From assembly GCA_003249255.1 (NCBI GenBank), contig QKJP01000008.1, positions 1 to 64,000 of the forward strand: a DNA stretch of 64,000 nt, given 5' to 3'. The translations under genes were made by a program, and so were the position numbers. The DNA is from Bacteroidales bacterium. Lineage in GTDB: Bacteria; Bacteroidota; Bacteroidia; Bacteroidales; Marinilabiliaceae. Below, piece by piece: positions 1-64,000 of this stretch. Below the pieces are notes generated by a model. It had not been told where the DNA came from and ran no database searches. It saw nothing but the letters and a program-made list of their open reading frames with translations. The first letter of the stretch is position 1. The number at the start of each line of letters is the position of its first letter.

Positions 1-189
1 TAAAGAAGATTCATCTTTGAAGAAAAAAGATAATTCTGCAATAAATTACAACATCATGCTAAAGCTTGCTTTGGCTATGCTCGAGAGGGAAACATCCAAG
101 AAGATCTCTAAACCTGCTAAGAGATTAACAGCTGCTTTGAATGACAAATATAGGGCGAAAATCCTAAATGTTTAAACGCGATTTCCCTG
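1..189 (+). mobile_element. Right end of an ISAs1-type insertion sequence
   Basis: The left edge of the window holds the 3' end of a transposase frame and, 2 bp after its stop, a sequence whose reverse complement starts CAGGGAAATCGCG (177-189). ISAs1 and H-repeat elements end in CAGGG-type terminal inverted repeats, so I place the element end at 189. The DNA beyond it reads straight into a surface-protein frame, so this is an insertion inside a gene. The left end and the target duplication lie outside the window. Confidence 0.65.
2..175 (+). CDS. ISAs1-family transposase, C-terminal fragment (cut by window edge)
   Basis: An open frame runs from the window edge to TAA at 173-175 and encodes 57 residues. 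The pattern KKKDNSAINYNIMLKLAL followed by KRLTAALNDKYRAKILN matches the C-terminal end of ISAs1/H-repeat DDE transposases, where an Asn-rich helix and a KR-basic stretch precede a final D-Y-KIL motif. The catalytic core lies upstream of the window. Family assignment is from motif recognition only; the CAGGG-type inverted repeat just downstream supports it. Confidence 0.7.
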   Translation, partial: KEDSSLKKKDNSAINYNIMLKLALAMLERETSKKISKPAKRLTAALNDKYRAKILNV

Positions 190-1120
190 GGTAGTTAGCA
201 TTTTGGGTGATTCGATATTTTGTCCCGGCCAAAGTGTTTCTTTAATTGGGACAGGAGCCGATGATTATACCTGGACGAATACAAGTACGGGTATTGAAAC
301 TTCAGGTTCCGGTATTAAAGTTAGTTCGCCCGGAGGAACCTATCAAGTGATTGGTCATGCTAACACTGGTTGTGATTCTGAACCAGTCAATTATACGGTA
401 AGAGAATTGCCGGATTTTGATTTATTCTTAGATGGGGACCGTATTTTATGTGAAGGTGATAGTGCAATAATTACGGTTGAATCAGATGAAGCTTTTCTTT
501 GGGACAACGGTTCAAACAGCTCTTCGAGGTTGGTGATTGCACCTCAGACTTGTGTGGTTATTGCCAAAGATGCCTACGGTTGTGTCAAGAAAGATACGGC
601 TCACATTCAAGCAGTACCTCTCCCGGGTGCAGAGATTTTTGTTTCGCGCGATAAAATAAACTACAAAGAAAGTGAAGTCATCTTTACAACTGTGGCAGAA
701 GAGAGTACCAATTACAACTGGATTTTGGGAGATGGAAGTGTTGCCAATGGGGATGAGGTGCTTCATGATTACAATACGGAAAATGAGCCGGAGTATTTTA
801 TTGTTAACTTGGAAGCTGTTACTGACTTTGGATGTTTAAAAAGTTCAAAAGATATTATTAATGTGGTTCCTTACGTGCCCAATGTGTTTTCACCTAATGG
901 CGATGGTGTGAATGATTTGTTTATGCCGGGAGTAGAAACTCAAGTTTTTGATCGCTTTGGTAAAGTACTGTATGAAGGTATGGATGGATGGGATGGAATA
1001 TACAATGGAGAGGCCGTTAGTCAGGATACCTATTTTTATTCATTAACATATCCATTGTATGACATAAAAGGCAATAAGCAGGAGTTTAACGAAAAAGGTT
1101 ATGTGACCCTTGTACGATAA
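190..1120 (+). pseudogene. Gliding motility-associated C-terminal (CHU_C) domain protein, 5' part lost to an IS insertion
   Basis: The frame is open from the transposase stop, across the IS end, to TAA at 1118-1120. It has no signal peptide and no good start codon (first candidate is TTG at 203), although T9SS cargo of this kind always carries a signal peptide. The protein shows Ig/PKD-like modules (GDGSVANGDEVLHDY near residue 176) and ends with the CHU_C/gliding C-terminal domain, marked by VPNVFSPNGDGVNDLF at about residue 230 and FDRFGKVLYEG after it. In intact relatives this domain directs export by the type IX secretion system. The fragment sits 30 bp upstream of a PorP/SprF gene, the usual arrangement of SprB/CHU_C adhesin and partner. 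A residual protein could only be made by reinitiation. Confidence 0.7.
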
Positions 1121-1150
1121 ATTATGCTAACCTTTCCAAAAGCTATTAAA

Positions 1151-2125
1151 ATGAAACTTAATATTAAGCATATATTACTTTGGGGAAGTCTTGTATTAAC
1201 ACAAGGATTTATTTCCCAAACCTTTGCCCAGTCGGATATTAATATGACTACCCACTGGTACAATCGCAGTCAATACAATCCGGCTAACTTGGGTAATAAG
1301 CATTTCTTTAGGGTTTTTTCCAATGTTCGTCAGCAATGGATTGGGGTTAAGGGGGCTCCTAAAGTTTATAATTTAAGCGTAACAGATTATTTGGCTAAGT
1401 ATAATAGTGGAATTGGCATATCGTGTATGGTTGATGATATTGGCGTAACACGTGTGATTAATCCGATGTTGTCTTATGCCTATCATTTAAGGCTAAATCA
1501 AACAGCAGCTCTTAGTTTTGGTATTTCCGGCGGTTTGTTTCGCAGGTCAATCAGAGGCTCTGAGTTTGAAGCTGTGATCGAAAATGATGATGCGGTAAAT
1601 TATTCTAATGAAAGTGTTAGCAAGCCGGATGCACATGCCGGATTGGAGTATTCCAGTCGATTTTTAGATGTAGGCGTATCATCAACACATCTGTTTTCAG
1701 GCAATAATACCGATGATTATTTAAATACCAATCACCAGTTTGCATACTTAATAGTTAAGGATACCCGTCATCAAAAGTTAGATTATTTTATTGGCGCTTA
1801 TGGAATTAACCGTAGCAATATTTTTGTTTACGAAGGGAATGTATTGTTACGGTTAAAGCGTAGTCTGGGCACCGGAAAAGGCTATCAGGAAACAGTAGAT
1901 TTAGGCGTCTCGGTGCGTTCGTCGCGTCAGTTGGCTGCCATTTTTAGCATGCGCTTATCTGATAGTTGGCGAATAGGTTATGCCTTTGAGCATAATTTTA
2001 TCGCAGCGTATGGATTAAACTCCACGCATGAAATATTGGTGGAATTTCGTTTATTCCGCAAAGAAGTTCATCAGTGCAAAGGCGTTCCCATGGTTGACTA
2101 TAAAAAGATAACGGGCAGGAAATAA
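1151..2125 (+). CDS. PorP/SprF family type IX secretion system membrane protein
   Basis: This is an outer-membrane beta-barrel of the PorP/SprF family, which serves T9SS cargo that ends in a CHU_C domain. I choose ATG 1151 because it gives a normal signal peptide (MKLNIKHILLWGSLVLTQ, cleavage after TFAQ); ATG 1124 would add nine residues in front of it. The mature part begins SDINMTTHWYNRSQYNPANLG, close to the family's typical start with an early YNPA-type motif, and continues with FSNVRQQWIGVKGAPKVYN, alternating strands and a barrel-like C-terminus. At about 324 residues it has normal length. It lies directly behind the truncated CHU_C gene and was probably its dedicated partner; it may have lost its client. 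Confidence 0.85.
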   Translation: MKLNIKHILLWGSLVLTQGFISQTFAQSDINMTTHWYNRSQYNPANLGNKHFFRVFSNVRQQWIGVKGAPKVYNLSVTDYLAKYNSGIGISCMVDDIGVTRVINPMLSYAYHLRLNQTAALSFGISGGLFRRSIRGSEFEAVIENDDAVNYSNESVSKPDAHAGLEYSSRFLDVGVSSTHLFSGNNTDDYLNTNHQFAYLIVKDTRHQKLDYFIGAYGINRSNIFVYEGNVLLRLKRSLGTGKGYQETVDLGVSVRSSRQLAAIFSMRLSDSWRIGYAFEHNFIAAYGLNSTHEILVEFRLFRKEVHQCKGVPMVDYKKITGRK

Positions 2126-2769
2126 TAAATCTGATTGCAAACTGAATAATACTGTTGTAAAAAGTTTATTAAGTACTTCTCTTATGATGTTGAAAACTTG
2201 GGGTTTATAGGAAGATGTGTTGGGTGCAATTAATTCAACCCAATGGGTCGCATATTTTATGTCAAATAATGAATTCACGACAATCCGTACATGAGGTTTA
2301 AACCCGGGTTTATATTATATGAATGTTATTATTGAAGCTGGTGCTATCTATACGCTGAAAATCCTCAAAGAATAGCTGAAATACCCTCAGAATATTAGAA
2401 ATCTTGAAGGTGTTGCCATTTTTGGGATATTCAATTGTTTCGACGAAATATTTGCATTTGTAATTAATTAATATCAAAAATTCGACATCATCTCAAAAAT
2501 CAGAACGAACTGAATATTTTGTGCAGATAAACGATACTTGACAGCTGTTTTTTCTACATGGGTCAAGGATGATATTCTGCAGTCAAAGTTTAGTTACATG
2601 TTATAAACTTTAAAAACCCATAATACCCAAAAAAAATGTGTTTTACATGAAGTGTATGTTGCGTAGCGAGCGGATTGAGTCAGTCCTTTTAAGATTTATA
2701 TTCAATGTGTTACGAATTTTATTTTTAAAGCACTTTATTTTAATTGTTTTGGAATAAGAAATAGCTTAA
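2126..2769. other. Intergenic region without recognisable gene
   Basis: AT-rich DNA with stops in all frames. I see no RNA gene, no clear promoter and no recognisable coding remnant. Short minus-strand frames near 2051-2278 overlap the PorP/SprF gene and have no protein-like composition. Confidence 0.5.
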
Positions 2770-3375
2770 CTTATAGTCTTTATCAATTCACGTATTGAAA
2801 TTTTTGAAAGTTTAACTGGGAAATACATCCGATGAAAATTGCATATAGATTCTAAATCAGGAAATTTCTGAGCTGAAGAGAATAATATAAATACAACAAA
2901 AAGATATTGAAAAAAAGTTGAGTAGAGAATCTTGTATTTAATCGATCTTATCAGCACAAAAGATAAACTATACAGAATTGTAGTACATGAACTACATGAT
3001 CTTTTTGATAGTATTTTAGGAATCTACTCAATGATGCTTTTAAGTTTAGTCGTATTGATGTTTCTGCACAATTAAAAAATGATTTTGTTGAGATAACTTT
3101 TAAAGTTAATGGAAAAAGAATAGATGAAGAATTTTCAATAATAATTTTCAATTTAAGGGGTTCTCAGTGCAAGGTGCTGCGCAAGAATATGGTAAAGGAT
3201 TTGAATTATTGTTGCGTTAGGAATTAGTTGAGAGAGAAGGAGGGTAATATGAGTTGGAAGCATTCTTCGTAATGGCATGCCTTCAAGTTTACTATACCTA
3301 TTTCAACTAAAAGCAACAACTAATGAACCTCTTGTTTTAAACTATTATATGGATAAAGGCTATAATTTAGACTAA
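2770..3375 (+). pseudogene. Decayed coding remnants, original function unknown
   Basis: Plus-strand reading frames here look protein-like but are broken by several stops and at least one frameshift. Segments include RIVVHELHDLFDSILGIY (about 2976-3029), then after a shift FSRIDVSAQLKNDFVEITF and VNGKRIDEEFSIIIFN, and a last piece MPSSLLYLFQLKATTNEP from ATG 3277 to TAA 3373-3375. Composition and length fit a former accessory gene, perhaps a toxin or immunity-type protein ahead of the small gene at 3390, but I do not recognise the family. Confidence 0.35.
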
Positions 3376-3389
3376 TAATATTAAAAGAT

Positions 3390-3686
3390 ATGATACCAAA
3401 TAAATTTAAAAACTATTTTTTAGGATCAAATAAATTATTTTTCCCGGAATACGAATTCGTAATTAAATTAAGCTTTCCAAGAGTATTTGTTCGCTTTTTG
3501 CGTGTAGAAGGGTATTATGCTGATTTCGATAAATTCTTTCAGAATGTTGCTGAGGTACAGTATATTGAAGGTCATAAACTCTCTAAGCTAGATGAACGAC
3601 AAATATTAAATGAGATTTGGGATTTTCTTACAATGGAAAAAGATCCCAATAAAGCTGATTTTTATGGTGAAAATGACAAGCAATAA
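3390..3686 (+). CDS. Small hypothetical protein
   Basis: The 98-residue protein is rich in aromatic residues in its first half (YFLGSNKLFFPEYEFVIKL) and acidic and helical in its second half (KLDERQILNEIWDFLTMEK). There is no signal peptide or membrane segment. I do not recognise the family. Composition is normal for a real protein and the frame is intact, in contrast to the decayed frames just upstream, so it may be the surviving member of a degraded accessory pair such as an immunity gene (inference). Confidence 0.45.
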   Translation: MIPNKFKNYFLGSNKLFFPEYEFVIKLSFPRVFVRFLRVEGYYADFDKFFQNVAEVQYIEGHKLSKLDERQILNEIWDFLTMEKDPNKADFYGENDKQ

Positions 3687-4293
3687 GTTTTTGAGGAAAT
3701 TGTGTATGAAAGAATTTTGAACCTAATACAGTGCTAATACCAGTGTCTTTAAAATTTCAATTGATAGGCTGGTTTAAGTAATTTATATATCGTAAGTGTT
3801 TCTATTTTCTGGATTGGATACATTTTGTTTCGTAAAAGACTCGTAATGAGTTTTTAATAGTTAAACTGGCTAATTTTAAATACTCTGTACTCAATTTATT
3901 ACCCATTTTCTACGTATTGGTTTAGTTTGTGCATTTTATGCTACCCTCAATAATACCTTTATATTTATCCTGGCATGTTCTTCTTTTTCCACTTTGGGGA
4001 GACTTTCAGCAATTTATTTTGCTTGAGTTTATTTCGCTTAATCTTATTGTTTTTTTATAATTGAAAAGCCAATTATACTAATTTGGTCTTTTTGTGTCAA
4101 CATTGTTTTCTATGGTTCATTATCCATTTACTTTACTGTTGATATATGCTTCAGGTCTCGAATTGATTTTAGCTTCTGTTTTTGTTCGAAGGTGCAATTT
4201 TTGGGTAATTGGTTTTACACATGGATGAATAGCTAACTTTTAACTTATTTATGTATTTGAGCTTAATTTTTGGTTAGAGCTAATGCTAGGGTT
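3687..4293. other. Intergenic region without recognisable gene
   Basis: Very AT-rich stretch between the small plus-strand gene and the convergent minus-strand pair. I see no gene-like frame, no tRNA and no strong hairpin with a T tract. Confidence 0.5.
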
Positions 4294-5016
4294 TTAAATA
4301 TGAAAAAATCGTTTTAGATCTATTCCTTTTTTAAGTTTATAATGCACAAAAAATAATAAACCGGAAATAGGTATTAATGATGCACCAGTAATTAAACTCC
4401 ACTTTAGAATAATTATTTGATGAGAATAGAGAGATACAAATAACTCAATGCAAAGTAATAGTGTAGCTATAGCTATAAAAATATACGCTAAAATATTGAA
4501 TCCTATTTGATTTGAAATTCGAATTAAGACAAAAATTACAAGTGATAATACATAAACGGATGTAACAATCGGAATTCCTAATTTTATCCCCCAATCATTA
4601 TCTCCATTTAAATAATCTATCGTTAAAAACATCAATATTAAGGATGTCAAGCTGCATATAATCAGAAGCAAAGGTTTTTTTCGAAAAAAGATAGCAATAC
4701 TAATGTTTGCAAAAATGACTAGTGAAGCTATTAAATTATACTTCCCCCAGTTGATGTTGTGGCTTATTATTAAGTTTATAACAAGTGTGATAATAATACC
4801 GGATATCAGAATGATACCGGAGATTTTCCAAATTAGATTTAGCTTTTGAATAAAACTTAAGTTTTCAATTTCATCTATAGTTTTATCCCTGAAATGGGCA
4901 TATTTCTCCTTGGAAATTTTAACTGCTATTGGTTCTTCGCCAGCACTTAGTCCACATAAAGGGCAAAATGCCATATCATCATCTAATTCTACTTCACAAT
5001 TTTTACAATATTCCAT
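4294..5016 (-). CDS. Zinc-ribbon multi-pass membrane protein (DUF6320-like)
   Basis: The 240-residue protein starts with a zinc ribbon (C4-x2-C7 and C18-x2-C21: YCKNCEVELDDDMAFCPLCG), then a short soluble linker, then about five to six hydrophobic segments from residue 60 to 228. This order of ribbon plus membrane helices resembles proteins annotated as DUF6320, which as I recall lie beside acyltransferase or condensation-fold genes. Its start is 9 bp downstream of the stop of the upstream gene on the same strand, so the two form an operon. Function is unknown; it may anchor or regulate the partner enzyme at the membrane (inference). Confidence 0.6.
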   Translation of the reverse strand: MEYCKNCEVELDDDMAFCPLCGLSAGEEPIAVKISKEKYAHFRDKTIDEIENLSFIQKLNLIWKISGIILISGIIITLVINLIISHNINWGKYNLIASLVIFANISIAIFFRKKPLLLIICSLTSLILMFLTIDYLNGDNDWGIKLGIPIVTSVYVLSLVIFVLIRISNQIGFNILAYIFIAIATLLLCIELFVSLYSHQIIILKWSLITGASLIPISGLLFFVHYKLKKGIDLKRFFHI

Positions 5017-5025
5017 AAAGTAATT

Positions 5026-6306
5026 TTAATGTTTAGTAATTCTGATATTTATGCCTTGCATAGATAGAAAGTGAAGATACCTTCTTTCAAATTCTTTGGA
5101 TTTTGTTATGTTACCAAAACTTAAAGTAAGCGTATCCTCATAACCGATGACACCGCAGTTAATCTTGAGATTCTTATTTGGAGGAGGAGGCGAAATTGTG
5201 AAATAATCAACTTTTTTACGGATAGGATCAGGTAGCTCTATTTTCCCCAAATTTGTTAAAACACCACTATACAAATTGGTTCCTTGAGAATGGTATTTAT
5301 AAAAAAGGATTATACTTTTTATCCAAATAGGAATTCCCCTAACCCAAAAATTTCGTTCACTACTTACGTTACGAGATATGATTTTGCTGATTAGTTTTTC
5401 ATCGGTTTCTAGCTTCATTTTATGATATACAATTTTAAGGATCTCATCAAATGAATATTTGCCTAAGCGAAAGTCTATTTCGGGCATAACAAAGAGTGAA
5501 AAATTACGTAGTGATTTGGTAGGATAAATATTTCTAATATTTACCGGTACCTGAATTCTTGCGATCTTACTTGATGAGTAAATTCCATTTTTTTTGTATT
5601 CATGATAGATATCCTGAAGTGTCAACAAATAGACGGCAACCAAATAATCAGTTACGCTTACACCTTTTTCCTTTGCTTTTTGTTTTATTTGCTGAATAGA
5701 TAATATAGCAAATAAAAGATCAAATCGGGGTTTTTTCTTTAAAAGAAAGGGCAAATGAAAAGCTTTGGGTTGTTTTATGACATGAGGAATATTCTCTTTG
5801 AAATACCTGTTGTAAGCGTCTTCAAATTCTTCATTATCAGCTTTCATTGTATAAAAGCTATCTATTTGATCCAAGTGGATAAAACCTTTATCCTGAAAAT
5901 AATATATGAGTATGGATTTCAGAAAGGTTAATAATCCGTAGCCGTCAGTAAGTATGTGCGAAAATTCAGCACTTAACCTATTTTTATGAACTAGAATTCT
6001 CACTAGCAAATTATTTTTAGTCTTCCGGTTAAAGGCTTTGCAAGGAACCGCATCATCATGTTGGATAATTATTTGATCATTGATTTGTTCCAGGTAATGC
6101 CAAAAAAAGCCTTCGTGTAAACTAACTTTGAAATATGGAAATCTTTTTTCAGCACGCTTCACTGCTCTAAAAAGACTACTAATCGTAATTCTTTCTGTTA
6201 AATTGGCAGTAAGCCGTATTACGGTAGTGTTTTCCTTGCTTCTGATAGCCGGGAATATTTTAGCAGCATTGTCTAAAGGTGTCCAAAAAGTGCCTGTGTT
6301 GTTCAT
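5026..6306 (-). CDS. Condensation/alcohol O-acetyltransferase-fold protein
   Basis: The 426-residue protein belongs to the chloramphenicol acetyltransferase-like superfamily that includes NRPS condensation domains and fungal alcohol acetyltransferases. The catalytic HxxxDG motif is present as SHILTDGYG (H117, D121, G122). The N-terminal half has the usual VIRLTANLTERI strand and RAVKRAEKRFPYFK helix, and the C-terminal half includes an SLFVMPEIDFR strand and a TNLGKI segment typical of the second lobe. It has no carrier or adenylation domain, so it is a free-standing acyl transferase or condensing enzyme of unknown substrate. It is first in a two-gene operon with the zinc-ribbon membrane protein. 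Confidence 0.65.
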   Translation of the reverse strand: MNNTGTFWTPLDNAAKIFPAIRSKENTTVIRLTANLTERITISSLFRAVKRAEKRFPYFKVSLHEGFFWHYLEQINDQIIIQHDDAVPCKAFNRKTKNNLLVRILVHKNRLSAEFSHILTDGYGLLTFLKSILIYYFQDKGFIHLDQIDSFYTMKADNEEFEDAYNRYFKENIPHVIKQPKAFHLPFLLKKKPRFDLLFAILSIQQIKQKAKEKGVSVTDYLVAVYLLTLQDIYHEYKKNGIYSSSKIARIQVPVNIRNIYPTKSLRNFSLFVMPEIDFRLGKYSFDEILKIVYHKMKLETDEKLISKIISRNVSSERNFWVRGIPIWIKSIILFYKYHSQGTNLYSGVLTNLGKIELPDPIRKKVDYFTISPPPPNKNLKINCGVIGYEDTLTLSFGNITKSKEFERRYLHFLSMQGINIRITKH

Positions 6307-6473
6307 TATTGGTGAAGGTATTTTTAGAACTTAAAATTTTATTGAGATTATACAATATCAATTAATTATAGTAATTTAAGCAAAATGTGTGACAATTAAT
6401 TTTTAAGTGGTAGTTTTTACCAAGTGTCATTAAGGTTTGTGTAAATGTTGAGGGAGTTTAAGTAAATAGTATC

Positions 6474-7454
6474 ATGGATCAGATTGAAGAAAAAGTTGAG
6501 GAGTTTAAAAAATGGTACCAACAACAACTTACTTACCATCAAAAAGCAATGGGATATTATTGCAATATTATCGAGAATATCGATAAAGTAGATCAAGTTT
6601 TATTTAGAGTTAAATCTTGTGATGAGTGTATTAAAAAGTTCCAAAGTAAATATTTACCTTTTCTGGATGCACATTCCTCGTTTAAAATTCAAGATTATAT
6701 TACAGATCTAATTGGAGTGAGGGCTGTTTGTTATTATTCTGATGATCTTGTTTCGATAAAAAGCAAACTAAAAAAACATTTTAAGGTTGTGGAAACGACC
6801 GATAAAACAAGTTTACTTGAAAAAACCGAAAATCAATTCGGATATAAAGGTCTGCACCTACAGTTAAAGTTAAGAAAAAAGAGAGGTGTAGATAAGAATA
6901 TTGAAGACTATAGTTCGATCGTATTTGAATTGCAGATAAGGACGGTAATTCAGGACGCGTGGAGTATTTTAGATCATAAAATTAAATACAAAAAAAGTAT
7001 ACCGCATAATTTAAAACGAAGAATTAACCGTTTATCAGCTTTATTTGAAATAGCAGATGAAGAATTTCTTAGTATTAAAAAAGAAATATTGCAAGAGGAG
7101 AAAATAATATATGACCGTTTAAGAAAAAAAAGATCTTTAGATACCAATTTGGCACTTGATGTTTTTAGATTCTTATATATCGCCAAAAAGCATTTTCCCG
7201 ACTATAAATTTATTGAATATAAGGTGGATAATTTTGTGCAGGAAATTCTAATTCATAAAACAGATTTTAAAGAGCATGATTTGGAGCATGCAATTGAGGA
7301 GTATCTTTATTTTTCAAACAAAATCGAAAAAGCAGGAAATCAAACTTTAAATCCTTATACTAAAATAAGGTATTGCTTGTACCGATATAATCCTAAATTG
7401 TTTGAAAATATTTTGTCCAGCTACCAAAAAGAAGTCATTAATGATTATATCTGA
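6474..7454 (+). CDS. RelA/SpoT-domain protein (stand-alone alarmone synthetase-like)
   Basis: The first 200 residues form a RelA/SpoT synthetase domain: RVKS (45-48), DLIGVRAV with D78, G81 and R83, GYKGLHL (123-129) in place of GYRSxH, and the signature FELQIRT (E152, Q154, R156). AWSILDHKIKYK (162-173) matches the helix that follows in the family. There is no HD hydrolase domain and no TGS/ACT region, so it is a small synthetase with a helical C-terminal extension of about 125 residues. Such enzymes make (p)ppGpp or act as ToxSAS toxins that modify tRNA or make (pp)pApp. No antitoxin-like gene is adjacent. It lies alone between divergent genes and decayed DNA upstream of the CRISPR locus. 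Confidence 0.75.
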   Translation: MDQIEEKVEEFKKWYQQQLTYHQKAMGYYCNIIENIDKVDQVLFRVKSCDECIKKFQSKYLPFLDAHSSFKIQDYITDLIGVRAVCYYSDDLVSIKSKLKKHFKVVETTDKTSLLEKTENQFGYKGLHLQLKLRKKRGVDKNIEDYSSIVFELQIRTVIQDAWSILDHKIKYKKSIPHNLKRRINRLSALFEIADEEFLSIKKEILQEEKIIYDRLRKKRSLDTNLALDVFRFLYIAKKHFPDYKFIEYKVDNFVQEILIHKTDFKEHDLEHAIEEYLYFSNKIEKAGNQTLNPYTKIRYCLYRYNPKLFENILSSYQKEVINDYI

Positions 7455-8118
7455 TCACATGTGGGTGTGTGCAACATATAGTACGGTATTTAGTAAAAAG
7501 CGATATTTTTTATTGTGAAATCTTGGCGGAACAACACATAATTGATATCCCGATGTTTTCAATACCACTATAGAAGCCAAATGGGTTGATATGAAAATTT
7601 CCATGATGCAAAGACGACGTGTGCACAATTCTTTATAGTTTGATTTAACTTATAATTGTGGAGTGAAAACAGAAGCCTTTTCTGATCTTAATTACGGTGC
7701 TGATAGAATTAGAGCATTTGGGGTTATAACTACAACTTTAAGTTCGGTACAGTTTATGGCTAGATATGGAGAGTGAGTGATTGATGGAATATGAAGGATG
7801 TGTCCGTATGTTTAAATTTGAAGGAGGAAGTCTCCGCAAATAGTTTAATGAATCATCTAATATGGTTGTAGTTATCAATTGAAATGATTGTGTGAAGTTG
7901 AAATTGATAACTGGTTAATATCAGCTAGTCGATTGAAGAATATAGCTTTTTTATATAAAGACAGTGCTTTATCTAGTTTTACCCTGAATATAACTTGCAT
8001 TATTTCAGATTTTTGCTAAAAAAATAGTTGGGTTGGTAATTCTTTTCTACGCCAATTAACTTAAAAATTATTCTATATTATGTAAATTGAGGTTTTCAAT
8101 GTAATAATCAAAAATTAT
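7455..8118. other. Intergenic region with possible coding debris
   Basis: This AT-rich stretch separates the RelA/SpoT-domain gene from the CRISPR locus. Short plus-strand pieces such as DLNYGADRIRAFGVITTTL (about 7689-7745) look protein-like but are stopped on both sides and I cannot name them. No RNA gene or clear promoter is visible. Confidence 0.4.
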
Positions 8119-9036
8119 ATGGAAGATCAACACAAGCTTCAACGTTTATTAGAGATGCTGCTTTACTTGTCAAGCGGTATAAAATATAGCCGGGAAGAAA
8201 TAGCCAAGCGTTTTGATATGGCCGAACGAAGTGTTTATCGTTACATAAAGACTTTTAGAGAGGCGGGTTTTATTATTCCACAACCACTCGATGGTTTGTA
8301 TTATATTGATAAACAAAGTCCTTACTTTAAAGAGATTGACGAGTTACTGCATTTTTCTAAAGAAGAGGCTTACATACTTCAAAAAGCCATTCATAGCATT
8401 AGCAACGAAAACCTCTTAAAGCAGAAGCTGGTTAATAAACTCTATTCTCTTTACAATACAGAAGGGGTTGCAGAAACCATCTTTAAAGCAGAATACAGCA
8501 ACACTATCCATCAACTTAAAAATGCCATAGAGAAAAAGCAAAGAGTCATCTTGTGTGATTATGCTTCGGCCAACAGTAACAACAAGCAAGATCGCTTAGT
8601 AGAACCCTTTGAGTTTACCTCTAACTTTATTGCTGTTTGGGCTTACGATGTGGAGAATAAGTGCTGCAAACAGTTTAAGAATACCCGCATCGATTCGGTT
8701 AAAATACTTTCTGATACGTGGGAGTACGAGCAAGAACATATTCCGGTACAAACCGACGTATTTAGAATTAGTTCTGAAGAAAATATTCCCATAAAGCTTA
8801 AGTTAAGTCTAAGAGCTACAGAGTTATTAAAAGAGGAGTATCCTCTGTCTGAAAAACATATACGTATGGTTGAAGATAACGAATATTACTTCGAAGCATC
8901 GGTTTGTGGTTTCGAAGGAGTAGGGCGTTTTGTGATGGGACTTTCGCATGAAATGGAAGTGATTTATCCCACAGAACTAAAGGATTTTATTAAAAAGAGG
9001 GCAGAAAAAATTTTGAGTGACGGAAGTTGGCAGTAG
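8119..9036 (+). CDS. WYL-domain transcriptional regulator of the CRISPR locus
   Basis: The 305-residue protein has an N-terminal winged helix-turn-helix (REEIAKRFDMAERSVYRYI, residues 21-39) and a central WYL domain (EPFEFTSNFIAVWAYD, about 156-171), followed by a C-terminal extension. WYL regulators often control defence loci and sense nucleic acid or nucleotide ligands. It is the first gene of the CRISPR operon, with the HIRAN gene beginning just after or overlapping its end, so it probably autoregulates the locus (inference). The usual W-Y-L triad is degenerate here, read as I-A-V-W-A-Y, so ligand binding may differ. Confidence 0.8.
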   Translation: MEDQHKLQRLLEMLLYLSSGIKYSREEIAKRFDMAERSVYRYIKTFREAGFIIPQPLDGLYYIDKQSPYFKEIDELLHFSKEEAYILQKAIHSISNENLLKQKLVNKLYSLYNTEGVAETIFKAEYSNTIHQLKNAIEKKQRVILCDYASANSNNKQDRLVEPFEFTSNFIAVWAYDVENKCCKQFKNTRIDSVKILSDTWEYEQEHIPVQTDVFRISSEENIPIKLKLSLRATELLKEEYPLSEKHIRMVEDNEYYFEASVCGFEGVGRFVMGLSHEMEVIYPTELKDFIKKRAEKILSDGSWQ

Positions 9037-9073
9037 TATGTTTTTCCTTTATGCTAAACAAAAACTTTATGCT

Positions 9074-9451
9074 ATGGAACGAAAACATTTTGCCCACTTT
9101 ACCATTGCCGGTTTTACTTATTACGATGGTTGCATTGCTTTTAACAAACTAAAAATTGGAAAGAAATTATTGCTTAAAACCGAACCTCGAAATAAGTACG
9201 ACGACCATGCTGTGGCGATATATTACAAAGACTTAAAGCTTGGTTTTATTCCACGAGAATACAACAAGCATATTTTTGCCATACTCGAAACCGGTGCAGA
9301 TGTGTTTGAAACACGCATACAACGCTTAACACCTGATGAGCATCCCGAAGAACAGGTGCAAGTAGTGGTGTATACGAAGGTGGAGAAGGGTAATGAAATA
9401 GATTTAAGAAAGGATTTGCGGGATGATAAAATTAGGGAATTAGAGAATTAG
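9074..9451 (+). CDS. HIRAN-domain protein within the CRISPR locus
   Basis: The core GFTYYDGCIAFNKLKIGKKL, then EPRNKYDDHAVAIYY and LGFIPREYN, is a HIRAN domain. In HLTF-type proteins this domain binds 3' ends of single-stranded DNA at damaged or stalled forks. Here it stands alone. I choose ATG 9074 (MERKHFAHFTIAG), which places the domain at the start; ATG 9038, 1 bp after the upstream stop, or GTG 9017 are alternatives. The last residues (KIRELEN) are encoded by a dispersed repeat (9431-9470), so the natural C-terminus may have been replaced. Position between regulator and cas6 suggests a DNA-end role in interference or adaptation (inference). Confidence 0.75.
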   Translation: MERKHFAHFTIAGFTYYDGCIAFNKLKIGKKLLLKTEPRNKYDDHAVAIYYKDLKLGFIPREYNKHIFAILETGADVFETRIQRLTPDEHPEEQVQVVVYTKVEKGNEIDLRKDLRDDKIRELEN

Positions 9452-9470
9452 AAAATGAGATAAATTTTAG
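9431..9470. repeat. Dispersed repeat family B, copy 1 (half-element)
   Basis: AT-rich motif reading GGAATTAGAGAATTAGAAAA and then TGAGAT, shared with the longer palindromic copies at 16790-16876 and 18968-19065. It overlaps the 3' end of the HIRAN gene, supplies its stop codon and fills the gap to cas6. Confidence 0.5.
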
Positions 9471-9474
9471 CTAA

Positions 9475-10272
9475 ATGAGAATAAAATTAACACTTAACCG
9501 CACCACAAAGCAACGAATGTTGCCTATGGATTACCAGTACTTTATAAGTGCATGGATTTATAAAGTACTTAAACAAGCCGATGCCGAATTTGCAGAGTTC
9601 CTGCATGAGAAAGGTTATGGAAACAGCGATACTAAACTATATAAGCTGTTTTGCTTTTCGCGCTTAAACTTTGGTAAGCCAATATTACATAATGAACAAA
9701 AGTTGTTTGAGATAAAAACGCAAGAGGTAGAATTGCAGATAGGTTTCGATGTACCCGAAGCGGCATCAAACTTTGTACGAGGCTTGTTTATGCAGCAAGA
9801 GTTTTATTTGGGCAATAAATTTAACGGTATAGACTTTACAGTAACTAAAGTAGAATCTTTAGCGGAACCTGAATTTACTAAAACCATGAATTACCGCCTA
9901 CAAACTCCATGGGTGGTGAGTTACAGGACACCTGAAGATAAATATGCACAGTACCTAAAGCCGGAGCATGAATTGTTTCAGGAGCTTTCGATTAAGCACC
10001 TTTTGGAAAAATACAAAAATACCAAGACTGAAATATTACCTGAATTACCATTGGATTTTAAGCCTGAAAGCCAATACAAAAGAGGTGGATTCTTGGTTAA
10101 AAACGGTACCGGCAAACAGACCAGAGTTGTTGGTAACATGTTTGATTTTACACTAAATGCTCCTGTAGAAATACACAAAATGCTTTGGAATGCAGGTGTA
10201 AGTGAGAAGAGTAGTAGTGGGTTTGGGTGGTGTGAAATTAGACAGGATTTACAGGATGAAATTAATATATAG
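9475..10272 (+). CDS. cas6: CRISPR-associated endoribonuclease Cas6
   Basis: Cas6 cuts the repeat RNA of the precursor transcript to give crRNAs with an 8-nt 5' handle (here ATTGAAAT). The 265-residue protein has the RAMP fold signs: an N-terminal strand (MRIKLTLNRT), a helix with a candidate catalytic His44 (FAEFLHEKGYG), the early FSRLNFG segment, and the C-terminal glycine-rich loop GVSEKSSSGFGWCEI. The final residues RQDLQDEINI are encoded by a dispersed repeat (10240-10265). It precedes cas8b by 34 bp in the operon. Confidence 0.9.
   Translation: MRIKLTLNRTTKQRMLPMDYQYFISAWIYKVLKQADAEFAEFLHEKGYGNSDTKLYKLFCFSRLNFGKPILHNEQKLFEIKTQEVELQIGFDVPEAASNFVRGLFMQQEFYLGNKFNGIDFTVTKVESLAEPEFTKTMNYRLQTPWVVSYRTPEDKYAQYLKPEHELFQELSIKHLLEKYKNTKTEILPELPLDFKPESQYKRGGFLVKNGTGKQTRVVGNMFDFTLNAPVEIHKMLWNAGVSEKSSSGFGWCEIRQDLQDEINI
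10240..10265. repeat. Dispersed repeat family A, copy 1 (half-element, coding)
   Basis: AGACAGGATTTACAGGATGA, the left arm of the family A palindrome seen in full at 17430-17491 and 17871-17933. It lies inside the 3' end of cas6 and encodes its last residues. Confidence 0.6.
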
Positions 10273-10306
10273 AAAAATTTAGCCTAAACATATAGCTTAA
10301 CCAAAT

Positions 10307-11710
10307 ATGAAAAACGAGAACATAAATAAGGAATGGTTAATAAAACCAACCGGTGACCCTTTTGCCGATGTTGGCGGATATGTAATAGAGTATCTACAAC
10401 AGCGGGAACCGGATAAAAGTATTTTAGAGTTAATTGAAGATATAGCAAAATTGTATGTACATAGCTGGGATGCTAAGCTAAATGCATTTTTTCTAAATTC
10501 TAAAATCACTCAGGCTGCATTTAAAACAGACAAAAAAATTAGTGAGACAATAAAGTATTTCAGTAACCTTATCAACAATAAGGAGCAATCTGTTAAAGGT
10601 CATTGCCGTTTATCAGGGCAAAATACATACCTATTTCAAGCAGGTAGAGATAATTCAATATTGTCCGGTTCAGGAACGTTTGTAAATTTTCATCATTTTT
10701 TTCAGGAAGGGATTATGCTTTCTAAAGAAATGTTGATTCGAATGTACTTTGTGCCATTAGGAACGGTATCAATTCAAGGACGAATTGCAGTTATAAAGTC
10801 AAATATTCATGAAGTTACAAAGCATTATGTGTTTGAAAATGTCAGGAATAATCTTCATAAGGTAGGAACTAATACTGAAGATGTCGGGGTTATTAAATCG
10901 GAGTTTAGTAATCCTGCAAATGCCTTGTTTTCTTTTGTTGATGACGTTATTTATAAAGCAAAACTTTATAATGAAAACCAACAACCAATTTCTTTATCGT
11001 TATTGCATTTTACAAACTTTGGCGCAAGTCCGGAGGTTACGGTATATATCCTTCCGGCACTTGTGTTTAGGTTTTATTCAATTTGCACTCGTGGTGAATA
11101 TCTAAAGGATTGGAATTATTTTGTTCGGTCTCATTATTATAATTCCGGTCAAAAAGGAGCATTGTATAATCCAAAGTCAGATTGTTTTGAATTAGAGAAG
11201 AAAGGAAATATAAATTCAACTTCGTTTGAAGACTATAAAAGCTGGACAAATTTCATTTACAAAAAACTTCTTTCCGGAGAATCGATACTTAAAGAATTCC
11301 TGCGATGGTCTCGAAAACATAAAATGAACATTAAAATAATTGAAGCCTATCAAATAAATATTGGACAAATGAAGAAAGAAACAATTCAAAAAATTAAACA
11401 AATGGCCGACTTCATTACACAAAGTGAAAATGAAGATGTAATTAAAAAGAGTATCCGGGCTTTAGATGGAGCCAGAAATCCTGCAATGTTGCGACGCTTT
11501 ATCATTAAGGGATTAATTGCTGAAAACTATAAGAATAATAACGAAGAACCTATTGTGTCGTTAGAAGATTACACCAATTATTTATTTCCCGATGGAAATT
11601 CATGGCAGGAAATAAGGGATATGCTAATAATTGCCATTTACCAAAAAATGCATGAATTAAACCTTAATATAGAAATTGAACTTGAAGAAGAATTAGAAAA
11701 TCAAAATTAA
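10307..11710 (+). CDS. cas8b: Type I-B Cascade large subunit Cas8b (Cst1-like)
   Basis: The 467-residue protein fills the large-subunit position between cas6 and cas7 and resembles Cas8b1/Cst1. The N-terminal part begins with WLIKPTGDPFADVGGYVIEY and contains the segment HCRLSGQNTYLFQAGRDNS, then FHHFFQEGIMLSKEMLIRMYF. I do not see the two CXXC pairs of the original Cst1 family, as is usual in divergent members. It recognises the PAM and recruits Cas3 in type I-B. An acidic tail (ELEEELENQN) ends the protein. It is 11 bp from cas7. Confidence 0.8.
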   Translation: MKNENINKEWLIKPTGDPFADVGGYVIEYLQQREPDKSILELIEDIAKLYVHSWDAKLNAFFLNSKITQAAFKTDKKISETIKYFSNLINNKEQSVKGHCRLSGQNTYLFQAGRDNSILSGSGTFVNFHHFFQEGIMLSKEMLIRMYFVPLGTVSIQGRIAVIKSNIHEVTKHYVFENVRNNLHKVGTNTEDVGVIKSEFSNPANALFSFVDDVIYKAKLYNENQQPISLSLLHFTNFGASPEVTVYILPALVFRFYSICTRGEYLKDWNYFVRSHYYNSGQKGALYNPKSDCFELEKKGNINSTSFEDYKSWTNFIYKKLLSGESILKEFLRWSRKHKMNIKIIEAYQINIGQMKKETIQKIKQMADFITQSENEDVIKKSIRALDGARNPAMLRRFIIKGLIAENYKNNNEEPIVSLEDYTNYLFPDGNSWQEIRDMLIIAIYQKMHELNLNIEIELEEELENQN

Positions 11711-11721
11711 CAATACCCAAT

Positions 11722-12786
11722 ATGGAAAATTTAAAAACTCAAGGATTTGTCCTTTTAGATGTTGATGTAGTAGCATTAAATAATGCAGGTAAAAACACTA
11801 CAAGTAATTTCGATAATGCAGTAGCTACCAAAAGTGTATATAAAAATGGGCGTAAGTATGTGTATGTTTCCGGTCAGGCTTGGCGTTACTGGTGGAGAGA
11901 AGCGTTGCAAAAGAACTGTGGTTGGGAATTATCGCCTGTTATTCGAGAAAGTAAAATTGCGTTTACAAATGCTAATCCTATTAAATATGCAGATGATGAT
12001 GTTTTTGGATATATGCGTGCAGCGTCTGAAGAAATTGAAGAAAAGGGTAAAAAGAAAAAGGTAAATATTACGGTTACACGTGTATCTCCACTTAAAAATT
12101 CAGCTGTAGTTTCTGCTTCGTCTGTTAGTCCGTCAGAAAATTGGTCTAGCATGGCAAGACAGGAAGGTGACTCAGTACCATATAGTAAACAAGAGTACAG
12201 TGCTATTATGAAAGGTATGTTTAGTCTTGACTTGGCACAGGTTGGAACATTTGCAAATTATAATAAAACCGGATATGTAAATTTATCAGAAAGCTTAAAG
12301 GAAGAAGCCGTAAAAGCCGGAGCTGAGTTAGTTGATGACCCTTTTGTGAAAAATGAAAAAGGGGAACCGCAAAAGTTAATTCAACTTAAAAAAGAGGAAA
12401 GAATAAGCAGAGCGAAAGATACCATTCAAGCATTAAAATATATTTCGGGTGGGGCTATGCAAACTAATAATATGGGAGATGTAACCCCAAAGTTCATTAT
12501 TTTGGCAACTACCAACACCGGTAATCATCCGTTTTCGCATGTTATTAAAAGTACTGGAGTAAGAGACGAAGAAGCAGTTTTGAATGTTGAAGGAATTGAA
12601 GAAGTGCTGAAAGAATACAAAGACACTTTTAAAGGAAATGTATTTATTGGCATTAGAAGTGGTTTTATGGATTCAGAAAAAGAGAATCTTCAAAATATTG
12701 AGAAAGCTTTCGATTTTGTTAAGTTGGGTTCAGTTAATGAAATGATTGATTTATACTGCAAGCAATTAGAAACTCAAATGAATTAG
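11722..12786 (+). CDS. cas7: Cascade backbone subunit Cas7 (Cst2/DevR)
   Basis: The 354-residue protein starts with KTQGFVLLDVDVVALNNAGK, matching the Cst2/DevR-type Cas7 start, and continues with KYVYVSGQAWRYWWREAL, a well-conserved block of this family. Several Cas7 copies line the crRNA in Cascade. The charged region around EEIEEKGKKKKVNITVTRVS corresponds to the thumb or insertion. The gene overlaps nothing and ends 1 bp before cas5, as expected for a tightly coupled operon. Confidence 0.92.
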   Translation: MENLKTQGFVLLDVDVVALNNAGKNTTSNFDNAVATKSVYKNGRKYVYVSGQAWRYWWREALQKNCGWELSPVIRESKIAFTNANPIKYADDDVFGYMRAASEEIEEKGKKKKVNITVTRVSPLKNSAVVSASSVSPSENWSSMARQEGDSVPYSKQEYSAIMKGMFSLDLAQVGTFANYNKTGYVNLSESLKEEAVKAGAELVDDPFVKNEKGEPQKLIQLKKEERISRAKDTIQALKYISGGAMQTNNMGDVTPKFIILATTNTGNHPFSHVIKSTGVRDEEAVLNVEGIEEVLKEYKDTFKGNVFIGIRSGFMDSEKENLQNIEKAFDFVKLGSVNEMIDLYCKQLETQMN

Positions 12787-12787
12787 A

Positions 12788-13462
12788 ATGGAAGCATATA
12801 GAGTAAAAATAAGCTCATGGACTTCCGGCTTTCGTTATCCAAATCTTATTTCGGGATATCAGCCTACACTTGAAGTGCCGCCAATTAGTACTGTTCTTGG
12901 TTTGATTAATGCCGCTTCCGGTACTTATTTGAATTTTTCGGGTGAGCAGATAGGGTATTATTTCGAGTATGATATTAAAGGAGTTGATTTGGAAACTATT
13001 TATCAAGTAGAAAGGCATAAAACGCAAGCATATCCTTTAAACAAAGCAAAATCGAACGTAATAAACCGTGAGTTTTTATTTGATTGCAGTCTGTATGTGT
13101 ATTTGACCAATGAAGAATATGTAAGTTACTTGGAAAATCCTTATTATTCCTTGGTACTAGGGCGAAGTAGTGATTTAGCAACCATTGATAAAATTGAAAA
13201 AGTAAATATTAAAGAAGTTGCAAATGCTTCGAAAATTAAAGGACAAGTAATTCCTTTTGAAGATAACTTTTTGCCCGGGGAAATTCAGGCATTGCCCAAA
13301 TACTTTACGAATACAATACCTCGTAACAATTTAGGAACGGAAGCCTTTTCGGTAATATCATGCAAGGCAGGTGATATGAATACAAATCTAAATGCCTATA
13401 CCGATGAATTGTCAGAAGGCAAAGAATTACATATTTACATGCATCAATTAAATAATATCTGA
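12788..13462 (+). CDS. cas5: Cascade subunit Cas5 (Cas5b/Cas5t type)
   Basis: Cas5 caps the 5' handle of the crRNA in Cascade. The 224-residue protein begins MEAYRVKISSWTSGFRYPN, the standard Cas5 N-terminal strand with an SW/F motif, followed by PTLEVPPISTVLGLINAASG, the conserved helix of Cas5t/Cas5b proteins. Length is normal. It is 1 bp from cas7 and 2 bp from cas3, so translation is probably coupled. Confidence 0.9.
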   Translation: MEAYRVKISSWTSGFRYPNLISGYQPTLEVPPISTVLGLINAASGTYLNFSGEQIGYYFEYDIKGVDLETIYQVERHKTQAYPLNKAKSNVINREFLFDCSLYVYLTNEEYVSYLENPYYSLVLGRSSDLATIDKIEKVNIKEVANASKIKGQVIPFEDNFLPGEIQALPKYFTNTIPRNNLGTEAFSVISCKAGDMNTNLNAYTDELSEGKELHIYMHQLNNI

Positions 13463-13464
13463 TT

Positions 13465-15711
13465 ATGGAGTTGTTAGCAAAGTCAGAACCGAGAGTTTTA
13501 TTAAAACAACACATCAATGATGGGTTATTAATAGTTGAGGAATTAAAAAAATGTATCCCATCTGTTGATGGTTCCGACTTTTATGAGATATTAAAATTGT
13601 GTGTAATATTTCATGATATTGGTAAATCACATACCGAATTTCAAAAAAAGTTACTTGGGGAAAATAATTCATGGCATTTTCAACGTCATGAATTGTTTTC
13701 AATTCCCTTCATTGATAATCTGACTATTGATGATTCGTTGAAGCAACTTATAAAGCTTATTGTTGCAGGCCACCACAAGGATTATTCTACACTTTTTAAA
13801 TTTATTGATAAGAATTACCAAACAGGAGAACCGGATGCTTTGGGCTTTGAGTTTGAAGTAGATGAAAAAAAAGATTTTAAAAAGGAGTTTGAAGGTTCAA
13901 TATTATCAGAACGCGCCTTATCCGTTTTAAAAGAATTTGATATTGAATTATTTCTTAAAGAAATTCAGTTGCCTTTAAACCTTATTCGTAACTATTTGAG
14001 AGTTCCGACAAAAAAGCATAATGCTGAATTTATTAAGCTTTTAACTCTTTCGGGAGCTTTTAAACAATGCGACCATTTATCGTCAGGTATGGTAAAACAT
14101 CTTGAAACTTTAGAAGCTAAAGATTTCGACTTTCTATATTCTACCAAGTATGATTTCTATACTCATCAAATACAATCATCACAGACCATTGATAATGTAA
14201 TTTTAACTGCCCCAACCGGTTCCGGTAAAACAGAAACTTCATTCCTGTGGCTCAAAAATCAAATTGAAAATTTCGGACAAGGCAGAGTTTTCTACATTTT
14301 GCCATATACCGCATCAATAAATGCAATGTATGAACGGCTTAATAAAGACATAAACAGTAATGTCGAAAAAGTTGGTTTAGTACATGGGAAATTGGCTGAA
14401 TATATTGAGAATAAGTTTTCTGACGACGATTATATCGAGAAAAAGAATTTAATTGAGACGTATAAAACGTTAGTCACTCCGGTAAAAGTTACAACCCCGT
14501 TCCAGTTACTTAAACATATTTTTGGCCTCAAAGGATTTGAGAAAGGAATATTTGAATGGTGTGGCGGTTATTTTATTTTCGATGAAATACATGCATATAA
14601 TCCGGCAGTATTTGCACAAATAAAAGTGTTACTTGAGTTTGCAACCCAAAACTTAAATACAAAAGCGTTTGTAATGACGGCAACAATGCCCAAGTTTTTA
14701 AAAGAAGAACTAGAAGCTTCGCTTGAGTCAAAGGTGGAAATTTGTGCATCAAACAATCTTTATGAAAGCTTTACAAGACATAGGGTAAATGTACATTCCG
14801 GTTTGTTAACTGAAAACCTTAATGAAATACAGAATTCAATAAATTCCGGAATGAAGGTATTGGTTGTTTGTAATACTGTTAAGAATGCTCAATTAGTTTA
14901 CAATCAAATAAACTGTAGTTCAAAAACTCTTTTGCACAGTGCTTTTAATAGTATAGACAGGTATAAAAATGAAGAACAAGTACAACAAGATGATAATCAG
15001 TTGTTGGTTGGGACACAAGCAATAGAAGTTAGTCTCGATATTGACTATGATGTAATTTATACCGAACCGGCTCCTTTAGATGCCCTCATACAAAGATTTG
15101 GGAGGGTAAATAGAAAAAGACAAAAAGGTATTTCTTCTTGCGTTGTATTTGACGAAAGAAACAAAACAGATAAATACATTTATAAAAATGAAAATGTAAT
15201 CACACGAACATTAGAGGTTTTAAAATCAATTGAAGCCAATTTTGACGGAGTAATAAAAGAAATTGAATTACAGAAGTATATTGATTTTGTTTATCCACAG
15301 TGGGATGTGAATGATAAGGAAGAATTTGAAAGAGTTTATAAAAATTTATCCTATTTCATAGAAAATGATTTACATCCTTTTATGTCTTCAAAGATGAAAG
15401 AAGATGAGTTTTACGAACAGTTTGATGGTGTAAAAGTATTGCCGGTATCATTAGAATGTGATTATGTAAATTTTATAAATCAAGGTTATATCCAAAAGGC
15501 AGAAGCCTTAAAAGTTCAAATTTCTGAAAAGCGTTTTTTGCAATTGTTTTATAACGAGGGTGTCAGTAAAGAAAGAACAGTTTTTGAAATAATGGAATCA
15601 AAAAAAATAAAAGAGTTGTCATATTATTTGGTGAATCGAAAATATACGGGTGAATTAGGATTGGAGATTGATGTAGAGGAGGATAGTTGTAATTCTAATA
15701 CTATGTTGTGA
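13465..15711 (+). CDS. cas3: CRISPR-associated nuclease-helicase Cas3 (HD + DExH)
   Basis: Cas3 unwinds and degrades target DNA after Cascade binding. The 748-residue protein has an N-terminal HD nuclease domain with H50-D51 (VIFHDIGKSHTEF), H75 (FQRHE) and H103-H104 (AGHHKDY). The helicase part carries Walker A APTGSGKT (249-256), DEIH (373-376), TAT (405-407) and motif VI QRFGRVNR (543-550). All key residues are present, so the enzyme should be active. It starts 2 bp after cas5. The 3' end is followed by a family A repeat half-element. Confidence 0.95.
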   Translation: MELLAKSEPRVLLKQHINDGLLIVEELKKCIPSVDGSDFYEILKLCVIFHDIGKSHTEFQKKLLGENNSWHFQRHELFSIPFIDNLTIDDSLKQLIKLIVAGHHKDYSTLFKFIDKNYQTGEPDALGFEFEVDEKKDFKKEFEGSILSERALSVLKEFDIELFLKEIQLPLNLIRNYLRVPTKKHNAEFIKLLTLSGAFKQCDHLSSGMVKHLETLEAKDFDFLYSTKYDFYTHQIQSSQTIDNVILTAPTGSGKTETSFLWLKNQIENFGQGRVFYILPYTASINAMYERLNKDINSNVEKVGLVHGKLAEYIENKFSDDDYIEKKNLIETYKTLVTPVKVTTPFQLLKHIFGLKGFEKGIFEWCGGYFIFDEIHAYNPAVFAQIKVLLEFATQNLNTKAFVMTATMPKFLKEELEASLESKVEICASNNLYESFTRHRVNVHSGLLTENLNEIQNSINSGMKVLVVCNTVKNAQLVYNQINCSSKTLLHSAFNSIDRYKNEEQVQQDDNQLLVGTQAIEVSLDIDYDVIYTEPAPLDALIQRFGRVNRKRQKGISSCVVFDERNKTDKYIYKNENVITRTLEVLKSIEANFDGVIKEIELQKYIDFVYPQWDVNDKEEFERVYKNLSYFIENDLHPFMSSKMKEDEFYEQFDGVKVLPVSLECDYVNFINQGYIQKAEALKVQISEKRFLQLFYNEGVSKERTVFEIMESKKIKELSYYLVNRKYTGELGLEIDVEEDSCNSNTML

Positions 15712-15730
15712 TTTCCCATAATTTAAATCC

Positions 15731-15751
15731 CGTTAATCCTGTCCAAATCCT
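15731..15751. repeat. Dispersed repeat family A, copy 2 (half-element)
   Basis: CGTTAATCCTGTCCAAATCC is the right arm of the family A palindrome (compare 17871-17933). It lies between cas3 and the YggL-like gene. Confidence 0.5.
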
Positions 15752-15766
15752 AAAAAAACATCCCCC

Positions 15767-16078
15767 ATGAAAAAACGCCTCCGCAAAAAACTCCACAAAG
15801 GAGAATTTCAAGAATTTGGTTTTTCCATTAAAGGAGAATTTAATCAAGAGTTATCTACGGATGAACTTCATGAATTTACGGCCAATTTAGACGAACTGGA
15901 AGATGAAAAGTTCATTCATTTCGATGGCGGTTTTGATCCCAAGAGGTTTAGCTGGTTTGTTTCTCGTTATCGGGGCAGTTTCACGCCAGAAGAAGGGTTC
16001 GAAATAGAGAAATGGTCTAAAGATCATCCACAGGTAAAAGTAGTAAAAGCAGAACCCTTAGTTGACGCATGGTATTGA
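15767..16078 (+). CDS. YggL (DUF469)-like 50S ribosome-binding protein
   Basis: The 103-residue protein starts KKRLRKKLHKGEFQEFGFS, which matches the highly conserved start of the YggL/DUF469 family (KRLRKKLH-EFQELGF). E. coli YggL binds the large ribosomal subunit. The rest (DGGFDPKRFSWFVSRYRG and a C-terminal segment VVKAEPLVDAWY) fits family length. It lies in the same direction between cas3 and cas4, with repeats on the cas3 side, so it may be a passenger of the locus. I know of no described role in CRISPR immunity. Confidence 0.8.
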   Translation: MKKRLRKKLHKGEFQEFGFSIKGEFNQELSTDELHEFTANLDELEDEKFIHFDGGFDPKRFSWFVSRYRGSFTPEEGFEIEKWSKDHPQVKVVKAEPLVDAWY

Positions 16079-16185
16079 TAACCATTGAAAATAGTAAATT
16101 TGTGAATTGGATCATTAGAAACGATTCCCATTTACTCTAATCGTTAAAAAAATGATAACAAAAGATAAAATGATAATAGAAAAAT

Positions 16186-16773
16186 ATGTTAGTAAGTAGT
16201 AGCACCTATCAGTTTAAGGTTCAAATTAAAGGAATAACACAACCACCGGTTTGGCGAAGAATAATTATGCCGGCAGAGGCCTCGTTTATCGACTTTCATC
16301 ATGCCATACAAGTTTCATTCGGATGGCATAATGCACATTTATATGAGTTTGCAGATAAATCATTTGGGTATGGACTTAGTATAAAAGAACCTAATGAATT
16401 TGATGATGAGTTTGAGTACAGTGATGTAAGAGATGCTGCATCAACTCCATTGTCTTCTGTCTTCTTAAAAGAAGGTGATAAATTAATTTATGTTTATGAT
16501 TTTGGAGATAGTTGGGAACATAAAATCACCTTAGAAAAAATTGCAGAAGAATCTATAGAAAAACCAAACTGCATTGCCGGAAAAGGTAAATGTCCGCCCG
16601 AAGATTGTGGTGGTATAGGTGGGTATGCCTATATGAAACATGTTTTGGTTGACAAGTCTCATGAAGAACATGATACTTTTTTAGAATGGTTAGGACTTGA
16701 TGACGGCAGTGATTGGAACCCTCATGAATTTAATGTAGTAGATGCACAAAAAATGCTAAATAATGTATTTTGA
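16186..16773 (+). CDS. Plasmid pRiA4b ORF-3-like protein
   Basis: The 195-residue protein shows the PF07929 signature: FKVQIKGITQPPVWRRI, then FIDFHHAIQVSFGWHNAHLYEF, then VYDFGDSWEHKITLE, then CPPEDCGGIGGY. The family occurs on plasmids and near mobile DNA; its biochemical role is not known to me. Conserved His, Asp and Cys residues (HNAHL, DFGDSWEH, C-PPEDC) suggest metal binding (inference). It is the second non-Cas gene between cas3 and cas4, followed by a family B palindromic repeat. Confidence 0.8.
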   Translation: MLVSSSTYQFKVQIKGITQPPVWRRIIMPAEASFIDFHHAIQVSFGWHNAHLYEFADKSFGYGLSIKEPNEFDDEFEYSDVRDAASTPLSSVFLKEGDKLIYVYDFGDSWEHKITLEKIAEESIEKPNCIAGKGKCPPEDCGGIGGYAYMKHVLVDKSHEEHDTFLEWLGLDDGSDWNPHEFNVVDAQKMLNNVF

Positions 16774-16789
16774 CAACTGTGGTTATTAG

Positions 16790-16876
16790 GAAGTTAGAGA
16801 GTTGGGGGACTGAAAAAATGATTCTCACACTCTCAAATTTTCAATTTCCCAATTCACCACCTCACTAACTCACCAC
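16790..16876. repeat. Dispersed repeat family B, copy 2 (palindromic)
   Basis: GGAAGTTAGAGAGTTGGGGG at the left is answered on the right by TCTCAAATTTTCAATTTCCC, AATTCACCACC and TCACTAACTC. It is a diverged inverted repeat filling the gap between the pRiA4b ORF-3-like gene and cas4. Confidence 0.5.
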
Positions 16877-16878
16877 CT

Positions 16879-17385
16879 ATGCACCTAACCGGAACCCATT
16901 TCAACTACTATCTTGTGTGCAAGCGTAAACTTTGGCTTTTTGCTAACAGCATACAAATGGAACATACATCAGATCTTGTATACGAAGGAAAAATCATTCA
17001 TGAGAAAAGTTATCCTCAACGGGCTAATAAATACAAAGAAATTGAACTCGAGGGTATTAAAATTGATTTTTACGACACTAAGAATAAGCTCATTCACGAA
17101 ACCAAGAAGTCAAGAAAAGAGCACGAGTCACATGTTTGGCAATTAAAGTATTATATCTACAGGCTTCAGGAAGCAGGAATTGAAGAAGCATCCGGACTAT
17201 TAGAATATCCTAAAGAACGACAAACAGAAGAAGTTCTATTAAGTATGCCGGATAGAGAGAGAATTATTGAGATAGAATCTGAGATAAAAGAGATAATGCA
17301 TTCAGAACAATGTCCACCGGAAATAAACGCTCCCAAATGTAAAAAGTGCAGTTATTTCGATTTTTGTTATGCAATAGAACTGTAG
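16879..17385 (+). CDS. cas4: CRISPR adaptation exonuclease Cas4
   Basis: Cas4 trims prespacers and selects PAM-correct ends. The 168-residue protein has the iron-sulfur cluster cysteines C14 (YYLVCKRKLW) and C154, C157, C163 (KCKKCSYFDFC), and a RecB-type nuclease core with D63 (IKIDFYD) and E74-x-K76 (IHETKKS), then QLKYYIYRL, the QhxxY-like helix. The early motif FNYYLVCKRKLWLF is typical of Cas4a proteins. It is flanked by family B and family A repeats rather than fused to cas1. Confidence 0.92.
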   Translation: MHLTGTHFNYYLVCKRKLWLFANSIQMEHTSDLVYEGKIIHEKSYPQRANKYKEIELEGIKIDFYDTKNKLIHETKKSRKEHESHVWQLKYYIYRLQEAGIEEASGLLEYPKERQTEEVLLSMPDRERIIEIESEIKEIMHSEQCPPEINAPKCKKCSYFDFCYAIEL

Positions 17386-17429
17386 AAAAAATATCGAACC
17401 ATTCTGAATGAATATGTAAATATAAAAGT

Positions 17430-17491
17430 AGACAGGATTCACAAGATTTACAGGAAGAAAGGGAATCATGTTAATTCTGTAATTCCTGACT
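17430..17491. repeat. Dispersed repeat family A, copy 3 (palindromic)
   Basis: Left arm AGACAGGATTCACAAGATTT and right arm TGTTAATTCTGTAATTCCTG form an imperfect inverted repeat. Copies with this acaggatt/aatcctgt pattern occur in many unrelated bacteria. It marks the upstream side of the GxxExxY gene. Confidence 0.6.
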
Positions 17492-17510
17492 AAACCATTT
17501 TACCTAGTTT

Positions 17511-17900
17511 ATGATAAATGAAGATTTAACTAAAAAAATAATCAAGTGTGCCTATACAGTGCACAACACCTTAGGTTCCGGTTTTCTAAAAAAAGTATAC
17601 GAAAATGCACTTTCAATAGAATTGAAGAAGGCTGGTTATAAGGTTCAAACACAATACCCTATATCTGTTTATTATGATGATGAAGTATTAGTTGAGTTTT
17701 ATGCAGATGTGTTAGTCGAAGATGTTATAATATTGGAATTAAAAGCAGTATCAGAAATTTCCAAGATTCATGAAGTACAATTGGTTAATTATCTTAAAGC
17801 TACAGGAAATGATTTAGGATTGCTTATAAATTTTGGAGAATCTGTTCAAGTAAAAAGGAAATATAAAAATAGACAGGATTCACAGGATTTCACACGATGA
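17511..17900 (+). CDS. GxxExxY protein (PD-(D/E)XK-like)
   Basis: The 129-residue protein belongs to the GxxExxY family (PF13366). The start VHNTLGSGFLKKVYENAL aligns with the family motif, but the Glu is Lys27 here (G24-F-L-K27-K-V-Y30). The putative nuclease residues remain: D66 (FYADVLV) and E76-x-K78 (ILELKAV). The last residues, RQDSQDFTR, are encoded by repeat copy 4, so the normal end may be altered. The gene is bracketed by two family A repeats between cas4 and cas1 and looks like a repeat-flanked passenger. No function is established for the family. Confidence 0.8.
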   Translation: MINEDLTKKIIKCAYTVHNTLGSGFLKKVYENALSIELKKAGYKVQTQYPISVYYDDEVLVEFYADVLVEDVIILELKAVSEISKIHEVQLVNYLKATGNDLGLLINFGESVQVKRKYKNRQDSQDFTR

Positions 17901-17933
17901 AAGCCAATCTTGTTAATCCTGTAAATCATGTCT
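17871..17933. repeat. Dispersed repeat family A, copy 4 (palindromic, partly coding)
   Basis: Left arm AGACAGGATTCACAGGATTT, right arm GTTAATCCTGTAAATCATGT. The left arm overlaps the 3' end of the GxxExxY gene and provides its last codons and stop. Confidence 0.65.
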
Positions 17934-17958
17934 GAAAAAAAGAAAGGCAACTTAAGTA

Positions 17959-18963
17959 ATGAAAAAGACCTACTACCTATTCAATCCCGGGCAATTGTCT
18001 CGCAAAGACAATACACTCAAATTTACAGCTTTCGATAAAGAAGGAATGGAGCAAAAGCCACGTTACCTTCCTGTAGAAAACGTAGACGAACTATATGCGT
18101 TTGGAGCCCTAGATGCCAATTCAGCTTTATATAACTTTTTGGGCAAACAGCAAGTGCCGGTTCATTTCTTCGACTATTACGAAAATTATACCGGCTCCTT
18201 TATGCCTCGCGATGCCTTAATAAGTGGAAAAGTTTTGATGGCACAAGCCCGATGCTACGATAATAATCAAAAGCGCCTTACGGTTGCTCGATTAATATTA
18301 GATGGAGCAGTGCATAATATGCTAAAGAATTTGAAGTATTATGACAACAGGGGGAAAGACCTTCAGCCAATAATTGAATTGATAGAAGGCTATCATGCGA
18401 ATTTCGAATCTGTTAAGAAAATAGAAGAATTAATGGGTTTAGAAGGTAATATTCGTAAGACCTACTATGAAGGCTTCGAATTAATACTAAATGATTTTTC
18501 AATGAATGGACGTAGTATGCGTCCGCCACAAAACGAAGTAAATGCCCTTATTTCATTTGGGAATATGATGTGTTACAGTCAATGCATAAGAGCTATACAC
18601 CAAACACAGTTGAACCCGACCATTTCATTTTTACATGCACCGGGTGAGCGACGTTATTCTTTGGCCTTAGATGTTGCCGAAATATTTAAGCCCATATTGG
18701 TAGATAGGGTGATATTCAAAGTGTTAAATAAGAAAATGTTGTCGGATAAAGATTTTGAACCGGGAATCAACAAAGTGCTCTTAAAAGAGGGCGGGAAGAA
18801 GACTTTTGTGCAGGCTTTCGAAAACAGGTTAACTGAAACTATTCAGCATCGAAGTTTAAATAGAGCAGTAAGTTATAAGCATTTGATTAAGTTGGAATGC
18901 TACAAAATAATTAAACATATATTGGAGATTGAAGAATATAAACCATTGAAGATGTATTGGTGA
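17959..18963 (+). CDS. cas1: CRISPR adaptation integrase Cas1
   Basis: Cas1 inserts new spacers at the leader end of the array. The 334-residue protein has the N-terminal beta domain (YYLFNPGQLSRKDNTL, VPVHFFDYYENYTGSF) and the alpha-helical catalytic domain with E162 (LEGNIRKTYYE), H226 (FLHAPGERRYSL) and D238/E241 (ALDVAEIFKP). This is the subtype I-B form of Cas1 as judged by the early FNPGQLSRK-like segment. All metal ligands are present. The gap to cas2 is taken up by a family B palindrome. Confidence 0.95.
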   Translation: MKKTYYLFNPGQLSRKDNTLKFTAFDKEGMEQKPRYLPVENVDELYAFGALDANSALYNFLGKQQVPVHFFDYYENYTGSFMPRDALISGKVLMAQARCYDNNQKRLTVARLILDGAVHNMLKNLKYYDNRGKDLQPIIELIEGYHANFESVKKIEELMGLEGNIRKTYYEGFELILNDFSMNGRSMRPPQNEVNALISFGNMMCYSQCIRAIHQTQLNPTISFLHAPGERRYSLALDVAEIFKPILVDRVIFKVLNKKMLSDKDFEPGINKVLLKEGGKKTFVQAFENRLTETIQHRSLNRAVSYKHLIKLECYKIIKHILEIEEYKPLKMYW

Positions 18964-18967
18964 AAAG

Positions 18968-19065
18968 GAACTAGAATTTGAAAATGAGGGAATTAGAAAA
19001 TGATTTACAATTCCTACATTTCCACATTTTCTAATTCCCCAATTCACGCATTCTCAAATTTTCAC
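18968..19065. repeat. Dispersed repeat family B, copy 3 (palindromic hairpin)
   Basis: A perfect 14-bp stem (GGAATTAGAAAATG with CATTTTCTAATTCC) encloses a loop of about 22 nt; outer parts (TTTGAAAATGAG with CATTCTCAAATTTTC) extend the inverted repeat. It lies between cas1 and cas2 and ends a few bases before the cas2 start. Confidence 0.65.
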
Positions 19066-19068
19066 AGG

Positions 19069-19332
19069 ATGTACGTAATAGCAATGTATGATGTAGGACA
19101 AAAGCGAGTAGGAAAGATGCTAAAACTTTGTCGTAAATACTTAAACTGGATACAGAATTCGGTATTTGAAGGAGAGATATCTGAAGTAAAATTAATCGAA
19201 CTAAAATCCTTAGCATCCGGTATAATGGATGAAAAAACTGATAGCTTGATTATTTTTAAGACTCGGAATGAAAAATGGCTCGACAAGGAAATAGTAGGAA
19301 AAGAAAGGGGAGAAGTAGATAATTTCTTATAA
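19069..19332 (+). CDS. cas2: CRISPR adaptation protein Cas2
   Basis: The 87-residue protein begins MYVIAMYDVGQKRVGKML, the ferredoxin-like strand with the conserved Asp8 of Cas2. ATG 19069 is chosen because it gives the family's standard start; a longer frame from 19000 would read through the family B repeat and adds a nonsense leader. Cas2 bridges two Cas1 dimers in the integration complex. The array leader starts directly after the stop. Confidence 0.93.
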   Translation: MYVIAMYDVGQKRVGKMLKLCRKYLNWIQNSVFEGEISEVKLIELKSLASGIMDEKTDSLIIFKTRNEKWLDKEIVGKERGEVDNFL

Positions 19333-19553
19333 ACTTTGTCGATGATGCTTTTTATATGAAAAACTTTAGAAGCATCATCATGCAGATATCTCCCAAAAGT
19401 TCTTTGACGTATTGAAAATGAGTTATTTATTTTGGGGTGTCGAAGGAGGGGGTAAATCGTATAATTATACATCGACAACTTTTTGTTTTAAAATGTAAAG
19501 ATATTAGCTCTGAAAGCCTTATTTTTACATTGTTTTTATAGCCGTTTTAACGA
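19333..19553 (+). promoter_or_regulatory. CRISPR leader region
   Basis: This AT-rich segment separates cas2 from the first repeat. It holds an inverted repeat (GATGATGCTT at 19341-19350 with AAGCATCATC at 19370-19379) and the sequence GTTCTTTGACGTATTGAAAA (19399-19418), a string I recall near other Bacteroidota CRISPR arrays and rRNA leaders. Leader position fits the repeat orientation and the fact that the only mutated repeat lies near the far end of the array. The transcription start is not evident. Confidence 0.6.
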
Positions 19554-22500
19554 CTCTTAATCGTACCATAGTGGAATTGAAATGAAGAAAAATGGACAAA
19601 GCACTAAAGAAGGATATAGACTCTTAATCGTACCATAGTGGAATTGAAATTGATTTGAGCATCTAGGTCAAATGCTGTTCTCGCTTCTCTTAATCGTACC
19701 ATAGTGGAATTGAAATCAGGCTACCAATAGATGTTATCCCGTCTGACAATACTCTTAATCGTACCATAGTGGAATTGAAATGTTACGAAACAAATAGGAG
19801 ATCAACAAGTAGCAAACCTCTTAATCGTACCATAGTGGAATTGAAATATTGTGGTTCGCGATAAGAAGTTGAATGAATATCTGACTCTTAATCGTACCAT
19901 AGTGGAATTGAAATATTCGATGCCGATGCAGTAGCGGGTAGAAATATCTTACTCTTAATCGTACCATAGTGGAATTGAAATTGAGATTGTCGACTGTTTT
20001 GCCTTCAAAATTTAATCCTCTTAATCGTACCATAGTGGAATTGAAATCCGCTAAGTCTTTAAGGTGTTCATATCCATACATCCTCTTAATCGTACCATAG
20101 TGGAATTGAAATACCCTACTCTGTACTTTACGCTTATTGTTAATGTTTCTCTTAATCGTACCATAGTGGAATTGAAATTCCAATATCGTAGTCTTTTGCA
20201 TCTGTATGCGCTCTTCTCTTAATCGTACCATAGTGGAATTGAAATTTATTAGTATGATCGTTTCGATCCGTCCATTTATGATCTCTTAATCGTACCATAG
20301 TGGAATTGAAATAACTTGCTTAGATATGTTTACAATTACCGTAGTCCCCTCTTAATCGTACCATAGTGGAATTGAAATCGTGTAACAAAAAATTGTTTCT
20401 AAGTTTTTTAAGTATCTCTTAATCGTACCATAGTGGAATTGAAATGCAAAAACTCCTATTTTAGACAGTAAGAGGTAGGCCACTCTTAATCGTACCATAG
20501 TGGAATTGAAATCCATTATCAAAACTTATTAAGTTCAGTTTATTTCCTTCTCTTAATCGTACCATAGTGGAATTGAAATATGTGACGGTAATTGATCTCA
20601 AAACGATTTTTAAACCTCTTAATCGTACCATAGTGGAATTGAAATATACATGGAAAGTGTAAAAGATGCGGGCGTGAAAGCTCTTAATCGTACCATAGTG
20701 GAATTGAAATAAATGATTAATAACCGTGCAATAAAAGTAATTTGTACCTCTTAATCGTACCATAGTGGAATTGAAATCTTGAATAGCTGCTAACATGGTT
20801 GCTTTGGTTTGCACTCTTAATCGTACCATAGTGGAATTGAAATTCTATTGTGACACGATCGGTTTTAACAAGATGCAACTCTTAATCGTACCATAGTGGA
20901 ATTGAAATGTGTATTCGCCGTCTTCGTTTTTACGCATCTTGATCTCTTAATCGTACCATAGTGGAATTGAAATGCTTTTACTGTCGAGTAAACTCTCACT
21001 CTCTCCTTTCTCTTAATCGTACCATAGTGGAATTGAAATAAGCAAGGTTATAACGATAACTGGAACGCAGCAGCTCTTAATCGTACCATAGTGGAATTGA
21101 AATCGATGCACAAATTATGGAATTAATCACAGAACGCGCTCTTAATCGTACCATAGTGGAATTGAAATATCTATTTATAATCAAGGAGTTAACGTCCTGC
21201 CACTTCTCTTAATCGTACCATAGTGGAATTGAAATTCATAAAGATAGAATTATACTTTAAACACTGTACTACTCTTAATCGTACCATAGTGGAATTGAAA
21301 TATACAATCAACAATATCGGTAAGATTAAAAAGAATAACTCTTAATCGTACCATAGTGGAATTGAAATTAACTATAGGGCTTTGTAGCACTTCACCTACG
21401 CAATCTCTTAATCGTACCATAGTGGAATTGAAATCTTAGCTAAATTGCTACAAGGCCGAACTTTGATATCTCTTAATCGTACCATAGTGGAATTGAAATT
21501 GCAACAACTGACACATGGAATGTTGGGTATTTCGCTCTTAATCGTACCATAGTGGAATTGAAATTTGTAAATTGAATAAATCTCAGAATCAACACTTAAA
21601 ACTCTTAATCGTACCATAGTGGAATTGAAATTTAATTAGTTCAATGTTTGCGTAAATGTTTAAAATGCCTCTTAATCGTACCATAGTGGAATTGAAATGT
21701 CGATGCTTACAACCATTACCTTGATGCAATCAGGCTCTTAATCGTACCATAGTGGAATTGAAATGTCCAAGTTTCCACCTTTTCCCCCTCCTTTCAGGAC
21801 TCTTAATCGTACCATAGTGGAATTGAAATATCTGTATCTTCTTTAAATTCATTGTCACGAATGAACTCTTAATCGTACCATAGTGGAATTGAAATTGAAA
21901 AGAAACGTAACTGTATTTAATCCTGATGAAACTCTTAATCGTACCATAGTGGAATTGAAATACTCAAAACGATGGCTCCGTAGCTGAAAAAGCACCTACT
22001 CTTAATCGTACCATAGTGGAATTGAAATACATTACCTGTTATTATTCGTTTAGATGGGAATAATTCTCTTAATCGTACCATAGTGGAATTGAAATTGTAC
22101 AGGATATAATACCGATTGATGGGAAGCAATTCTCTTAATCGTACCATAGTGGAATTGAAATCTGTGGAGCAATATTGCAACAATCCCCCTTAAAACCCTC
22201 TTAATCGTACCATAGTGGAATTGAAATATGTAAATTTCTAATGCTTGGATGTCTGTTATAGTCTCTTAATCGTACCATAGTGGAATTGAAATAATGATCT
22301 GAGTAAATGGGATGTGTTATTTATTGATACTCTTAATCGTACCATAGTGGAATTGAAATAACAAGCGGAACCGGTATCATTCACCCCGAAGGTACTCTTA
22401 ATCGTACCATAGTGGAATTGAAATCTCGCACTTAAAATAATAAGCACAAAATTTGCAATTCTCTTAATCGTACCATAGTGGAATTGAAATTCTCAACCCA

Positions 22501-23420
22501 CGCACCGCTATCATCAAGCACTTTACCCTCTTAATCGTACCATAGTGGAATTGAAATTTCTGTACCATCCATCTAAATTAGCAGCAGCTGAATCTCTTAA
22601 TCGTACCATAGTGGAATTGAAATATCATCAATAAAACAATGACTTTTACGGATGATTATCTCTTAATCGTACCATAGTGGAATTGAAATCTAGACATATT
22701 TATTATAACAATACCACCTCCTAAACTCTTAATCGTACCATAGTGGAATTGAAATGTTATCGTTATAACCTTGCTTCGGATTGGCTCTTTCTTCTCTTAA
22801 TCGTACCATAGTGGAATTGAAATTTGTTTATATATATTCTGTTGCAATTTTGAAAATCAGCTCTTAATCGTACCATAGTGGAATTGAAATATTAATCTGA
22901 AACATTAGCTCTATAGTTTAATTGTAACTCTTAATCGTACCATAGCGGAATTGAAATTTGAGGAGGCTAAGGTTGAACCTAATCAAAAAGTCTCTTAATC
23001 GTACCATAGTGGAATTGAAATTCTCGCAATGATTTTTCGATCTCATCCGCGCTTAACCTCTTAATCGTACCATAGTGGAATTGAAATTGCGTTGTTTTAA
23101 TGGATAAATTGGTGTTATAATCGCTCTTAATCGTACCATAGTGGAATTGAAATTATTGCACCTTCGTCGGCATCGGGGCCATCATCGGGTCTCTTAATCG
23201 TACCATAGTGGAATTGAAATATAAAAGCGTATCATAGGTAAAGTCCGTATACCCTAACTCTTAATCGTACCATAGTGGAATTGAAATACTTCTAAACCCA
23301 AGGCGGCTTCTAAACCCAAGGCGCTCTTAATCGTACCATAGTGGAATTGAAATAGCAACGTCTAGTACTTGCCTTTTCTCTTTAGATAGCCTCTTAATCG
23401 TACCATAGTGGAATTGAAAT
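19554..23420 (+). CRISPR. CRISPR array, 59 repeats and 58 spacers (type I-B)
   Basis: By eye I count 59 copies of a 30-bp repeat that begins CTCTTAATCG and ends GGAATTGAAAT, separated by 58 spacers of 34 to 38 nt. First repeat 19554-19583, last 23391-23420. All appear identical except copy 52 (22928-22957), which has CATAGCGG for CATAGTGG. The repeat 3' end ATTGAAAT is a typical type I-B crRNA handle, so transcription is on the plus strand, from the leader beside cas2. Spacer 23 (21040-21073) and spacer 49 (22756-22793) share 21 nt in opposite orientation. Spacer 57 (23288-23323) is an 18-bp tandem duplication. Most other spacers look unrelated and several can be read as open protein-coding frames, as expected for phage or plasmid genes. 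Confidence 0.98.
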
Positions 23421-23512
23421 TTGATAAGTTGGTGTACTTGCCCCACTCAATTCAGCTCAGAAATTTGGCTTGATCCCTTTTTTGCATTTTCTTGCACACT
23501 TTTGCGCAATAA

Positions 23513-23544
23513 AAAACCCTGTAAGTCAATACTTACAGGGTTTT
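23513..23544. terminator. Bidirectional terminator between CRISPR array and tRNA genes
   Basis: Perfect 14-bp stem AAAACCCTGTAAGT / ACTTACAGGGTTTT with a 4-nt loop, A-rich on the left and T-rich on the right. It can end both the array transcript and the convergent tRNA transcript. Confidence 0.8.
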
Positions 23545-23566
23545 GCTTCTTTTTGCATTTCTTATC

Positions 23567-23655
<89 letters not shown>

Positions 23656-23728
23656 ATTAAGAAAATTTGTTTTTGTAAAATAAACGTGCAAAAACAAAAA
23701 ATCCCGATACTAATCGAGACTAATTTTG

Positions 23729-23801
23729 CACGGGAGGAGAGACTCGAACTCCCGACACCTGGTTTTGGAGACCAGTGCTCTACCAACTGAGCTACGCCCG
23801 T
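23729..23801 (-). tRNA. tRNA-Trp (anticodon CCA)
   Basis: The reverse complement starts ACGGGCGTAGCTCAGTTGG and has the anticodon stem CTGGT / ACCAG with loop CTCCAAA, giving anticodon CCA for Trp. The T arm is GGGAGTTCGAGTCTCTC. The acceptor stem has one C-T mismatch (position 6 with 67) but is otherwise paired. No CCA is encoded. It lies upstream of tRNA-Ser on the same strand and the two are probably one transcript. Confidence 0.9.
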
Positions 23802-24089
23802 GTTTTGCTAGACTATTTCGTCATTGCGGATGCAAAAATAATACAATATTTAGTAATTCAAACATTTTTTTGAAATAAAAAAAGCTCTTTGGTGTAATAT
23901 GCCTGACATTCAGTATGGTTTGGTCTAAAAAATACCCGGTTTTTTTAATTCAAATTTGTTTCTGACCTTTGTCATATCTAAAAACAGAAACAATTAACAG
24001 ATGTGTCTTGCCAAAAGCAATGTTTTCTTATTACAGGGAAATGTCAAAATTGGCAGGTTTCATGTGACCATTAGAAACAATTTAAACAA

Positions 24090-24968
24090 ATGAAAAGCAA
24101 GTTATTTATTGTTGCCTTATTCGCTTTAATCTTGTCATCTTGTAGTTCCGTTCAAAAGTTACCGGTTTACAAACAAAATGCCGATAAGGAATTTTCTACC
24201 GAGAATTATCAAGCAGCCTTTAGTACTTATGAAAAATACATCAATGGGAGATTGAAAAATAAGTTGAATGTAGAAGCCTCGGTATATCATAATATGGGGA
24301 TTGCCTGTTGGATGCTTGGTAAAAACTCAGAAGCTATTAGCCATTTTGAAAATGCGCTTGATGGTGGGAATTATGATGCTTTAGTTGATTATGCATCTTT
24401 ACTTAACCAAACGCAAAAATACAATGAAGAATTAACTTTGTGGCAAAAATATTATGATGAGATTCAAGATTTAAATGTTAAAACAGTGGGCCTAGAACGT
24501 CAGGTTCTTATTTTAGCAGGTCAGAAAAAGTTAGATGAAATAACTTCCCTATTTAAAGAACACGGAGAGATTATTCCAACGGCATCTACTTATATGGCAT
24601 ACGTCCTTTTGTTAGAAGAAAATGACCAGAAGGCGAAAGCTTTTGAATATTGTAATTTTCTTTTAAAAACCAACCCATCTCATGTAGAAGCCTTATTTTG
24701 GAAAGGAAAGTATTTGTATCATAAAGCCGATGATAAGTACAAAACAGAAATGGCAATTTACAACAAAAACAAAAATCATACATCTTATGCATATTTAAGA
24801 CGAGAATTAAAGAAACTTTCTGTTGATTTTCGGAATTCCCGGGATGCTTTTAATAAACTTCACGAAATTGATCCCGGTGATACTAACTATATTAAATATT
24901 TAAAGAATGTAAACCTTAGATTGGATAATAAAATTGAAGCCGATAAGTATGATAAAATGCTCAAATAA
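24090..24968 (+). CDS. TPR-repeat lipoprotein
   Basis: The 292-residue protein starts with a lipoprotein signal (MKSKLFIVALFALILSSCSS, lipidated Cys18). The rest consists of tetratricopeptide-like helices, for example YQAAFSTYEKYI, YHNMGIACWMLGKNSEAISHF (about 69-89) and VEALFWKGKYLYHKAD (about 204-219). TPR lipoproteins act as scaffolds in the periplasm or at the outer membrane; the partner is unknown. The gene stands alone between the tRNAs and the cold-shock gene. I cannot name an ortholog. Confidence 0.8.
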   Translation: MKSKLFIVALFALILSSCSSVQKLPVYKQNADKEFSTENYQAAFSTYEKYINGRLKNKLNVEASVYHNMGIACWMLGKNSEAISHFENALDGGNYDALVDYASLLNQTQKYNEELTLWQKYYDEIQDLNVKTVGLERQVLILAGQKKLDEITSLFKEHGEIIPTASTYMAYVLLLEENDQKAKAFEYCNFLLKTNPSHVEALFWKGKYLYHKADDKYKTEMAIYNKNKNHTSYAYLRRELKKLSVDFRNSRDAFNKLHEIDPGDTNYIKYLKNVNLRLDNKIEADKYDKMLK

Positions 24969-25056
24969 TGGTCTTAATTCATTGAGGTTATTTGCTTGTT
25001 TAATAGTGTTTTAGTAAATAATTTTAGTTTCGGTAAAAATTATTGAGAATAAACAA

Positions 25057-25085
25057 TTGTATTGTAATTTATAATGTTAGCTTTG
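25057..25085 (+). promoter_or_regulatory. Bacteroidota-type promoter of the cold-shock gene
   Basis: TAGCTTTG at 25078-25085 matches the Bacteroidota -7 consensus TAnnTTTG, with TTG at 25057-25059 about 19 bp upstream as the -33 element. The ATG at 25114 follows after a short leader. Confidence 0.6.
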
Positions 25086-25113
25086 TACCATTATTTATTT
25101 TTAATTTTTTATA

Positions 25114-25305
25114 ATGAGTCAAGGTACAGTAAAGTTCTTCAACGAATCTAAAGGTTACGGTTTTATTAAAGAAGAAGGTACAAACAAAGAACATTTCGTT
25201 CACGTTTCAGGTTTAGTAGATGAAATCCGTGAAGGTGATGCAGTAGAGTTTGAACTAACAGAAGGAAGAAAAGGATTGAATGCAGTTAACGTAAAGGTAA
25301 TCTAA
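25114..25305 (+). CDS. Cold-shock domain protein (CspA family)
   Basis: The 63-residue protein is a single cold-shock domain: MSQGTVKFFNESKGYGFIKE contains RNP1 (KGYGFI), and EHFVHVSGLVDEI contains RNP2 (HFVHVS). The end GRKGLNAVNVKVI is standard. Such proteins bind single-stranded RNA and DNA and melt mRNA structure, often after temperature downshift. A good promoter precedes it and a hairpin terminator follows, so it is a single-gene unit. Confidence 0.95.
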   Translation: MSQGTVKFFNESKGYGFIKEEGTNKEHFVHVSGLVDEIREGDAVEFELTEGRKGLNAVNVKVI

Positions 25306-25330
25306 TTTAACTCTTTTTTTAAGATCTTAA

Positions 25331-25360
25331 GCCTGTAGCAGTTTTGCACAGGCTTTTTTT
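25331..25360 (+). terminator. Terminator of the cold-shock gene
   Basis: Stem GCCTGT / ACAGGC with an inner GCA / TGC, followed by a run of seven T at 25354-25360. Confidence 0.85.
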
Positions 25361-25442
25361 GTGGGGTAAAATTGTTAACCATTTCGAGTATAGGATGTAA
25401 TAGTAGCAAGAGCTAGTACGCTTTCAAGTTTAGTGGGGGTTT

Positions 25443-25739
25443 ATGGAGTATATAGATTTTGATATCAAGCGAATTATTAATGATCGTTTGCACGGAGACA
25501 TCAATCCAAATAGTGTTGAGTTAGATTATGACATTAAAGATTTAAGTCTTTCAAAAAGTTATGACTCATTAATTTATTTGGGAGTAGAAAAAGATGGATG
25601 GATCGAAGTGAAAGCTGGTTTTTCTTGTGTGGATACTGGTGATAATGAGCGCAAAGGTTGTTTTTCGGCTTATTATTATATCGATCAAAAATATTTTAGA
25701 GATGATTTCTCTTGTCAGATTGAATTGTTTCCATATTGA
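25443..25739 (+). CDS. Small hypothetical protein
   Basis: The 98-residue acidic protein starts MEYIDFDIKRIINDRLHGDI and contains a middle segment DSLIYLGVEKDGWIEVKAGF and two Cys residues (FSCVDTG, KGCFSAYYY) plus one near the end (FSCQIELFPY). It has no signal peptide and no membrane segment. I do not recognise a family. The compact aromatic-rich composition and intact frame suggest a real cytosolic protein; a small immunity-type fold is one possibility but only a guess. Confidence 0.5.
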   Translation: MEYIDFDIKRIINDRLHGDINPNSVELDYDIKDLSLSKSYDSLIYLGVEKDGWIEVKAGFSCVDTGDNERKGCFSAYYYIDQKYFRDDFSCQIELFPY

Positions 25740-25971
25740 AAGTAAAATATGACCAATGTTAATTTTTTGTTGATAAATTGCTTGTTTATGGGTGTGAATC
25801 CAGTAAACATACGCATGTGGTGTTAGTTGCTGTAAGTTAATGGATGTATTTATTGGTTAAAGTCAACCCCCTTTTAGGGTGGTTTGCTTTAATTAATGTA
25901 AATGTTTTGCTATTATTGTATAATTTTTAACGTTTTGTTACGTGGTGTATTTGTCAACCAAATTTACTGCT

Positions 25972-28900
25972 ATGGGAAGAGTATATATGTTTAGAGTGCT
26001 GGTGTGCGTGTGGTTTGTTTCAGTATTGGGGATAAACAGTGTTTTTGCAGGTATTGTAAGTGGTACTGGAACACAGGCTAGTCCGTATGAAATTACAATC
26101 GCTACTTTTGAAGAGTTTAGTGATCTTGTTGAAAATAAAATTAATAAACCAAATGTATATTGTAATATAAAATTGGTAGCTGATATTGATGGTTCCAAGG
26201 CCGCTAATGCTCCCTATTATGGAGGTTATGGATATCTATCCTCTATTGGTAGGCACGATAGTCCTTTTAAGGGATCTTTTAATGGCAATGGGTATGTTAT
26301 TTCAAATGTTGTTTTTATTGCAGGTTTATCCAGTGATTTAAAATATTACCCTTTGACCGGATGCTTTGGGTATACAAAAGATGCAATAATCAGTAATGTA
26401 AAACTTTCTAATTGTAAAACATGGGGAGGAGATGGTGAAGAATTTCGTTTTCCCAATGGTAAAAATACAACTAAACAATATTATGGTGTAAGTACTACTC
26501 GGGATGATACAGGTAATCCGGCTTATACTTCAGGAGATAAGGTTGGTGGTCTGATTGGTTATGCTGTAAATACAACCGTTAACAATTGCTATTTTTCCGG
26601 AGTGGTGGCTACGGAGGGGTACGATGTTGGAGGTCTTATTGGACGTGCTGAAAATACTAGCATTACAGGCTCATATGCTTCGGCAGTAGTTCTTGGTAAT
26701 AATAATATTGGTGGTTTAGTTGGATATTTAGATGGCACATCATCTATTCAAAATTGTTATTCAACTTCAGCTGTGGAGGCTGTTAAAATTAGTCATAATG
26801 GGAATACTGCCGGAAATCATGTTGGTGGTTTTGTTGGTTATGCTTTGGATGCCAGTAAAATAGATAATGCCTATGCAACAGGTTACAACATTGGCTATAA
26901 TGGAGCAGTTGTTACTAATCAAAACGTTTTTATGGGTGGTGTTGCAGCTGGTAGTCCAACAGATACATATTTCGATACTGATTTAAGTGGAGTCACATCT
27001 AATTCTTTTGCTAAAGAGCTATCATATTTACAATTCAAGGATGCTAATAATTTTACATCATTAGGCAGTCCTTGGGTTAAGCCTGCTACTCCTGGTTCTG
27101 ACAGACCATATATTAATTGGCAAGAAATGATGGTGGCTAATAATGCTGTAAAGGATAATGTGCTATCAGTGTCTATTCATAGAAATGCCGGAAAAACAGT
27201 AAGCATAAAAGAAGCTGGAGTTCGGGTTAGAAAAACAGGGGTTGAAGTTTTTGATGCTGAAGGTAAAATTGTCGATTCTGATAAACTTCCTTGGATTTAT
27301 CAAGCAAAGTCTGGTGTTGTTCTTGATGCTAACGGGAATGTGAATTATACACTTCGCGTTAAAGGATTAGAAGATGGTGAATCCTATTATTTTCAATCTT
27401 ATATTAAAGACTCCAAAAATGAGTATCATTTGGGTGATTTACATATAGCTACTTTTTTACCGGAACATCAGATTACCTATGCTAAAAATGATAGTCGAGC
27501 AACTGGTACAACAACTGATAATAATTTATATCGCCATAATATTGATGAAGTTACAGTCAAATCTAATAACTTTTCTTTCAGTTATTACGATTTTAAAGGT
27601 TGGGATACCCAATCATCTGGTACCGGAACACGCTATCAGGCAGGTCATAAATTTACCTTGTCATCGGACTTAACCGTATATGCAATTTGGAGCCCTACAG
27701 AATATACGATTACCTATAATATGCAAGGTGGAGGAGATAAGGGAACTAACCCGGATACTTATAATGTTGAAACTGCAAAAGCCAATCTTGTAGACGGAAG
27801 TCGTCCCGGATATAATTTTATGGGTTGGTACGGAGATAATACTTTTACAACTGCCAAAACAAGTATTGGTGGTGGAGAGACCGGTAATAAAACGATTTAT
27901 GCTAAATGGAGTGCTCCAATAAATTATACTCTTACCTATGAAGCTAATAATGGTGTTGATACCAAAAACTTAGCCAATCTTCCTACTAATGTTAATTTTA
28001 CAGTAGAGACCGAAACATTTAGTTTAGGTACATCAACCCGTAATGGTTATTCATTTGGTGGATGGTATGCTGATGCCTATGGAATTGATGCTTTACCAGT
28101 TGGTGCGCAACCGATAATTGAAATCAAAAAAGGAACTACAGAAAATCTTACTGTTCATGCCTACTGGTGGATCGATAGGTCTCCAGGTAGTGACAATGAA
28201 TATATTCTTTCTTTTGATGCCAATGATAATTCTGGTGTTCCTACAGCTGCTATTAATGTACCAAAAGATTATGTACATTATGTAGATTCTGAAAACTATA
28301 CATTACCAATACCATCTCGTCCTGGTTTTACTTTTGGCGGATGGTATACCGAAAAGTATGCTGTAAATGCAACTCCAGATGCATCAAAACAAGTTATTTC
28401 ACTCGAAAAAGGCGTGCCTTTTACCATTACTGTATATGCTCTTTGGAAAACAACAGATGTTGATAGTTTTTATTTAGCCTTCAATGCTAATGATAATAGC
28501 GGTGATCCTAGTAAAGCCACTGTACCTGCAAATGAAAAATTAAATGTACTGGATACACCTTTTGATTTTTCAGGTGCAATATATGATGCAACTAGACCCG
28601 GATATACATTTGATGGATGGTATGCAAGTGCTGATGGTACAGGAAGTGAGTTAAATGTGGTACCATTAGGAACTGTTTCAGATTTCAATGTTTACGCAAA
28701 ATGGAAAATTGATCCGTTAACTAATCACTATGATTTAATCTTTAATGCAAATGACGATGATAATCCTGTAAAAGCGACTGGAGTACCTGCTAATTTTAAC
28801 TTTGATGTAGAGACTGCTGACATTACACTTGCAATGCCGGAACGAAAAGGTTATACCTTTGGCGGTTGGTTTGAAACAGCTTATGCAGCGGATTCAAATC

Positions 28901-31900
28901 CTACTGAACCAGCAGTTACTGTCATCTCAAGAGGTACTGTAAGATCTTATGAACTTCATGCATATTGGGAAGTCAATGTAAATGCATATACTTTAACTTA
29001 TCATGCTAATGATGATGCTTTAAACCCAATCAATAAATTACCGCAACAGGTTATGTTCTCAGTGACTGATGAAATCATATTGGAGACTGTTACACGTTCT
29101 GGTTATGAATTTGTTGAATGGCAATTAGCAGATGGAACGCCACTTTCAAAAGTGCCAGTTGGTACTGCCCAAAATATTGATGTTTACGCTCAATGGTTAG
29201 TTCCTGTAGGTGATCCTTTTAAAATTAACTTTAATCTGAACGATAGTCCTGAGTATCCGGCTGATGCAATGTCTTATAATCCAAAGACTTTTTATGTAAA
29301 TTCAGAAGATTTTAATTTAGAAATTCCTGTTCGAAATGGATATACTTTTGATGGGTGGTACGAAGTACTTGCTGATGGAAGTGAAGGAGCTGAGCTTGTA
29401 ACAGTTACAAAAGGAACTGCTCGTGATTATGATGTTATTGCTCATTGGTTAATTCAAGAAGCGAATAAGTTTAATCTTATTTTTGATAAAAACCATGATA
29501 TTGCCGCAGTGCCAGAAGCAGTCGTTCCTGAATTGGTAGAACTTGATGCCTCAAAAACACCTTTTGATTTTTCTGCAACAACATATAACGGAATTAGAAA
29601 TGGTTATACATTCAGTGGTTGGTTTAAAGATCCTGCTTGTACTGATGGACCAGTAACCCAAGTTCCAGCCGGAGCATATGAAGATTATAGAGTTTATGCA
29701 AAATGGGAAATTACTGTATCTGATAATTATGAACTTCGTTATAATGCAAATGACGATTTACTAAATCCGGTAGACGCAAGTTTATTTCCTGCAAATGTTC
29801 CATTTAATGTTGAAACTGAAACTTTTACTTTGCCGGATGCCGTTCGTACTGGTTATACTTTTAGTGGTTGGTACAGAGATGTTGCCTATGGTGTAGATGA
29901 AGTTGCTGATCCAAATAAACGTATCACTCAAATTGTTCAAGGAACTGAATTTTCTGATGTAGAGGTTTATGCGCATTGGACGGTTCATCCCGAAGATAAT
30001 AAGTATACCCTAGTATACGAGCGTAATGATGAAGGAGATGAAGCTAATCCTGCTACAGTCCCTTCTCCGGTCGATTATTATGTTAATACAGAAACATTCA
30101 CTTTAGGCATCCCTTCTCGTGATGGTTACTCTTTTGGTGGATGGTATAAAAAACCTTATGATTTACATTCTACTCCTAATCCGGCAGATAAAGTAGTAAG
30201 TATTGAAAAAGGTACAACAGAGGATGTTACAGTTTATGCCTACTGGTATTTAGGTGGAAATTATTATCTTCTAACCTACCATGCCAATGATGATGCGTTA
30301 AATCCGGTAGATGTGTTACCGGTACCTGTTACTTTTAATGTAACTTCTGAAACGATTGAATTACAACCGGCGGTACGTCCGGGTTATACATTCAGTGGCT
30401 GGTATACAGTAGGTTATGGGGTCAATTCGGCACCTGGTGAAAATGGCAAATTATCTGATATCGCTCAAGGTACTGTTGGAAATATTGATGTGTATGCCTA
30501 TTGGACTATAGGTGATGAAGATAAATATAAGCTTGTATACGAAGAAAATGATGGCGGAGATAAAGTTAATCCTGCTACAGTCCCTTCAGATGGCGTGTAT
30601 TATGTTAATACTAAAACCTTTGCTTTAGGAAATGCAATCCGAAGGGGTTATACATTTAATGGTTGGTATACAAATCCTTATTCTTTAAAAGAGACTCCTT
30701 TATCAAGTACTAAAGTGGAAAGGATCGAAACAGGTACTACTCAAAATACTACGGTTTATGCACATTGGATTGTTACAGATGCTGATAAGTATTCCATCAC
30801 TTACCTGAATACTTTTGGTAATAACGGAGGTAATCCTAGTAGTTATGATGTAACCAGCGAAACGATTAATCTTTTAAAACCTTCAAGGTTAGGTTATACT
30901 TTTAGTAATTGGTTTAGTGAAGCCGAAGAGATCAATGTGGTTACTCAAATTGAAAAAGGTTCTGTTGGCAACAAAACACTTTATGCCGGATGGTATATTC
31001 ATCCGGAAGATAATGTATATACAATCACTTATGAGACCGATGGAGGTGAAAATAATGTTCTTAATCCTTTATCTTATAATATTGAGACAGAGTCTTTTAT
31101 TTTCCTTGATGCATCTAAGAAACATTATAAGTTTGAAGGATGGTATTCTGATGAAGCTTTTACAATTGAGAAAACCGGAGTTGACTTAGGGTCAACAGGT
31201 CATGTAACTGTTTACGCAAAATGGACACCTGTGGATTATAGTATTAAATATCATCTTAATGGAGGTGAGAATAGTGCTATAAATCCGGATGGATATCATA
31301 TCGAGAGCCCAATTATTACTTTTGGGCAACCGACTAAACCTGGATATGTTTTTGAAGGTTGGTACTCAACTGAAGATCTTTTAGGTGATCCAATTGTTAG
31401 CATCAATACTGGTTCATCCGGTGACATAAACCTTTATGCAAAATGGAAAATAGAGATTGATATTATCTGTAAATGGGGATATGTGCTTATCGTTAGTGAT
31501 TCCGAGAATGAACTTCAACCTTATTTCCAATGGTATAAAGATGATGTGGCTATCGACGGTGCCAATTTAGTATCTTTTGAAGGTTTTGATAAATCTTTGT
31601 GTGGCGATTATACTTGCGAAGTGATGCTCAAAGGAAGTACTGAGAAGTTTAAGCTGAAACCTTATAAAGCCAGTTTCAACTGTATCAAAACTATGATTAG
31701 CATTTATCCAACTGTAACGGAGAAGGAGTCGCAAATTAAGGTTGAATTAACTGGAGATGAAAGGGCATCGTCTGTGTTTATAATGGAGTTGTTTGATGTT
31801 ACAGGTCAAAAAATTATTTCTAAAACTGTTGAGAATAATATGACTCACGAAATAGCATCTCCTGTTAAATCTGGAGTATATATTATTACCTTGAGAGACA

Positions 31901-31941
31901 CCGGTGGAATTGTTGAAACCGAAAAAATTATAGTTCGCTAA
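25972..31941 (+). CDS. Giant InlB-repeat surface protein 1 with GLUG motifs and T9SS sorting tail
   Basis: From ATG 25972 the protein has about 1989 residues, beginning with a signal peptide (RVLVCVWFVSVLGINSVFAG). ATG 25987 is a possible alternative and GTG 25942 is less likely. The N-terminal 380 residues carry GLUG motifs (VGGLIGYAVNTTVNNCYFSG, VGGLIGRAENTSITGSYAS). Then follow 16 InlB/Listeria-Bacteroides repeats of about 70-80 residues, each marked by a GYxFxGWY core. Near the end is a Cys-containing Ig-like domain (DIICKWGYVLIVSDSENEL, then LCGDYTCEV) and a type A T9SS sorting domain starting at ISIYPTVTEKESQIKVEL and closing with IIVR. The protein is likely exported across the outer membrane and displayed or released as an adhesin. 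An OmpA-family gene follows by 42 bp. Confidence 0.88.
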   Translation: MGRVYMFRVLVCVWFVSVLGINSVFAGIVSGTGTQASPYEITIATFEEFSDLVENKINKPNVYCNIKLVADIDGSKAANAPYYGGYGYLSSIGRHDSPFKGSFNGNGYVISNVVFIAGLSSDLKYYPLTGCFGYTKDAIISNVKLSNCKTWGGDGEEFRFPNGKNTTKQYYGVSTTRDDTGNPAYTSGDKVGGLIGYAVNTTVNNCYFSGVVATEGYDVGGLIGRAENTSITGSYASAVVLGNNNIGGLVGYLDGTSSIQNCYSTSAVEAVKISHNGNTAGNHVGGFVGYALDASKIDNAYATGYNIGYNGAVVTNQNVFMGGVAAGSPTDTYFDTDLSGVTSNSFAKELSYLQFKDANNFTSLGSPWVKPATPGSDRPYINWQEMMVANNAVKDNVLSVSIHRNAGKTVSIKEAGVRVRKTGVEVFDAEGKIVDSDKLPWIYQAKSGVVLDANGNVNYTLRVKGLEDGESYYFQSYIKDSKNEYHLGDLHIATFLPEHQITYAKNDSRATGTTTDNNLYRHNIDEVTVKSNNFSFSYYDFKGWDTQSSGTGTRYQAGHKFTLSSDLTVYAIWSPTEYTITYNMQGGGDKGTNPDTYNVETAKANLVDGSRPGYNFMGWYGDNTFTTAKTSIGGGETGNKTIYAKWSAPINYTLTYEANNGVDTKNLANLPTNVNFTVETETFSLGTSTRNGYSFGGWYADAYGIDALPVGAQPIIEIKKGTTENLTVHAYWWIDRSPGSDNEYILSFDANDNSGVPTAAINVPKDYVHYVDSENYTLPIPSRPGFTFGGWYTEKYAVNATPDASKQVISLEKGVPFTITVYALWKTTDVDSFYLAFNANDNSGDPSKATVPANEKLNVLDTPFDFSGAIYDATRPGYTFDGWYASADGTGSELNVVPLGTVSDFNVYAKWKIDPLTNHYDLIFNANDDDNPVKATGVPANFNFDVETADITLAMPERKGYTFGGWFETAYAADSNPTEPAVTVISRGTVRSYELHAYWEVNVNAYTLTYHANDDALNPINKLPQQVMFSVTDEIILETVTRSGYEFVEWQLADGTPLSKVPVGTAQNIDVYAQWLVPVGDPFKINFNLNDSPEYPADAMSYNPKTFYVNSEDFNLEIPVRNGYTFDGWYEVLADGSEGAELVTVTKGTARDYDVIAHWLIQEANKFNLIFDKNHDIAAVPEAVVPELVELDASKTPFDFSATTYNGIRNGYTFSGWFKDPACTDGPVTQVPAGAYEDYRVYAKWEITVSDNYELRYNANDDLLNPVDASLFPANVPFNVETETFTLPDAVRTGYTFSGWYRDVAYGVDEVADPNKRITQIVQGTEFSDVEVYAHWTVHPEDNKYTLVYERNDEGDEANPATVPSPVDYYVNTETFTLGIPSRDGYSFGGWYKKPYDLHSTPNPADKVVSIEKGTTEDVTVYAYWYLGGNYYLLTYHANDDALNPVDVLPVPVTFNVTSETIELQPAVRPGYTFSGWYTVGYGVNSAPGENGKLSDIAQGTVGNIDVYAYWTIGDEDKYKLVYEENDGGDKVNPATVPSDGVYYVNTKTFALGNAIRRGYTFNGWYTNPYSLKETPLSSTKVERIETGTTQNTTVYAHWIVTDADKYSITYLNTFGNNGGNPSSYDVTSETINLLKPSRLGYTFSNWFSEAEEINVVTQIEKGSVGNKTLYAGWYIHPEDNVYTITYETDGGENNVLNPLSYNIETESFIFLDASKKHYKFEGWYSDEAFTIEKTGVDLGSTGHVTVYAKWTPVDYSIKYHLNGGENSAINPDGYHIESPIITFGQPTKPGYVFEGWYSTEDLLGDPIVSINTGSSGDINLYAKWKIEIDIICKWGYVLIVSDSENELQPYFQWYKDDVAIDGANLVSFEGFDKSLCGDYTCEVMLKGSTEKFKLKPYKASFNCIKTMISIYPTVTEKESQIKVELTGDERASSVFIMELFDVTGQKIISKTVENNMTHEIASPVKSGVYIITLRDTGGIVETEKIIVR

Positions 31942-31983
31942 ATGATTGGCCTAGTAATATAGTTTTTTGTAAAAATAAAAAGC

Positions 31984-33369
31984 ATGAAGAAGAGTTTTGT
32001 TTTTATCATATTTATTTTGTTTGGGCTTAACTTCTTTGGTCAGGGAGAAGTTAATGTTTTCCAGCAAGATTCAATTATCGCCGATACCATTAAGATAACC
32101 ACAAAGATTGAAGGTTCTGTGTTTGGTGGTGGTGGATTATCTACTTACTTATATAATCCAAAGGTTGGTTCTACTAATTTAGGATTAGGGGTAATCGCCG
32201 GTTTTGAAGCTACATTCTGGCGTGATAACATTGGGTTTACTACAGGTTTGCATTATAATAGTTATACATCAAAGTATTCTATTGATAATACTACTTTATA
32301 TACGCCTTCCAGGGATTACGATACTTATGATGCTAAGCCTAGAGAAGACTTTAATTTAAGAACTGAATATTCAGGTTATTCAGAACAAATTACAAGTCAT
32401 TACTTTGGTATTCCATTCATGTTGAGTTATAAAAAAGTATTCGATAATAATGTTCGTTTGAATACCGGCGGAGGATTTAAGTTATCTTATTTGATGTCCA
32501 GTAAATCTGTTAACAAAGGTAATTTTTCAGCCTTTGGAGATTATTCTCAAGCACGTGGTGTTAATGCCAGTCGAATTACAGATGGACCTGGATTTGAAAC
32601 TTATTCAGGTGAAGATTTTGAAGTTGAAAACAATTTTGGAATTGGTGCTTCTGGAATTGCCACATTTGATGTTGGTTATGCTTTTTCTGATGATTTTATT
32701 CTATTTGGAGGTCCGTATTTAGAGTATCAATTTTTTGGTGCAGGGACTGATGATAAATATTTGAATAATTACGTGGCCAGCGACATGCTAACAGCTACTG
32801 TAGATTATCAAGGTGTATCTAATTCTAATTTAGTGGATAATATGAACCGTTTTGCCTTAGGATTTAAGGTAGGAGTTACATTCACATTAAGAGGTAAGCG
32901 ATACATTGTTAAAGAAATAAAATACCGTGCCATTGTTGTTGAAAAAGAAATTGAAGATCCGGATAAGAATTTGAAACAAGCACAGTCATGGTATGAAATG
33001 TCAGATTCATTAAAGAGATCTATACATCAACTCGTTTTGGAAAATACTCCCATTCACTTTGAATTATCAGGTTATTCTCTGGATGATGTATCAGAGCAGC
33101 GTATTAAGAACATTGCAGAGGTTTTATTTGACTATCCGGAGTTAAAGATTACACTAGTTGGACATACTTGTGATATAGGTTCTGAAGACGCTAACTATAT
33201 TTTAGGCTTATCCAGAGCTCATAATGTTTATGAATTGTTAATTGAGGAAGGAGTATTACCAGGAAATTTAATTATTAAATCTCGAGGTGAGTTAGAACCT
33301 GCCCATCCTAATGACACGGAAAAGAACCGAGCTCTAAACAGGCGGGTGGAGTTTAAAATTGTTGAATAA
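31984..33369 (+). CDS. Outer-membrane beta-barrel protein with OmpA C-terminal domain
   Basis: The 461-residue protein has a signal peptide (KKSFVFIIFILFGLNFFGQG), an N-terminal barrel-like part with many alternating aromatic strands (about 40-310), and a C-terminal OmpA/MotB peptidoglycan-binding domain with TPIHFELSGYSLDD, KITLVGHTCDIGSEDANY and SRAHNVYELLIEEG, ending NRALNRRVEFKIVE. It therefore bridges outer membrane and cell wall. It follows the first giant InlB-repeat gene closely and is followed by a terminator, so the two probably share a transcript; a role in anchoring the surface protein is inference. Confidence 0.88.
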   Translation: MKKSFVFIIFILFGLNFFGQGEVNVFQQDSIIADTIKITTKIEGSVFGGGGLSTYLYNPKVGSTNLGLGVIAGFEATFWRDNIGFTTGLHYNSYTSKYSIDNTTLYTPSRDYDTYDAKPREDFNLRTEYSGYSEQITSHYFGIPFMLSYKKVFDNNVRLNTGGGFKLSYLMSSKSVNKGNFSAFGDYSQARGVNASRITDGPGFETYSGEDFEVENNFGIGASGIATFDVGYAFSDDFILFGGPYLEYQFFGAGTDDKYLNNYVASDMLTATVDYQGVSNSNLVDNMNRFALGFKVGVTFTLRGKRYIVKEIKYRAIVVEKEIEDPDKNLKQAQSWYEMSDSLKRSIHQLVLENTPIHFELSGYSLDDVSEQRIKNIAEVLFDYPELKITLVGHTCDIGSEDANYILGLSRAHNVYELLIEEGVLPGNLIIKSRGELEPAHPNDTEKNRALNRRVEFKIVE

Positions 33370-33397
33370 GTGTAATTTTTGATTAATATCGATTTAT

Positions 33398-33425
33398 AAA
33401 AGCAGGTTTTTAACCTGCTTTTTTT
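33398..33425 (+). terminator. Terminator after the OmpA-family gene
   Basis: Stem AAAGCAGGTT / AACCTGCTTT followed by a T tract. It ends the transcript of the giant gene and the OmpA gene. Confidence 0.85.
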
Positions 33426-33576
33426 GTGAACAAAATTTGCTTTTTGCTATTGTACAATAAAGTATGAAAGCAAAAATATTGCATATGAATTATTGTTAAT
33501 TTTCATAGGAAACAATTCTGGTATTGGCTTTTAAAATCATTAATGGTTCTTGTGCTAGGATGGAGTTCTTATTTTC

Positions 33577-33728
33577 TTTATTGAGGTCAGTAGATCAGTA
33601 CATACATTTCTGCATAAATCTAAAAAGCCCCAAAGTGGGCGATATCCCAAAGCCTAGCAGGTAAGGGCTGGGATAAATGACACCGCATCTTTTATGCTAA
33701 CGTAAGCTTACTATTGATAAGTATTTAA
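33577..33728 (+). repeat. Dispersed inverted element, copy 1
   Basis: A 152-bp non-coding segment containing AAAGTGGGCGATATCCCAAA, GGGCTGGGATA, CACCGCATCTTTTATGCTAA and CTTACTATTGATAAGTATTT. The same blocks occur in the same order, on the opposite strand, at 42891-43157, where a palindromic core of about 115 bp is present that copy 1 lacks. The nearby gap 33426-33976 otherwise holds no gene. Confidence 0.8.
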
Positions 33729-33976
33729 CGATTTACCTCTATTTCATTAAAAGATTTATGTGAAATATTCTTAATTATAGATTGGTAATAGTTATGTCGA
33801 ATATCAACGGTTATTCATTCTTAATGCTTAATAATTAGTCAACTATGAAATGAATTCCTCGTTTAAAATTTATAAAATGAGATATTATTTGCTTATTTTT
33901 AAGTTCGTTTTGACAGTGCGTTAGTTCTTTATTAAGTGACAGTTTGCTAGTAATTAATGATTAAAAACAAACCGAT

Positions 33977-36900
33977 ATGAGAAAGTTATTTCTAGTTGTT
34001 GTTGCGATTTTTTTGTTGGGGGACTTTTCAGTTGGTTTTGCTCAGGATCCGATCGTCTTACCATCATTAGCCGGAAAGGGGACTGGTTATGAATATGACC
34101 CTTACGTTATCGAAACCATTAATGAATACATCAATTTTGCCGCAGATGTTAACGCCGGAAGGGATTGTGCCAATACTTACATTGAGTTGGGGGCAGATAT
34201 CGATTGTACCGGAGATTTGAGATTAAGACCCATTGGAGATACTTCTAATCCTTTTAAAGGTCACTTTGATGGCAAGGGGTATGAGGTAATCAACATTTAT
34301 TTAAATTCAGAATTAGTGGCTGGTGCTCATTCGGGTGATTATTTAGGCTTTTTTGGAAAAGTTGTTGGAGCTGAAATAAAGAATGTTAGATTATCAAATG
34401 CTAATATTGTTGCTAATAATAAGAGTAAAACCGTTGCTTATACCGGGGGCCTAGTCGGTGCAGTTTTGTATGAAGATCCATATGGTCCGAATGGAGGATC
34501 AACAACGATAAGTAATTGTTATGTGTCAGGTACGGTTGAAGGAGATAATATCGTTGGTGGTTTTGTGGGGTATATAGAAGATGCTTCAACCATCAAAAAT
34601 TCCTATAGTTCCTGTTTAGTTCTTGGAGAATCTACACTTGGAGGATTTGCTGGAAGTGTAGCCGGTAATTCTACCATAAGTAGCTGTTATGCCAAGGGCG
34701 TGGTTGAAGCAACTAATTTGGCCGGTGGATTTGCTTATAAAGTTGAGGATTCCTCTATTATAAAAGACTCTTATTCCTCCTGCGTTGTTTTTGGCGGTTC
34801 ACCATCTTCATTTGTTACCAGTATAACTGATTCAAATAATTCTCCGGCAGAAGATGGAATGATTACCAATTGTTTTTATGATTCAGATTTTAGTAATGTT
34901 GCAGATCCCAGAGCCACTGGTTTGACCTATACCCAATTCCGAAATCCGGCAAGTTATCCTTGGACATGGGCCTCAGGTACCGAAGATCCTTTTGATTTAA
35001 CTGTTGTTAATGCTTGGATTGCTCCTAATGAAGGAGAAGATTTAACCTTTGATGGAGGCGGAGAAGTTACTAATGCAAAAGGTGCTGGACGCCCTTATTT
35101 GTATTGGCAACATTCAAAAATCACCAATGGCCCAGTTCAGGAAGATGGTACAGGAAAAAGCACCAATAAAATTGAAATTTCCATTGAAAAAGATGCTAGC
35201 ATTAATGTTGTAGAACGTGGAGTAAGAACCCGGAAAGAAGGATCTTCAGATTGGATTTTCCAGAATGACGGACTAACCGATGCAGGTGTTTTTGATTATC
35301 AAATCATAGGTTTACGAGACGGTGGATTTTATTACGTTCAGTCTTATTTCCTGGATCAAAATGACGTTTATCATTTAGGGGACATGGTAAAAACCGAATT
35401 AGAGCCTGAGTATTATATAACTTACAATGGTAATAATAATATGGGAGGGAGCACAGTAGATGATCTTAGCCCCTATATTAATGGTTATGATGTTACCGTT
35501 TTAACAAATAGTTTTATAAGAACCGGTTATTCTTTTTTATCATGGAATACGGCATCTGATGGAACGGGTACAAGTTATAATCCATCAGAGGTAATTTCTG
35601 CTATTTCTGCTGATATTACATTGTATGCACAATGGTCATCTGTTGATTATACAATTTCCTATAACGGGAACGGTTCTACAGGTGGAAGTACTACCGACTC
35701 AAGTAATCCATACCTATACCATGCAGATGCTACAATTAAGGCCAATGGATTTACCAGGGCGGGGTATTCTTTTTCATCCTGGAATACTGCTGCTGATGGT
35801 TCAGGAACATCCTACAACCCTTCGGATGTTTATTCAGTAATATCAGATTTAACTTTGTATGCACTATGGACAGCCATTCCTTACACAATAACTTATGACG
35901 GTAATGGTTCAACTACCGGAAATACTTCCGATACAGGAAATCCATATATTTATAATGATGTTGTAACCATTTTACCAAACAGCTTTATTAAAGATGGATA
36001 TGTATTTGACTCATGGAACACCAATGCTGATGGCACAGGTACAGAGTACGCTGCTAGTGACCCACATAAATTAATTGACAATATGACCCTATATGCTCAA
36101 TGGACTGCCATAGATTATGGCGTTATATATGTTGGAAATGGAGCAACAGGAGGAAATACAGTAGACTCTAACATTTATATTTATGATGATGTAGCCAATA
36201 TATTAGCCAATGGATATACCCGTAACGGATATACTTTTAGTTCTTGGAATACAGCAGCTGATGGCTCAGGAGTAAGTTATTCTTCTAATGATACCTATGT
36301 TGTTACTGGTGTATTAACCTTATACGCACAGTGGAATGCGATTTCATATACTATTGCTTATGATGGCAACAAATCGACTGCCGGAAACACTGACGATTCT
36401 AATGTTTACATTTATGATGATCTTGCGACCATTTTAACTAATGGATTTATTTATCCGGGCTATTCTTTTATGGAGTGGAATACAGCTGCTGATGGTAGTG
36501 GAATAAGGTATCTTCCAAGTGAATCATTAACGATTGATGGAGATCTTATCCTTTATGCGATTTGGGATATTACGGAGGATGATAATTATGACATCAACTA
36601 TCGACTATATAATGGTGTAAATGATTCAAGGAACCTGACGAGCTATAATGTTGAAACAGATGTAACACTTTACAATCCAAGCAAAGGAGGTTATACCTTT
36701 GGAGGTTGGTTTGCCGAAGAAGATTCCATTACTCGTGTAGACAAAATCGCTTTAGGTTCTGTGGGAGATACTACCCTTCATGCAGCTTGGTACATTCATG
36801 ATATAAATAATGTTTATGCGATAGAATATATTTTAAACGGAGGAACGAATGATGTTGCAAATCCGGAAACTTATACGGTAGAGTCTGATACCATTGTGTT

Positions 36901-37732
36901 TAATGATGCAACTAAAGCACATTATAGTTTTGATGGATGGTATGATGATGAAAACTTAACAGTTTCAAAAGATACTATAAAAACCGGTTCTTATGGTGCT
37001 GTTACAGTTTATGCAAAGTGGTCTCCGGTTAATTATAAAATCAGTTACGAAACCTTTGGAGGCAAAAATCCTGATAATAATCCAGAGATGTATACTTATG
37101 AATCCGCCTCTATCACTTTCTCAGAACCAACTAAAACAGGGTATACGTTTGCGGGTTGGTATTCAGATGAAAACTTTAATGAAAAGATTACAAAATTAGA
37201 TTCAAAGTCTTCGGGAGATATTACTTTATATGCCAAATGGAACATTCAAGTTGATATTATTTGTAAGTGGGGCTATGTATTATTGGTGAGTGATTCTGAA
37301 AATCAATTAGAAGCCAATTTCCAATGGTACAAAAATGGTCAGAAAATCGATGGAGCAACAAAGGTATCCCTTGCAGGAGATAATCAAACCTTATGCGGTG
37401 AATATACTTGTGAAGTGAAATTGAAAGGCAGTTCTGAAAAATTTATGCTAGAACCGTATTCAGCTCATTTCAATTGTTCCCAACAAGCCATTAACATTTA
37501 TCCATCTATGGTAAATAAATCATCACAAATAACCGTAGAGGTGTTTTCTGAAGCGAACAATAAATTTTATACGCTTGATATGTATTCTATGAATGGTCAT
37601 AAAATAATGAGCAAACAGGTAGAGAATGAAAGTATATCTAGCGTTGATGTACCTGCTGCACCAGGGATATATATTGTTCAATTAAAGAATGTTGATGGAC
37701 TAATAAAGACTCAAAGTATAACGGTAAAATAA
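33977..37732 (+). CDS. Giant InlB-repeat surface protein 2 with GLUG motifs and T9SS sorting tail
   Basis: The 1251-residue protein begins with a signal peptide (RKLFLVVVAIFLLGDFSVGF, cleavage near AQD). GLUG motifs follow (for example IVGGFVGYIEDASTIKNSY, LGGFAGSVAGNSTISSCY), then eight InlB-like repeats. The first five use a variant FSSWNTAADGSGxSY core in place of GWY, and the last three are close to those of proteins 1 and 3. The C-terminal Cys-bearing Ig-like domain (DIICKWGYVLLVSDSENQL, LCGEYTCEVKLKG) and T9SS tail (AINIYPSMVNKSSQI ... ITVK) are close to those of the other two. A clear terminator follows the stop. It is one of three paralogs. Confidence 0.88.
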   Translation: MRKLFLVVVAIFLLGDFSVGFAQDPIVLPSLAGKGTGYEYDPYVIETINEYINFAADVNAGRDCANTYIELGADIDCTGDLRLRPIGDTSNPFKGHFDGKGYEVINIYLNSELVAGAHSGDYLGFFGKVVGAEIKNVRLSNANIVANNKSKTVAYTGGLVGAVLYEDPYGPNGGSTTISNCYVSGTVEGDNIVGGFVGYIEDASTIKNSYSSCLVLGESTLGGFAGSVAGNSTISSCYAKGVVEATNLAGGFAYKVEDSSIIKDSYSSCVVFGGSPSSFVTSITDSNNSPAEDGMITNCFYDSDFSNVADPRATGLTYTQFRNPASYPWTWASGTEDPFDLTVVNAWIAPNEGEDLTFDGGGEVTNAKGAGRPYLYWQHSKITNGPVQEDGTGKSTNKIEISIEKDASINVVERGVRTRKEGSSDWIFQNDGLTDAGVFDYQIIGLRDGGFYYVQSYFLDQNDVYHLGDMVKTELEPEYYITYNGNNNMGGSTVDDLSPYINGYDVTVLTNSFIRTGYSFLSWNTASDGTGTSYNPSEVISAISADITLYAQWSSVDYTISYNGNGSTGGSTTDSSNPYLYHADATIKANGFTRAGYSFSSWNTAADGSGTSYNPSDVYSVISDLTLYALWTAIPYTITYDGNGSTTGNTSDTGNPYIYNDVVTILPNSFIKDGYVFDSWNTNADGTGTEYAASDPHKLIDNMTLYAQWTAIDYGVIYVGNGATGGNTVDSNIYIYDDVANILANGYTRNGYTFSSWNTAADGSGVSYSSNDTYVVTGVLTLYAQWNAISYTIAYDGNKSTAGNTDDSNVYIYDDLATILTNGFIYPGYSFMEWNTAADGSGIRYLPSESLTIDGDLILYAIWDITEDDNYDINYRLYNGVNDSRNLTSYNVETDVTLYNPSKGGYTFGGWFAEEDSITRVDKIALGSVGDTTLHAAWYIHDINNVYAIEYILNGGTNDVANPETYTVESDTIVFNDATKAHYSFDGWYDDENLTVSKDTIKTGSYGAVTVYAKWSPVNYKISYETFGGKNPDNNPEMYTYESASITFSEPTKTGYTFAGWYSDENFNEKITKLDSKSSGDITLYAKWNIQVDIICKWGYVLLVSDSENQLEANFQWYKNGQKIDGATKVSLAGDNQTLCGEYTCEVKLKGSSEKFMLEPYSAHFNCSQQAINIYPSMVNKSSQITVEVFSEANNKFYTLDMYSMNGHKIMSKQVENESISSVDVPAAPGIYIVQLKNVDGLIKTQSITVK

Positions 37733-37755
37733 AATTAGATTGAATGTTGAAATTA

Positions 37756-37785
37756 AAACTCCGCCAAAAAGGCGGAGTTTTTTTG
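37756..37785 (+). terminator. Terminator after InlB-repeat gene 2
   Basis: Stem AAACTCCGCC / GGCGGAGTTT with a 5-nt A loop and a T tract. Confidence 0.9.
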
Positions 37786-37874
37786 TTAATAACATAAATA
37801 TAGGGGTTATGAAGTAGGGTATAAGGCTTCTTAAGAGTCAATTGTATACAATCAACCAATTTAACTTTTTAATC

Positions 37875-40800
37875 ATGCCTAGGAATGTTGTATTTCGGAA
37901 TTTAGTTTTTCTATTATTTATTGTTTCCCTTAATGCTTTTGCAGCATCAAAACCATTATTAAGTGGGGGTTCAGGATCAAGTGGGGATCCATGGCAAATT
38001 AGTTCAACACGTGATTGGGAGGATTTCGCAATCGCAGTTAAAGATGGCCATGATTATTCAGGAGAATTTTTGGTTTTAACGTCTGACTTGGATTTTATCG
38101 GAAATTCAACTGGAAATCTTCTGCCGGTTGGTTCAGAAGCCAATCCTTTTAAGGGAACCATTTCCGGATTATATGAGGGTAATCAATATTCAATTCAGAA
38201 TTTTTACCAGAATATTGATGTTATAACCACAGCTGAATATAATCACTGGGGTGTGTTTGGTTACATTGATGGGGCACAGTTACGAAATATTCATGTTTCT
38301 AATGTGAAAATTTTAGGTTATAGTTTTGTTGGTGGACTCGTAGGAGTAGCAAAGGCGAGTACAATAACAAACAGCTATGTTTCCGGTTATGTATTTGGAA
38401 ATGATAAATTAGGTGGTTTTATTGGTCGCGCAGAAGCTTCTACTCAAATAAGCAATTCTTATGCCTCTACCTTGGTTAAAGGAAATAGTATCGTTGGTGG
38501 ATTTATTGGCGAATTAGTTGGTAGCTCTGTAATTACTAACTGCTATGTAAATGGTGGTGTGGATGGTGGTAGTAACGGTAGCGGGTTTGTGTATGCCATG
38601 GATGCCAATAGCCAGGTAAATACATCCTATTCGATAGCAACAGTATATGGCAAAACCAGTGCGTCAACAAATGCTGCTTTTGCCTACGAAAACCAAGGGA
38701 AAATTACCAATTGCTTGTTTAATACCGATGTCACTACCGCAAATGATAAATATGCGAGTGGACTAAGTAGTGAAGAATTAGAAAACTCAACAAATTATGG
38801 TGGTTGGGATGCCGTTTGGGGGAATTCTGATGATGCACCATGGATTCAACCGGAATCGGTTAATTCACAACGTCCATATATGTATTGGCAATCTGCCATC
38901 ATTACCAATGGTGACGTCATAAATAATGTGATCAACATTACCATTACGATTATAAACTCCAACATTGGAATTGTAGAGCGAGGAGTTCGAACAATGCCGG
39001 AAAATGGTAGCGAATGGACCAACCAATTTGATGGTAAAACTTCGGCCGGAAACTTTGATTATTCGATCACAGGTATTAACGAAGCTGGTGTTTATTATGT
39101 ACAACCCTACTTTTTAGGCGATAATGGTATTACCTATTTGGGAACGGTCGTTAAGACTAGCTTAATACCTGATTTGTCTATTCGTTATGATGGTAATCAG
39201 GCTACTAGCGGAAACACAGTAGATAATAACAATCCGTATCTTAATAATAAAGAAGTTGGCATTCTTCCAAATGGATTTTTGCGCCAAGGATATTCTTTTA
39301 GTGGGTGGAATAATAAAATAGATGGATCAGGTATTGATTTTCCGGTAAGTTCAACCCTTATAATAACAAGTGATACTGTTTTGTATGCACAATGGTCAAT
39401 CCTAGATTATGATATTATTTATCATTTAAATGGAGGCCAAAATGCCACTAATCCCACTAACCCTACCCAATATACTATAGAGGATGAAATTCATTTGCAA
39501 AATCCTTCCAAGCCGGGTTATTCCTTCCGAAGCTGGTACATGGATGAAGCCATGGAAAATAACCCCATATCGACCATTGTGGAAGGCACAAGCGGAGAAC
39601 TAAATTTATACGCCAAATGGTACATCGATCCTATTGTAAATACTTACAAACTTAATTATGTGACTAATGGGGGTGTACTTCCTCCAAATCCAACCGTTGA
39701 GTTTAACGTAGAAACACCCACTTTTAGTTTAGTTACACCCACCCGGCCAGGTTATACTTTTGATGGCTGGTACACAGATGATGTGACTTTCTTAAATTCC
39801 ATTACCGAAATAGAGCAAGGTACCGTTAAAAGTGTTACTGTTTATGCCAAATGGTACATTCATCCCGTAGATAATATTTATAAGATCAACTATGAATTAG
39901 AGGGAGGAATTGCTGATCCTGTAAATATTCCGCTTAATGATCCTTTAAATCCTACTCAATACCATGTTGAAACTTCTGATATTACACTTTTGCCACCATC
40001 ACGTGAGGGATATTCATTTGAAGGATGGTATAGTGAAGCAGGCTTTGAGAATAAAATAACCATGATTAAGCAGGGATCTGTTGGTGATACTACGTTGTAT
40101 GCAAAATGGCTTATTGGTGATTATTATACCATATCTTATCAATTGGATGGGGGTAATAACCATCCGGATAACATCACACTTTATGATGTGTCGACTGAAA
40201 CATTCACCTTTTATGAGCCCAATAAAATTGGTTATTCTTTTGAGGGATGGTATGGAGATGCTGCGAAGTCTATTAGTGTTACCGATCTATCTAAAGGCTC
40301 AACTCAGGATACAACACTTTATGCCAATTGGGAGATAAGACCTGAGAATTATTATACCATCGATTACGTGCTTAATGAAGGGAGTAATCCCGGCAATAGA
40401 ACGACCTATAACATAGAAGATAGCTTTACGTTATTACCATCCGAAAAAAATGGCTATACCTTTGGTGGTTGGTTTAAAGAAGCTGATTTCTCAGGGGATT
40501 CTATCGGTGAAATTGTTGCCGGTACCTATGGCGATCTGAATTTGCATGCTTATTTTTACATTCATCCTATTCATAATGTTTACTCCATTACTTATCATTT
40601 AAATGGTGGTGTAAATAATAATGCAAATCCATCTTCTTTTAATGTCGAATCTGAAACCATTCTTTTAGATCCGGCCGGACGCACTGGTTATACCTTTGGA
40701 GGTTGGTATTACGAACCTGATTTTTCAGGCGATGTGGTTACTTCAATACCCAAAGGAACCTTTGGACATGTTGATTTATATGCACAATGGGTTTTGACTC

Positions 40801-42872
40801 CCGATAATGATTATGTAATAACTTATGAATTGTTTGATGGAGATAATGATCCTTTAAATCCTGAAAAGTATAACATCGAAACTGAAACCATCATCTTTAA
40901 CCCGGCTTCGAAAAGAGGCTACAGTTTTGGTGGATGGTTCAGGGATGCCAATTACGTGTTTGATATTGCCGGTATAGAGAAAGGTTCGGTAGGAGATACA
41001 ACTGTTTATGCCAATTGGTATATTCATCCGGATTTTGATGTTTATGATATCAATTACGAATTAAATGGAGGTGAAAATCACACACAAAATCCTACCAAAT
41101 ACGATGTAGAAACAGAAGTGAAATTTGAAAATCCGACAAAACCCGGATATACTTTCTCAGCATGGTATGGCGATGAGGATAAAAAAATAAAAGTTTCACA
41201 AATCGCATTGGGCTCAGTAGGGGATACAACCGTTTATGCCGACTGGTTCATTCATCCGGAATACAATGTTTATGCTATCAATTACGAATTAAATGGAGGA
41301 TTGAATAGCCTTAATAATCCTACCAAATACGATGTAGAAACAGAAGTGAAATTCGAAAATCCAACAAAACCCGGATATACCTTCTCAGCATGGTATGGCG
41401 ATGAGGATAAAAAAATAAAAGTTTCACAAATCGCATTGGGCTCAGTAGGGGATACCACTGTTTATGCCGATTGGTACATTCATCCGGATTACAATGTTTA
41501 TGCTATCGATTATGAATTAAATGGAGGTGTGAATAGTCTTAAAAATCCTACCAAATACGACGTAGAAACAGAAGTGAAATTTGAAAATCCAACAAAACCC
41601 GGATATACCTTCTCAGCATGGTATGGCGATGAGGATAAGAAAATAGAAATATCACAAATCGCATTGGGCTCAGTAGGGGATACAATTGTTTATGCCGATT
41701 GGTACATTCATCCGGATTACAATGTTTATGCTATCAATTACGAATTAAATGGTGGTGATAATCACTCACAAAATCCTTCACAATACAATGTGGAGACAGA
41801 GGTGATCTTAAAGCAACCAAGCAAAACGGGTTATACATTTTCTGCGTGGTATGCAGATGAAGATAGGACCATTGAAGTTGCGAAAATTGCTTTGGGTTCG
41901 GTGGGGGATACAACTGTGTTTGCAGGATGGTACATTCATGATCGATATAATAATTATGCGATTAATTATGTTTTAAATGGTGGCGAAAATCATAAGGATA
42001 ATCCATCTACATATAATATTGAATCTAAAACGATTGAATTTAAAGAACCAACCAAGGAACATTATGTTTTTGGAGGTTGGTATTTGGATGATAAATTCAC
42101 CCAAAAAACAGAATCTATTCTAACCGGATCACATGGCGAAGTAACCGTTTATGCCAAATGGACTCCTGAAGATTACAACTTAATTTACCATTTAGATGGC
42201 GGTGAAAACCATAAAGATAACCCGGACGAAATCCATATTGAAACACCGGATATTGAATTGAAGGAACCTGTTAAGCCTGGCTATACCTTTGAAGGCTGGT
42301 TTACGGATGATACTTTTGAAGATGTCATTGAAGTAATTGTTTCAGGTGCCACAGAATCAATACAACTATTTGCCAAGTGGAACATTGATATAGACATTAT
42401 TTGTAAGTGGGGCTATGTATTGTTAGTTAATGATCCAAGTAATGAATTAAAGCCGGAATTTCAGTGGTATAAAGACGGTGTGCCTCTGGCAGATGCTAAT
42501 CAGGTAAGTTATTCCAATTCAGATAAGAAGCTTTGTGGAACTTATACCTGTGAAGTTTCATTAAAAGCTACGAATGAAAAGTTTATGCTAAAACCAGTAG
42601 TATCTCATTTTAACTGTGAGACTCAGATGATTAATGTATATCCTTCGATTGTGGATAAATCATCTCCAATCACTTTAGAATTATTTTCAGGAGAGAATAA
42701 CAAATCCTACAATCTCGAGTTGTATTCAATGAATGGTGTTAAGATCATTTCGCAAAGCTTTGAAAATGGAGGAGTATATAATCTGAAATCACCCAATGAA
42801 CCGGGATTTTATATTCTACACTTAAGTGATGAAAAGGGACTAATTAAACGGCAAACAATTTCAGTTAAATAA
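37875..42872 (+). CDS. Giant InlB-repeat surface protein 3 with GLUG motifs and T9SS sorting tail
   Basis: From ATG 37875 (MPRNVVFRNLVFLLFIVSLN, a signal peptide with cleavage near AFA) the protein has about 1665 residues; ATG 37842 would add 11 residues before it. GLUG motifs occupy about 120-300 (FVGGLVGVAKASTITNSYVS). Fourteen InlB-like repeats follow with GWY/AWY cores. Three neighbouring repeats (41043-41726) are nearly identical. The C-terminal Cys domain (DIICKWGYVLLVNDPSNEL, LCGTYTCEV) and T9SS tail (MINVYPSIVDKSSPI ... ISVK) match the paralogs. Likely a long, flexible adhesin secreted by T9SS. Confidence 0.88.
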   Translation: MPRNVVFRNLVFLLFIVSLNAFAASKPLLSGGSGSSGDPWQISSTRDWEDFAIAVKDGHDYSGEFLVLTSDLDFIGNSTGNLLPVGSEANPFKGTISGLYEGNQYSIQNFYQNIDVITTAEYNHWGVFGYIDGAQLRNIHVSNVKILGYSFVGGLVGVAKASTITNSYVSGYVFGNDKLGGFIGRAEASTQISNSYASTLVKGNSIVGGFIGELVGSSVITNCYVNGGVDGGSNGSGFVYAMDANSQVNTSYSIATVYGKTSASTNAAFAYENQGKITNCLFNTDVTTANDKYASGLSSEELENSTNYGGWDAVWGNSDDAPWIQPESVNSQRPYMYWQSAIITNGDVINNVINITITIINSNIGIVERGVRTMPENGSEWTNQFDGKTSAGNFDYSITGINEAGVYYVQPYFLGDNGITYLGTVVKTSLIPDLSIRYDGNQATSGNTVDNNNPYLNNKEVGILPNGFLRQGYSFSGWNNKIDGSGIDFPVSSTLIITSDTVLYAQWSILDYDIIYHLNGGQNATNPTNPTQYTIEDEIHLQNPSKPGYSFRSWYMDEAMENNPISTIVEGTSGELNLYAKWYIDPIVNTYKLNYVTNGGVLPPNPTVEFNVETPTFSLVTPTRPGYTFDGWYTDDVTFLNSITEIEQGTVKSVTVYAKWYIHPVDNIYKINYELEGGIADPVNIPLNDPLNPTQYHVETSDITLLPPSREGYSFEGWYSEAGFENKITMIKQGSVGDTTLYAKWLIGDYYTISYQLDGGNNHPDNITLYDVSTETFTFYEPNKIGYSFEGWYGDAAKSISVTDLSKGSTQDTTLYANWEIRPENYYTIDYVLNEGSNPGNRTTYNIEDSFTLLPSEKNGYTFGGWFKEADFSGDSIGEIVAGTYGDLNLHAYFYIHPIHNVYSITYHLNGGVNNNANPSSFNVESETILLDPAGRTGYTFGGWYYEPDFSGDVVTSIPKGTFGHVDLYAQWVLTPDNDYVITYELFDGDNDPLNPEKYNIETETIIFNPASKRGYSFGGWFRDANYVFDIAGIEKGSVGDTTVYANWYIHPDFDVYDINYELNGGENHTQNPTKYDVETEVKFENPTKPGYTFSAWYGDEDKKIKVSQIALGSVGDTTVYADWFIHPEYNVYAINYELNGGLNSLNNPTKYDVETEVKFENPTKPGYTFSAWYGDEDKKIKVSQIALGSVGDTTVYADWYIHPDYNVYAIDYELNGGVNSLKNPTKYDVETEVKFENPTKPGYTFSAWYGDEDKKIEISQIALGSVGDTIVYADWYIHPDYNVYAINYELNGGDNHSQNPSQYNVETEVILKQPSKTGYTFSAWYADEDRTIEVAKIALGSVGDTTVFAGWYIHDRYNNYAINYVLNGGENHKDNPSTYNIESKTIEFKEPTKEHYVFGGWYLDDKFTQKTESILTGSHGEVTVYAKWTPEDYNLIYHLDGGENHKDNPDEIHIETPDIELKEPVKPGYTFEGWFTDDTFEDVIEVIVSGATESIQLFAKWNIDIDIICKWGYVLLVNDPSNELKPEFQWYKDGVPLADANQVSYSNSDKKLCGTYTCEVSLKATNEKFMLKPVVSHFNCETQMINVYPSIVDKSSPITLELFSGENNKSYNLELYSMNGVKIISQSFENGGVYNLKSPNEPGFYILHLSDEKGLIKRQTISVK
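41043..41726 (+). repeat. Tandem 228-bp coding repeats inside InlB-repeat gene 3
   Basis: Three units start at 41043, 41271 and 41499, and a diverged fourth at 41727; spacing is exactly 228 bp (76 codons). Units share long nearly identical stretches, for example the block encoding KYDVETEVKFENPTKPGYTF, and differ at few positions. This indicates recent duplication. Confidence 0.85.
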
Positions 42873-42890
42873 AATTATGGCGGTAGGTAG

Positions 42891-43157
42891 TTAAATACTT
42901 ATCAATAGTAAGCTTGCGTTAGCATCAAAGATGCGGTGGGATTAAGCATAGCCTGAAGGGCTATCAATATCATGGCATGATAGTGTTAGCGCCAACGGTG
43001 CGTAGTCTTAATCACACGACTACGCACCGTTGGCGCTTAAATAAAACCGCTGATTAATATCCCAGCCCTTACAGGCTAGGCTTTGGGATATCGCCCACTT
43101 TGGGGTTTTTTTAGATTTTTGCAGAAGTGTATGTACTTATTTACTGACCTCAATAAA
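42891..43157 (-). repeat. Dispersed inverted element, copy 2, with palindromic core
   Basis: Reverse-complement counterpart of the segment at 33577-33728. It shares AAATACTTATCAATAGTAAG, GCGTTAGCATCAAAGATGCG, TATCCCAGCCCTTACAGGCT and TTTGGGATATCGCCCACTTT. It carries an extra central part of about 115 bp with strong palindromes. It starts 18 bp after the third giant gene, so it may also affect its transcript end. Confidence 0.8.
42989..43036. repeat. Perfect 19-bp hairpin (REP-like) within element copy 2
   Basis: Arms GCGCCAACGGTGCGTAGTC (42989-43007) and its exact complement (43018-43036) enclose a 10-nt loop. A second palindrome TATCATGGCATGATA lies just upstream (42968-42982). The structure resembles REP-type sequences mobilised by RAYT transposases (inference). 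Confidence 0.75.
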
Positions 43158-43214
43158 ATTAAAAGCCGCATAGTGGTTACCAACAATAATTAGTTACATT
43201 CAACAAATAGGTAA

Positions 43215-43334
43215 CGTGCCCAGGAAAATGCTTCGGCCAGTGAAGAATTAGCCTCAGGTGCAGCGGAACTTGCCGACCAGGCAGATCAATTACGTGAAGT
43301 CATTTCTTTCTTTAAAGTAGAAACTATTAATAAA
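43215..43334 (+). pseudogene. C-terminal fossil of a methyl-accepting chemotaxis protein
   Basis: After a stop at 43212-43214, the frame reads RAQENASASEELASGAAELA, then DQADQLREVISFFKVE. This is the characteristic C-terminal end of methyl-accepting chemotaxis proteins (NASASEELASSAEEL ... FFKV). Only about 35 codons remain; sensor, HAMP and the signalling hairpin are gone and the frame runs into the next terminator. It lies 57 bp after the dispersed element, which may mark the deletion junction. Confidence 0.75.
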
Positions 43335-43358
43335 AAAGGAGATCTTTCGATCTCCTTT
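43335..43358. terminator. Terminator at the convergent junction
   Basis: Stem AAAGGAGAT / ATCTCCTTT with loop CTTTCG. On the minus strand it is followed by a T tract, so it ends the TPR gene transcript; it may also have served the former chemotaxis gene. Confidence 0.8.
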
Positions 43359-43364
43359 CTATAT

Positions 43365-43880
43365 TTAAATCCTCTTCAACATAAATTCCAATTCTCTGCG
43401 ATGATCTTGTAAAATTTTCTGGTCATCCAGCTTTTTACTTTCATTCAGGTAACGAATGGCTTGCTTTTTTTGGCGTTTGGCTAGGGCAATGTTAGCCAAG
43501 CTAAGGTTTGCCATGGCACGGTCGTTTCTCATACGCAAACCGGTCGAAAGGGCTTTTTTAAGGTATCTATCAGCTTTAGAAAATTGCTGTAATTGAGTCA
43601 TGGTTAAGCCCATTAGATAATAATAATAAGCCTCTTGGCTGCTTATCATATTTTCCGGATGTTTTATGGAGTTTAATATTTTCTCAGCTTTTTCGAAATT
43701 GTTTTTTCTAACGAAAAAGAAAGCCAATAAATTTCTTTCATTTCTAAAGTGAAATAGAATCGTTAAAAGCGAAATGAAAAAGGTAAGGCTTCCCCAGCCT
43801 GCATACCCATAAATGAAAAGTGCAGTAGTTCCAATAACGCCTATACCTGCAATAATTAATCGAATATTTTTATTAATCAT
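43365..43880 (-). CDS. TPR-repeat membrane protein
   Basis: I use the ATG at 43880 (MINKNIRLIIAGIGVIGTTA); a longer frame from 43907 adds nine residues with no clear purpose. The protein of about 171 residues has two N-terminal membrane segments (IRLIIAGIGVIGTTALFIYG and SLTFFISLLTILF), then soluble TPR-like helices (FEKAEKILNSIK, YYYYLMGLTMTQLQQFSKAD, NLSLANIALAKRQKKQAIRY). It probably faces the cytoplasm as a scaffold. I do not recognise a named ortholog. Confidence 0.75.
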   Translation of the reverse strand: MINKNIRLIIAGIGVIGTTALFIYGYAGWGSLTFFISLLTILFHFRNERNLLAFFFVRKNNFEKAEKILNSIKHPENMISSQEAYYYYLMGLTMTQLQQFSKADRYLKKALSTGLRMRNDRAMANLSLANIALAKRQKKQAIRYLNESKKLDDQKILQDHRRELEFMLKRI

Positions 43881-44134
43881 GATTGTTTGATTTTTTCCCA
43901 GGCACAAAACAAGTATTTCAAATTGATGATTTCAAATTTATTGGTCATTTATTTGTGATATTAATGTTTTTTTTCCGCTAGGCGATCAACTGTTGATTCA
44001 ATTTAGCCTAAAGAGAGGAAATTAATTTTGCTTTTATCTGAATTTGGTCCTTTGTCAGATTTCGATATCGTAAAGCACACAACCTCTAATACTAATTATT
44101 ATTTTGACATAGCTAGGACTAAAGTTTAAACGAA

Positions 44135-44164
44135 AAGAGGATGTCCTTCACCGAACATCCTCTT
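44135..44164 (-). terminator. Terminator of the CBM6/Big_2 gene
   Basis: Arms AAGAGGATGT and ACATCCTCTT with a 10-nt loop, followed on the minus strand by a short T-rich tract. Confidence 0.75.
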
Positions 44165-44195
44165 ATTAGATTTACCCAAATACAATTACTAATAC

Positions 44196-46487
44196 TTATT
44201 TTACGAATTTACTTATTAATACATCTTCTCCGGCAACCATTCTTACTAAATAAGTTCCTTTTGAAAGATTGCTTGCATTAAATGAAAGGCTATTGTCACC
44301 TTTTGAATAGATGTTATTGGAAATAACAGAAGCTTTAAGTTGTCCTTGCATGTCAATAACTTCAACACTAACGTTAGTTTCCGCTGCTAAAGAAAAATCA
44401 ATCGTTAATGAAGATTCAACTTTAGTAGGATAAGTCTTAAGCGCATTTTCAATATCATCAATCGCAACTGGTTCAACAGCTGTGTGTGATTTTAATTGAG
44501 CTAAATCGGCAACTTTAGAGAGTACAAAATAATCTAAATTCCACTGCCATGCTCCGGCTGCACCCACGCTCTTAACTTGAACAGCACCCACGCTTGATGC
44601 ATCAATAACAACCGTTTGAGAGGCAGTTAATTTTGTGAATGAATCCCAGGAACCGTTATTTGGAACTGAATCTACCATTGCTAAATCACCGTAATCAACC
44701 GCAAAACCAATTTGTGCTCCGTTTAGTGGAGTAGAGATGTAGTAATCTACTTTGTAAACGCCACTTTCCATGCCTGCAGGAAGTGTGTAAGTTGCCCAAT
44801 CTCCGGTTTGATTATTGTTGATAGCCACTCCTTGGCTTGCTCCGCTAAGTTGGTAAGTTGTAAATCCGTTGTAAGAACCTGCAGTGTGAGCAAAACTTTC
44901 AGCCTCAAAAACAACCGGATCAGAGTACTGAACATTCACACTAAAAGTAGCCACAAAGTTACCATCTTCACTGGTTGCAGTAATTGTAGCTGTACCAACA
45001 GAAAGAGCCTCGAAGAAATTTTCTACTTTACCGGTTTGTACAACAGGGTTTTCTCCACCACCCATTGTTTGAATGTATCCTTCTGCGTTTACATTGACTA
45101 CCGAAGCATCGCTTGATGACCATACAACTTTTTGGTTGCTGGTATACCATGGAGTGAATTTCACCGTTGCCTTTGAGCTGAATTGGCCCGGCTCTAAAGT
45201 GAAATCTGAAGTTCCTTCTATTTCTAAGCCTTCTGCAGGAACATTTAATACGCCTGATTTTGTGAATTTAATTTTATCAATTGTACAACGTACTTCATCT
45301 GTGCCACTCACTTCTAGTGCGAAATTATAAGTGTTTCTACCATCTTCAAAACCTATTGTTTGTGGTAAAGAAACCCATTGATAGGTGTCATGTGTATTAG
45401 GTAAAGTCATCGAAACTGGTGCTAATGCCCCTTCAGTTTGAATAGATTCGAATGTAATTACAGTATTTGAGTTATTAGTTTTAACCAAATATTCAATGCT
45501 GTATTCACCCGATTTACCTAAAAATTTACTGTAAGAATAATAAATATTTCCTGTTAGAAAGGTGAATAATTTACTTGCGTTAGAAGTTACCTCAACTGCT
45601 GTACCTGTAGGACATGGAACATGAGTACCTAAGTTTGAATATGGAGACGATTGAGCTTCTGCTTCAATTTCAAAACTGTGAGTGTCAAATACAGTAACAT
45701 TAAATGATGCTACAAAGCCACCCTCTTCACTGGTTGCAGTAATTGTTGCTGTTCCTTCGGCTTCTCCTGTAATGTAGTTACTTACTTCACCTCTTGGTAC
45801 GACAGGAGTTGGACCGCCACCATTTGTTAAAATATAACCCTCTGAAGGAACACTTACTACTGAAGGGTTACTTGATGCCCATGTTAAATTTTGGTTAGTT
45901 GCAACAGTAGGTGTGACGCCCACTTTTAATTCCGCAACAGCACCCGTTTTAATGCTCACCGGATTAGAGGTGATTGTGTTAATACCTTCTAAAGGAAAAT
46001 CCAGATTTCCCACGCGAGTTAAGACAATTTTGTCCAAATTCCATTGCCATGCACCTTCAGAACCTACACTTTTAATGATAAACATATAGGTATCCCCATT
46101 TATTAAGTTGATATCTTCTGAAGATACAAGGGGAGTAAAGGTATTCCAATCACCATTGTTGGGAACAGCAGTAGTAATAACATCTTCATGAGAAGGAGAC
46201 ATAATAGAAAACTCAACTCCTGCGTTATTTGCTGCCGTAGAAATATAATATGTTAAACTATATTTTCCGGATTGGTAAAAAGAAGGAAGCTGATACATTG
46301 CATAATCACCGGTTTGGTTATAATTAATAGCAACGCCGCCACTGGCACCTGATACTTGGTAAGTTTTAAACCCGGCATAGGTTCCTGCTGTCCGGCTGAA
46401 GTTTTCAGCTTCAATTTCAATTTGAGCGCTCATTGACAATGCCGTAGTAAGTGCTAAAATTGCAGATAAAAATAATTTTCTTTTCAT
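44196..46487 (-). CDS. Secreted CBM6/Big_2 domain protein with T9SS sorting tail
   Basis: The 763-residue protein has a signal peptide (KRKLFLSAILALTTALSMSA) and then alternates carbohydrate-binding and Ig-like modules. CBM6-like domains begin at about residue 24 (EIEAENFSRTAGTYAGFKTY), 270 (EIEAEAQSSPYSNLGTHV) and 525 (VFEAESFAHTAGSYNGFTTY), the first and third with the ligand-site pattern GVAINxNQTGD. Two Big_2 domains lie between them (LTWASSNPSVVSVPSEG, VVWSSSDASVVNVNAEG). The C-terminus is a T9SS type A sorting domain (LKTYPTKVESSLTIDFSL ... LISKFVK). There is no catalytic domain, so it may bind polysaccharide on the surface or serve as an accessory module. It stands alone. Confidence 0.85.
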   Translation of the reverse strand: MKRKLFLSAILALTTALSMSAQIEIEAENFSRTAGTYAGFKTYQVSGASGGVAINYNQTGDYAMYQLPSFYQSGKYSLTYYISTAANNAGVEFSIMSPSHEDVITTAVPNNGDWNTFTPLVSSEDINLINGDTYMFIIKSVGSEGAWQWNLDKIVLTRVGNLDFPLEGINTITSNPVSIKTGAVAELKVGVTPTVATNQNLTWASSNPSVVSVPSEGYILTNGGGPTPVVPRGEVSNYITGEAEGTATITATSEEGGFVASFNVTVFDTHSFEIEAEAQSSPYSNLGTHVPCPTGTAVEVTSNASKLFTFLTGNIYYSYSKFLGKSGEYSIEYLVKTNNSNTVITFESIQTEGALAPVSMTLPNTHDTYQWVSLPQTIGFEDGRNTYNFALEVSGTDEVRCTIDKIKFTKSGVLNVPAEGLEIEGTSDFTLEPGQFSSKATVKFTPWYTSNQKVVWSSSDASVVNVNAEGYIQTMGGGENPVVQTGKVENFFEALSVGTATITATSEDGNFVATFSVNVQYSDPVVFEAESFAHTAGSYNGFTTYQLSGASQGVAINNNQTGDWATYTLPAGMESGVYKVDYYISTPLNGAQIGFAVDYGDLAMVDSVPNNGSWDSFTKLTASQTVVIDASSVGAVQVKSVGAAGAWQWNLDYFVLSKVADLAQLKSHTAVEPVAIDDIENALKTYPTKVESSLTIDFSLAAETNVSVEVIDMQGQLKASVISNNIYSKGDNSLSFNASNLSKGTYLVRMVAGEDVLISKFVK

Positions 46488-46751
46488 TTTCTTGTGTAGT
46501 TTGAGATAGTTAAATGTATTTGGATAAATACTTTCTATTCGTTTTTAAAATTTTCGTTTGTGTTAGTTGCGTGCAAATGTATGTAATTGGTTTAAAATAT
46601 ATGTTAATTAGACGTGGATTTATGTTAATAAAGAATAATGTTCATAATAATTGTAATAATAAAATATATTATGTTTTTAAATGAGGTGTAACAGTTTTCA
46701 ACTTCAAATTCAACTTGCCTTCTCATCTTTAGATGCCTTAACTTAGGGGGT

Positions 46752-47195
46752 ATGGAAGTTGAATATGGCTATATTGGTTTGTTTGTAGTGTCTTTTTTAG
46801 CAGCAACGGTGATTCCTTTTAGCTCTGATACACTATTGGTTGGAATGATTATGGCAAAATTTGATCCCTTCTTTTGTATTGTTGTTGCTTCAGCTGGTAA
46901 TTGGCTAGGTGGATTGAGTTCTTATGGAATTGGCTATCTGGGCAAATACGACTGGATTGAAAAGTACCTTCGCATTAAAAAGGAAAAGCTGGAAAAAACA
47001 CAGCATAAAATAGCCGGTAAAGAATTGTGGATTTCGTTGTTTACCTGGTTGCCTGGGGTTGGGGATGTAATTGCAGTGCTTCTTGGCTTGTTAAAGGTAA
47101 ACTTCTTAAATGTTAGCATCGGAATGCTGATCGGGAAAGCAACCCGCTATGTTGTTTGGGCACTGATAACCATTAACTTTGTTACTTTAATATAA
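46752..47195 (+). CDS. YqaA-family membrane protein (DedA/SNARE-associated type)
   Basis: The 147-residue protein has about four hydrophobic segments (GLFVVSFLAATVIPFSSDTL, FCIVVASAGNWLGGLSSYGI, LWISLFTWLPGVGDVIAVLL, ATRYVVWALITINFVTLI). The motifs GNWLGG and WLPGVGDVIAVLLG are typical of the YqaA branch of the DedA/VTT superfamily, thought to act in membrane lipid or ion homeostasis. Length is normal. It is convergent with the RimK-fusion gene; a shared hairpin lies between them. Confidence 0.85.
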   Translation: MEVEYGYIGLFVVSFLAATVIPFSSDTLLVGMIMAKFDPFFCIVVASAGNWLGGLSSYGIGYLGKYDWIEKYLRIKKEKLEKTQHKIAGKELWISLFTWLPGVGDVIAVLLGLLKVNFLNVSIGMLIGKATRYVVWALITINFVTLI

Positions 47196-47201
47196 AATGA
47201 A

Positions 47202-47234
47202 ACACCTTCAAGCTTATCGAATTCTTGAAGGTGT
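47202..47234. terminator. Hairpin between yqaA-like and rimK-like genes
   Basis: Arms ACACCTTCAAG and CTTGAAGGTGT with an 11-nt loop; on the minus strand a T-rich tract follows, so it ends the RimK-fusion gene and may serve both directions. Confidence 0.75.
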
Positions 47235-47249
47235 CGCAAATGGTTTTCT

Positions 47250-48635
47250 TTATCCAATATTTTTTTTCTTGAATTTTAAATCTTTCTCTATGGCTTCTAT
47301 CATCTTACCGGCAATGTCTTTGTTAGATGCACCTTCAATTCCTTCCAAGCCTGGAGAGGAGTTAACTTCCAATAAAAGTGGACTCCCTTGACCACGAATG
47401 ATATCTACACCGGCAACTTTCAAATTCATTGTTTTAGTAGCTTGAATGGCAATGCGCTTTTCTTCTGCTGTGATTTTAGTAAGAGTAGCAGTACCTCCCA
47501 TGTGAATGTTTGCTCTAAATTCACCCGGAGCAGCGGTTCGCATAATGCTTTCTACAACTTTACCATTCACTACAAAGCAGCGGATATCTTTACCGTTAGC
47601 TTCTTTGATAAACTCCTGAACCAAAATGTTTGCTCTCAGGCTTTTAAAGGCGTTAATCAAACTCTCAGCAGCTTTTTTTGTTTCAGCCAATACAACGCCT
47701 TTTCCTTGCGTTCCTTCTAAAAGCTTTACAATCAAAGGTGCTCCACCAACCATTTTTATTAGCTCATCAGTATCTAAGGGCGAGTTGGCAAAACCTGTGG
47801 TTGGAATTGGTAAGCCGCTGTTAATCAATAATTGTAAGGAGTAAAGCTTATCTCTACTCTGGGTAATGGCCGAAGCTGTATTCAAGGTATATACTCCCAT
47901 TGCCTCAAAATGGCGAGTTAATGCACAACCATAAAAAGTGGCACTTGGTCTAATGCGTGGGATAATCGCATCAAAACCAGTCAGAATACGACCTCCCCGG
48001 TAATGCATTTCCGGGTTTTTACCATCCAATTTGATGTAACAGTCTTTAATACTTAAAAATTCAATATCATGACCACGTTCTTGTCCTGCTTCAATAATTC
48101 TTCTGTTACTGTATAAGTCAGGATTGGAAGCTAATAAGCCAATTTTTAAGCCTGTAGGTTCCTTTTCATACGTGTGGTAAAATTGGTGGATAATATCTCT
48201 TGATAAATTACCTAATAACAAAGAAGATTGCGGATCAACCAATATTTTTCCCGACATGGCTTGTCTACCTAGAAGCATACGGTAGCCCATAGAGTCTCTA
48301 TTGGTTAAGGTAACTTCAATTTCCCAGGAATCTTCAGCCATCGCTATGATGGTGCGTATAACATAGCGAGATTCACTGGTTCCGCTCGAACTTTTAACCC
48401 TTCTTTTATCAATGATTGGTGCTTCACAATGAATTGTGGTTTTTCCGTCATTTTGAAGCGGATGTACTTCAAAACTTACCCAGGGGATCCCTTCTTTATT
48501 AAACGGTACGATATTTACCGCATGTAAAGCAGATGTTTTTGCACCCGAATCAACTCTGGACTTTATTACCGGAATATTGATCTGAGGAAGGCCACACCAT
48601 TCCTCACTGCCAACAATAATTTTGTTGTTGTTCAT
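47250..48635 (-). CDS. Retropepsin-like protease domain fused to RimK-type ATP-grasp ligase
   Basis: The 461-residue protein has two parts. Residues 1 to about 145 are a PF05618-type domain annotated as ATP-dependent zinc protease, with the aspartic-protease-like motif SRVDSGAKTSALHA (D29) and LLGRQAM near its end. The rest is an ATP-grasp ligase of the RimK family: KIGLLASNPDLYSNRRIIEA, PLIVKLLEGTQGKGVVLAE, VQEFIKEANGKDIRCFVVNG and LLEVNSSPGLEGIEG. RimK adds glutamates to ribosomal protein S6; the N-terminal domain resembles partners encoded beside rimK elsewhere. The fusion suggests a ligase and processing enzyme in one chain (inference). Confidence 0.85.
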   Translation of the reverse strand: MNNNKIIVGSEEWCGLPQINIPVIKSRVDSGAKTSALHAVNIVPFNKEGIPWVSFEVHPLQNDGKTTIHCEAPIIDKRRVKSSSGTSESRYVIRTIIAMAEDSWEIEVTLTNRDSMGYRMLLGRQAMSGKILVDPQSSLLLGNLSRDIIHQFYHTYEKEPTGLKIGLLASNPDLYSNRRIIEAGQERGHDIEFLSIKDCYIKLDGKNPEMHYRGGRILTGFDAIIPRIRPSATFYGCALTRHFEAMGVYTLNTASAITQSRDKLYSLQLLINSGLPIPTTGFANSPLDTDELIKMVGGAPLIVKLLEGTQGKGVVLAETKKAAESLINAFKSLRANILVQEFIKEANGKDIRCFVVNGKVVESIMRTAAPGEFRANIHMGGTATLTKITAEEKRIAIQATKTMNLKVAGVDIIRGQGSPLLLEVNSSPGLEGIEGASNKDIAGKMIEAIEKDLKFKKKNIG

Positions 48636-48854
48636 TGTATTAAAATATTTGCTCTTAATTTCTGCAATACTACATTATATTTTCGGAATTGAATCTAGTT
48701 TTGTAGCAAAAAGTAAAATATATTTGCGTAACCTAACTGGTTGAATATTATGTTGATTAAAGGCTTGATATTCATCATGTTTTACAAGTTAATACACTTG
48801 ATTGTGAATGGCTAGTGTAAAACAAATAATGTTTAGATTAGAATTAATTAATGC

Positions 48855-50294
48855 ATGAGACAAGATTATAATCGCTTTGTAATTGCTTTTAGGAGGCTTT
48901 ATAAAAGTATTTTAGGTTTTGAAGAGGGGTCTGATATTCAAGAAACCATTGAGGGTATTAAAAAAGATATTGCCTTTAGAGGACATACGGCCTGGATTTT
49001 GATGTTTTCCATTTTTATCGCTTCCATAGGCTTAAATGTAAATTCTACAGCGGTTATTATTGGTGCCATGTTAATCTCTCCACTAATGGGGCCTATTTTA
49101 GGGATTGGTTTAGCCATTGGGACCAATGATTTTGAAACTTTATACCGTTCTTTTCGCAACCTGGGCATCGCCATTGGTATTAGTTTAGCAACATCTACCT
49201 TATATTTTATCATTACTCCGCTAGATATTGAGCAATCTGAAATTTTAGCTCGTACAGAACCCACGCTGCTCGATGTGTTAGTGGCTTTGTTTGGTGGTTT
49301 TGCCGGGATTATTGCCGGTTCGCAAAAAGAGAAAACAAATGTAGTTCCCGGTGTGGCTATTGCAACTGCCTTAATGCCACCTTTGTGTACTGCCGGCTAT
49401 GGATTAGCCAACCTCAGATTTGATTATTTCTTAGGGGCTTTTTATTTGTTTTTTATCAATTCTGTTTTTATCAGTTTGGCAACTTTTATAGTTGTTCGTT
49501 ACCTTAAGTTTCCATTACTGAATAACATTTACAGTCAGAAATTAAAACGCTATCGTATTTATCTGACCATCTTTTTAGTATTAACCATTATTCCAAGTGC
49601 CATTATTTTTTATAATGTTATTCAGGAAGCTCGTTTTAACGTGTCCGTTGAAAAATTTGTGAAGGATCACTGTAGTTTTGAAAATAGTGAGCTGATCAGT
49701 TTTAAATCCAATTACAACGATACCCTCTCTTCTTTAGCTCTGTATTACATAGGAGATGAGGTCGAAGAAGATAAATATTTGTCTTTGGTTAACCATTTGC
49801 CGGATTATGGTTTAGTGAATTCAGATTTTTTTGCCATTACGAATAAAACTACCATCAAAATTCATCAGGAAAATGATGCAGATCCAATCAACTTGGATGA
49901 AAAGCTAACTGCATTTAACAATGATTTACGGATTTCTATTTTAGAAGATATTTATACTAAGAATAATGAAATTATTAAAGATAAAGATTTGAAAATTCAA
50001 CTTTTAGAGCAAGAGTTGTTGAAGCATACGGCTAAAAATGCGGATACCTTTCCGTATTATCAAATTGGGAAAGAATTGAAATTCCATTTTCCTATCATTT
50101 CTCAATATGCATTTTCAAACACAGTAGAGCATAAAAGCATGAATAATTCCATTGTTCAAGATACCATACCGGCATTTTTAATCCGTTTTAAAAAGGGATA
50201 TGGAAATTCGCATCGAAAGAAGGTCTTAAACGAAGCAGAAGGTTGGTTAAGGGTACGCTTAAACAAAAACCAACTCGAAGCCATCGAGTATTGA
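48855..50294 (+). CDS. DUF389 (TIGR00341-like) membrane protein
   Basis: The 479-residue protein has about six hydrophobic segments in residues 40-260: TAWILMFSIFIASIGLNVNS, AVIIGAMLISPLMGPILGIG, LGIAIGISLATSTLYFIITP, LLDVLVALFGGFAGIIAG, VVPGVAIATALMPPLCTAGY and FLGAFYLFFINSVFISLATF, with the DUF389 signature of small residues, prolines and NSTAVIIGAMLISPLMGP. The rest is a soluble C-terminal half of about 220 residues with a helix-rich and coiled-coil-like region. Function of DUF389 proteins is not established. The gene precedes the GNAT-nitrilase gene by 31 bp and they may share a transcript. Confidence 0.88.
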   Translation: MRQDYNRFVIAFRRLYKSILGFEEGSDIQETIEGIKKDIAFRGHTAWILMFSIFIASIGLNVNSTAVIIGAMLISPLMGPILGIGLAIGTNDFETLYRSFRNLGIAIGISLATSTLYFIITPLDIEQSEILARTEPTLLDVLVALFGGFAGIIAGSQKEKTNVVPGVAIATALMPPLCTAGYGLANLRFDYFLGAFYLFFINSVFISLATFIVVRYLKFPLLNNIYSQKLKRYRIYLTIFLVLTIIPSAIIFYNVIQEARFNVSVEKFVKDHCSFENSELISFKSNYNDTLSSLALYYIGDEVEEDKYLSLVNHLPDYGLVNSDFFAITNKTTIKIHQENDADPINLDEKLTAFNNDLRISILEDIYTKNNEIIKDKDLKIQLLEQELLKHTAKNADTFPYYQIGKELKFHFPIISQYAFSNTVEHKSMNNSIVQDTIPAFLIRFKKGYGNSHRKKVLNEAEGWLRVRLNKNQLEAIEY

Positions 50295-50325
50295 TGAAAT
50301 TTGAAGAACTAAAATTTTTCTAATT

Positions 50326-51849
50326 GTGACAAAAGAAATCCATAATGTAGAATTAGTTTTTTTAAGTCTTCACGATTATCTGGAGCTTAAAGAAGTGATG
50401 ATAAGCGCATACCGTAGTATGCCGGATTCATACTGGCGACAGGATAAAATTGAAACACTTATCAATTTATTTCCTGAAGGTCAAATTGTTATTAAAGTAA
50501 ATGGCGATATTGCCGGAGTCGCATTATCTATCATAGTTGATTCTCTTAAAGTAGACGATCATCATACATACCAAGATATTACCGGCGATTATACTTTCTC
50601 TACCCATACCGTAAAGGGAGATACATTATACGGTATTGATGTTTTTATTAAACCCGAGTTTCGTGGATTACGTTTAGGACGGCGTATGTATGATTACCGA
50701 AAGGAATTGTGCGAAAAACTCAATCTCAAAGGTATCCTGTTTGGTGGTCGTATTCCTAATTATCATAAGTATAAAGATGCATTAACTCCTAAAGAGTACA
50801 TTGAAAAAGTACGGTTGAAAGAAATTCATGACCCGGTATTTAATTTTCAGTTGTCGAACGATTTTCATCCGGTACGTATTTTAAAGAAATACCTGGAAGG
50901 GGATGATGCATCGGGCGAATATGCAGTGCTTTTACGTTGGGATAACATTTATTATGAAAAACCATCGCAACAAGCTCAATCCATTAAAACTTCTGTGCGT
51001 TTAGGTTTGGTACAATGGCAGATGCGACCTTATCAAAATGCCGGTGAATTAATGCAACAAGCCGAATATTTTGTAGATGCTTTAAGTGGTTATAAAAGTG
51101 ATTTTGTCTTGTTTCCCGAATTTTTTAATGCGCCATTAATGGCCGGCTATAACCAAATGAGTGAGCCGGATGCCATTCGTGAATTGGCCAAGTACACCGA
51201 AGAGCTAACGCGTGAGTTTTCCAAATTAGCGGTAAGTTATAACATTAACATCATTACCGGTAGTATGCCCGAAATAGTGGATAACTTGTTGTACAATGTA
51301 GGTTATTTATGCAAACGAGATGGAAGTGTGGAGCGTTTTGAGAAAATACATGTTACACCGGATGAAGCTAAAGTTTGGGCGCTTACCGGTGGCAATACCG
51401 TGAGAACCTTTGATACCGATTGTGGAAAAATTGGGATTTTGATATGTTATGATGTAGAGTTTCCCGAACTCTCTCGCTTATTAGCCGACGAAGGGATGGA
51501 TATCTTGTTTGTGCCATTTTTGACTGATACTCAAAACGGCTATTCTCGCGTGCGAAATTGTGCAATGGCACGAGCCATCGAAAACGAATGTTATGTGGTC
51601 ATTGCCGGTAGTGTAGGAAATTTACCCAATGTCCATAACATGGATATTCAATATGCTCAATCCATGGTATTTACGCCCTGCGATTTTTCTTTTCCTACCA
51701 ATGGAATAAAAGCAGAAACCACCCCTAATACCGAAATGATTTTAATTGCTGATGTTGACCTAAGCTTATTAAGAGATTTGCACAATTATGGCTCGGTGCG
51801 AAATTTAAAGGATAGAAGAAGTGACCTTTATAAGGTTATAAAGTCATAA
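50326..51849 (+). CDS. Bifunctional GNAT acetyltransferase-nitrilase protein
   Basis: The 507-residue protein (GTG start) fuses a GNAT domain (residues 1-215; GIDVFIKPEFRGLRLGRRMY is the acetyl-CoA loop) to a carbon-nitrogen hydrolase domain (about 225-500). The nitrilase triad is visible: E265 (VLFPEFFNAP), K340 (RFEKIHVTPDE) and C374 (IGILICYDVEFPE). The fusion is known in many bacteria as a GNAT-nitrilase protein of uncertain substrate. It could process an amide or N-acyl compound, for example in small-molecule repair or detoxification (inference). Confidence 0.92.
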   Translation: MTKEIHNVELVFLSLHDYLELKEVMISAYRSMPDSYWRQDKIETLINLFPEGQIVIKVNGDIAGVALSIIVDSLKVDDHHTYQDITGDYTFSTHTVKGDTLYGIDVFIKPEFRGLRLGRRMYDYRKELCEKLNLKGILFGGRIPNYHKYKDALTPKEYIEKVRLKEIHDPVFNFQLSNDFHPVRILKKYLEGDDASGEYAVLLRWDNIYYEKPSQQAQSIKTSVRLGLVQWQMRPYQNAGELMQQAEYFVDALSGYKSDFVLFPEFFNAPLMAGYNQMSEPDAIRELAKYTEELTREFSKLAVSYNINIITGSMPEIVDNLLYNVGYLCKRDGSVERFEKIHVTPDEAKVWALTGGNTVRTFDTDCGKIGILICYDVEFPELSRLLADEGMDILFVPFLTDTQNGYSRVRNCAMARAIENECYVVIAGSVGNLPNVHNMDIQYAQSMVFTPCDFSFPTNGIKAETTPNTEMILIADVDLSLLRDLHNYGSVRNLKDRRSDLYKVIKS

Positions 51850-51923
51850 AGCCAAAAAAAATATATTTGATTCTGATTGTCCGTAATTAGGTATAATTGA
51901 TTGGCAAAACGTCAAAAAAATTC

Positions 51924-51960
51924 AGCACAGAGTTTTACTTCATAAACTCTGTGCTTTTGT
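51924..51960 (+). terminator. Terminator after the GNAT-nitrilase gene
   Basis: Arms AGCACAGAGTTT and AAACTCTGTGCT with an 8-nt loop, followed by TTTG. Confidence 0.7.
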
Positions 51961-52044
51961 GTCAGTTTTGAAATAATTATGCTTAATAACGGATATACCT
52001 ATATTTGATTCATAACTAAAACAAATAAAACAAAAGTGACCAAA

Positions 52045-52383
52045 ATGAATGTGACCAAACCACGTGTAATTCAGGATTTTTATAAGTTACCTGAGAACTT
52101 ACAAGAACAGGTGAAATTGGTTTATCCTGAGGGTTTTAGTGAATATCTTATTGATTTCTATAATGCAAAAGGAGAGTTAATTAGCGCCTTGCGCTTCGAG
52201 ACCGATGAAAAACTTTATTTGCTGCGTATGACTCGAGTTTATGCCAAGCAAATTATTGAAGATGATTCAGATTATAATGCACTTGGTATTTTGAGAGATG
52301 ATATTAGAGAAGAATATGAAGAAAGGCATGGTGACGAAGAATATTTATTAGAAAACGAAAACTATTCCCGCGAAGAATATTAA
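52045..52383 (+). CDS. Small acidic hypothetical protein
   Basis: I place the start at ATG 52045 (MNVTKPRVIQDFYKLPENLQ); GTG 52036 is an alternative. The protein of 112 residues is acidic, with EDDSDYNALGILRDDIREEY and a tail rich in E and Y (EERHGDEEYLLENENYSREE). The middle GFSEYLIDFYNAKGELISAL looks like beta strands, and the rest is helical. No signal peptide or membrane segment is visible. I do not recognise the family, but close relatives of this length with the start DFYKLPENLQEQ seem common in Bacteroidota (recollection). Confidence 0.6.
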   Translation: MNVTKPRVIQDFYKLPENLQEQVKLVYPEGFSEYLIDFYNAKGELISALRFETDEKLYLLRMTRVYAKQIIEDDSDYNALGILRDDIREEYEERHGDEEYLLENENYSREEY

Positions 52384-52561
52384 TTTATAAGTATATCTGT
52401 ATAATAATTAAACACAGGACTACAAAAACTCAGCGTTTATGAAAAATAACATGAAAATCTGTGTTTCAGAGTCTCTGTGTAGGTGTTTTGGACTTTATCC
52501 CAATAGCTTTAGGATCATAAAGCTCTGTTTTTAACATCTATCTTCTTTTTATTTAAAACGA

Positions 52562-53626
52562 ATGGCTCGATTTATAAAATCTAAAAAACAAGCAATAGGT
52601 ATCTCTCCCGATTCATTAATGTTTCGGGGAGAAGTAAAAACAGACAATGTTCGCGTCCGCTTAATCGAATACGATAGTGAAAAGCTTCACTCCAAAGAAA
52701 TAGAAAAACTAAGTGAGTTACGAGCTTGTGTTGATTCTACAGCCATTTCATGGATTAACATTGATGGTTTACACGATGAAAGAGTCATTAGTGAACTTTC
52801 GAGCCTTTTCTCAATAGATGAATTGGTTTTGTCTGATGTGTTAAATCCGCACAACAGGCCAAAGGTTCAGGAATATGATGACTGCTTGTACTTATCCATC
52901 AAGATGTTGTATTATGATGAAAAAGAGACATCGTTAAAAACCGAGAACCTTTCCATCATCTTGAAAGAAAATCTGGTGCTTACCTTCCAGGAAAGGGTTG
53001 GCGATATGTTTGATCCGGTTCGAAAAAGACTCAATAATGCTAAAAAACGAATTCGTCAGCATGATGCTGAATATTTAGTATTTGCATTGTTAGACGTGAT
53101 AATTGACCATTATATTTACATTCTTAGCCAGATAGGATACGATATAGAATGTTTTGATGATGAGTTGATTGCTCATCCAAACGAAGAAAACCTTCTCATC
53201 ATTAATAAATACAAGCGCGAGGTAAACTACATGAGAAAGGTCATTATTCCTGCGCGTGAATTAATTTCAAACCTGGTCAAAATCGAAACCGATTACATTA
53301 GTGATGAAGTAGAAGTTCATTACAAAGAGTTGGAACACAATATTAAAATGGCAACAGAATCGGTGGATAGTTACCGCGAAATACTATCAGACCAGTTAGG
53401 CGTGTTTCATACCAACATGAGTAATAAATTGAACGATGTATTAAAGGTACTCACCATTTTCTCAGTTATCTTTATTCCCATTACCTTTATAGCCGGTATT
53501 TATGGAACCAATTTTGAATTTATTCCCGAGCTCAAATTTAAATACGGTTATTTGTACATGTGGATACTAATACTTATCACCGTTGCGGGTATGATTTATT
53601 ATTTTAAGCGAAAAAGGTGGTTGTAA
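52562..53626 (+). CDS. corA: CorA-family Mg/Co transporter with variant GTN signature
   Basis: The 354-residue protein has the CorA layout: a cytosolic funnel domain (residues 1-290) with a long helix, and two C-terminal membrane helices (LTIFSVIFIPITFIAGIYG and YLYMWILILITVAGMIYYF) with a basic tail (FKRKRWL). The family's signature YGMN at the end of the first helix reads YGTN here (G315-T316-N317), followed by FEFIPEL in the periplasmic loop. GTN or GVN replacements exist in some CorA-like proteins such as the ZntB group, so substrate may be divalent metal other than Mg. It precedes the MscS cluster. Confidence 0.88.
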   Translation: MARFIKSKKQAIGISPDSLMFRGEVKTDNVRVRLIEYDSEKLHSKEIEKLSELRACVDSTAISWINIDGLHDERVISELSSLFSIDELVLSDVLNPHNRPKVQEYDDCLYLSIKMLYYDEKETSLKTENLSIILKENLVLTFQERVGDMFDPVRKRLNNAKKRIRQHDAEYLVFALLDVIIDHYIYILSQIGYDIECFDDELIAHPNEENLLIINKYKREVNYMRKVIIPARELISNLVKIETDYISDEVEVHYKELEHNIKMATESVDSYREILSDQLGVFHTNMSNKLNDVLKVLTIFSVIFIPITFIAGIYGTNFEFIPELKFKYGYLYMWILILITVAGMIYYFKRKRWL

Positions 53627-53921
53627 TTAATTGAGTGCAACTTGCTTAATTGCCGAGTTGTACTGCTTGTTTAATTGTTGAGTTGATAATGTTTTGGTCA
53701 ATGATTATTTTGCAACAGCTCACATTTGTATTTTATACCTTCAGTTCTTCGAGCTATAATGAAAACTTAAAAGTGGAAAAATGATATTAATCATCGATCA
53801 TCAAAGAGCATTTTAAACTTATCGAAACGACCATGTAAAAGGCCTTACCCACAGGGAGATGATTAAATTTTCTTTTGCGTCTTTGCGTGAAAATTATAAA
53901 CTTATGTAATAAAATTTAAAC

Positions 53922-54755
53922 ATGAATTGGCAGTATTGGATTAAAATTTTAATTATCGTAGTTAGTGTTTACGTATTATCCTTTATCGTTAGACGAATAA
54001 TTGGTTTAATGGTAACCCGGCAATCAACTAAAATAAATGTAGATCCTACAAATTTTTCTTTCCTCAAAAACTCCATCAGTTTTTTAATTTTTGCAACTGG
54101 GCTTATAGCCATTTTTTACATCACACCTTCACTGCGAAATGTAAGCAAGGCTTTGTTTGCCGGAGCAGGAATTATTGCAGCAGTGATTGGTTTTGCTTCT
54201 CAAAAAGCTTTTAGCAATATCATCAGTGGATTATTTATACTTGTTTTTCGTCCTTTCAGAGTTAATGATGTAATTGAAATCGGAACCGGTACAAAAGGTG
54301 TGGTTGAAGAAATAACCCTTCGACATACCATCATTCGAAATTATGAAAACAGGCGAATAATTATTCCGAATGCAATCATTAGCGAAGAAACAATCGTTAA
54401 TTCTAACCTGATTGAAGAAAAAATAAAAAAGCACATCGAGTTTGGTATTAGCTATGAATCGAATGTGGACTTAGCTAAAAAAATAATTCAGGAAGAAGCT
54501 GAGAATCATCCATTGTTGCTTGATAATCGTACCGAAGAAGAAATTGCAGAGGGTAAACCCATAGTTCAAATACGAGTTGTGCAACTTGGTGATTTCTCCG
54601 TGACCATTCGAGCCTATGTGTGGGCAAATTGCAATGCAGATGCCTTTGAAATCAATTGTGATTTAAATGAAAGTGTTAAAAAGCGCTTTGATGCCGAAGG
54701 AATTGAAATCCCATATCCGCATCACACGATTGTGTATAAAAAAGATATTCTTTAA
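53922..54755 (+). CDS. MscS-type mechanosensitive channel 1
   Basis: The 277-residue protein has three hydrophobic segments (IKILIIVVSVYVLSFIVRRI, SISFLIFATGLIAIFYI, and the pore-helix region LFAGAGIIAAVIGFASQKAF with small residues) followed by the MscS beta domain (RVNDVIEIGTGTKGVVEEI, RIIIPNAIISEETIVNSNLI) and the C-terminal alpha-beta domain. The standard pore pattern AGAGIIAAVIGFASQ is present. Such channels open on membrane tension and release osmolytes. It is the first of three MscS paralogs within 5.4 kb. Confidence 0.9.
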   Translation: MNWQYWIKILIIVVSVYVLSFIVRRIIGLMVTRQSTKINVDPTNFSFLKNSISFLIFATGLIAIFYITPSLRNVSKALFAGAGIIAAVIGFASQKAFSNIISGLFILVFRPFRVNDVIEIGTGTKGVVEEITLRHTIIRNYENRRIIIPNAIISEETIVNSNLIEEKIKKHIEFGISYESNVDLAKKIIQEEAENHPLLLDNRTEEEIAEGKPIVQIRVVQLGDFSVTIRAYVWANCNADAFEINCDLNESVKKRFDAEGIEIPYPHHTIVYKKDIL

Positions 54756-54935
54756 AGCGGTAAAGCCAAATGTTAACACTCTGCCAATTCTTAAGCATTA
54801 TTGCCGAATAGCGGATTTCATTTGATAATCATCTTTTTTGAGCGAATTATGCAGAATAAATAAAGTGTTGTCTTCACTGTTCATTGTATTCCTTTTTTTG
54901 TAAATTATGTATCTGCATAATCATTGAAGATTAAT

Positions 54936-57269
54936 ATGATACATGACTTTGAGACCATATTGAACACTGTACAAACAGGCATTTATGTATACAGCATTAA
55001 AGAAGGAAAAAATACATACATCAATCAGCGGTATACTAAGTTGTTGGGCTACACTTTAGAAGAAATTAACGCTTTCACTTCTGAAGAGTTTTTTAATTTG
55101 TTTCATCCCGATGATCGTGAGGACATTTCTCAACACATGGATGAAGTTGCCAAATTAAAAAAAGGAGAGGTTAGCAAAATGGAGTACCGGTTTAAATCCA
55201 AAAATGCCGGTTGGCGTTGGTGTTTATCCCAAGATACCGGTTACCAGTATGATCAAGCAGGTGTGTTGATAAGCTTCATCGGATCTTTTTGGGATGTTAC
55301 TTCCTATAAAGATGTGGAGATTAATCTTTTAAAAGCTAAAAAAAAGTTAGAGTTAAGTGAGTATAACCTCAAGCGAGCTCAAACCATTTCTCATTTAGGT
55401 ATATGGTATTTAGACATCGAAACCAATGAAGTGCAGTGGACAGAAGAGCTTTACAAAATGTATGGTTTTGATCCCCATTTACCGCCTCCGCCATACACCG
55501 AGCACATGAAGCTCTTTACCCCCGAAAGTTGGGAATTGCTCTCAAACTCATTGGCCAATACCCAAGAAACCGGATTACCTTATGAGTTGGAACTAAATAC
55601 CATAAAACAAGATGGATCAAAAGGTTGGATGTGGGTAAGAGGAGAGGCCAAGAAAGATTGTTCCGGTAAAGTGGTTGGGCTATGGGGTGCTGCACAAGAT
55701 ATTACTCAGCATAAAGAAATAGAATTGTCGCTTTCAGAGGCAAAGTATAAGGCAGAGCAAAGTGAAACGCAATTTCGTCGATTGTTCGAAAATATGGAAC
55801 AAGGTTTTGCACTTCATCAGATTATTGATGATGAAAATGGTCATCCCATAGATTACCGCTTAATCTTGGCCAATAAAGCCTTTGAAAAACTTACCGGAAT
55901 AAACTCGAGTGAATGTGTTGGTAAAACTATTTTAGAAATCATTCCTAATCTGGAGCATGAGTGGATTGAGAAATATGGACGGGTAGCAAAATTGGGGAAA
56001 ACCTTGCAGTTTGAGAATTATGTAGAAGCCTTTGAAAAGTATTATAGTGTTGTTGCTTACTCTCCACAAAAAGATTTTTTTGCCACGGTATTTACTGATG
56101 TGACCGATGTGAAAAAATACCAACAATTGTTGGTCAAAGAAAAAGAAGATGCAGAACGAAGCAATTATCTTAAATCTACTTTTTTGGCCAATATGAGTCA
56201 TGAAATAAGGACACCCATGAATGCCATTATTGGATTTGCATCTTTCTTAAAAGATCAAGAAAGGTCAAAAGAAGAAATTGATGGCTTTGCTGATATCATC
56301 ATTAAAGCCGGTAACCACTTGCTAAACTTAATTAATGATGTTATTGATATTTCTAAAATTGATGCCGGACAATTGGAAGTTTTTAAAGAAAATGTAAATG
56401 TCAATAAATTAGTAAAAGAAGTCTTTCGTTTTTTTCAATCCGAAATGTTGGCAAAAAACAATTTCAACATTCATTTACAACTTCATTTACCAAGTGAAGA
56501 TCTTATCGTCTCTACGGATGAAACGCGATTAAATCAAATCCTCATTAACCTGGTTAGTAATGCCATCAAATTTACCGAACGGGGGAAGGTTGAATTTGGA
56601 TGTGAAAAAAATGGTAATCAGCTCGATTTTTATGTGCGAGATACCGGAATTGGCATTTCTAAAGACGAGCAAGAATTAATTTTTGAACGTTTTCAACAAG
56701 CCAATCCGATCACCGAAAAACTATATGGAGGTACCGGACTAGGATTAGCCATTGCTAAAGCATGTGTGCATTTGCTTGGAGGAGAGTTAAAAGTAGATTC
56801 TGAACCCGGAAAGGGGAGCAATTTTTATTTCTCTATTATTTATGAGCCTGCCGAATTAAAGCTAAAAGAAAAAGAACCTAAACAAATAAAACATGGAAAT
56901 TTCAACAATGAACTGGTTTTGGTTGCGGAAGATGATGAGGTGAGTTATCAATATTTAGTTGAAATCTTAAAAAATTGTGCATTAAGTATTATTCGAACAA
57001 CCACCGGACGAAGTACCATAAAAGAAGCCATTTCAAATAATCAGATTAAATTGATTTTAATGGACATTAACATGCCCGATTTATCAGGTGATGATGCAAC
57101 TATTGAAATACGGAAACATAAACCCAACTTACCAATTATTGCCCAAACAGCTTATGCGATGAGCGGTGATAAAAGTAAGTTTATTGGTTTAGGATGTAAT
57201 GATTATTTGTCGAAACCCATAAACCCCCAAGACTTAATAAATATGTTAGAAAAATATCTTCAATCGTGA
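54936..57269 (+). CDS. PAS-domain hybrid sensor histidine kinase 1
   Basis: I choose ATG 54936 rather than the upstream TTG. The protein of about 777 residues has three PAS domains (roughly 5-125, 145-260 and 285-400; the motif GWRWCLSQDTGYQYD marks the first PAS/PAC, GWMWVRGEAKKDCSG the second), a HisKA domain with H422 (NMSHEIRTPMNAIIGF), an HATPase domain (NLVSNAIKFTERG, DTGIGIS, YGGTGLGLAIAK) and a C-terminal receiver with D710 (LILMDINMPD). There are no membrane helices, so it senses a cytosolic signal. No DNA-binding regulator is adjacent; output would pass through the receiver and a phosphorelay. It lies between two MscS genes. Confidence 0.9.
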   Translation: MIHDFETILNTVQTGIYVYSIKEGKNTYINQRYTKLLGYTLEEINAFTSEEFFNLFHPDDREDISQHMDEVAKLKKGEVSKMEYRFKSKNAGWRWCLSQDTGYQYDQAGVLISFIGSFWDVTSYKDVEINLLKAKKKLELSEYNLKRAQTISHLGIWYLDIETNEVQWTEELYKMYGFDPHLPPPPYTEHMKLFTPESWELLSNSLANTQETGLPYELELNTIKQDGSKGWMWVRGEAKKDCSGKVVGLWGAAQDITQHKEIELSLSEAKYKAEQSETQFRRLFENMEQGFALHQIIDDENGHPIDYRLILANKAFEKLTGINSSECVGKTILEIIPNLEHEWIEKYGRVAKLGKTLQFENYVEAFEKYYSVVAYSPQKDFFATVFTDVTDVKKYQQLLVKEKEDAERSNYLKSTFLANMSHEIRTPMNAIIGFASFLKDQERSKEEIDGFADIIIKAGNHLLNLINDVIDISKIDAGQLEVFKENVNVNKLVKEVFRFFQSEMLAKNNFNIHLQLHLPSEDLIVSTDETRLNQILINLVSNAIKFTERGKVEFGCEKNGNQLDFYVRDTGIGISKDEQELIFERFQQANPITEKLYGGTGLGLAIAKACVHLLGGELKVDSEPGKGSNFYFSIIYEPAELKLKEKEPKQIKHGNFNNELVLVAEDDEVSYQYLVEILKNCALSIIRTTTGRSTIKEAISNNQIKLILMDINMPDLSGDDATIEIRKHKPNLPIIAQTAYAMSGDKSKFIGLGCNDYLSKPINPQDLINMLEKYLQS

Positions 57270-57331
57270 GCTCAGAAGAGCCTGAAAATTGTTTGAGTAA
57301 CCATTTGTTTAATTCTAAATAAGCCTCAACG

Positions 57332-58165
57332 ATGCAAAGACTAAAAGAAATTTTAGGTTTTGACCTTCTCCAACTTGGTGATGTTCATATTGATGTGCTT
57401 ACCTTATTTTTGATCGCCTTAACGGTGGTTATCACCAAATTGGTGTTGTGGTTAATAAAAAAAGCTTTGTTGCGTAAAAGTTTTTTTAACAAAATGGATG
57501 ATGGCAATGCCTATGCACTCTTTCAAATTCTACGGTATCTAATATGGATAATAGCCCTTGGTTTTTTCTTAGAAACGGTAGGCGTGCAAATAACAGTTTT
57601 AATTGCCGGTTCCGCAGCGCTTTTGGTAGGGATTGGGTTAGGTTTGCAGCAAACGTTTCATGATGTTATTGCCGGAATAATCATTCTCTCTGAAAGAACC
57701 ATTCGGTTAGGAGATATTTTGGAAATAGATGGTGATGTCATTCGAATTAGAGAGATCGGATTACGGGTTTCAAAAGGTGTGACCCGTAACCACATAATAA
57801 TGATTATTCCCAATTCGCAAATTACCAATTCTAAAGTGATTAATTGGAGTCATCAAGGCAAGCGAACACGTTTTTCAATAACTGTTGGAGTCAGTTATGG
57901 GAGCGATGTCGATTTAGTTTTGCAAGTCTTGAGAGAAAGTGCCGAAGAGCATGAGGATGTATCCTTTAAAAACATCATTGAAGCGCGCTTGGTTGAGTTT
58001 AATAATTCATCTCTCGATTTTCAAGTGCTTTTTTTTAGTGAAAAGATATTTGAAATTGAACGTGTTAAAAGCGATATCAGACAAACAATCAGTCGCAAAT
58101 TTAAAGCAAACAACATTTCCATTCCTTTTCCCCAAGTAGATGTACACATCAAAAAATCAGACTAA
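57332..58165 (+). CDS. MscS-type mechanosensitive channel 2
   Basis: The 277-residue protein has helices at about 20-45 (LTLFLIALTVVITKLVLWLI) and 65-90 (ILRYLIWIIALGFFLETVGV), the pore helix (IAGSAALLVGIGLGLQQTFH) with GxxxG-type spacing, and the MscS domain (RTIRLGDILEIDGDVIRIRE, IIPNSQITNSKVINWSH). It ends in the usual amphipathic C-terminal part. It resembles the other two only in the core, so they are old paralogs, not recent duplicates. Confidence 0.9.
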   Translation: MQRLKEILGFDLLQLGDVHIDVLTLFLIALTVVITKLVLWLIKKALLRKSFFNKMDDGNAYALFQILRYLIWIIALGFFLETVGVQITVLIAGSAALLVGIGLGLQQTFHDVIAGIIILSERTIRLGDILEIDGDVIRIREIGLRVSKGVTRNHIIMIIPNSQITNSKVINWSHQGKRTRFSITVGVSYGSDVDLVLQVLRESAEEHEDVSFKNIIEARLVEFNNSSLDFQVLFFSEKIFEIERVKSDIRQTISRKFKANNISIPFPQVDVHIKKSD

Positions 58166-58374
58166 ACAGTTGTTAAAAACTTGTTTGGTTTCAATATTAA
58201 CCGGTTAAACTCTAAATAGACCAATCCCGGTAAAGCTGTTTGTAATGAACATATTTTCACTTTAGTGATTTTTATAATAAATAACCTTATTTTTAAAAGA
58301 TCTAAGAATGAATGAGTACAAGGCATATTTTTAAAGAGATTGCTAAGTATTCTTGATCCAGAAACAAGTTTGTC

Positions 58375-59313
58375 ATGAATATCATAAAAACCATTCGTCT
58401 AATAACAATTGCCATTTTTATCATCTTACTAATCAGTTATGAACCCATCATCCAAAACTTGGTAGAAGGTGAATTTTGGTTAGATACCATGGTGTTAAAT
58501 GCTAAAAATATTCTTATTCAATTAAGCATTGCGTGGTTACTTATTGAGATGGTTCGCATTCTTAAAAACAAATTGCTGAGTCGTTTTGATATGACTCGAG
58601 AGGATAATCTTCGATCCAGAAAACTTCATACCCAAATTAATCTCTTAGAAAAAGTAATTGTTTTTGTGATCATTATATCAGCCATTGGGGTGGTGATGTT
58701 ATCCATTGAGAGTATTCGAAAAATTGGGATTGGATTATTTGCTTCTGCAGGTATTGCCGGTATTGTATTAGGTCTTTCAGCTCAAAAGATTTTTGGAGCT
58801 ATTTTTGCCGGCATTCAGTTGGCCATCACTCAACCCTTTAGAATTGATGATGCGGTAGTTGTCGAAAATGAATGGGGGTGGATTGAAGAAATAAATCTTA
58901 CCTATGTGGTTGTAAAAATATGGGATAACCGCCGGTTAGTACTGCCATCAACCTATTTTATCGATCAGCCTTTTCAGAATTGGACACGTACGACTGCTGA
59001 TCTTTTAGGAACTGTTTTTTTGTATACTGATTATAACTTTCCGGTTGATGAATTAAGAAAGGAATTGACCCGTTTATTGGAATCGTGTACCTTATGGGAC
59101 AAGAAAGTGAATGTTATTCAAGTTACAGATAGCAAAGAGAATTACATGGAAGTGCGTATTTTGGTCAGTGCTAAAAATTCACCTACAGCATGGGATCTAA
59201 GAGTGTTTGTGCGTGAAAAAATGATTGAGTTTATCCAAAAAAATTACCCGGATAGTTTACCAAAGACCAGAGTATCATTTCAAAAAGATCGTAACCATGG
59301 GGTATCCATTTAG
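58375..59313 (+). CDS. MscS-type mechanosensitive channel 3
   Basis: The 312-residue protein has an N-terminal helix (IRLITIAIFIILLISYEP), a second segment around ILIQLSIAWLLIEMVRIL, a third at VIVFVIIISAIGVVMLSI, and the pore region (GLFASAGIAGIVLGLSAQKI) followed by the MscS beta domain (IDDAVVVENEWGWIEEINLT, LVLPSTYFIDQPFQNWTRT). It is followed 22 bp later by the second kinase gene, with a fair ribosome-binding site in between, so the pair is likely co-transcribed. Confidence 0.9.
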   Translation: MNIIKTIRLITIAIFIILLISYEPIIQNLVEGEFWLDTMVLNAKNILIQLSIAWLLIEMVRILKNKLLSRFDMTREDNLRSRKLHTQINLLEKVIVFVIIISAIGVVMLSIESIRKIGIGLFASAGIAGIVLGLSAQKIFGAIFAGIQLAITQPFRIDDAVVVENEWGWIEEINLTYVVVKIWDNRRLVLPSTYFIDQPFQNWTRTTADLLGTVFLYTDYNFPVDELRKELTRLLESCTLWDKKVNVIQVTDSKENYMEVRILVSAKNSPTAWDLRVFVREKMIEFIQKNYPDSLPKTRVSFQKDRNHGVSI

Positions 59314-59335
59314 AAAAAACTCAGGAGAGCATGAT

Positions 59336-60994
59336 ATGAATAAAGATTTATACATAAAAGAGCTTTTGCATCAGATCGATCAACTTAGAGCTGAAAATAA
59401 GAGGTTTAAATCAGAAGTAAAAAAAACTACAAGTAAAGTAAACGAATTAGAAGAAAGCTTGTTTTTGCTTCAGGAAAGCAATTTAAAGTATATCGATCTT
59501 TTTGAGAATGATCTTACCGGTGATTTTATTCTGGATGCCTCCGGAATAATCAAAGATTGTAACAGCGCTTTTCTTAAAATATATGGTTACGATAGCAAAG
59601 ATGAAATCGTAGGAAGTAAGATCACAGAGCGGTATCAAGATCCTTCTGAATTTGATCAGATTTTAAACGAACTCAAAAAGGAAAGAGCCATTTTAAATTA
59701 TGAAACAGTTCGAAAACACCACAATGGCTCTTTGATACATCTTGTTGTAAATTATTTAGGGGTAAGCAATGCCGCCGATGAAATCATAGAAATTAGAGGA
59801 TATATTTACGAAATCACCAAGCGTAAAGAGCTTGAAAAAGAGCTTGTTATTGCCAAGGAAAAAGCTGAAGAAAGTGACCGTCTTAAATCGGCTTTTTTGG
59901 CCAATATGAGTCATGAGATTCGCACACCTATGAATGCCATTATAGGGTTTTCATCTTTTTTAAAAATTGAAGGCTATACCGATGAGCAAAAAGAAGAGTT
60001 TGCTGATATTATTATCGACAGCAGTAATCATTTATTAAATCTCATCAACGATATTATTGACCTGGCTAAACTGGAAGCCAGACAAATGAAAGCTGAGTAT
60101 TCCAGTTTTGGTTTGAATGAACTAATGCAGGAATTATACAGCTTTTTTCATTCTCAGATTATCGCCCGCCAAAAATATGAAGTACAATTGTTTTATGAGG
60201 CACCGGTTAAAGATTTGCACATTAGCAGTGATAGTACCCGCCTAAGGCAAATATTGGTCAATTTGATTAGCAATGCTTTAAAGTTTACTTCAAAAGGAAT
60301 GGTTGAATTTGGCTATCAACTACAAGACCAGATGCTACTGTTTTATGTAAAAGATACAGGGGTAGGTATTGAAGAAAGTAAACAGCAGGTGATTTTTGAT
60401 CGATTTATACATGCAGAACCCTCACGTGAAAGAATTTACGGAGGTACCGGTTTAGGCTTAAGCATTGCTAAAGCTTGTGTAGAAATGTTAGGTGGTGAAA
60501 TTTGGGTAAGTTCCATACGAGGTAAAGGCAGTACTTTCTTTTTTACCATCGATTTAGTTGAAGCAGAAAAAGTAAAAGAAGTGATTATTGATGAAGATCT
60601 GAATAAAATTATTTTTAAAGGACAGCACATTTTAATTGCCGAAGATGATGAGGTGAATTTTAAATACATCATGGAAATGTTACGACCCTATAATTTGAAA
60701 ATTACGCATGTAGAAAATGGGCTCGATGCAGTTCAGGTGATGAAAGACAGCCAAAGTGTAGACTTGATTTTGATGGATATTCAAATGCCTGTAATGAACG
60801 GATGGGAAGCCACAAAACAAATCCGCAAAATTTCAACAACAATACCCATTATTGCACAATCAGCTTATGCCTTTAACAGCGATCGGGATAAGAGTTTATA
60901 TGTTGGTTGTACTGATTTTATTGCCAAACCATCAAGCCCTGAAATTTTAATAAAAACCATTTGCCGGAATATATGTAAAGATGGAAAAAAGTAG
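59336..60994 (+). CDS. PAS-domain hybrid sensor histidine kinase 2
   Basis: I choose ATG 59336 because the AGGAGAG motif (59322-59328) lies 8 bp upstream and the longer frame starting at 59225 would overlap the MscS stop. The protein of 552 residues begins with a coiled-coil-like stretch (RAENKRFKSEVKKTTSKVNE), then one PAS domain (about 60-170), a HisKA domain with H193 (NMSHEIRTPMNAIIGFSSFL), HATPase (NLISNALKFTSKG, DTGVGIEES, YGGTGLGLSIAK) and a receiver with D481 (LILMDIQMPVMNGW). It has no membrane helices. The next gene, glgP, overlaps its 3' end by 14 bp. The HisKA sequence is close to that of kinase 1. Confidence 0.9.
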   Translation: MNKDLYIKELLHQIDQLRAENKRFKSEVKKTTSKVNELEESLFLLQESNLKYIDLFENDLTGDFILDASGIIKDCNSAFLKIYGYDSKDEIVGSKITERYQDPSEFDQILNELKKERAILNYETVRKHHNGSLIHLVVNYLGVSNAADEIIEIRGYIYEITKRKELEKELVIAKEKAEESDRLKSAFLANMSHEIRTPMNAIIGFSSFLKIEGYTDEQKEEFADIIIDSSNHLLNLINDIIDLAKLEARQMKAEYSSFGLNELMQELYSFFHSQIIARQKYEVQLFYEAPVKDLHISSDSTRLRQILVNLISNALKFTSKGMVEFGYQLQDQMLLFYVKDTGVGIEESKQQVIFDRFIHAEPSRERIYGGTGLGLSIAKACVEMLGGEIWVSSIRGKGSTFFFTIDLVEAEKVKEVIIDEDLNKIIFKGQHILIAEDDEVNFKYIMEMLRPYNLKITHVENGLDAVQVMKDSQSVDLILMDIQMPVMNGWEATKQIRKISTTIPIIAQSAYAFNSDRDKSLYVGCTDFIAKPSSPEILIKTICRNICKDGKK

Positions 60995-63461
60995 TATTGA
61001 ATCAATCAAAGAGTATTCTATCACCAATAGAGTGCGTACAGGGATGGATGTGGCTTCGTTAAAACAGGCTGTTATAGAACATCTCTTTTACCAGCAAGGT
61101 CGTAGTATCAAAGATGCCTCCCTAAACGATATGTATCTGGCTGTTTCTTATGCTGTTCGTGACCGATTAAAACTACGGGAGCAGACCACTATGGATGCCG
61201 TCATTTCAAAAAACAATGTACGCATTGTGAGTTATTTATCCGCTGAATTTTTGATGGGACCACAGTTGGGAAGTCATTTAATTGACCTCGATATTTTTGA
61301 TGAAATGCAAGAGGTGACTCATGATTTAGGTTTTAACCTTAAGGATATCATGAACCAAGAACCGGAACCCGGTTTGGGAAATGGCGGTTTAGGTCGTTTA
61401 GCTGCTTGTTACATAGATTCTTTGGCTTCATTGGAAGTGCCTGCCATTGGTTATGGTATCCGTTATGAATTTGGCATATTTACCCAGTATATTGTAAATG
61501 GCTGGCAAGAAGAAAGAACCGATAAATGGTTGCAAACCGGAAATCCATGGGAAACTCCCAGACCTGATTTGGCCGTGTCGGTAAAATTTGGCGGCCATAC
61601 CGAAAGTTATCAACTCGATGATGGCCGGCTAGCTTACCGTTGGATTCCGGCTTATAAAGTGAAAGGCATTCCTTATGATTCACCCGAGATGGGCTACAAT
61701 GTACCCTCCTGCAATTTTTTGCGCCTATGGAAATCTGAAGCGGAAGAATCTTTTGATTTTAAAGCATTTAATCATGGCGATTATGACAAAGCGGTGGATT
61801 ATAAAGTCAAGTCAGAAAATCTCTGTAAAGTATTATATCCCAATGATGCAGTAGTAGAAGGAAAGAAATTACGTTTAAAGCAGCAATATTTCTTTGTATC
61901 CTGCTCCTTGCAAGACATGATGCGTTTACATTTGACATCGGGAGGAATGCCTCAAACATTTCATAAACGGTGGGCTGTACAGTTAAATGATACCCACCCG
62001 GCTTTATCCATCCCTGAATTAATGCGTCTTTTAGTGGATGAATATCAATTAGATTGGGAAACAGCATGGAAGGTAACTACGCAAACCTTTAGTTATACCA
62101 ATCATACCTTACTTCCTGAGGCCTTGGAAAAATGGCCGGTTGCCTTGGTTCATTATCTGGTGCCAAGGTTATTGGAGATTATTTATGAAATAAACGCGCG
62201 CTTTTTGCAAGAAGTTGGTAGGTTGTTTCCAAATCATTACCTAAAACTAAAGCGCATGTCTATCATTGACGAAGAGGGGAATCGAAGTGTTCGTATGGCT
62301 AATTTAGCATCCGTTGGTGCTTATGCCATTAACGGTGTAGCCGCTTTGCATAGCGAGTTGCTTAAAAAACAAGTGTTGCCCGATTTTGTAGATATGTTTC
62401 CCAATCAGTTTTTTAATGTGACCAATGGCGTTACACCACGTCGTTTTATGGTGCTGAGTAATCCTTTGTTGAGTCAACTCATTACGAATACGATTGGCCA
62501 AACCTGGCCGGGAAAGTTAGAAGAATTGAAGCAGCTTGAACCCTATGCCGGTGATCCGGAGTTTCGTGCTAAGTTTAGAAAAGTAAAACAAGAGAATAAA
62601 AAGTTTTTAGCCCTAAAAATTAAAGAAGTATGCGGTATTGATGTAAATCCTTATTCGATGTTTGATGTGCAAGTGAAACGCATTCACGAATATAAGCGTC
62701 AGCATTTAAATGTATTACATATACTTACCTTGTATCATCGCATCAAAAAGAATCCTGAAATTGATCTTGTGCCACAGACTTTTATATTTGGAGGAAAAGC
62801 AGCACCCGGTTATCAAAAGGCAAAACTGTTAATTAAATTGATTACCTCGGTGGCAAAGGTGGTAAACTCAGATTCTGATGTAAAAGATCGCTTAAAAGTA
62901 GTGTTTTATCCAAATTTTAATGTCTCCAATGCTCAATTCATTTATCCGGCTGCCGATGTATCAGAGCAAATATCTACAGCCGGAAAAGAAGCCAGTGGAA
63001 CAGGTAATATGAAATTTGCCATGAATGGGGCTTTAACTGTTGGTACCCTGGATGGCGCTAACATTGAAATTCGAGAAGAAGTAGGAGAGGAGAATTTCTT
63101 TTTATTTGGATTAACAGCTCAGCAGGTTGAAGAAACCTTTAAAAACGGATATTCAGCCAAATTTATCTATGAGCATAACCATGAATTGCGAGATGTGATT
63201 AACTGGATCGATTCAGGCTATTTTTCAAATGGGGATACTTCGTTGTTTAAACCCATTACTTCCTCTTTAATCGGGGATGATAATTACCGTTTAATGGCCG
63301 ATTATCCTTTATACATTAAGTGCCGAGAGTATGTTGAGCAGGTGTGGCGAGATGCCGATAAATGGGATAAAATGGCCATCTTAAATGTGGCTCGTATTGG
63401 GAAATTTTCTTCCGATCGATCCATTCGTGAGTATTGTGAAAAGATATGGAAGTTGACTTAA
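60981..63461 (+). CDS. glgP: Glycogen/alpha-glucan phosphorylase
   Basis: The 826-residue protein is a GT35 phosphorylase that releases glucose-1-phosphate from alpha-1,4-glucans using pyridoxal phosphate. Visible markers are EPEPGLGNGGLGRLAACYID near residue 130, QLNDTHPALSIPELMRLLVD, VKRIHEYKRQHLNVLHI and the cofactor Lys678 in EASGTGNMKFAMNGALTVGT. Length equals that of bacterial GlgP. The start overlaps the kinase stop by 14 bp in another frame, indicating translational coupling. The gene is followed by a strong hairpin. Its place next to stress kinases may tie glycogen use to stress (inference). Confidence 0.97.
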   Translation: MEKSSIESIKEYSITNRVRTGMDVASLKQAVIEHLFYQQGRSIKDASLNDMYLAVSYAVRDRLKLREQTTMDAVISKNNVRIVSYLSAEFLMGPQLGSHLIDLDIFDEMQEVTHDLGFNLKDIMNQEPEPGLGNGGLGRLAACYIDSLASLEVPAIGYGIRYEFGIFTQYIVNGWQEERTDKWLQTGNPWETPRPDLAVSVKFGGHTESYQLDDGRLAYRWIPAYKVKGIPYDSPEMGYNVPSCNFLRLWKSEAEESFDFKAFNHGDYDKAVDYKVKSENLCKVLYPNDAVVEGKKLRLKQQYFFVSCSLQDMMRLHLTSGGMPQTFHKRWAVQLNDTHPALSIPELMRLLVDEYQLDWETAWKVTTQTFSYTNHTLLPEALEKWPVALVHYLVPRLLEIIYEINARFLQEVGRLFPNHYLKLKRMSIIDEEGNRSVRMANLASVGAYAINGVAALHSELLKKQVLPDFVDMFPNQFFNVTNGVTPRRFMVLSNPLLSQLITNTIGQTWPGKLEELKQLEPYAGDPEFRAKFRKVKQENKKFLALKIKEVCGIDVNPYSMFDVQVKRIHEYKRQHLNVLHILTLYHRIKKNPEIDLVPQTFIFGGKAAPGYQKAKLLIKLITSVAKVVNSDSDVKDRLKVVFYPNFNVSNAQFIYPAADVSEQISTAGKEASGTGNMKFAMNGALTVGTLDGANIEIREEVGEENFFLFGLTAQQVEETFKNGYSAKFIYEHNHELRDVINWIDSGYFSNGDTSLFKPITSSLIGDDNYRLMADYPLYIKCREYVEQVWRDADKWDKMAILNVARIGKFSSDRSIREYCEKIWKLT

Positions 63462-63475
63462 GTGGATTATTTTTT

Positions 63476-63506
63476 GGCCTAACAGGTTTTTAAAACCTGT
63501 TAGGCC
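63476..63506 (+). terminator. Terminator after glgP
   Basis: Long stem GGCCTAACAGGTTT / AAACCTGTTAGGCC with a 3-nt loop; T-rich but not a pure T tract after it. Confidence 0.7.
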
Positions 63507-63662
63507 TTAATAAAGCTTTTGAGTTTTTTAGCACAAAAGAAAAAGCGGATAATTGAGTCAAAGGAACATGACACAGGAATAAATATTATCCGCTTTTGAA
63601 TTGTTTGTATTGTATACTTTAGACTAACCTTTTTCTAATAGTCACCATAGAAATTCATTTTT

Positions 63663-63702
63663 TTTATAAAAAAACTCCGCAATCTATAGAATTGCGGAGT
63701 TT
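63663..63702 (-). terminator. Terminator of the minus-strand PepSY-like gene
   Basis: Arms AAACTCCGCAAT and ATTGCGGAGTTT with an internal loop CTATAGA; on the minus strand a T tract follows the stem. Confidence 0.8.
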
Positions 63703-63752
63703 GATTCAATCAACGTGTTATCGGGGTTTAACACTGTTTTTAAAACTTGATA

Positions 63753-64000
63753 TTACTGAAGATTCCATTTTTCATCAAACCTTAAGATTATTTTTTCGTC
63801 ATCATCATCCATAAGAATAATCTCATGAAAAATTAAGCCTTCAGATAACTCAGTTGTTTGTATAGATTCAACGTAATAATTTTCGTATTTATCACTAAGT
63901 AGGTTAAGAATCCTTTTTTCCAAATCATCTTCCATGGTATAGGTGATTGTTTTTAGCCATTGGCCTTCGGTGTTAAAATAGGATACTTTTTCAAATTCAT
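63753..64000 (-). CDS. PepSY-like domain protein, C-terminal part (cut by window edge)
   Basis: The frame is open upstream of the internal ATG at 63935 to the window edge, so the gene continues beyond 64000. The visible 81 residues read EFEKVSYFNTEGQWLKTITY, then LEKRILNLLSDKYENYYVES, then HEIILMDDDDEKIILRFDEK. This strand-helix-strand order with a GxW motif and a closing LRFD matches the PepSY-like (PF11396) proteins of Bacteroidota, small periplasmic proteins of unclear role. The signal peptide would be outside the window. A terminator lies downstream. Confidence 0.65.
   Translation of the reverse strand, partial: EFEKVSYFNTEGQWLKTITYTMEDDLEKRILNLLSDKYENYYVESIQTTELSEGLIFHEIILMDDDDEKIILRFDEKWNLQ

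Follow-up and report, generated by a model that had tools for sequence, protein, structure and literature searches.

The repeats that punctuate the CRISPR-Cas operon of the stretch of DNA analysed here (64,000 nucleotides in all, hereafter the window) are probably the arms of minigene cassettes that are, or once were, mobile. Each such cassette would consist of a GxxExxY gene or a four-helix-bundle (IVP) gene between inverted degenerate arrays of 7-10-nt units, placed for the most part in the sense orientation at operon junctions, and the window would hold one intact cassette, the rest being remnants or non-autonomous copies. We grade this apart from the enzymatic step: the cassette is well supported, and we infer that its nuclease acts on its own arms. 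GxxExxY has a match in 152 of 296 sampled genomes of the phylum, and its family name, which occurs in the available text of PMC8934634, gives no function and occurs in only two of the open-access papers covered. One hairpin-cassette layout would give the GxxExxY and IVP families a testable role and could explain where many unnamed intergenic palindromes come from. It would also caution against taking GxxExxY or IVP genes within cas operons for components of CRISPR.

Repeats in the Type I-B Locus

The CRISPR-Cas operon of the window is of type I-B, with Cas8b, Cas7, Cas5b, Cas3 and Cas1b present together; Cas6, Cas7/Cst2, Cas5b, Cas3, Cas4, Cas1b and Cas2 are matched by NCBIfam models and Cas8b is recognised by PADLOC. 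The operon also carries HIRAN, YggL-like, PRiA4_ORF3 and GxxExxY/PDDEXK_3 genes. An earlier note on this DNA had described two families of palindromic repeats, A and B, at most of the gaps between functional modules, an observation that is sound in outline. All four copies of A lie where they had been placed. Family A consists of degenerate 9-nt units in tandem, built around ACAGGATT, and the units of family B are 8 nt long. The palindromic character claimed for both holds for part of the copies, as the seven named sites comprise three strong hairpins, one weak palindrome and three single arms that fold no better than shuffles.

The intact cassette, an A array, the GxxExxY gene and a second A array, occupies positions 17425-17940 (+) in the cas4-cas1 gap, and pairing of its two arms is 22.5 kcal/mol more favourable than in shuffles. 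The upstream array (17430-17493, +) is only a weak palindrome (z -0.55), the gene (TIGR04256; PF13366, PDDEXK_3) spans 17511-17900 (+) with its last codons within the downstream array, and this second array (17866-17935, +) is a strong hairpin (z -4.5, folded as 17855-17958). The remaining A copies are single arms without a hairpin, one at 10240-10262 (+), where it encodes the Cas6 tail (z +1.4), and the other at 15726-15744 (-), between cas3 and yggL (z +0.3). For family B, the hairpin between cas1 and cas2 stands (18968-19065, +; z -4.8 for 18960-19072), the copy at 9431-9465 (+), which supplies the last residues of HIRAN, is a single arm with no hairpin (z +0.9), and the site between pRiA4b and cas4 (16784-16870, +) is a B-like hairpin with 8-nt units (z -3.5 for 16774-16880) that does not contain the B sequence ggaattagaaaatg. 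A weak B-like arm also precedes pRiA4b (16092-16121, +; inverted repeat I9) and is 70% complementary to 16838-16867.

The cas8b-cas7-cas5-cas3 core, with intergenic gaps of 1-11 nt by its coordinates, is free of repeat copies as had been reported, and the HIRAN, cas6 and GxxExxY genes do end within array sequence. The position of the repeats at gene junctions, where they add C-terminal residues, is thus supported. A genome-wide count of both families, which had been proposed as a check, places them far above reversed patterns: ACAGGATTNACAGGAT (at most one mismatch) has 31 matches versus 0, with 6 of the 31 in the CRISPR locus, and GAATTAGAAAATG has 6 versus 0, with 3 in the locus. By eye, most ACAGGATTNACAGGAT sites outside the locus are part of a longer resident element, the constant flanks of which are absent from the cas copies.

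Homologs agree with a Cas6 tail derived from a repeat. Cas6 of the window ends ...GFGWCEI-RQDLQDEINI, and the RQDLQDEINI tail is absent from all Cas6 homologs of seven relatives (eight rows, G028 twice); those of G003, G018, G028, G009 and G031 follow the window protein as far as about GFGW before they diverge, and those of G059 and G041 are more distant from it. Array-encoded C-termini of this kind would be expected if an insertion landed close to a stop codon.

Cas Gaps in Related Genomes

A Cas1 match was found in 22 of 61 related genomes, and 15 stretches from 14 of these were compared. The same cas gaps hold different inserts among these relatives. Where cas4 and cas1 adjoin (12 operons), the gap is plain in G059, G041, G031, G003 and G008 (5, 7, 23, 32 and 68 nt, respectively). 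In G020 it holds A-type arrays along with a GxxExxY gene, in G018 and G011 four-helix-bundle genes, and in G052 (family A), G009, G028 and G025 arrays or parts of arrays with no recognised gene. The cas1-cas2 gap, readable in 11 operons, is similarly varied. It measures 2 nt in G031, 3 nt in G041, 5 nt in G059 and 14 nt in G003, where the B hairpin of the window is absent, and 62-66 nt with no clear array in G008, G020 and G025; arrays occupy it in G018, G011 and G049, and a four-helix-bundle gene with arrays in G009. Spirosoma arboris HMF4905 (L087) has the order of the window, namely cas4, A array, GxxExxY, A array, cas1, cas2.

These comparisons bear on the suggestion of the earlier note that the repeats mark the joints of functional modules, which we now regard as extremely unlikely. 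The copies do separate functional groups, and the yggL-pRiA4b segment has an A arm on one side and a hairpin on the other. This segment is an extra in the window, since none of the 15 compared stretches matches yggL or pRiA4b, and it is a partial exception in favour of the suggestion. Against it, cas4-cas1 and cas1-cas2 are near neighbours without repeats in G031, G059, G041 and G003, and cas3-cas4 in G003 is a plain gap of 67 nt, cas3 being diverged in most operons so that this last gap was compared with G003 and G018 only. Because cas4-cas1 and cas1-cas2 can lie close together without repeats, the gene order is independent of the repeats, and the arrays in a given gap differ among species.

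It is also very unlikely that selection maintains the hairpins as regulatory elements of the cas operon, acting as signals for the processing or stability of mRNA and so fixing protein ratios. Three strong hairpins do lie in transcribed gaps. However, in related cas operons the hairpins are missing or the corresponding gaps hold unrelated arrays, at three of the named sites there is one arm and no hairpin, and Rfam gave no match within 8000-23500.

Inverted Arrays Around Small Genes

A GxxExxY match is present in 39 of the 61 relatives, over the cut-off in 38. With up to three mismatches allowed, ACAGGATT alone was not found beside any of the first 30 GxxExxY genes from relatives, and the link emerged from flanks that were read without a fixed motif: by eye, the flanks of 30 fetched genes hold inverted arrays with many motifs. 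As an arm score we used the best local match between the 200 nt upstream and the reverse complement of the 200 nt downstream. Its median is 24 in 103 GxxExxY loci versus 11 in 441 control ORFs; 69 of the 103 lie above the control 95% point (34 do not), 45 lie above the 99% point, and 79 beat all 30 shuffles. Of 110 loci, seven with less than 150 nt on one side were left out (L064, L068, L076, L080, L084, L088 and L117). As RNA, the arms pair more than 15 kcal/mol better than shuffles at 60 of 105 loci versus 4 of 120 sampled controls. In a held-out set, the medians are 21 (40 loci) and 12 (153 ORFs, which include cas stretches with their arrays), with 21 loci above the control 95% point and 19 not. 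The array skeleton CRCNRAK was chosen on the loci of the period analysis and tested on other gene copies, taken from the same group of relatives. Three or more copies of it are present in 54 of 80 held-out flanks versus 4 of 306 control flanks. Bracketing of GxxExxY genes is thus common, not universal, and we found no description of it in the open-access PMC text searched.

The best 80 GxxExxY loci from a scan of one genome per species, many of them from MAGs, have record titles that include Bacteroidetes groups, Ignavibacteriae, Acidobacteria, Planctomycetes groups, Verrucomicrobia and Chloroflexi, as well as Proteobacteria, Nitrospiraceae, Treponema, Propionigenium, Clostridiales, a Methanosarcinales archaeon and others. 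A-type arrays flank 10 of these 80. The genes tend to point the way of the operon, with same-strand neighbours on both sides for 47 of 60 scored genes versus 219 of 399 ORFs (p 3.5e-4; 68 of the 80 loci could be placed, and 8 of these were left out as far from a neighbour).

The layout is not confined to GxxExxY. When the 441 control ORFs are ordered by arm score, places 3 to 5 go to four-helix-bundle genes (PF05635), a class present in 49 of the 61 relatives and matching the Pfam family 23S_rRNA_IVP. Their loci have a median arm score of 19, with 13 of 29 above 19 (30 were fetched, and L190 was left out for its runs of N). The two classes have a common layout and a different motif: the GxxExxY skeleton reaches three matches in 0 of 58 four-helix-bundle flanks, and the mean local self-match of the arrays peaks at lags 9-10 around GxxExxY genes and at lag 7 around four-helix-bundle genes (20-nt windows were used, 36-nt windows being too coarse), so that unit length goes with gene class, 9-10 nt versus 7 nt. 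All 24 scored four-helix-bundle genes have same-strand neighbours on both sides (28 of 30 loci used, 4 of these left out as far from a neighbour), a count that is not one of independent events because some lie at the same operon in different species. Family B is placed with the four-helix-bundle kind by unit length alone, on the arrays of two relatives, which counts against the cassette reading. As a marker of four-helix-bundle genes B led nowhere: GAATTNGAAAATG is present in 54 of the 61 relatives, and no link emerged. PRiA4_ORF3 was rejected as a third cassette gene, with 1 of 27 loci above 19 (30 fetched, 3 too short).

A further explanation, which we consider unlikely, is that the arrays are ordinary non-autonomous REP- or MITE-like repeats that owe their spread to a common enzyme, for instance a Y1/RAYT transposase, with the minigenes as cargo trapped between copies. 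A layout common to two unrelated gene families would suit such repeats, as would the abundance of arrays without an intact GxxExxY gene in two genomes. G052 has 270 exact A pairs, with GxxExxY matches that are low-scoring and none over the cut-off, and G209 has 43 array matches and no GxxExxY match; both also speak against a simple version of the cassette. Y1_Tnp matches occur in 15 of 16 tested genomes, and a Y1-like ORF that is barely over the Pfam cut-off lies in the cas6-cas8b gap of G003. However, Y1 counts (0-5 per genome) show no clear relation to array number across the 16 genomes, which lends no support to a Y1 transposase as the driver. Chance cargo would not predict the tie between unit length and gene class, and the small accessory gene PRiA4_ORF3 is, as noted above, not bracketed. 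Over 296 genomes of the phylum, GxxExxY is found in 44 of 57 array-positive genomes versus 108 of 239 others (p 9e-6, uncorrected for descent), leaving 13 array-positive genomes without it. In these, either the gene was lost after the arrays spread or another factor moves the arrays.

The Methylmalonyl-CoA Mutase Junction

The start of the mutase large subunit was found in 51 of the 61 genomes; of 30 loci retrieved, 19 gave a parsed junction, and the other 11 were left out as the end of the upstream gene was not found. This junction, between two mutase genes, repeats the pattern of the cas gaps. Empty and occupied sites are both seen here and the gene class has been exchanged, with 2 empty junctions (8 and 14 nt), 8 with GxxExxY, 7 with a four-helix-bundle gene and 2 with bare hairpins. 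Of the eight GxxExxY copies, that of G003 is truncated, that of G007 matches in two pieces and that of G023 is apparently shifted near its end. In genus g5, the 121-nt bare hairpin of G005 has nearly the same arms as those on either side of the gene in G023 and G032, and three species of genus g3 have a truncated GxxExxY gene, a four-helix-bundle gene and a bare hairpin, respectively. Both series argue that a bare hairpin can be a gene-deleted cassette, and by analogy the hairpins of the window may have the same origin.

The third-position divergence of the mutase-junction gene tracks that of the neighbouring gene, and GxxExxY at this junction is under purifying selection (dN/dS 0.08 in the one pair far from saturation), with the same value of 0.08 for a single four-helix-bundle pair (n=1). 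Divergence in step with the neighbour together with low dN/dS points to long residence and selection on the protein, and is not evidence of recent movement.

The GxxExxY Protein and a Proposed Mechanism

The window protein scores 138.6 bits against TIGR04256 (cut-off 35) and 136 bits against PF13366 (cut-off 22). D66, E76 and K78 are invariant in 11 aligned sequences, and by its residues and predicted fold the protein would be a PD-(D/E)XK nuclease. Its AlphaFold2 model has a mean pLDDT of 91, and the best Foldseek matches are 4ic1 (listed as SSO0001), which we take to be a Cas4, lambda exonuclease, LHK-Exo and Hjc of A. fulgidus, with E-values from 2e-4 to about 1e-2 and TM-scores on the query that are modest, at about 0.42-0.58. 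A PDB sequence search gave no relative (best E 1.4), and PADLOC had no match for this protein. The signature motif of the window copy reads GFLKKVY, with K for the E that the other 10 aligned members keep, a substitution that counts against the cassette reading.

If the repeats are cassette arms, the two arms would pair in RNA or in single-stranded DNA and the gene would form the loop between them, the arrangement of the intervening sequences of 23S rRNA. Paired arms in a transcript would set the insert apart and may allow cleavage by RNase III. As DNA, they may be a substrate for the Cas4-, lambda-exonuclease- and Hjc-like nuclease, and its action may promote copying into a new junction. We also put forward, more tentatively and as somewhat doubtful in its full breadth, a broad bacterial class of self-contained junction cassettes in which a GxxExxY or an IVP/bAvd four-helix-bundle gene lies in inverted arrays with a unit length that goes with gene class. 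Such cassettes would enter transcribed operons in the sense orientation, replace one another at a given junction and leave bare hairpins behind, and their products would act on their own arms; rRNA intervening sequences would then be a special case, and part of the orphan intergenic palindromes would be debris.

Comparison With Known Systems

In fold, the GxxExxY model comes closest to the nucleases Cas4, lambda exonuclease and Hjc, and Cas4 is the larger protein. In layout, the cassette recalls REP/RAYT elements (REPtrons) and TIRtrons, in which, in the available text of PMC3733652, intergenic palindromes flank a small gene and gene-less copies occur elsewhere. It differs in that its gene is not a tyrosine transposase and its arms are tandem 7-10-nt units. 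The GTAG/CGTC tag of REP is not consistently present, GTAG preceding one of the four A copies (17430; by eye). The scanned proteins of the locus include no RAYT gene, but four Y1_Tnp matches lie elsewhere in the genome.

IVP genes have been met in cas loci before. Eighteen were recorded inside such loci in 2013, those of type I-B among them, and this fits the insertion reading (PMC3936711). The available part of that paper lists them as a function observed in CRISPR-Cas loci and does not mention repeats; the IVP genes of our relatives are bracketed by arrays and also occur in non-CRISPR operons. Within the open-access papers covered, some of them in excerpt, this is the only published link to such inserts.

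The layout also resembles that of the rRNA intervening sequences with an S23p/IVP ORF, described in the accessible text of PMC4990558 as inserts that enclose a short ORF, have complementary ends that form a stem and are sporadic in their presence, with ORF-less rRNA inserts described in that of PMC11270868. In the window cassette, too, a short ORF is enclosed by complementary ends. However, it lies between cas4 and cas1 and not in an rRNA gene, its arms are degenerate tandem arrays, and the same layout also carries the nuclease-like GxxExxY class. By analogy, the cassette would work like an rRNA intervening sequence rather than be one.

Repeat Copies and Gene Neighbourhoods Beyond the Operon

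Exact copies of ACAGGATTNACAGGATT number 270 in a single related genome (G052), which belongs to the window's own taxonomic order, and among the loci viewed (L321, and L326-L350 in part) they are mostly intergenic. The window's own genome also carries a longer resident palindromic element, read by eye, whose core is ACAAGATTAACAGGATTTACAAGAT and whose flanks, among them GCTTTTAAGACAAG and ATGTGGTTAAACTCTG, are constant; it was seen, again by eye, on contigs C9, C22, C27, C37, C51, C55, C66 and others (loci L009-L030).

By visual inspection, apparent histidine biosynthesis genes adjoin several of the four-helix-bundle genes (23S_rRNA_IVP family) at loci L176, L177, L179, L185, L187 and others, and this neighbourhood is possibly a second hot spot.

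Gene Content of the cas Operon

The signature glutamate of the GxxExxY family is replaced by lysine in the window gene (17511-17900), which reads GFLKKVY, and is retained in the copy occupying the same cas4-cas1 gap in the related genome G020. The window protein may have weakened catalysis. In another relative, G003, the cas6-cas8b gap holds a Y1-transposase-like ORF (L206:10451-11080; 23.8 bits against a cut-off of 23).

Downstream of cas2 lies the CRISPR array (19554-22500), with at least 37 copies of the repeat CTCTTAATCGTACCATAGTGGAATTGAAAT. The yggL-like and PRiA4_ORF3 genes located between cas3 and cas4 (15767-16773) had no match in the 15 cas stretches compared. The HIRAN protein (9074-9448) aligns with the C-terminal part of the PADLOC candidate family PDC-M03B (E 1.9e-20).
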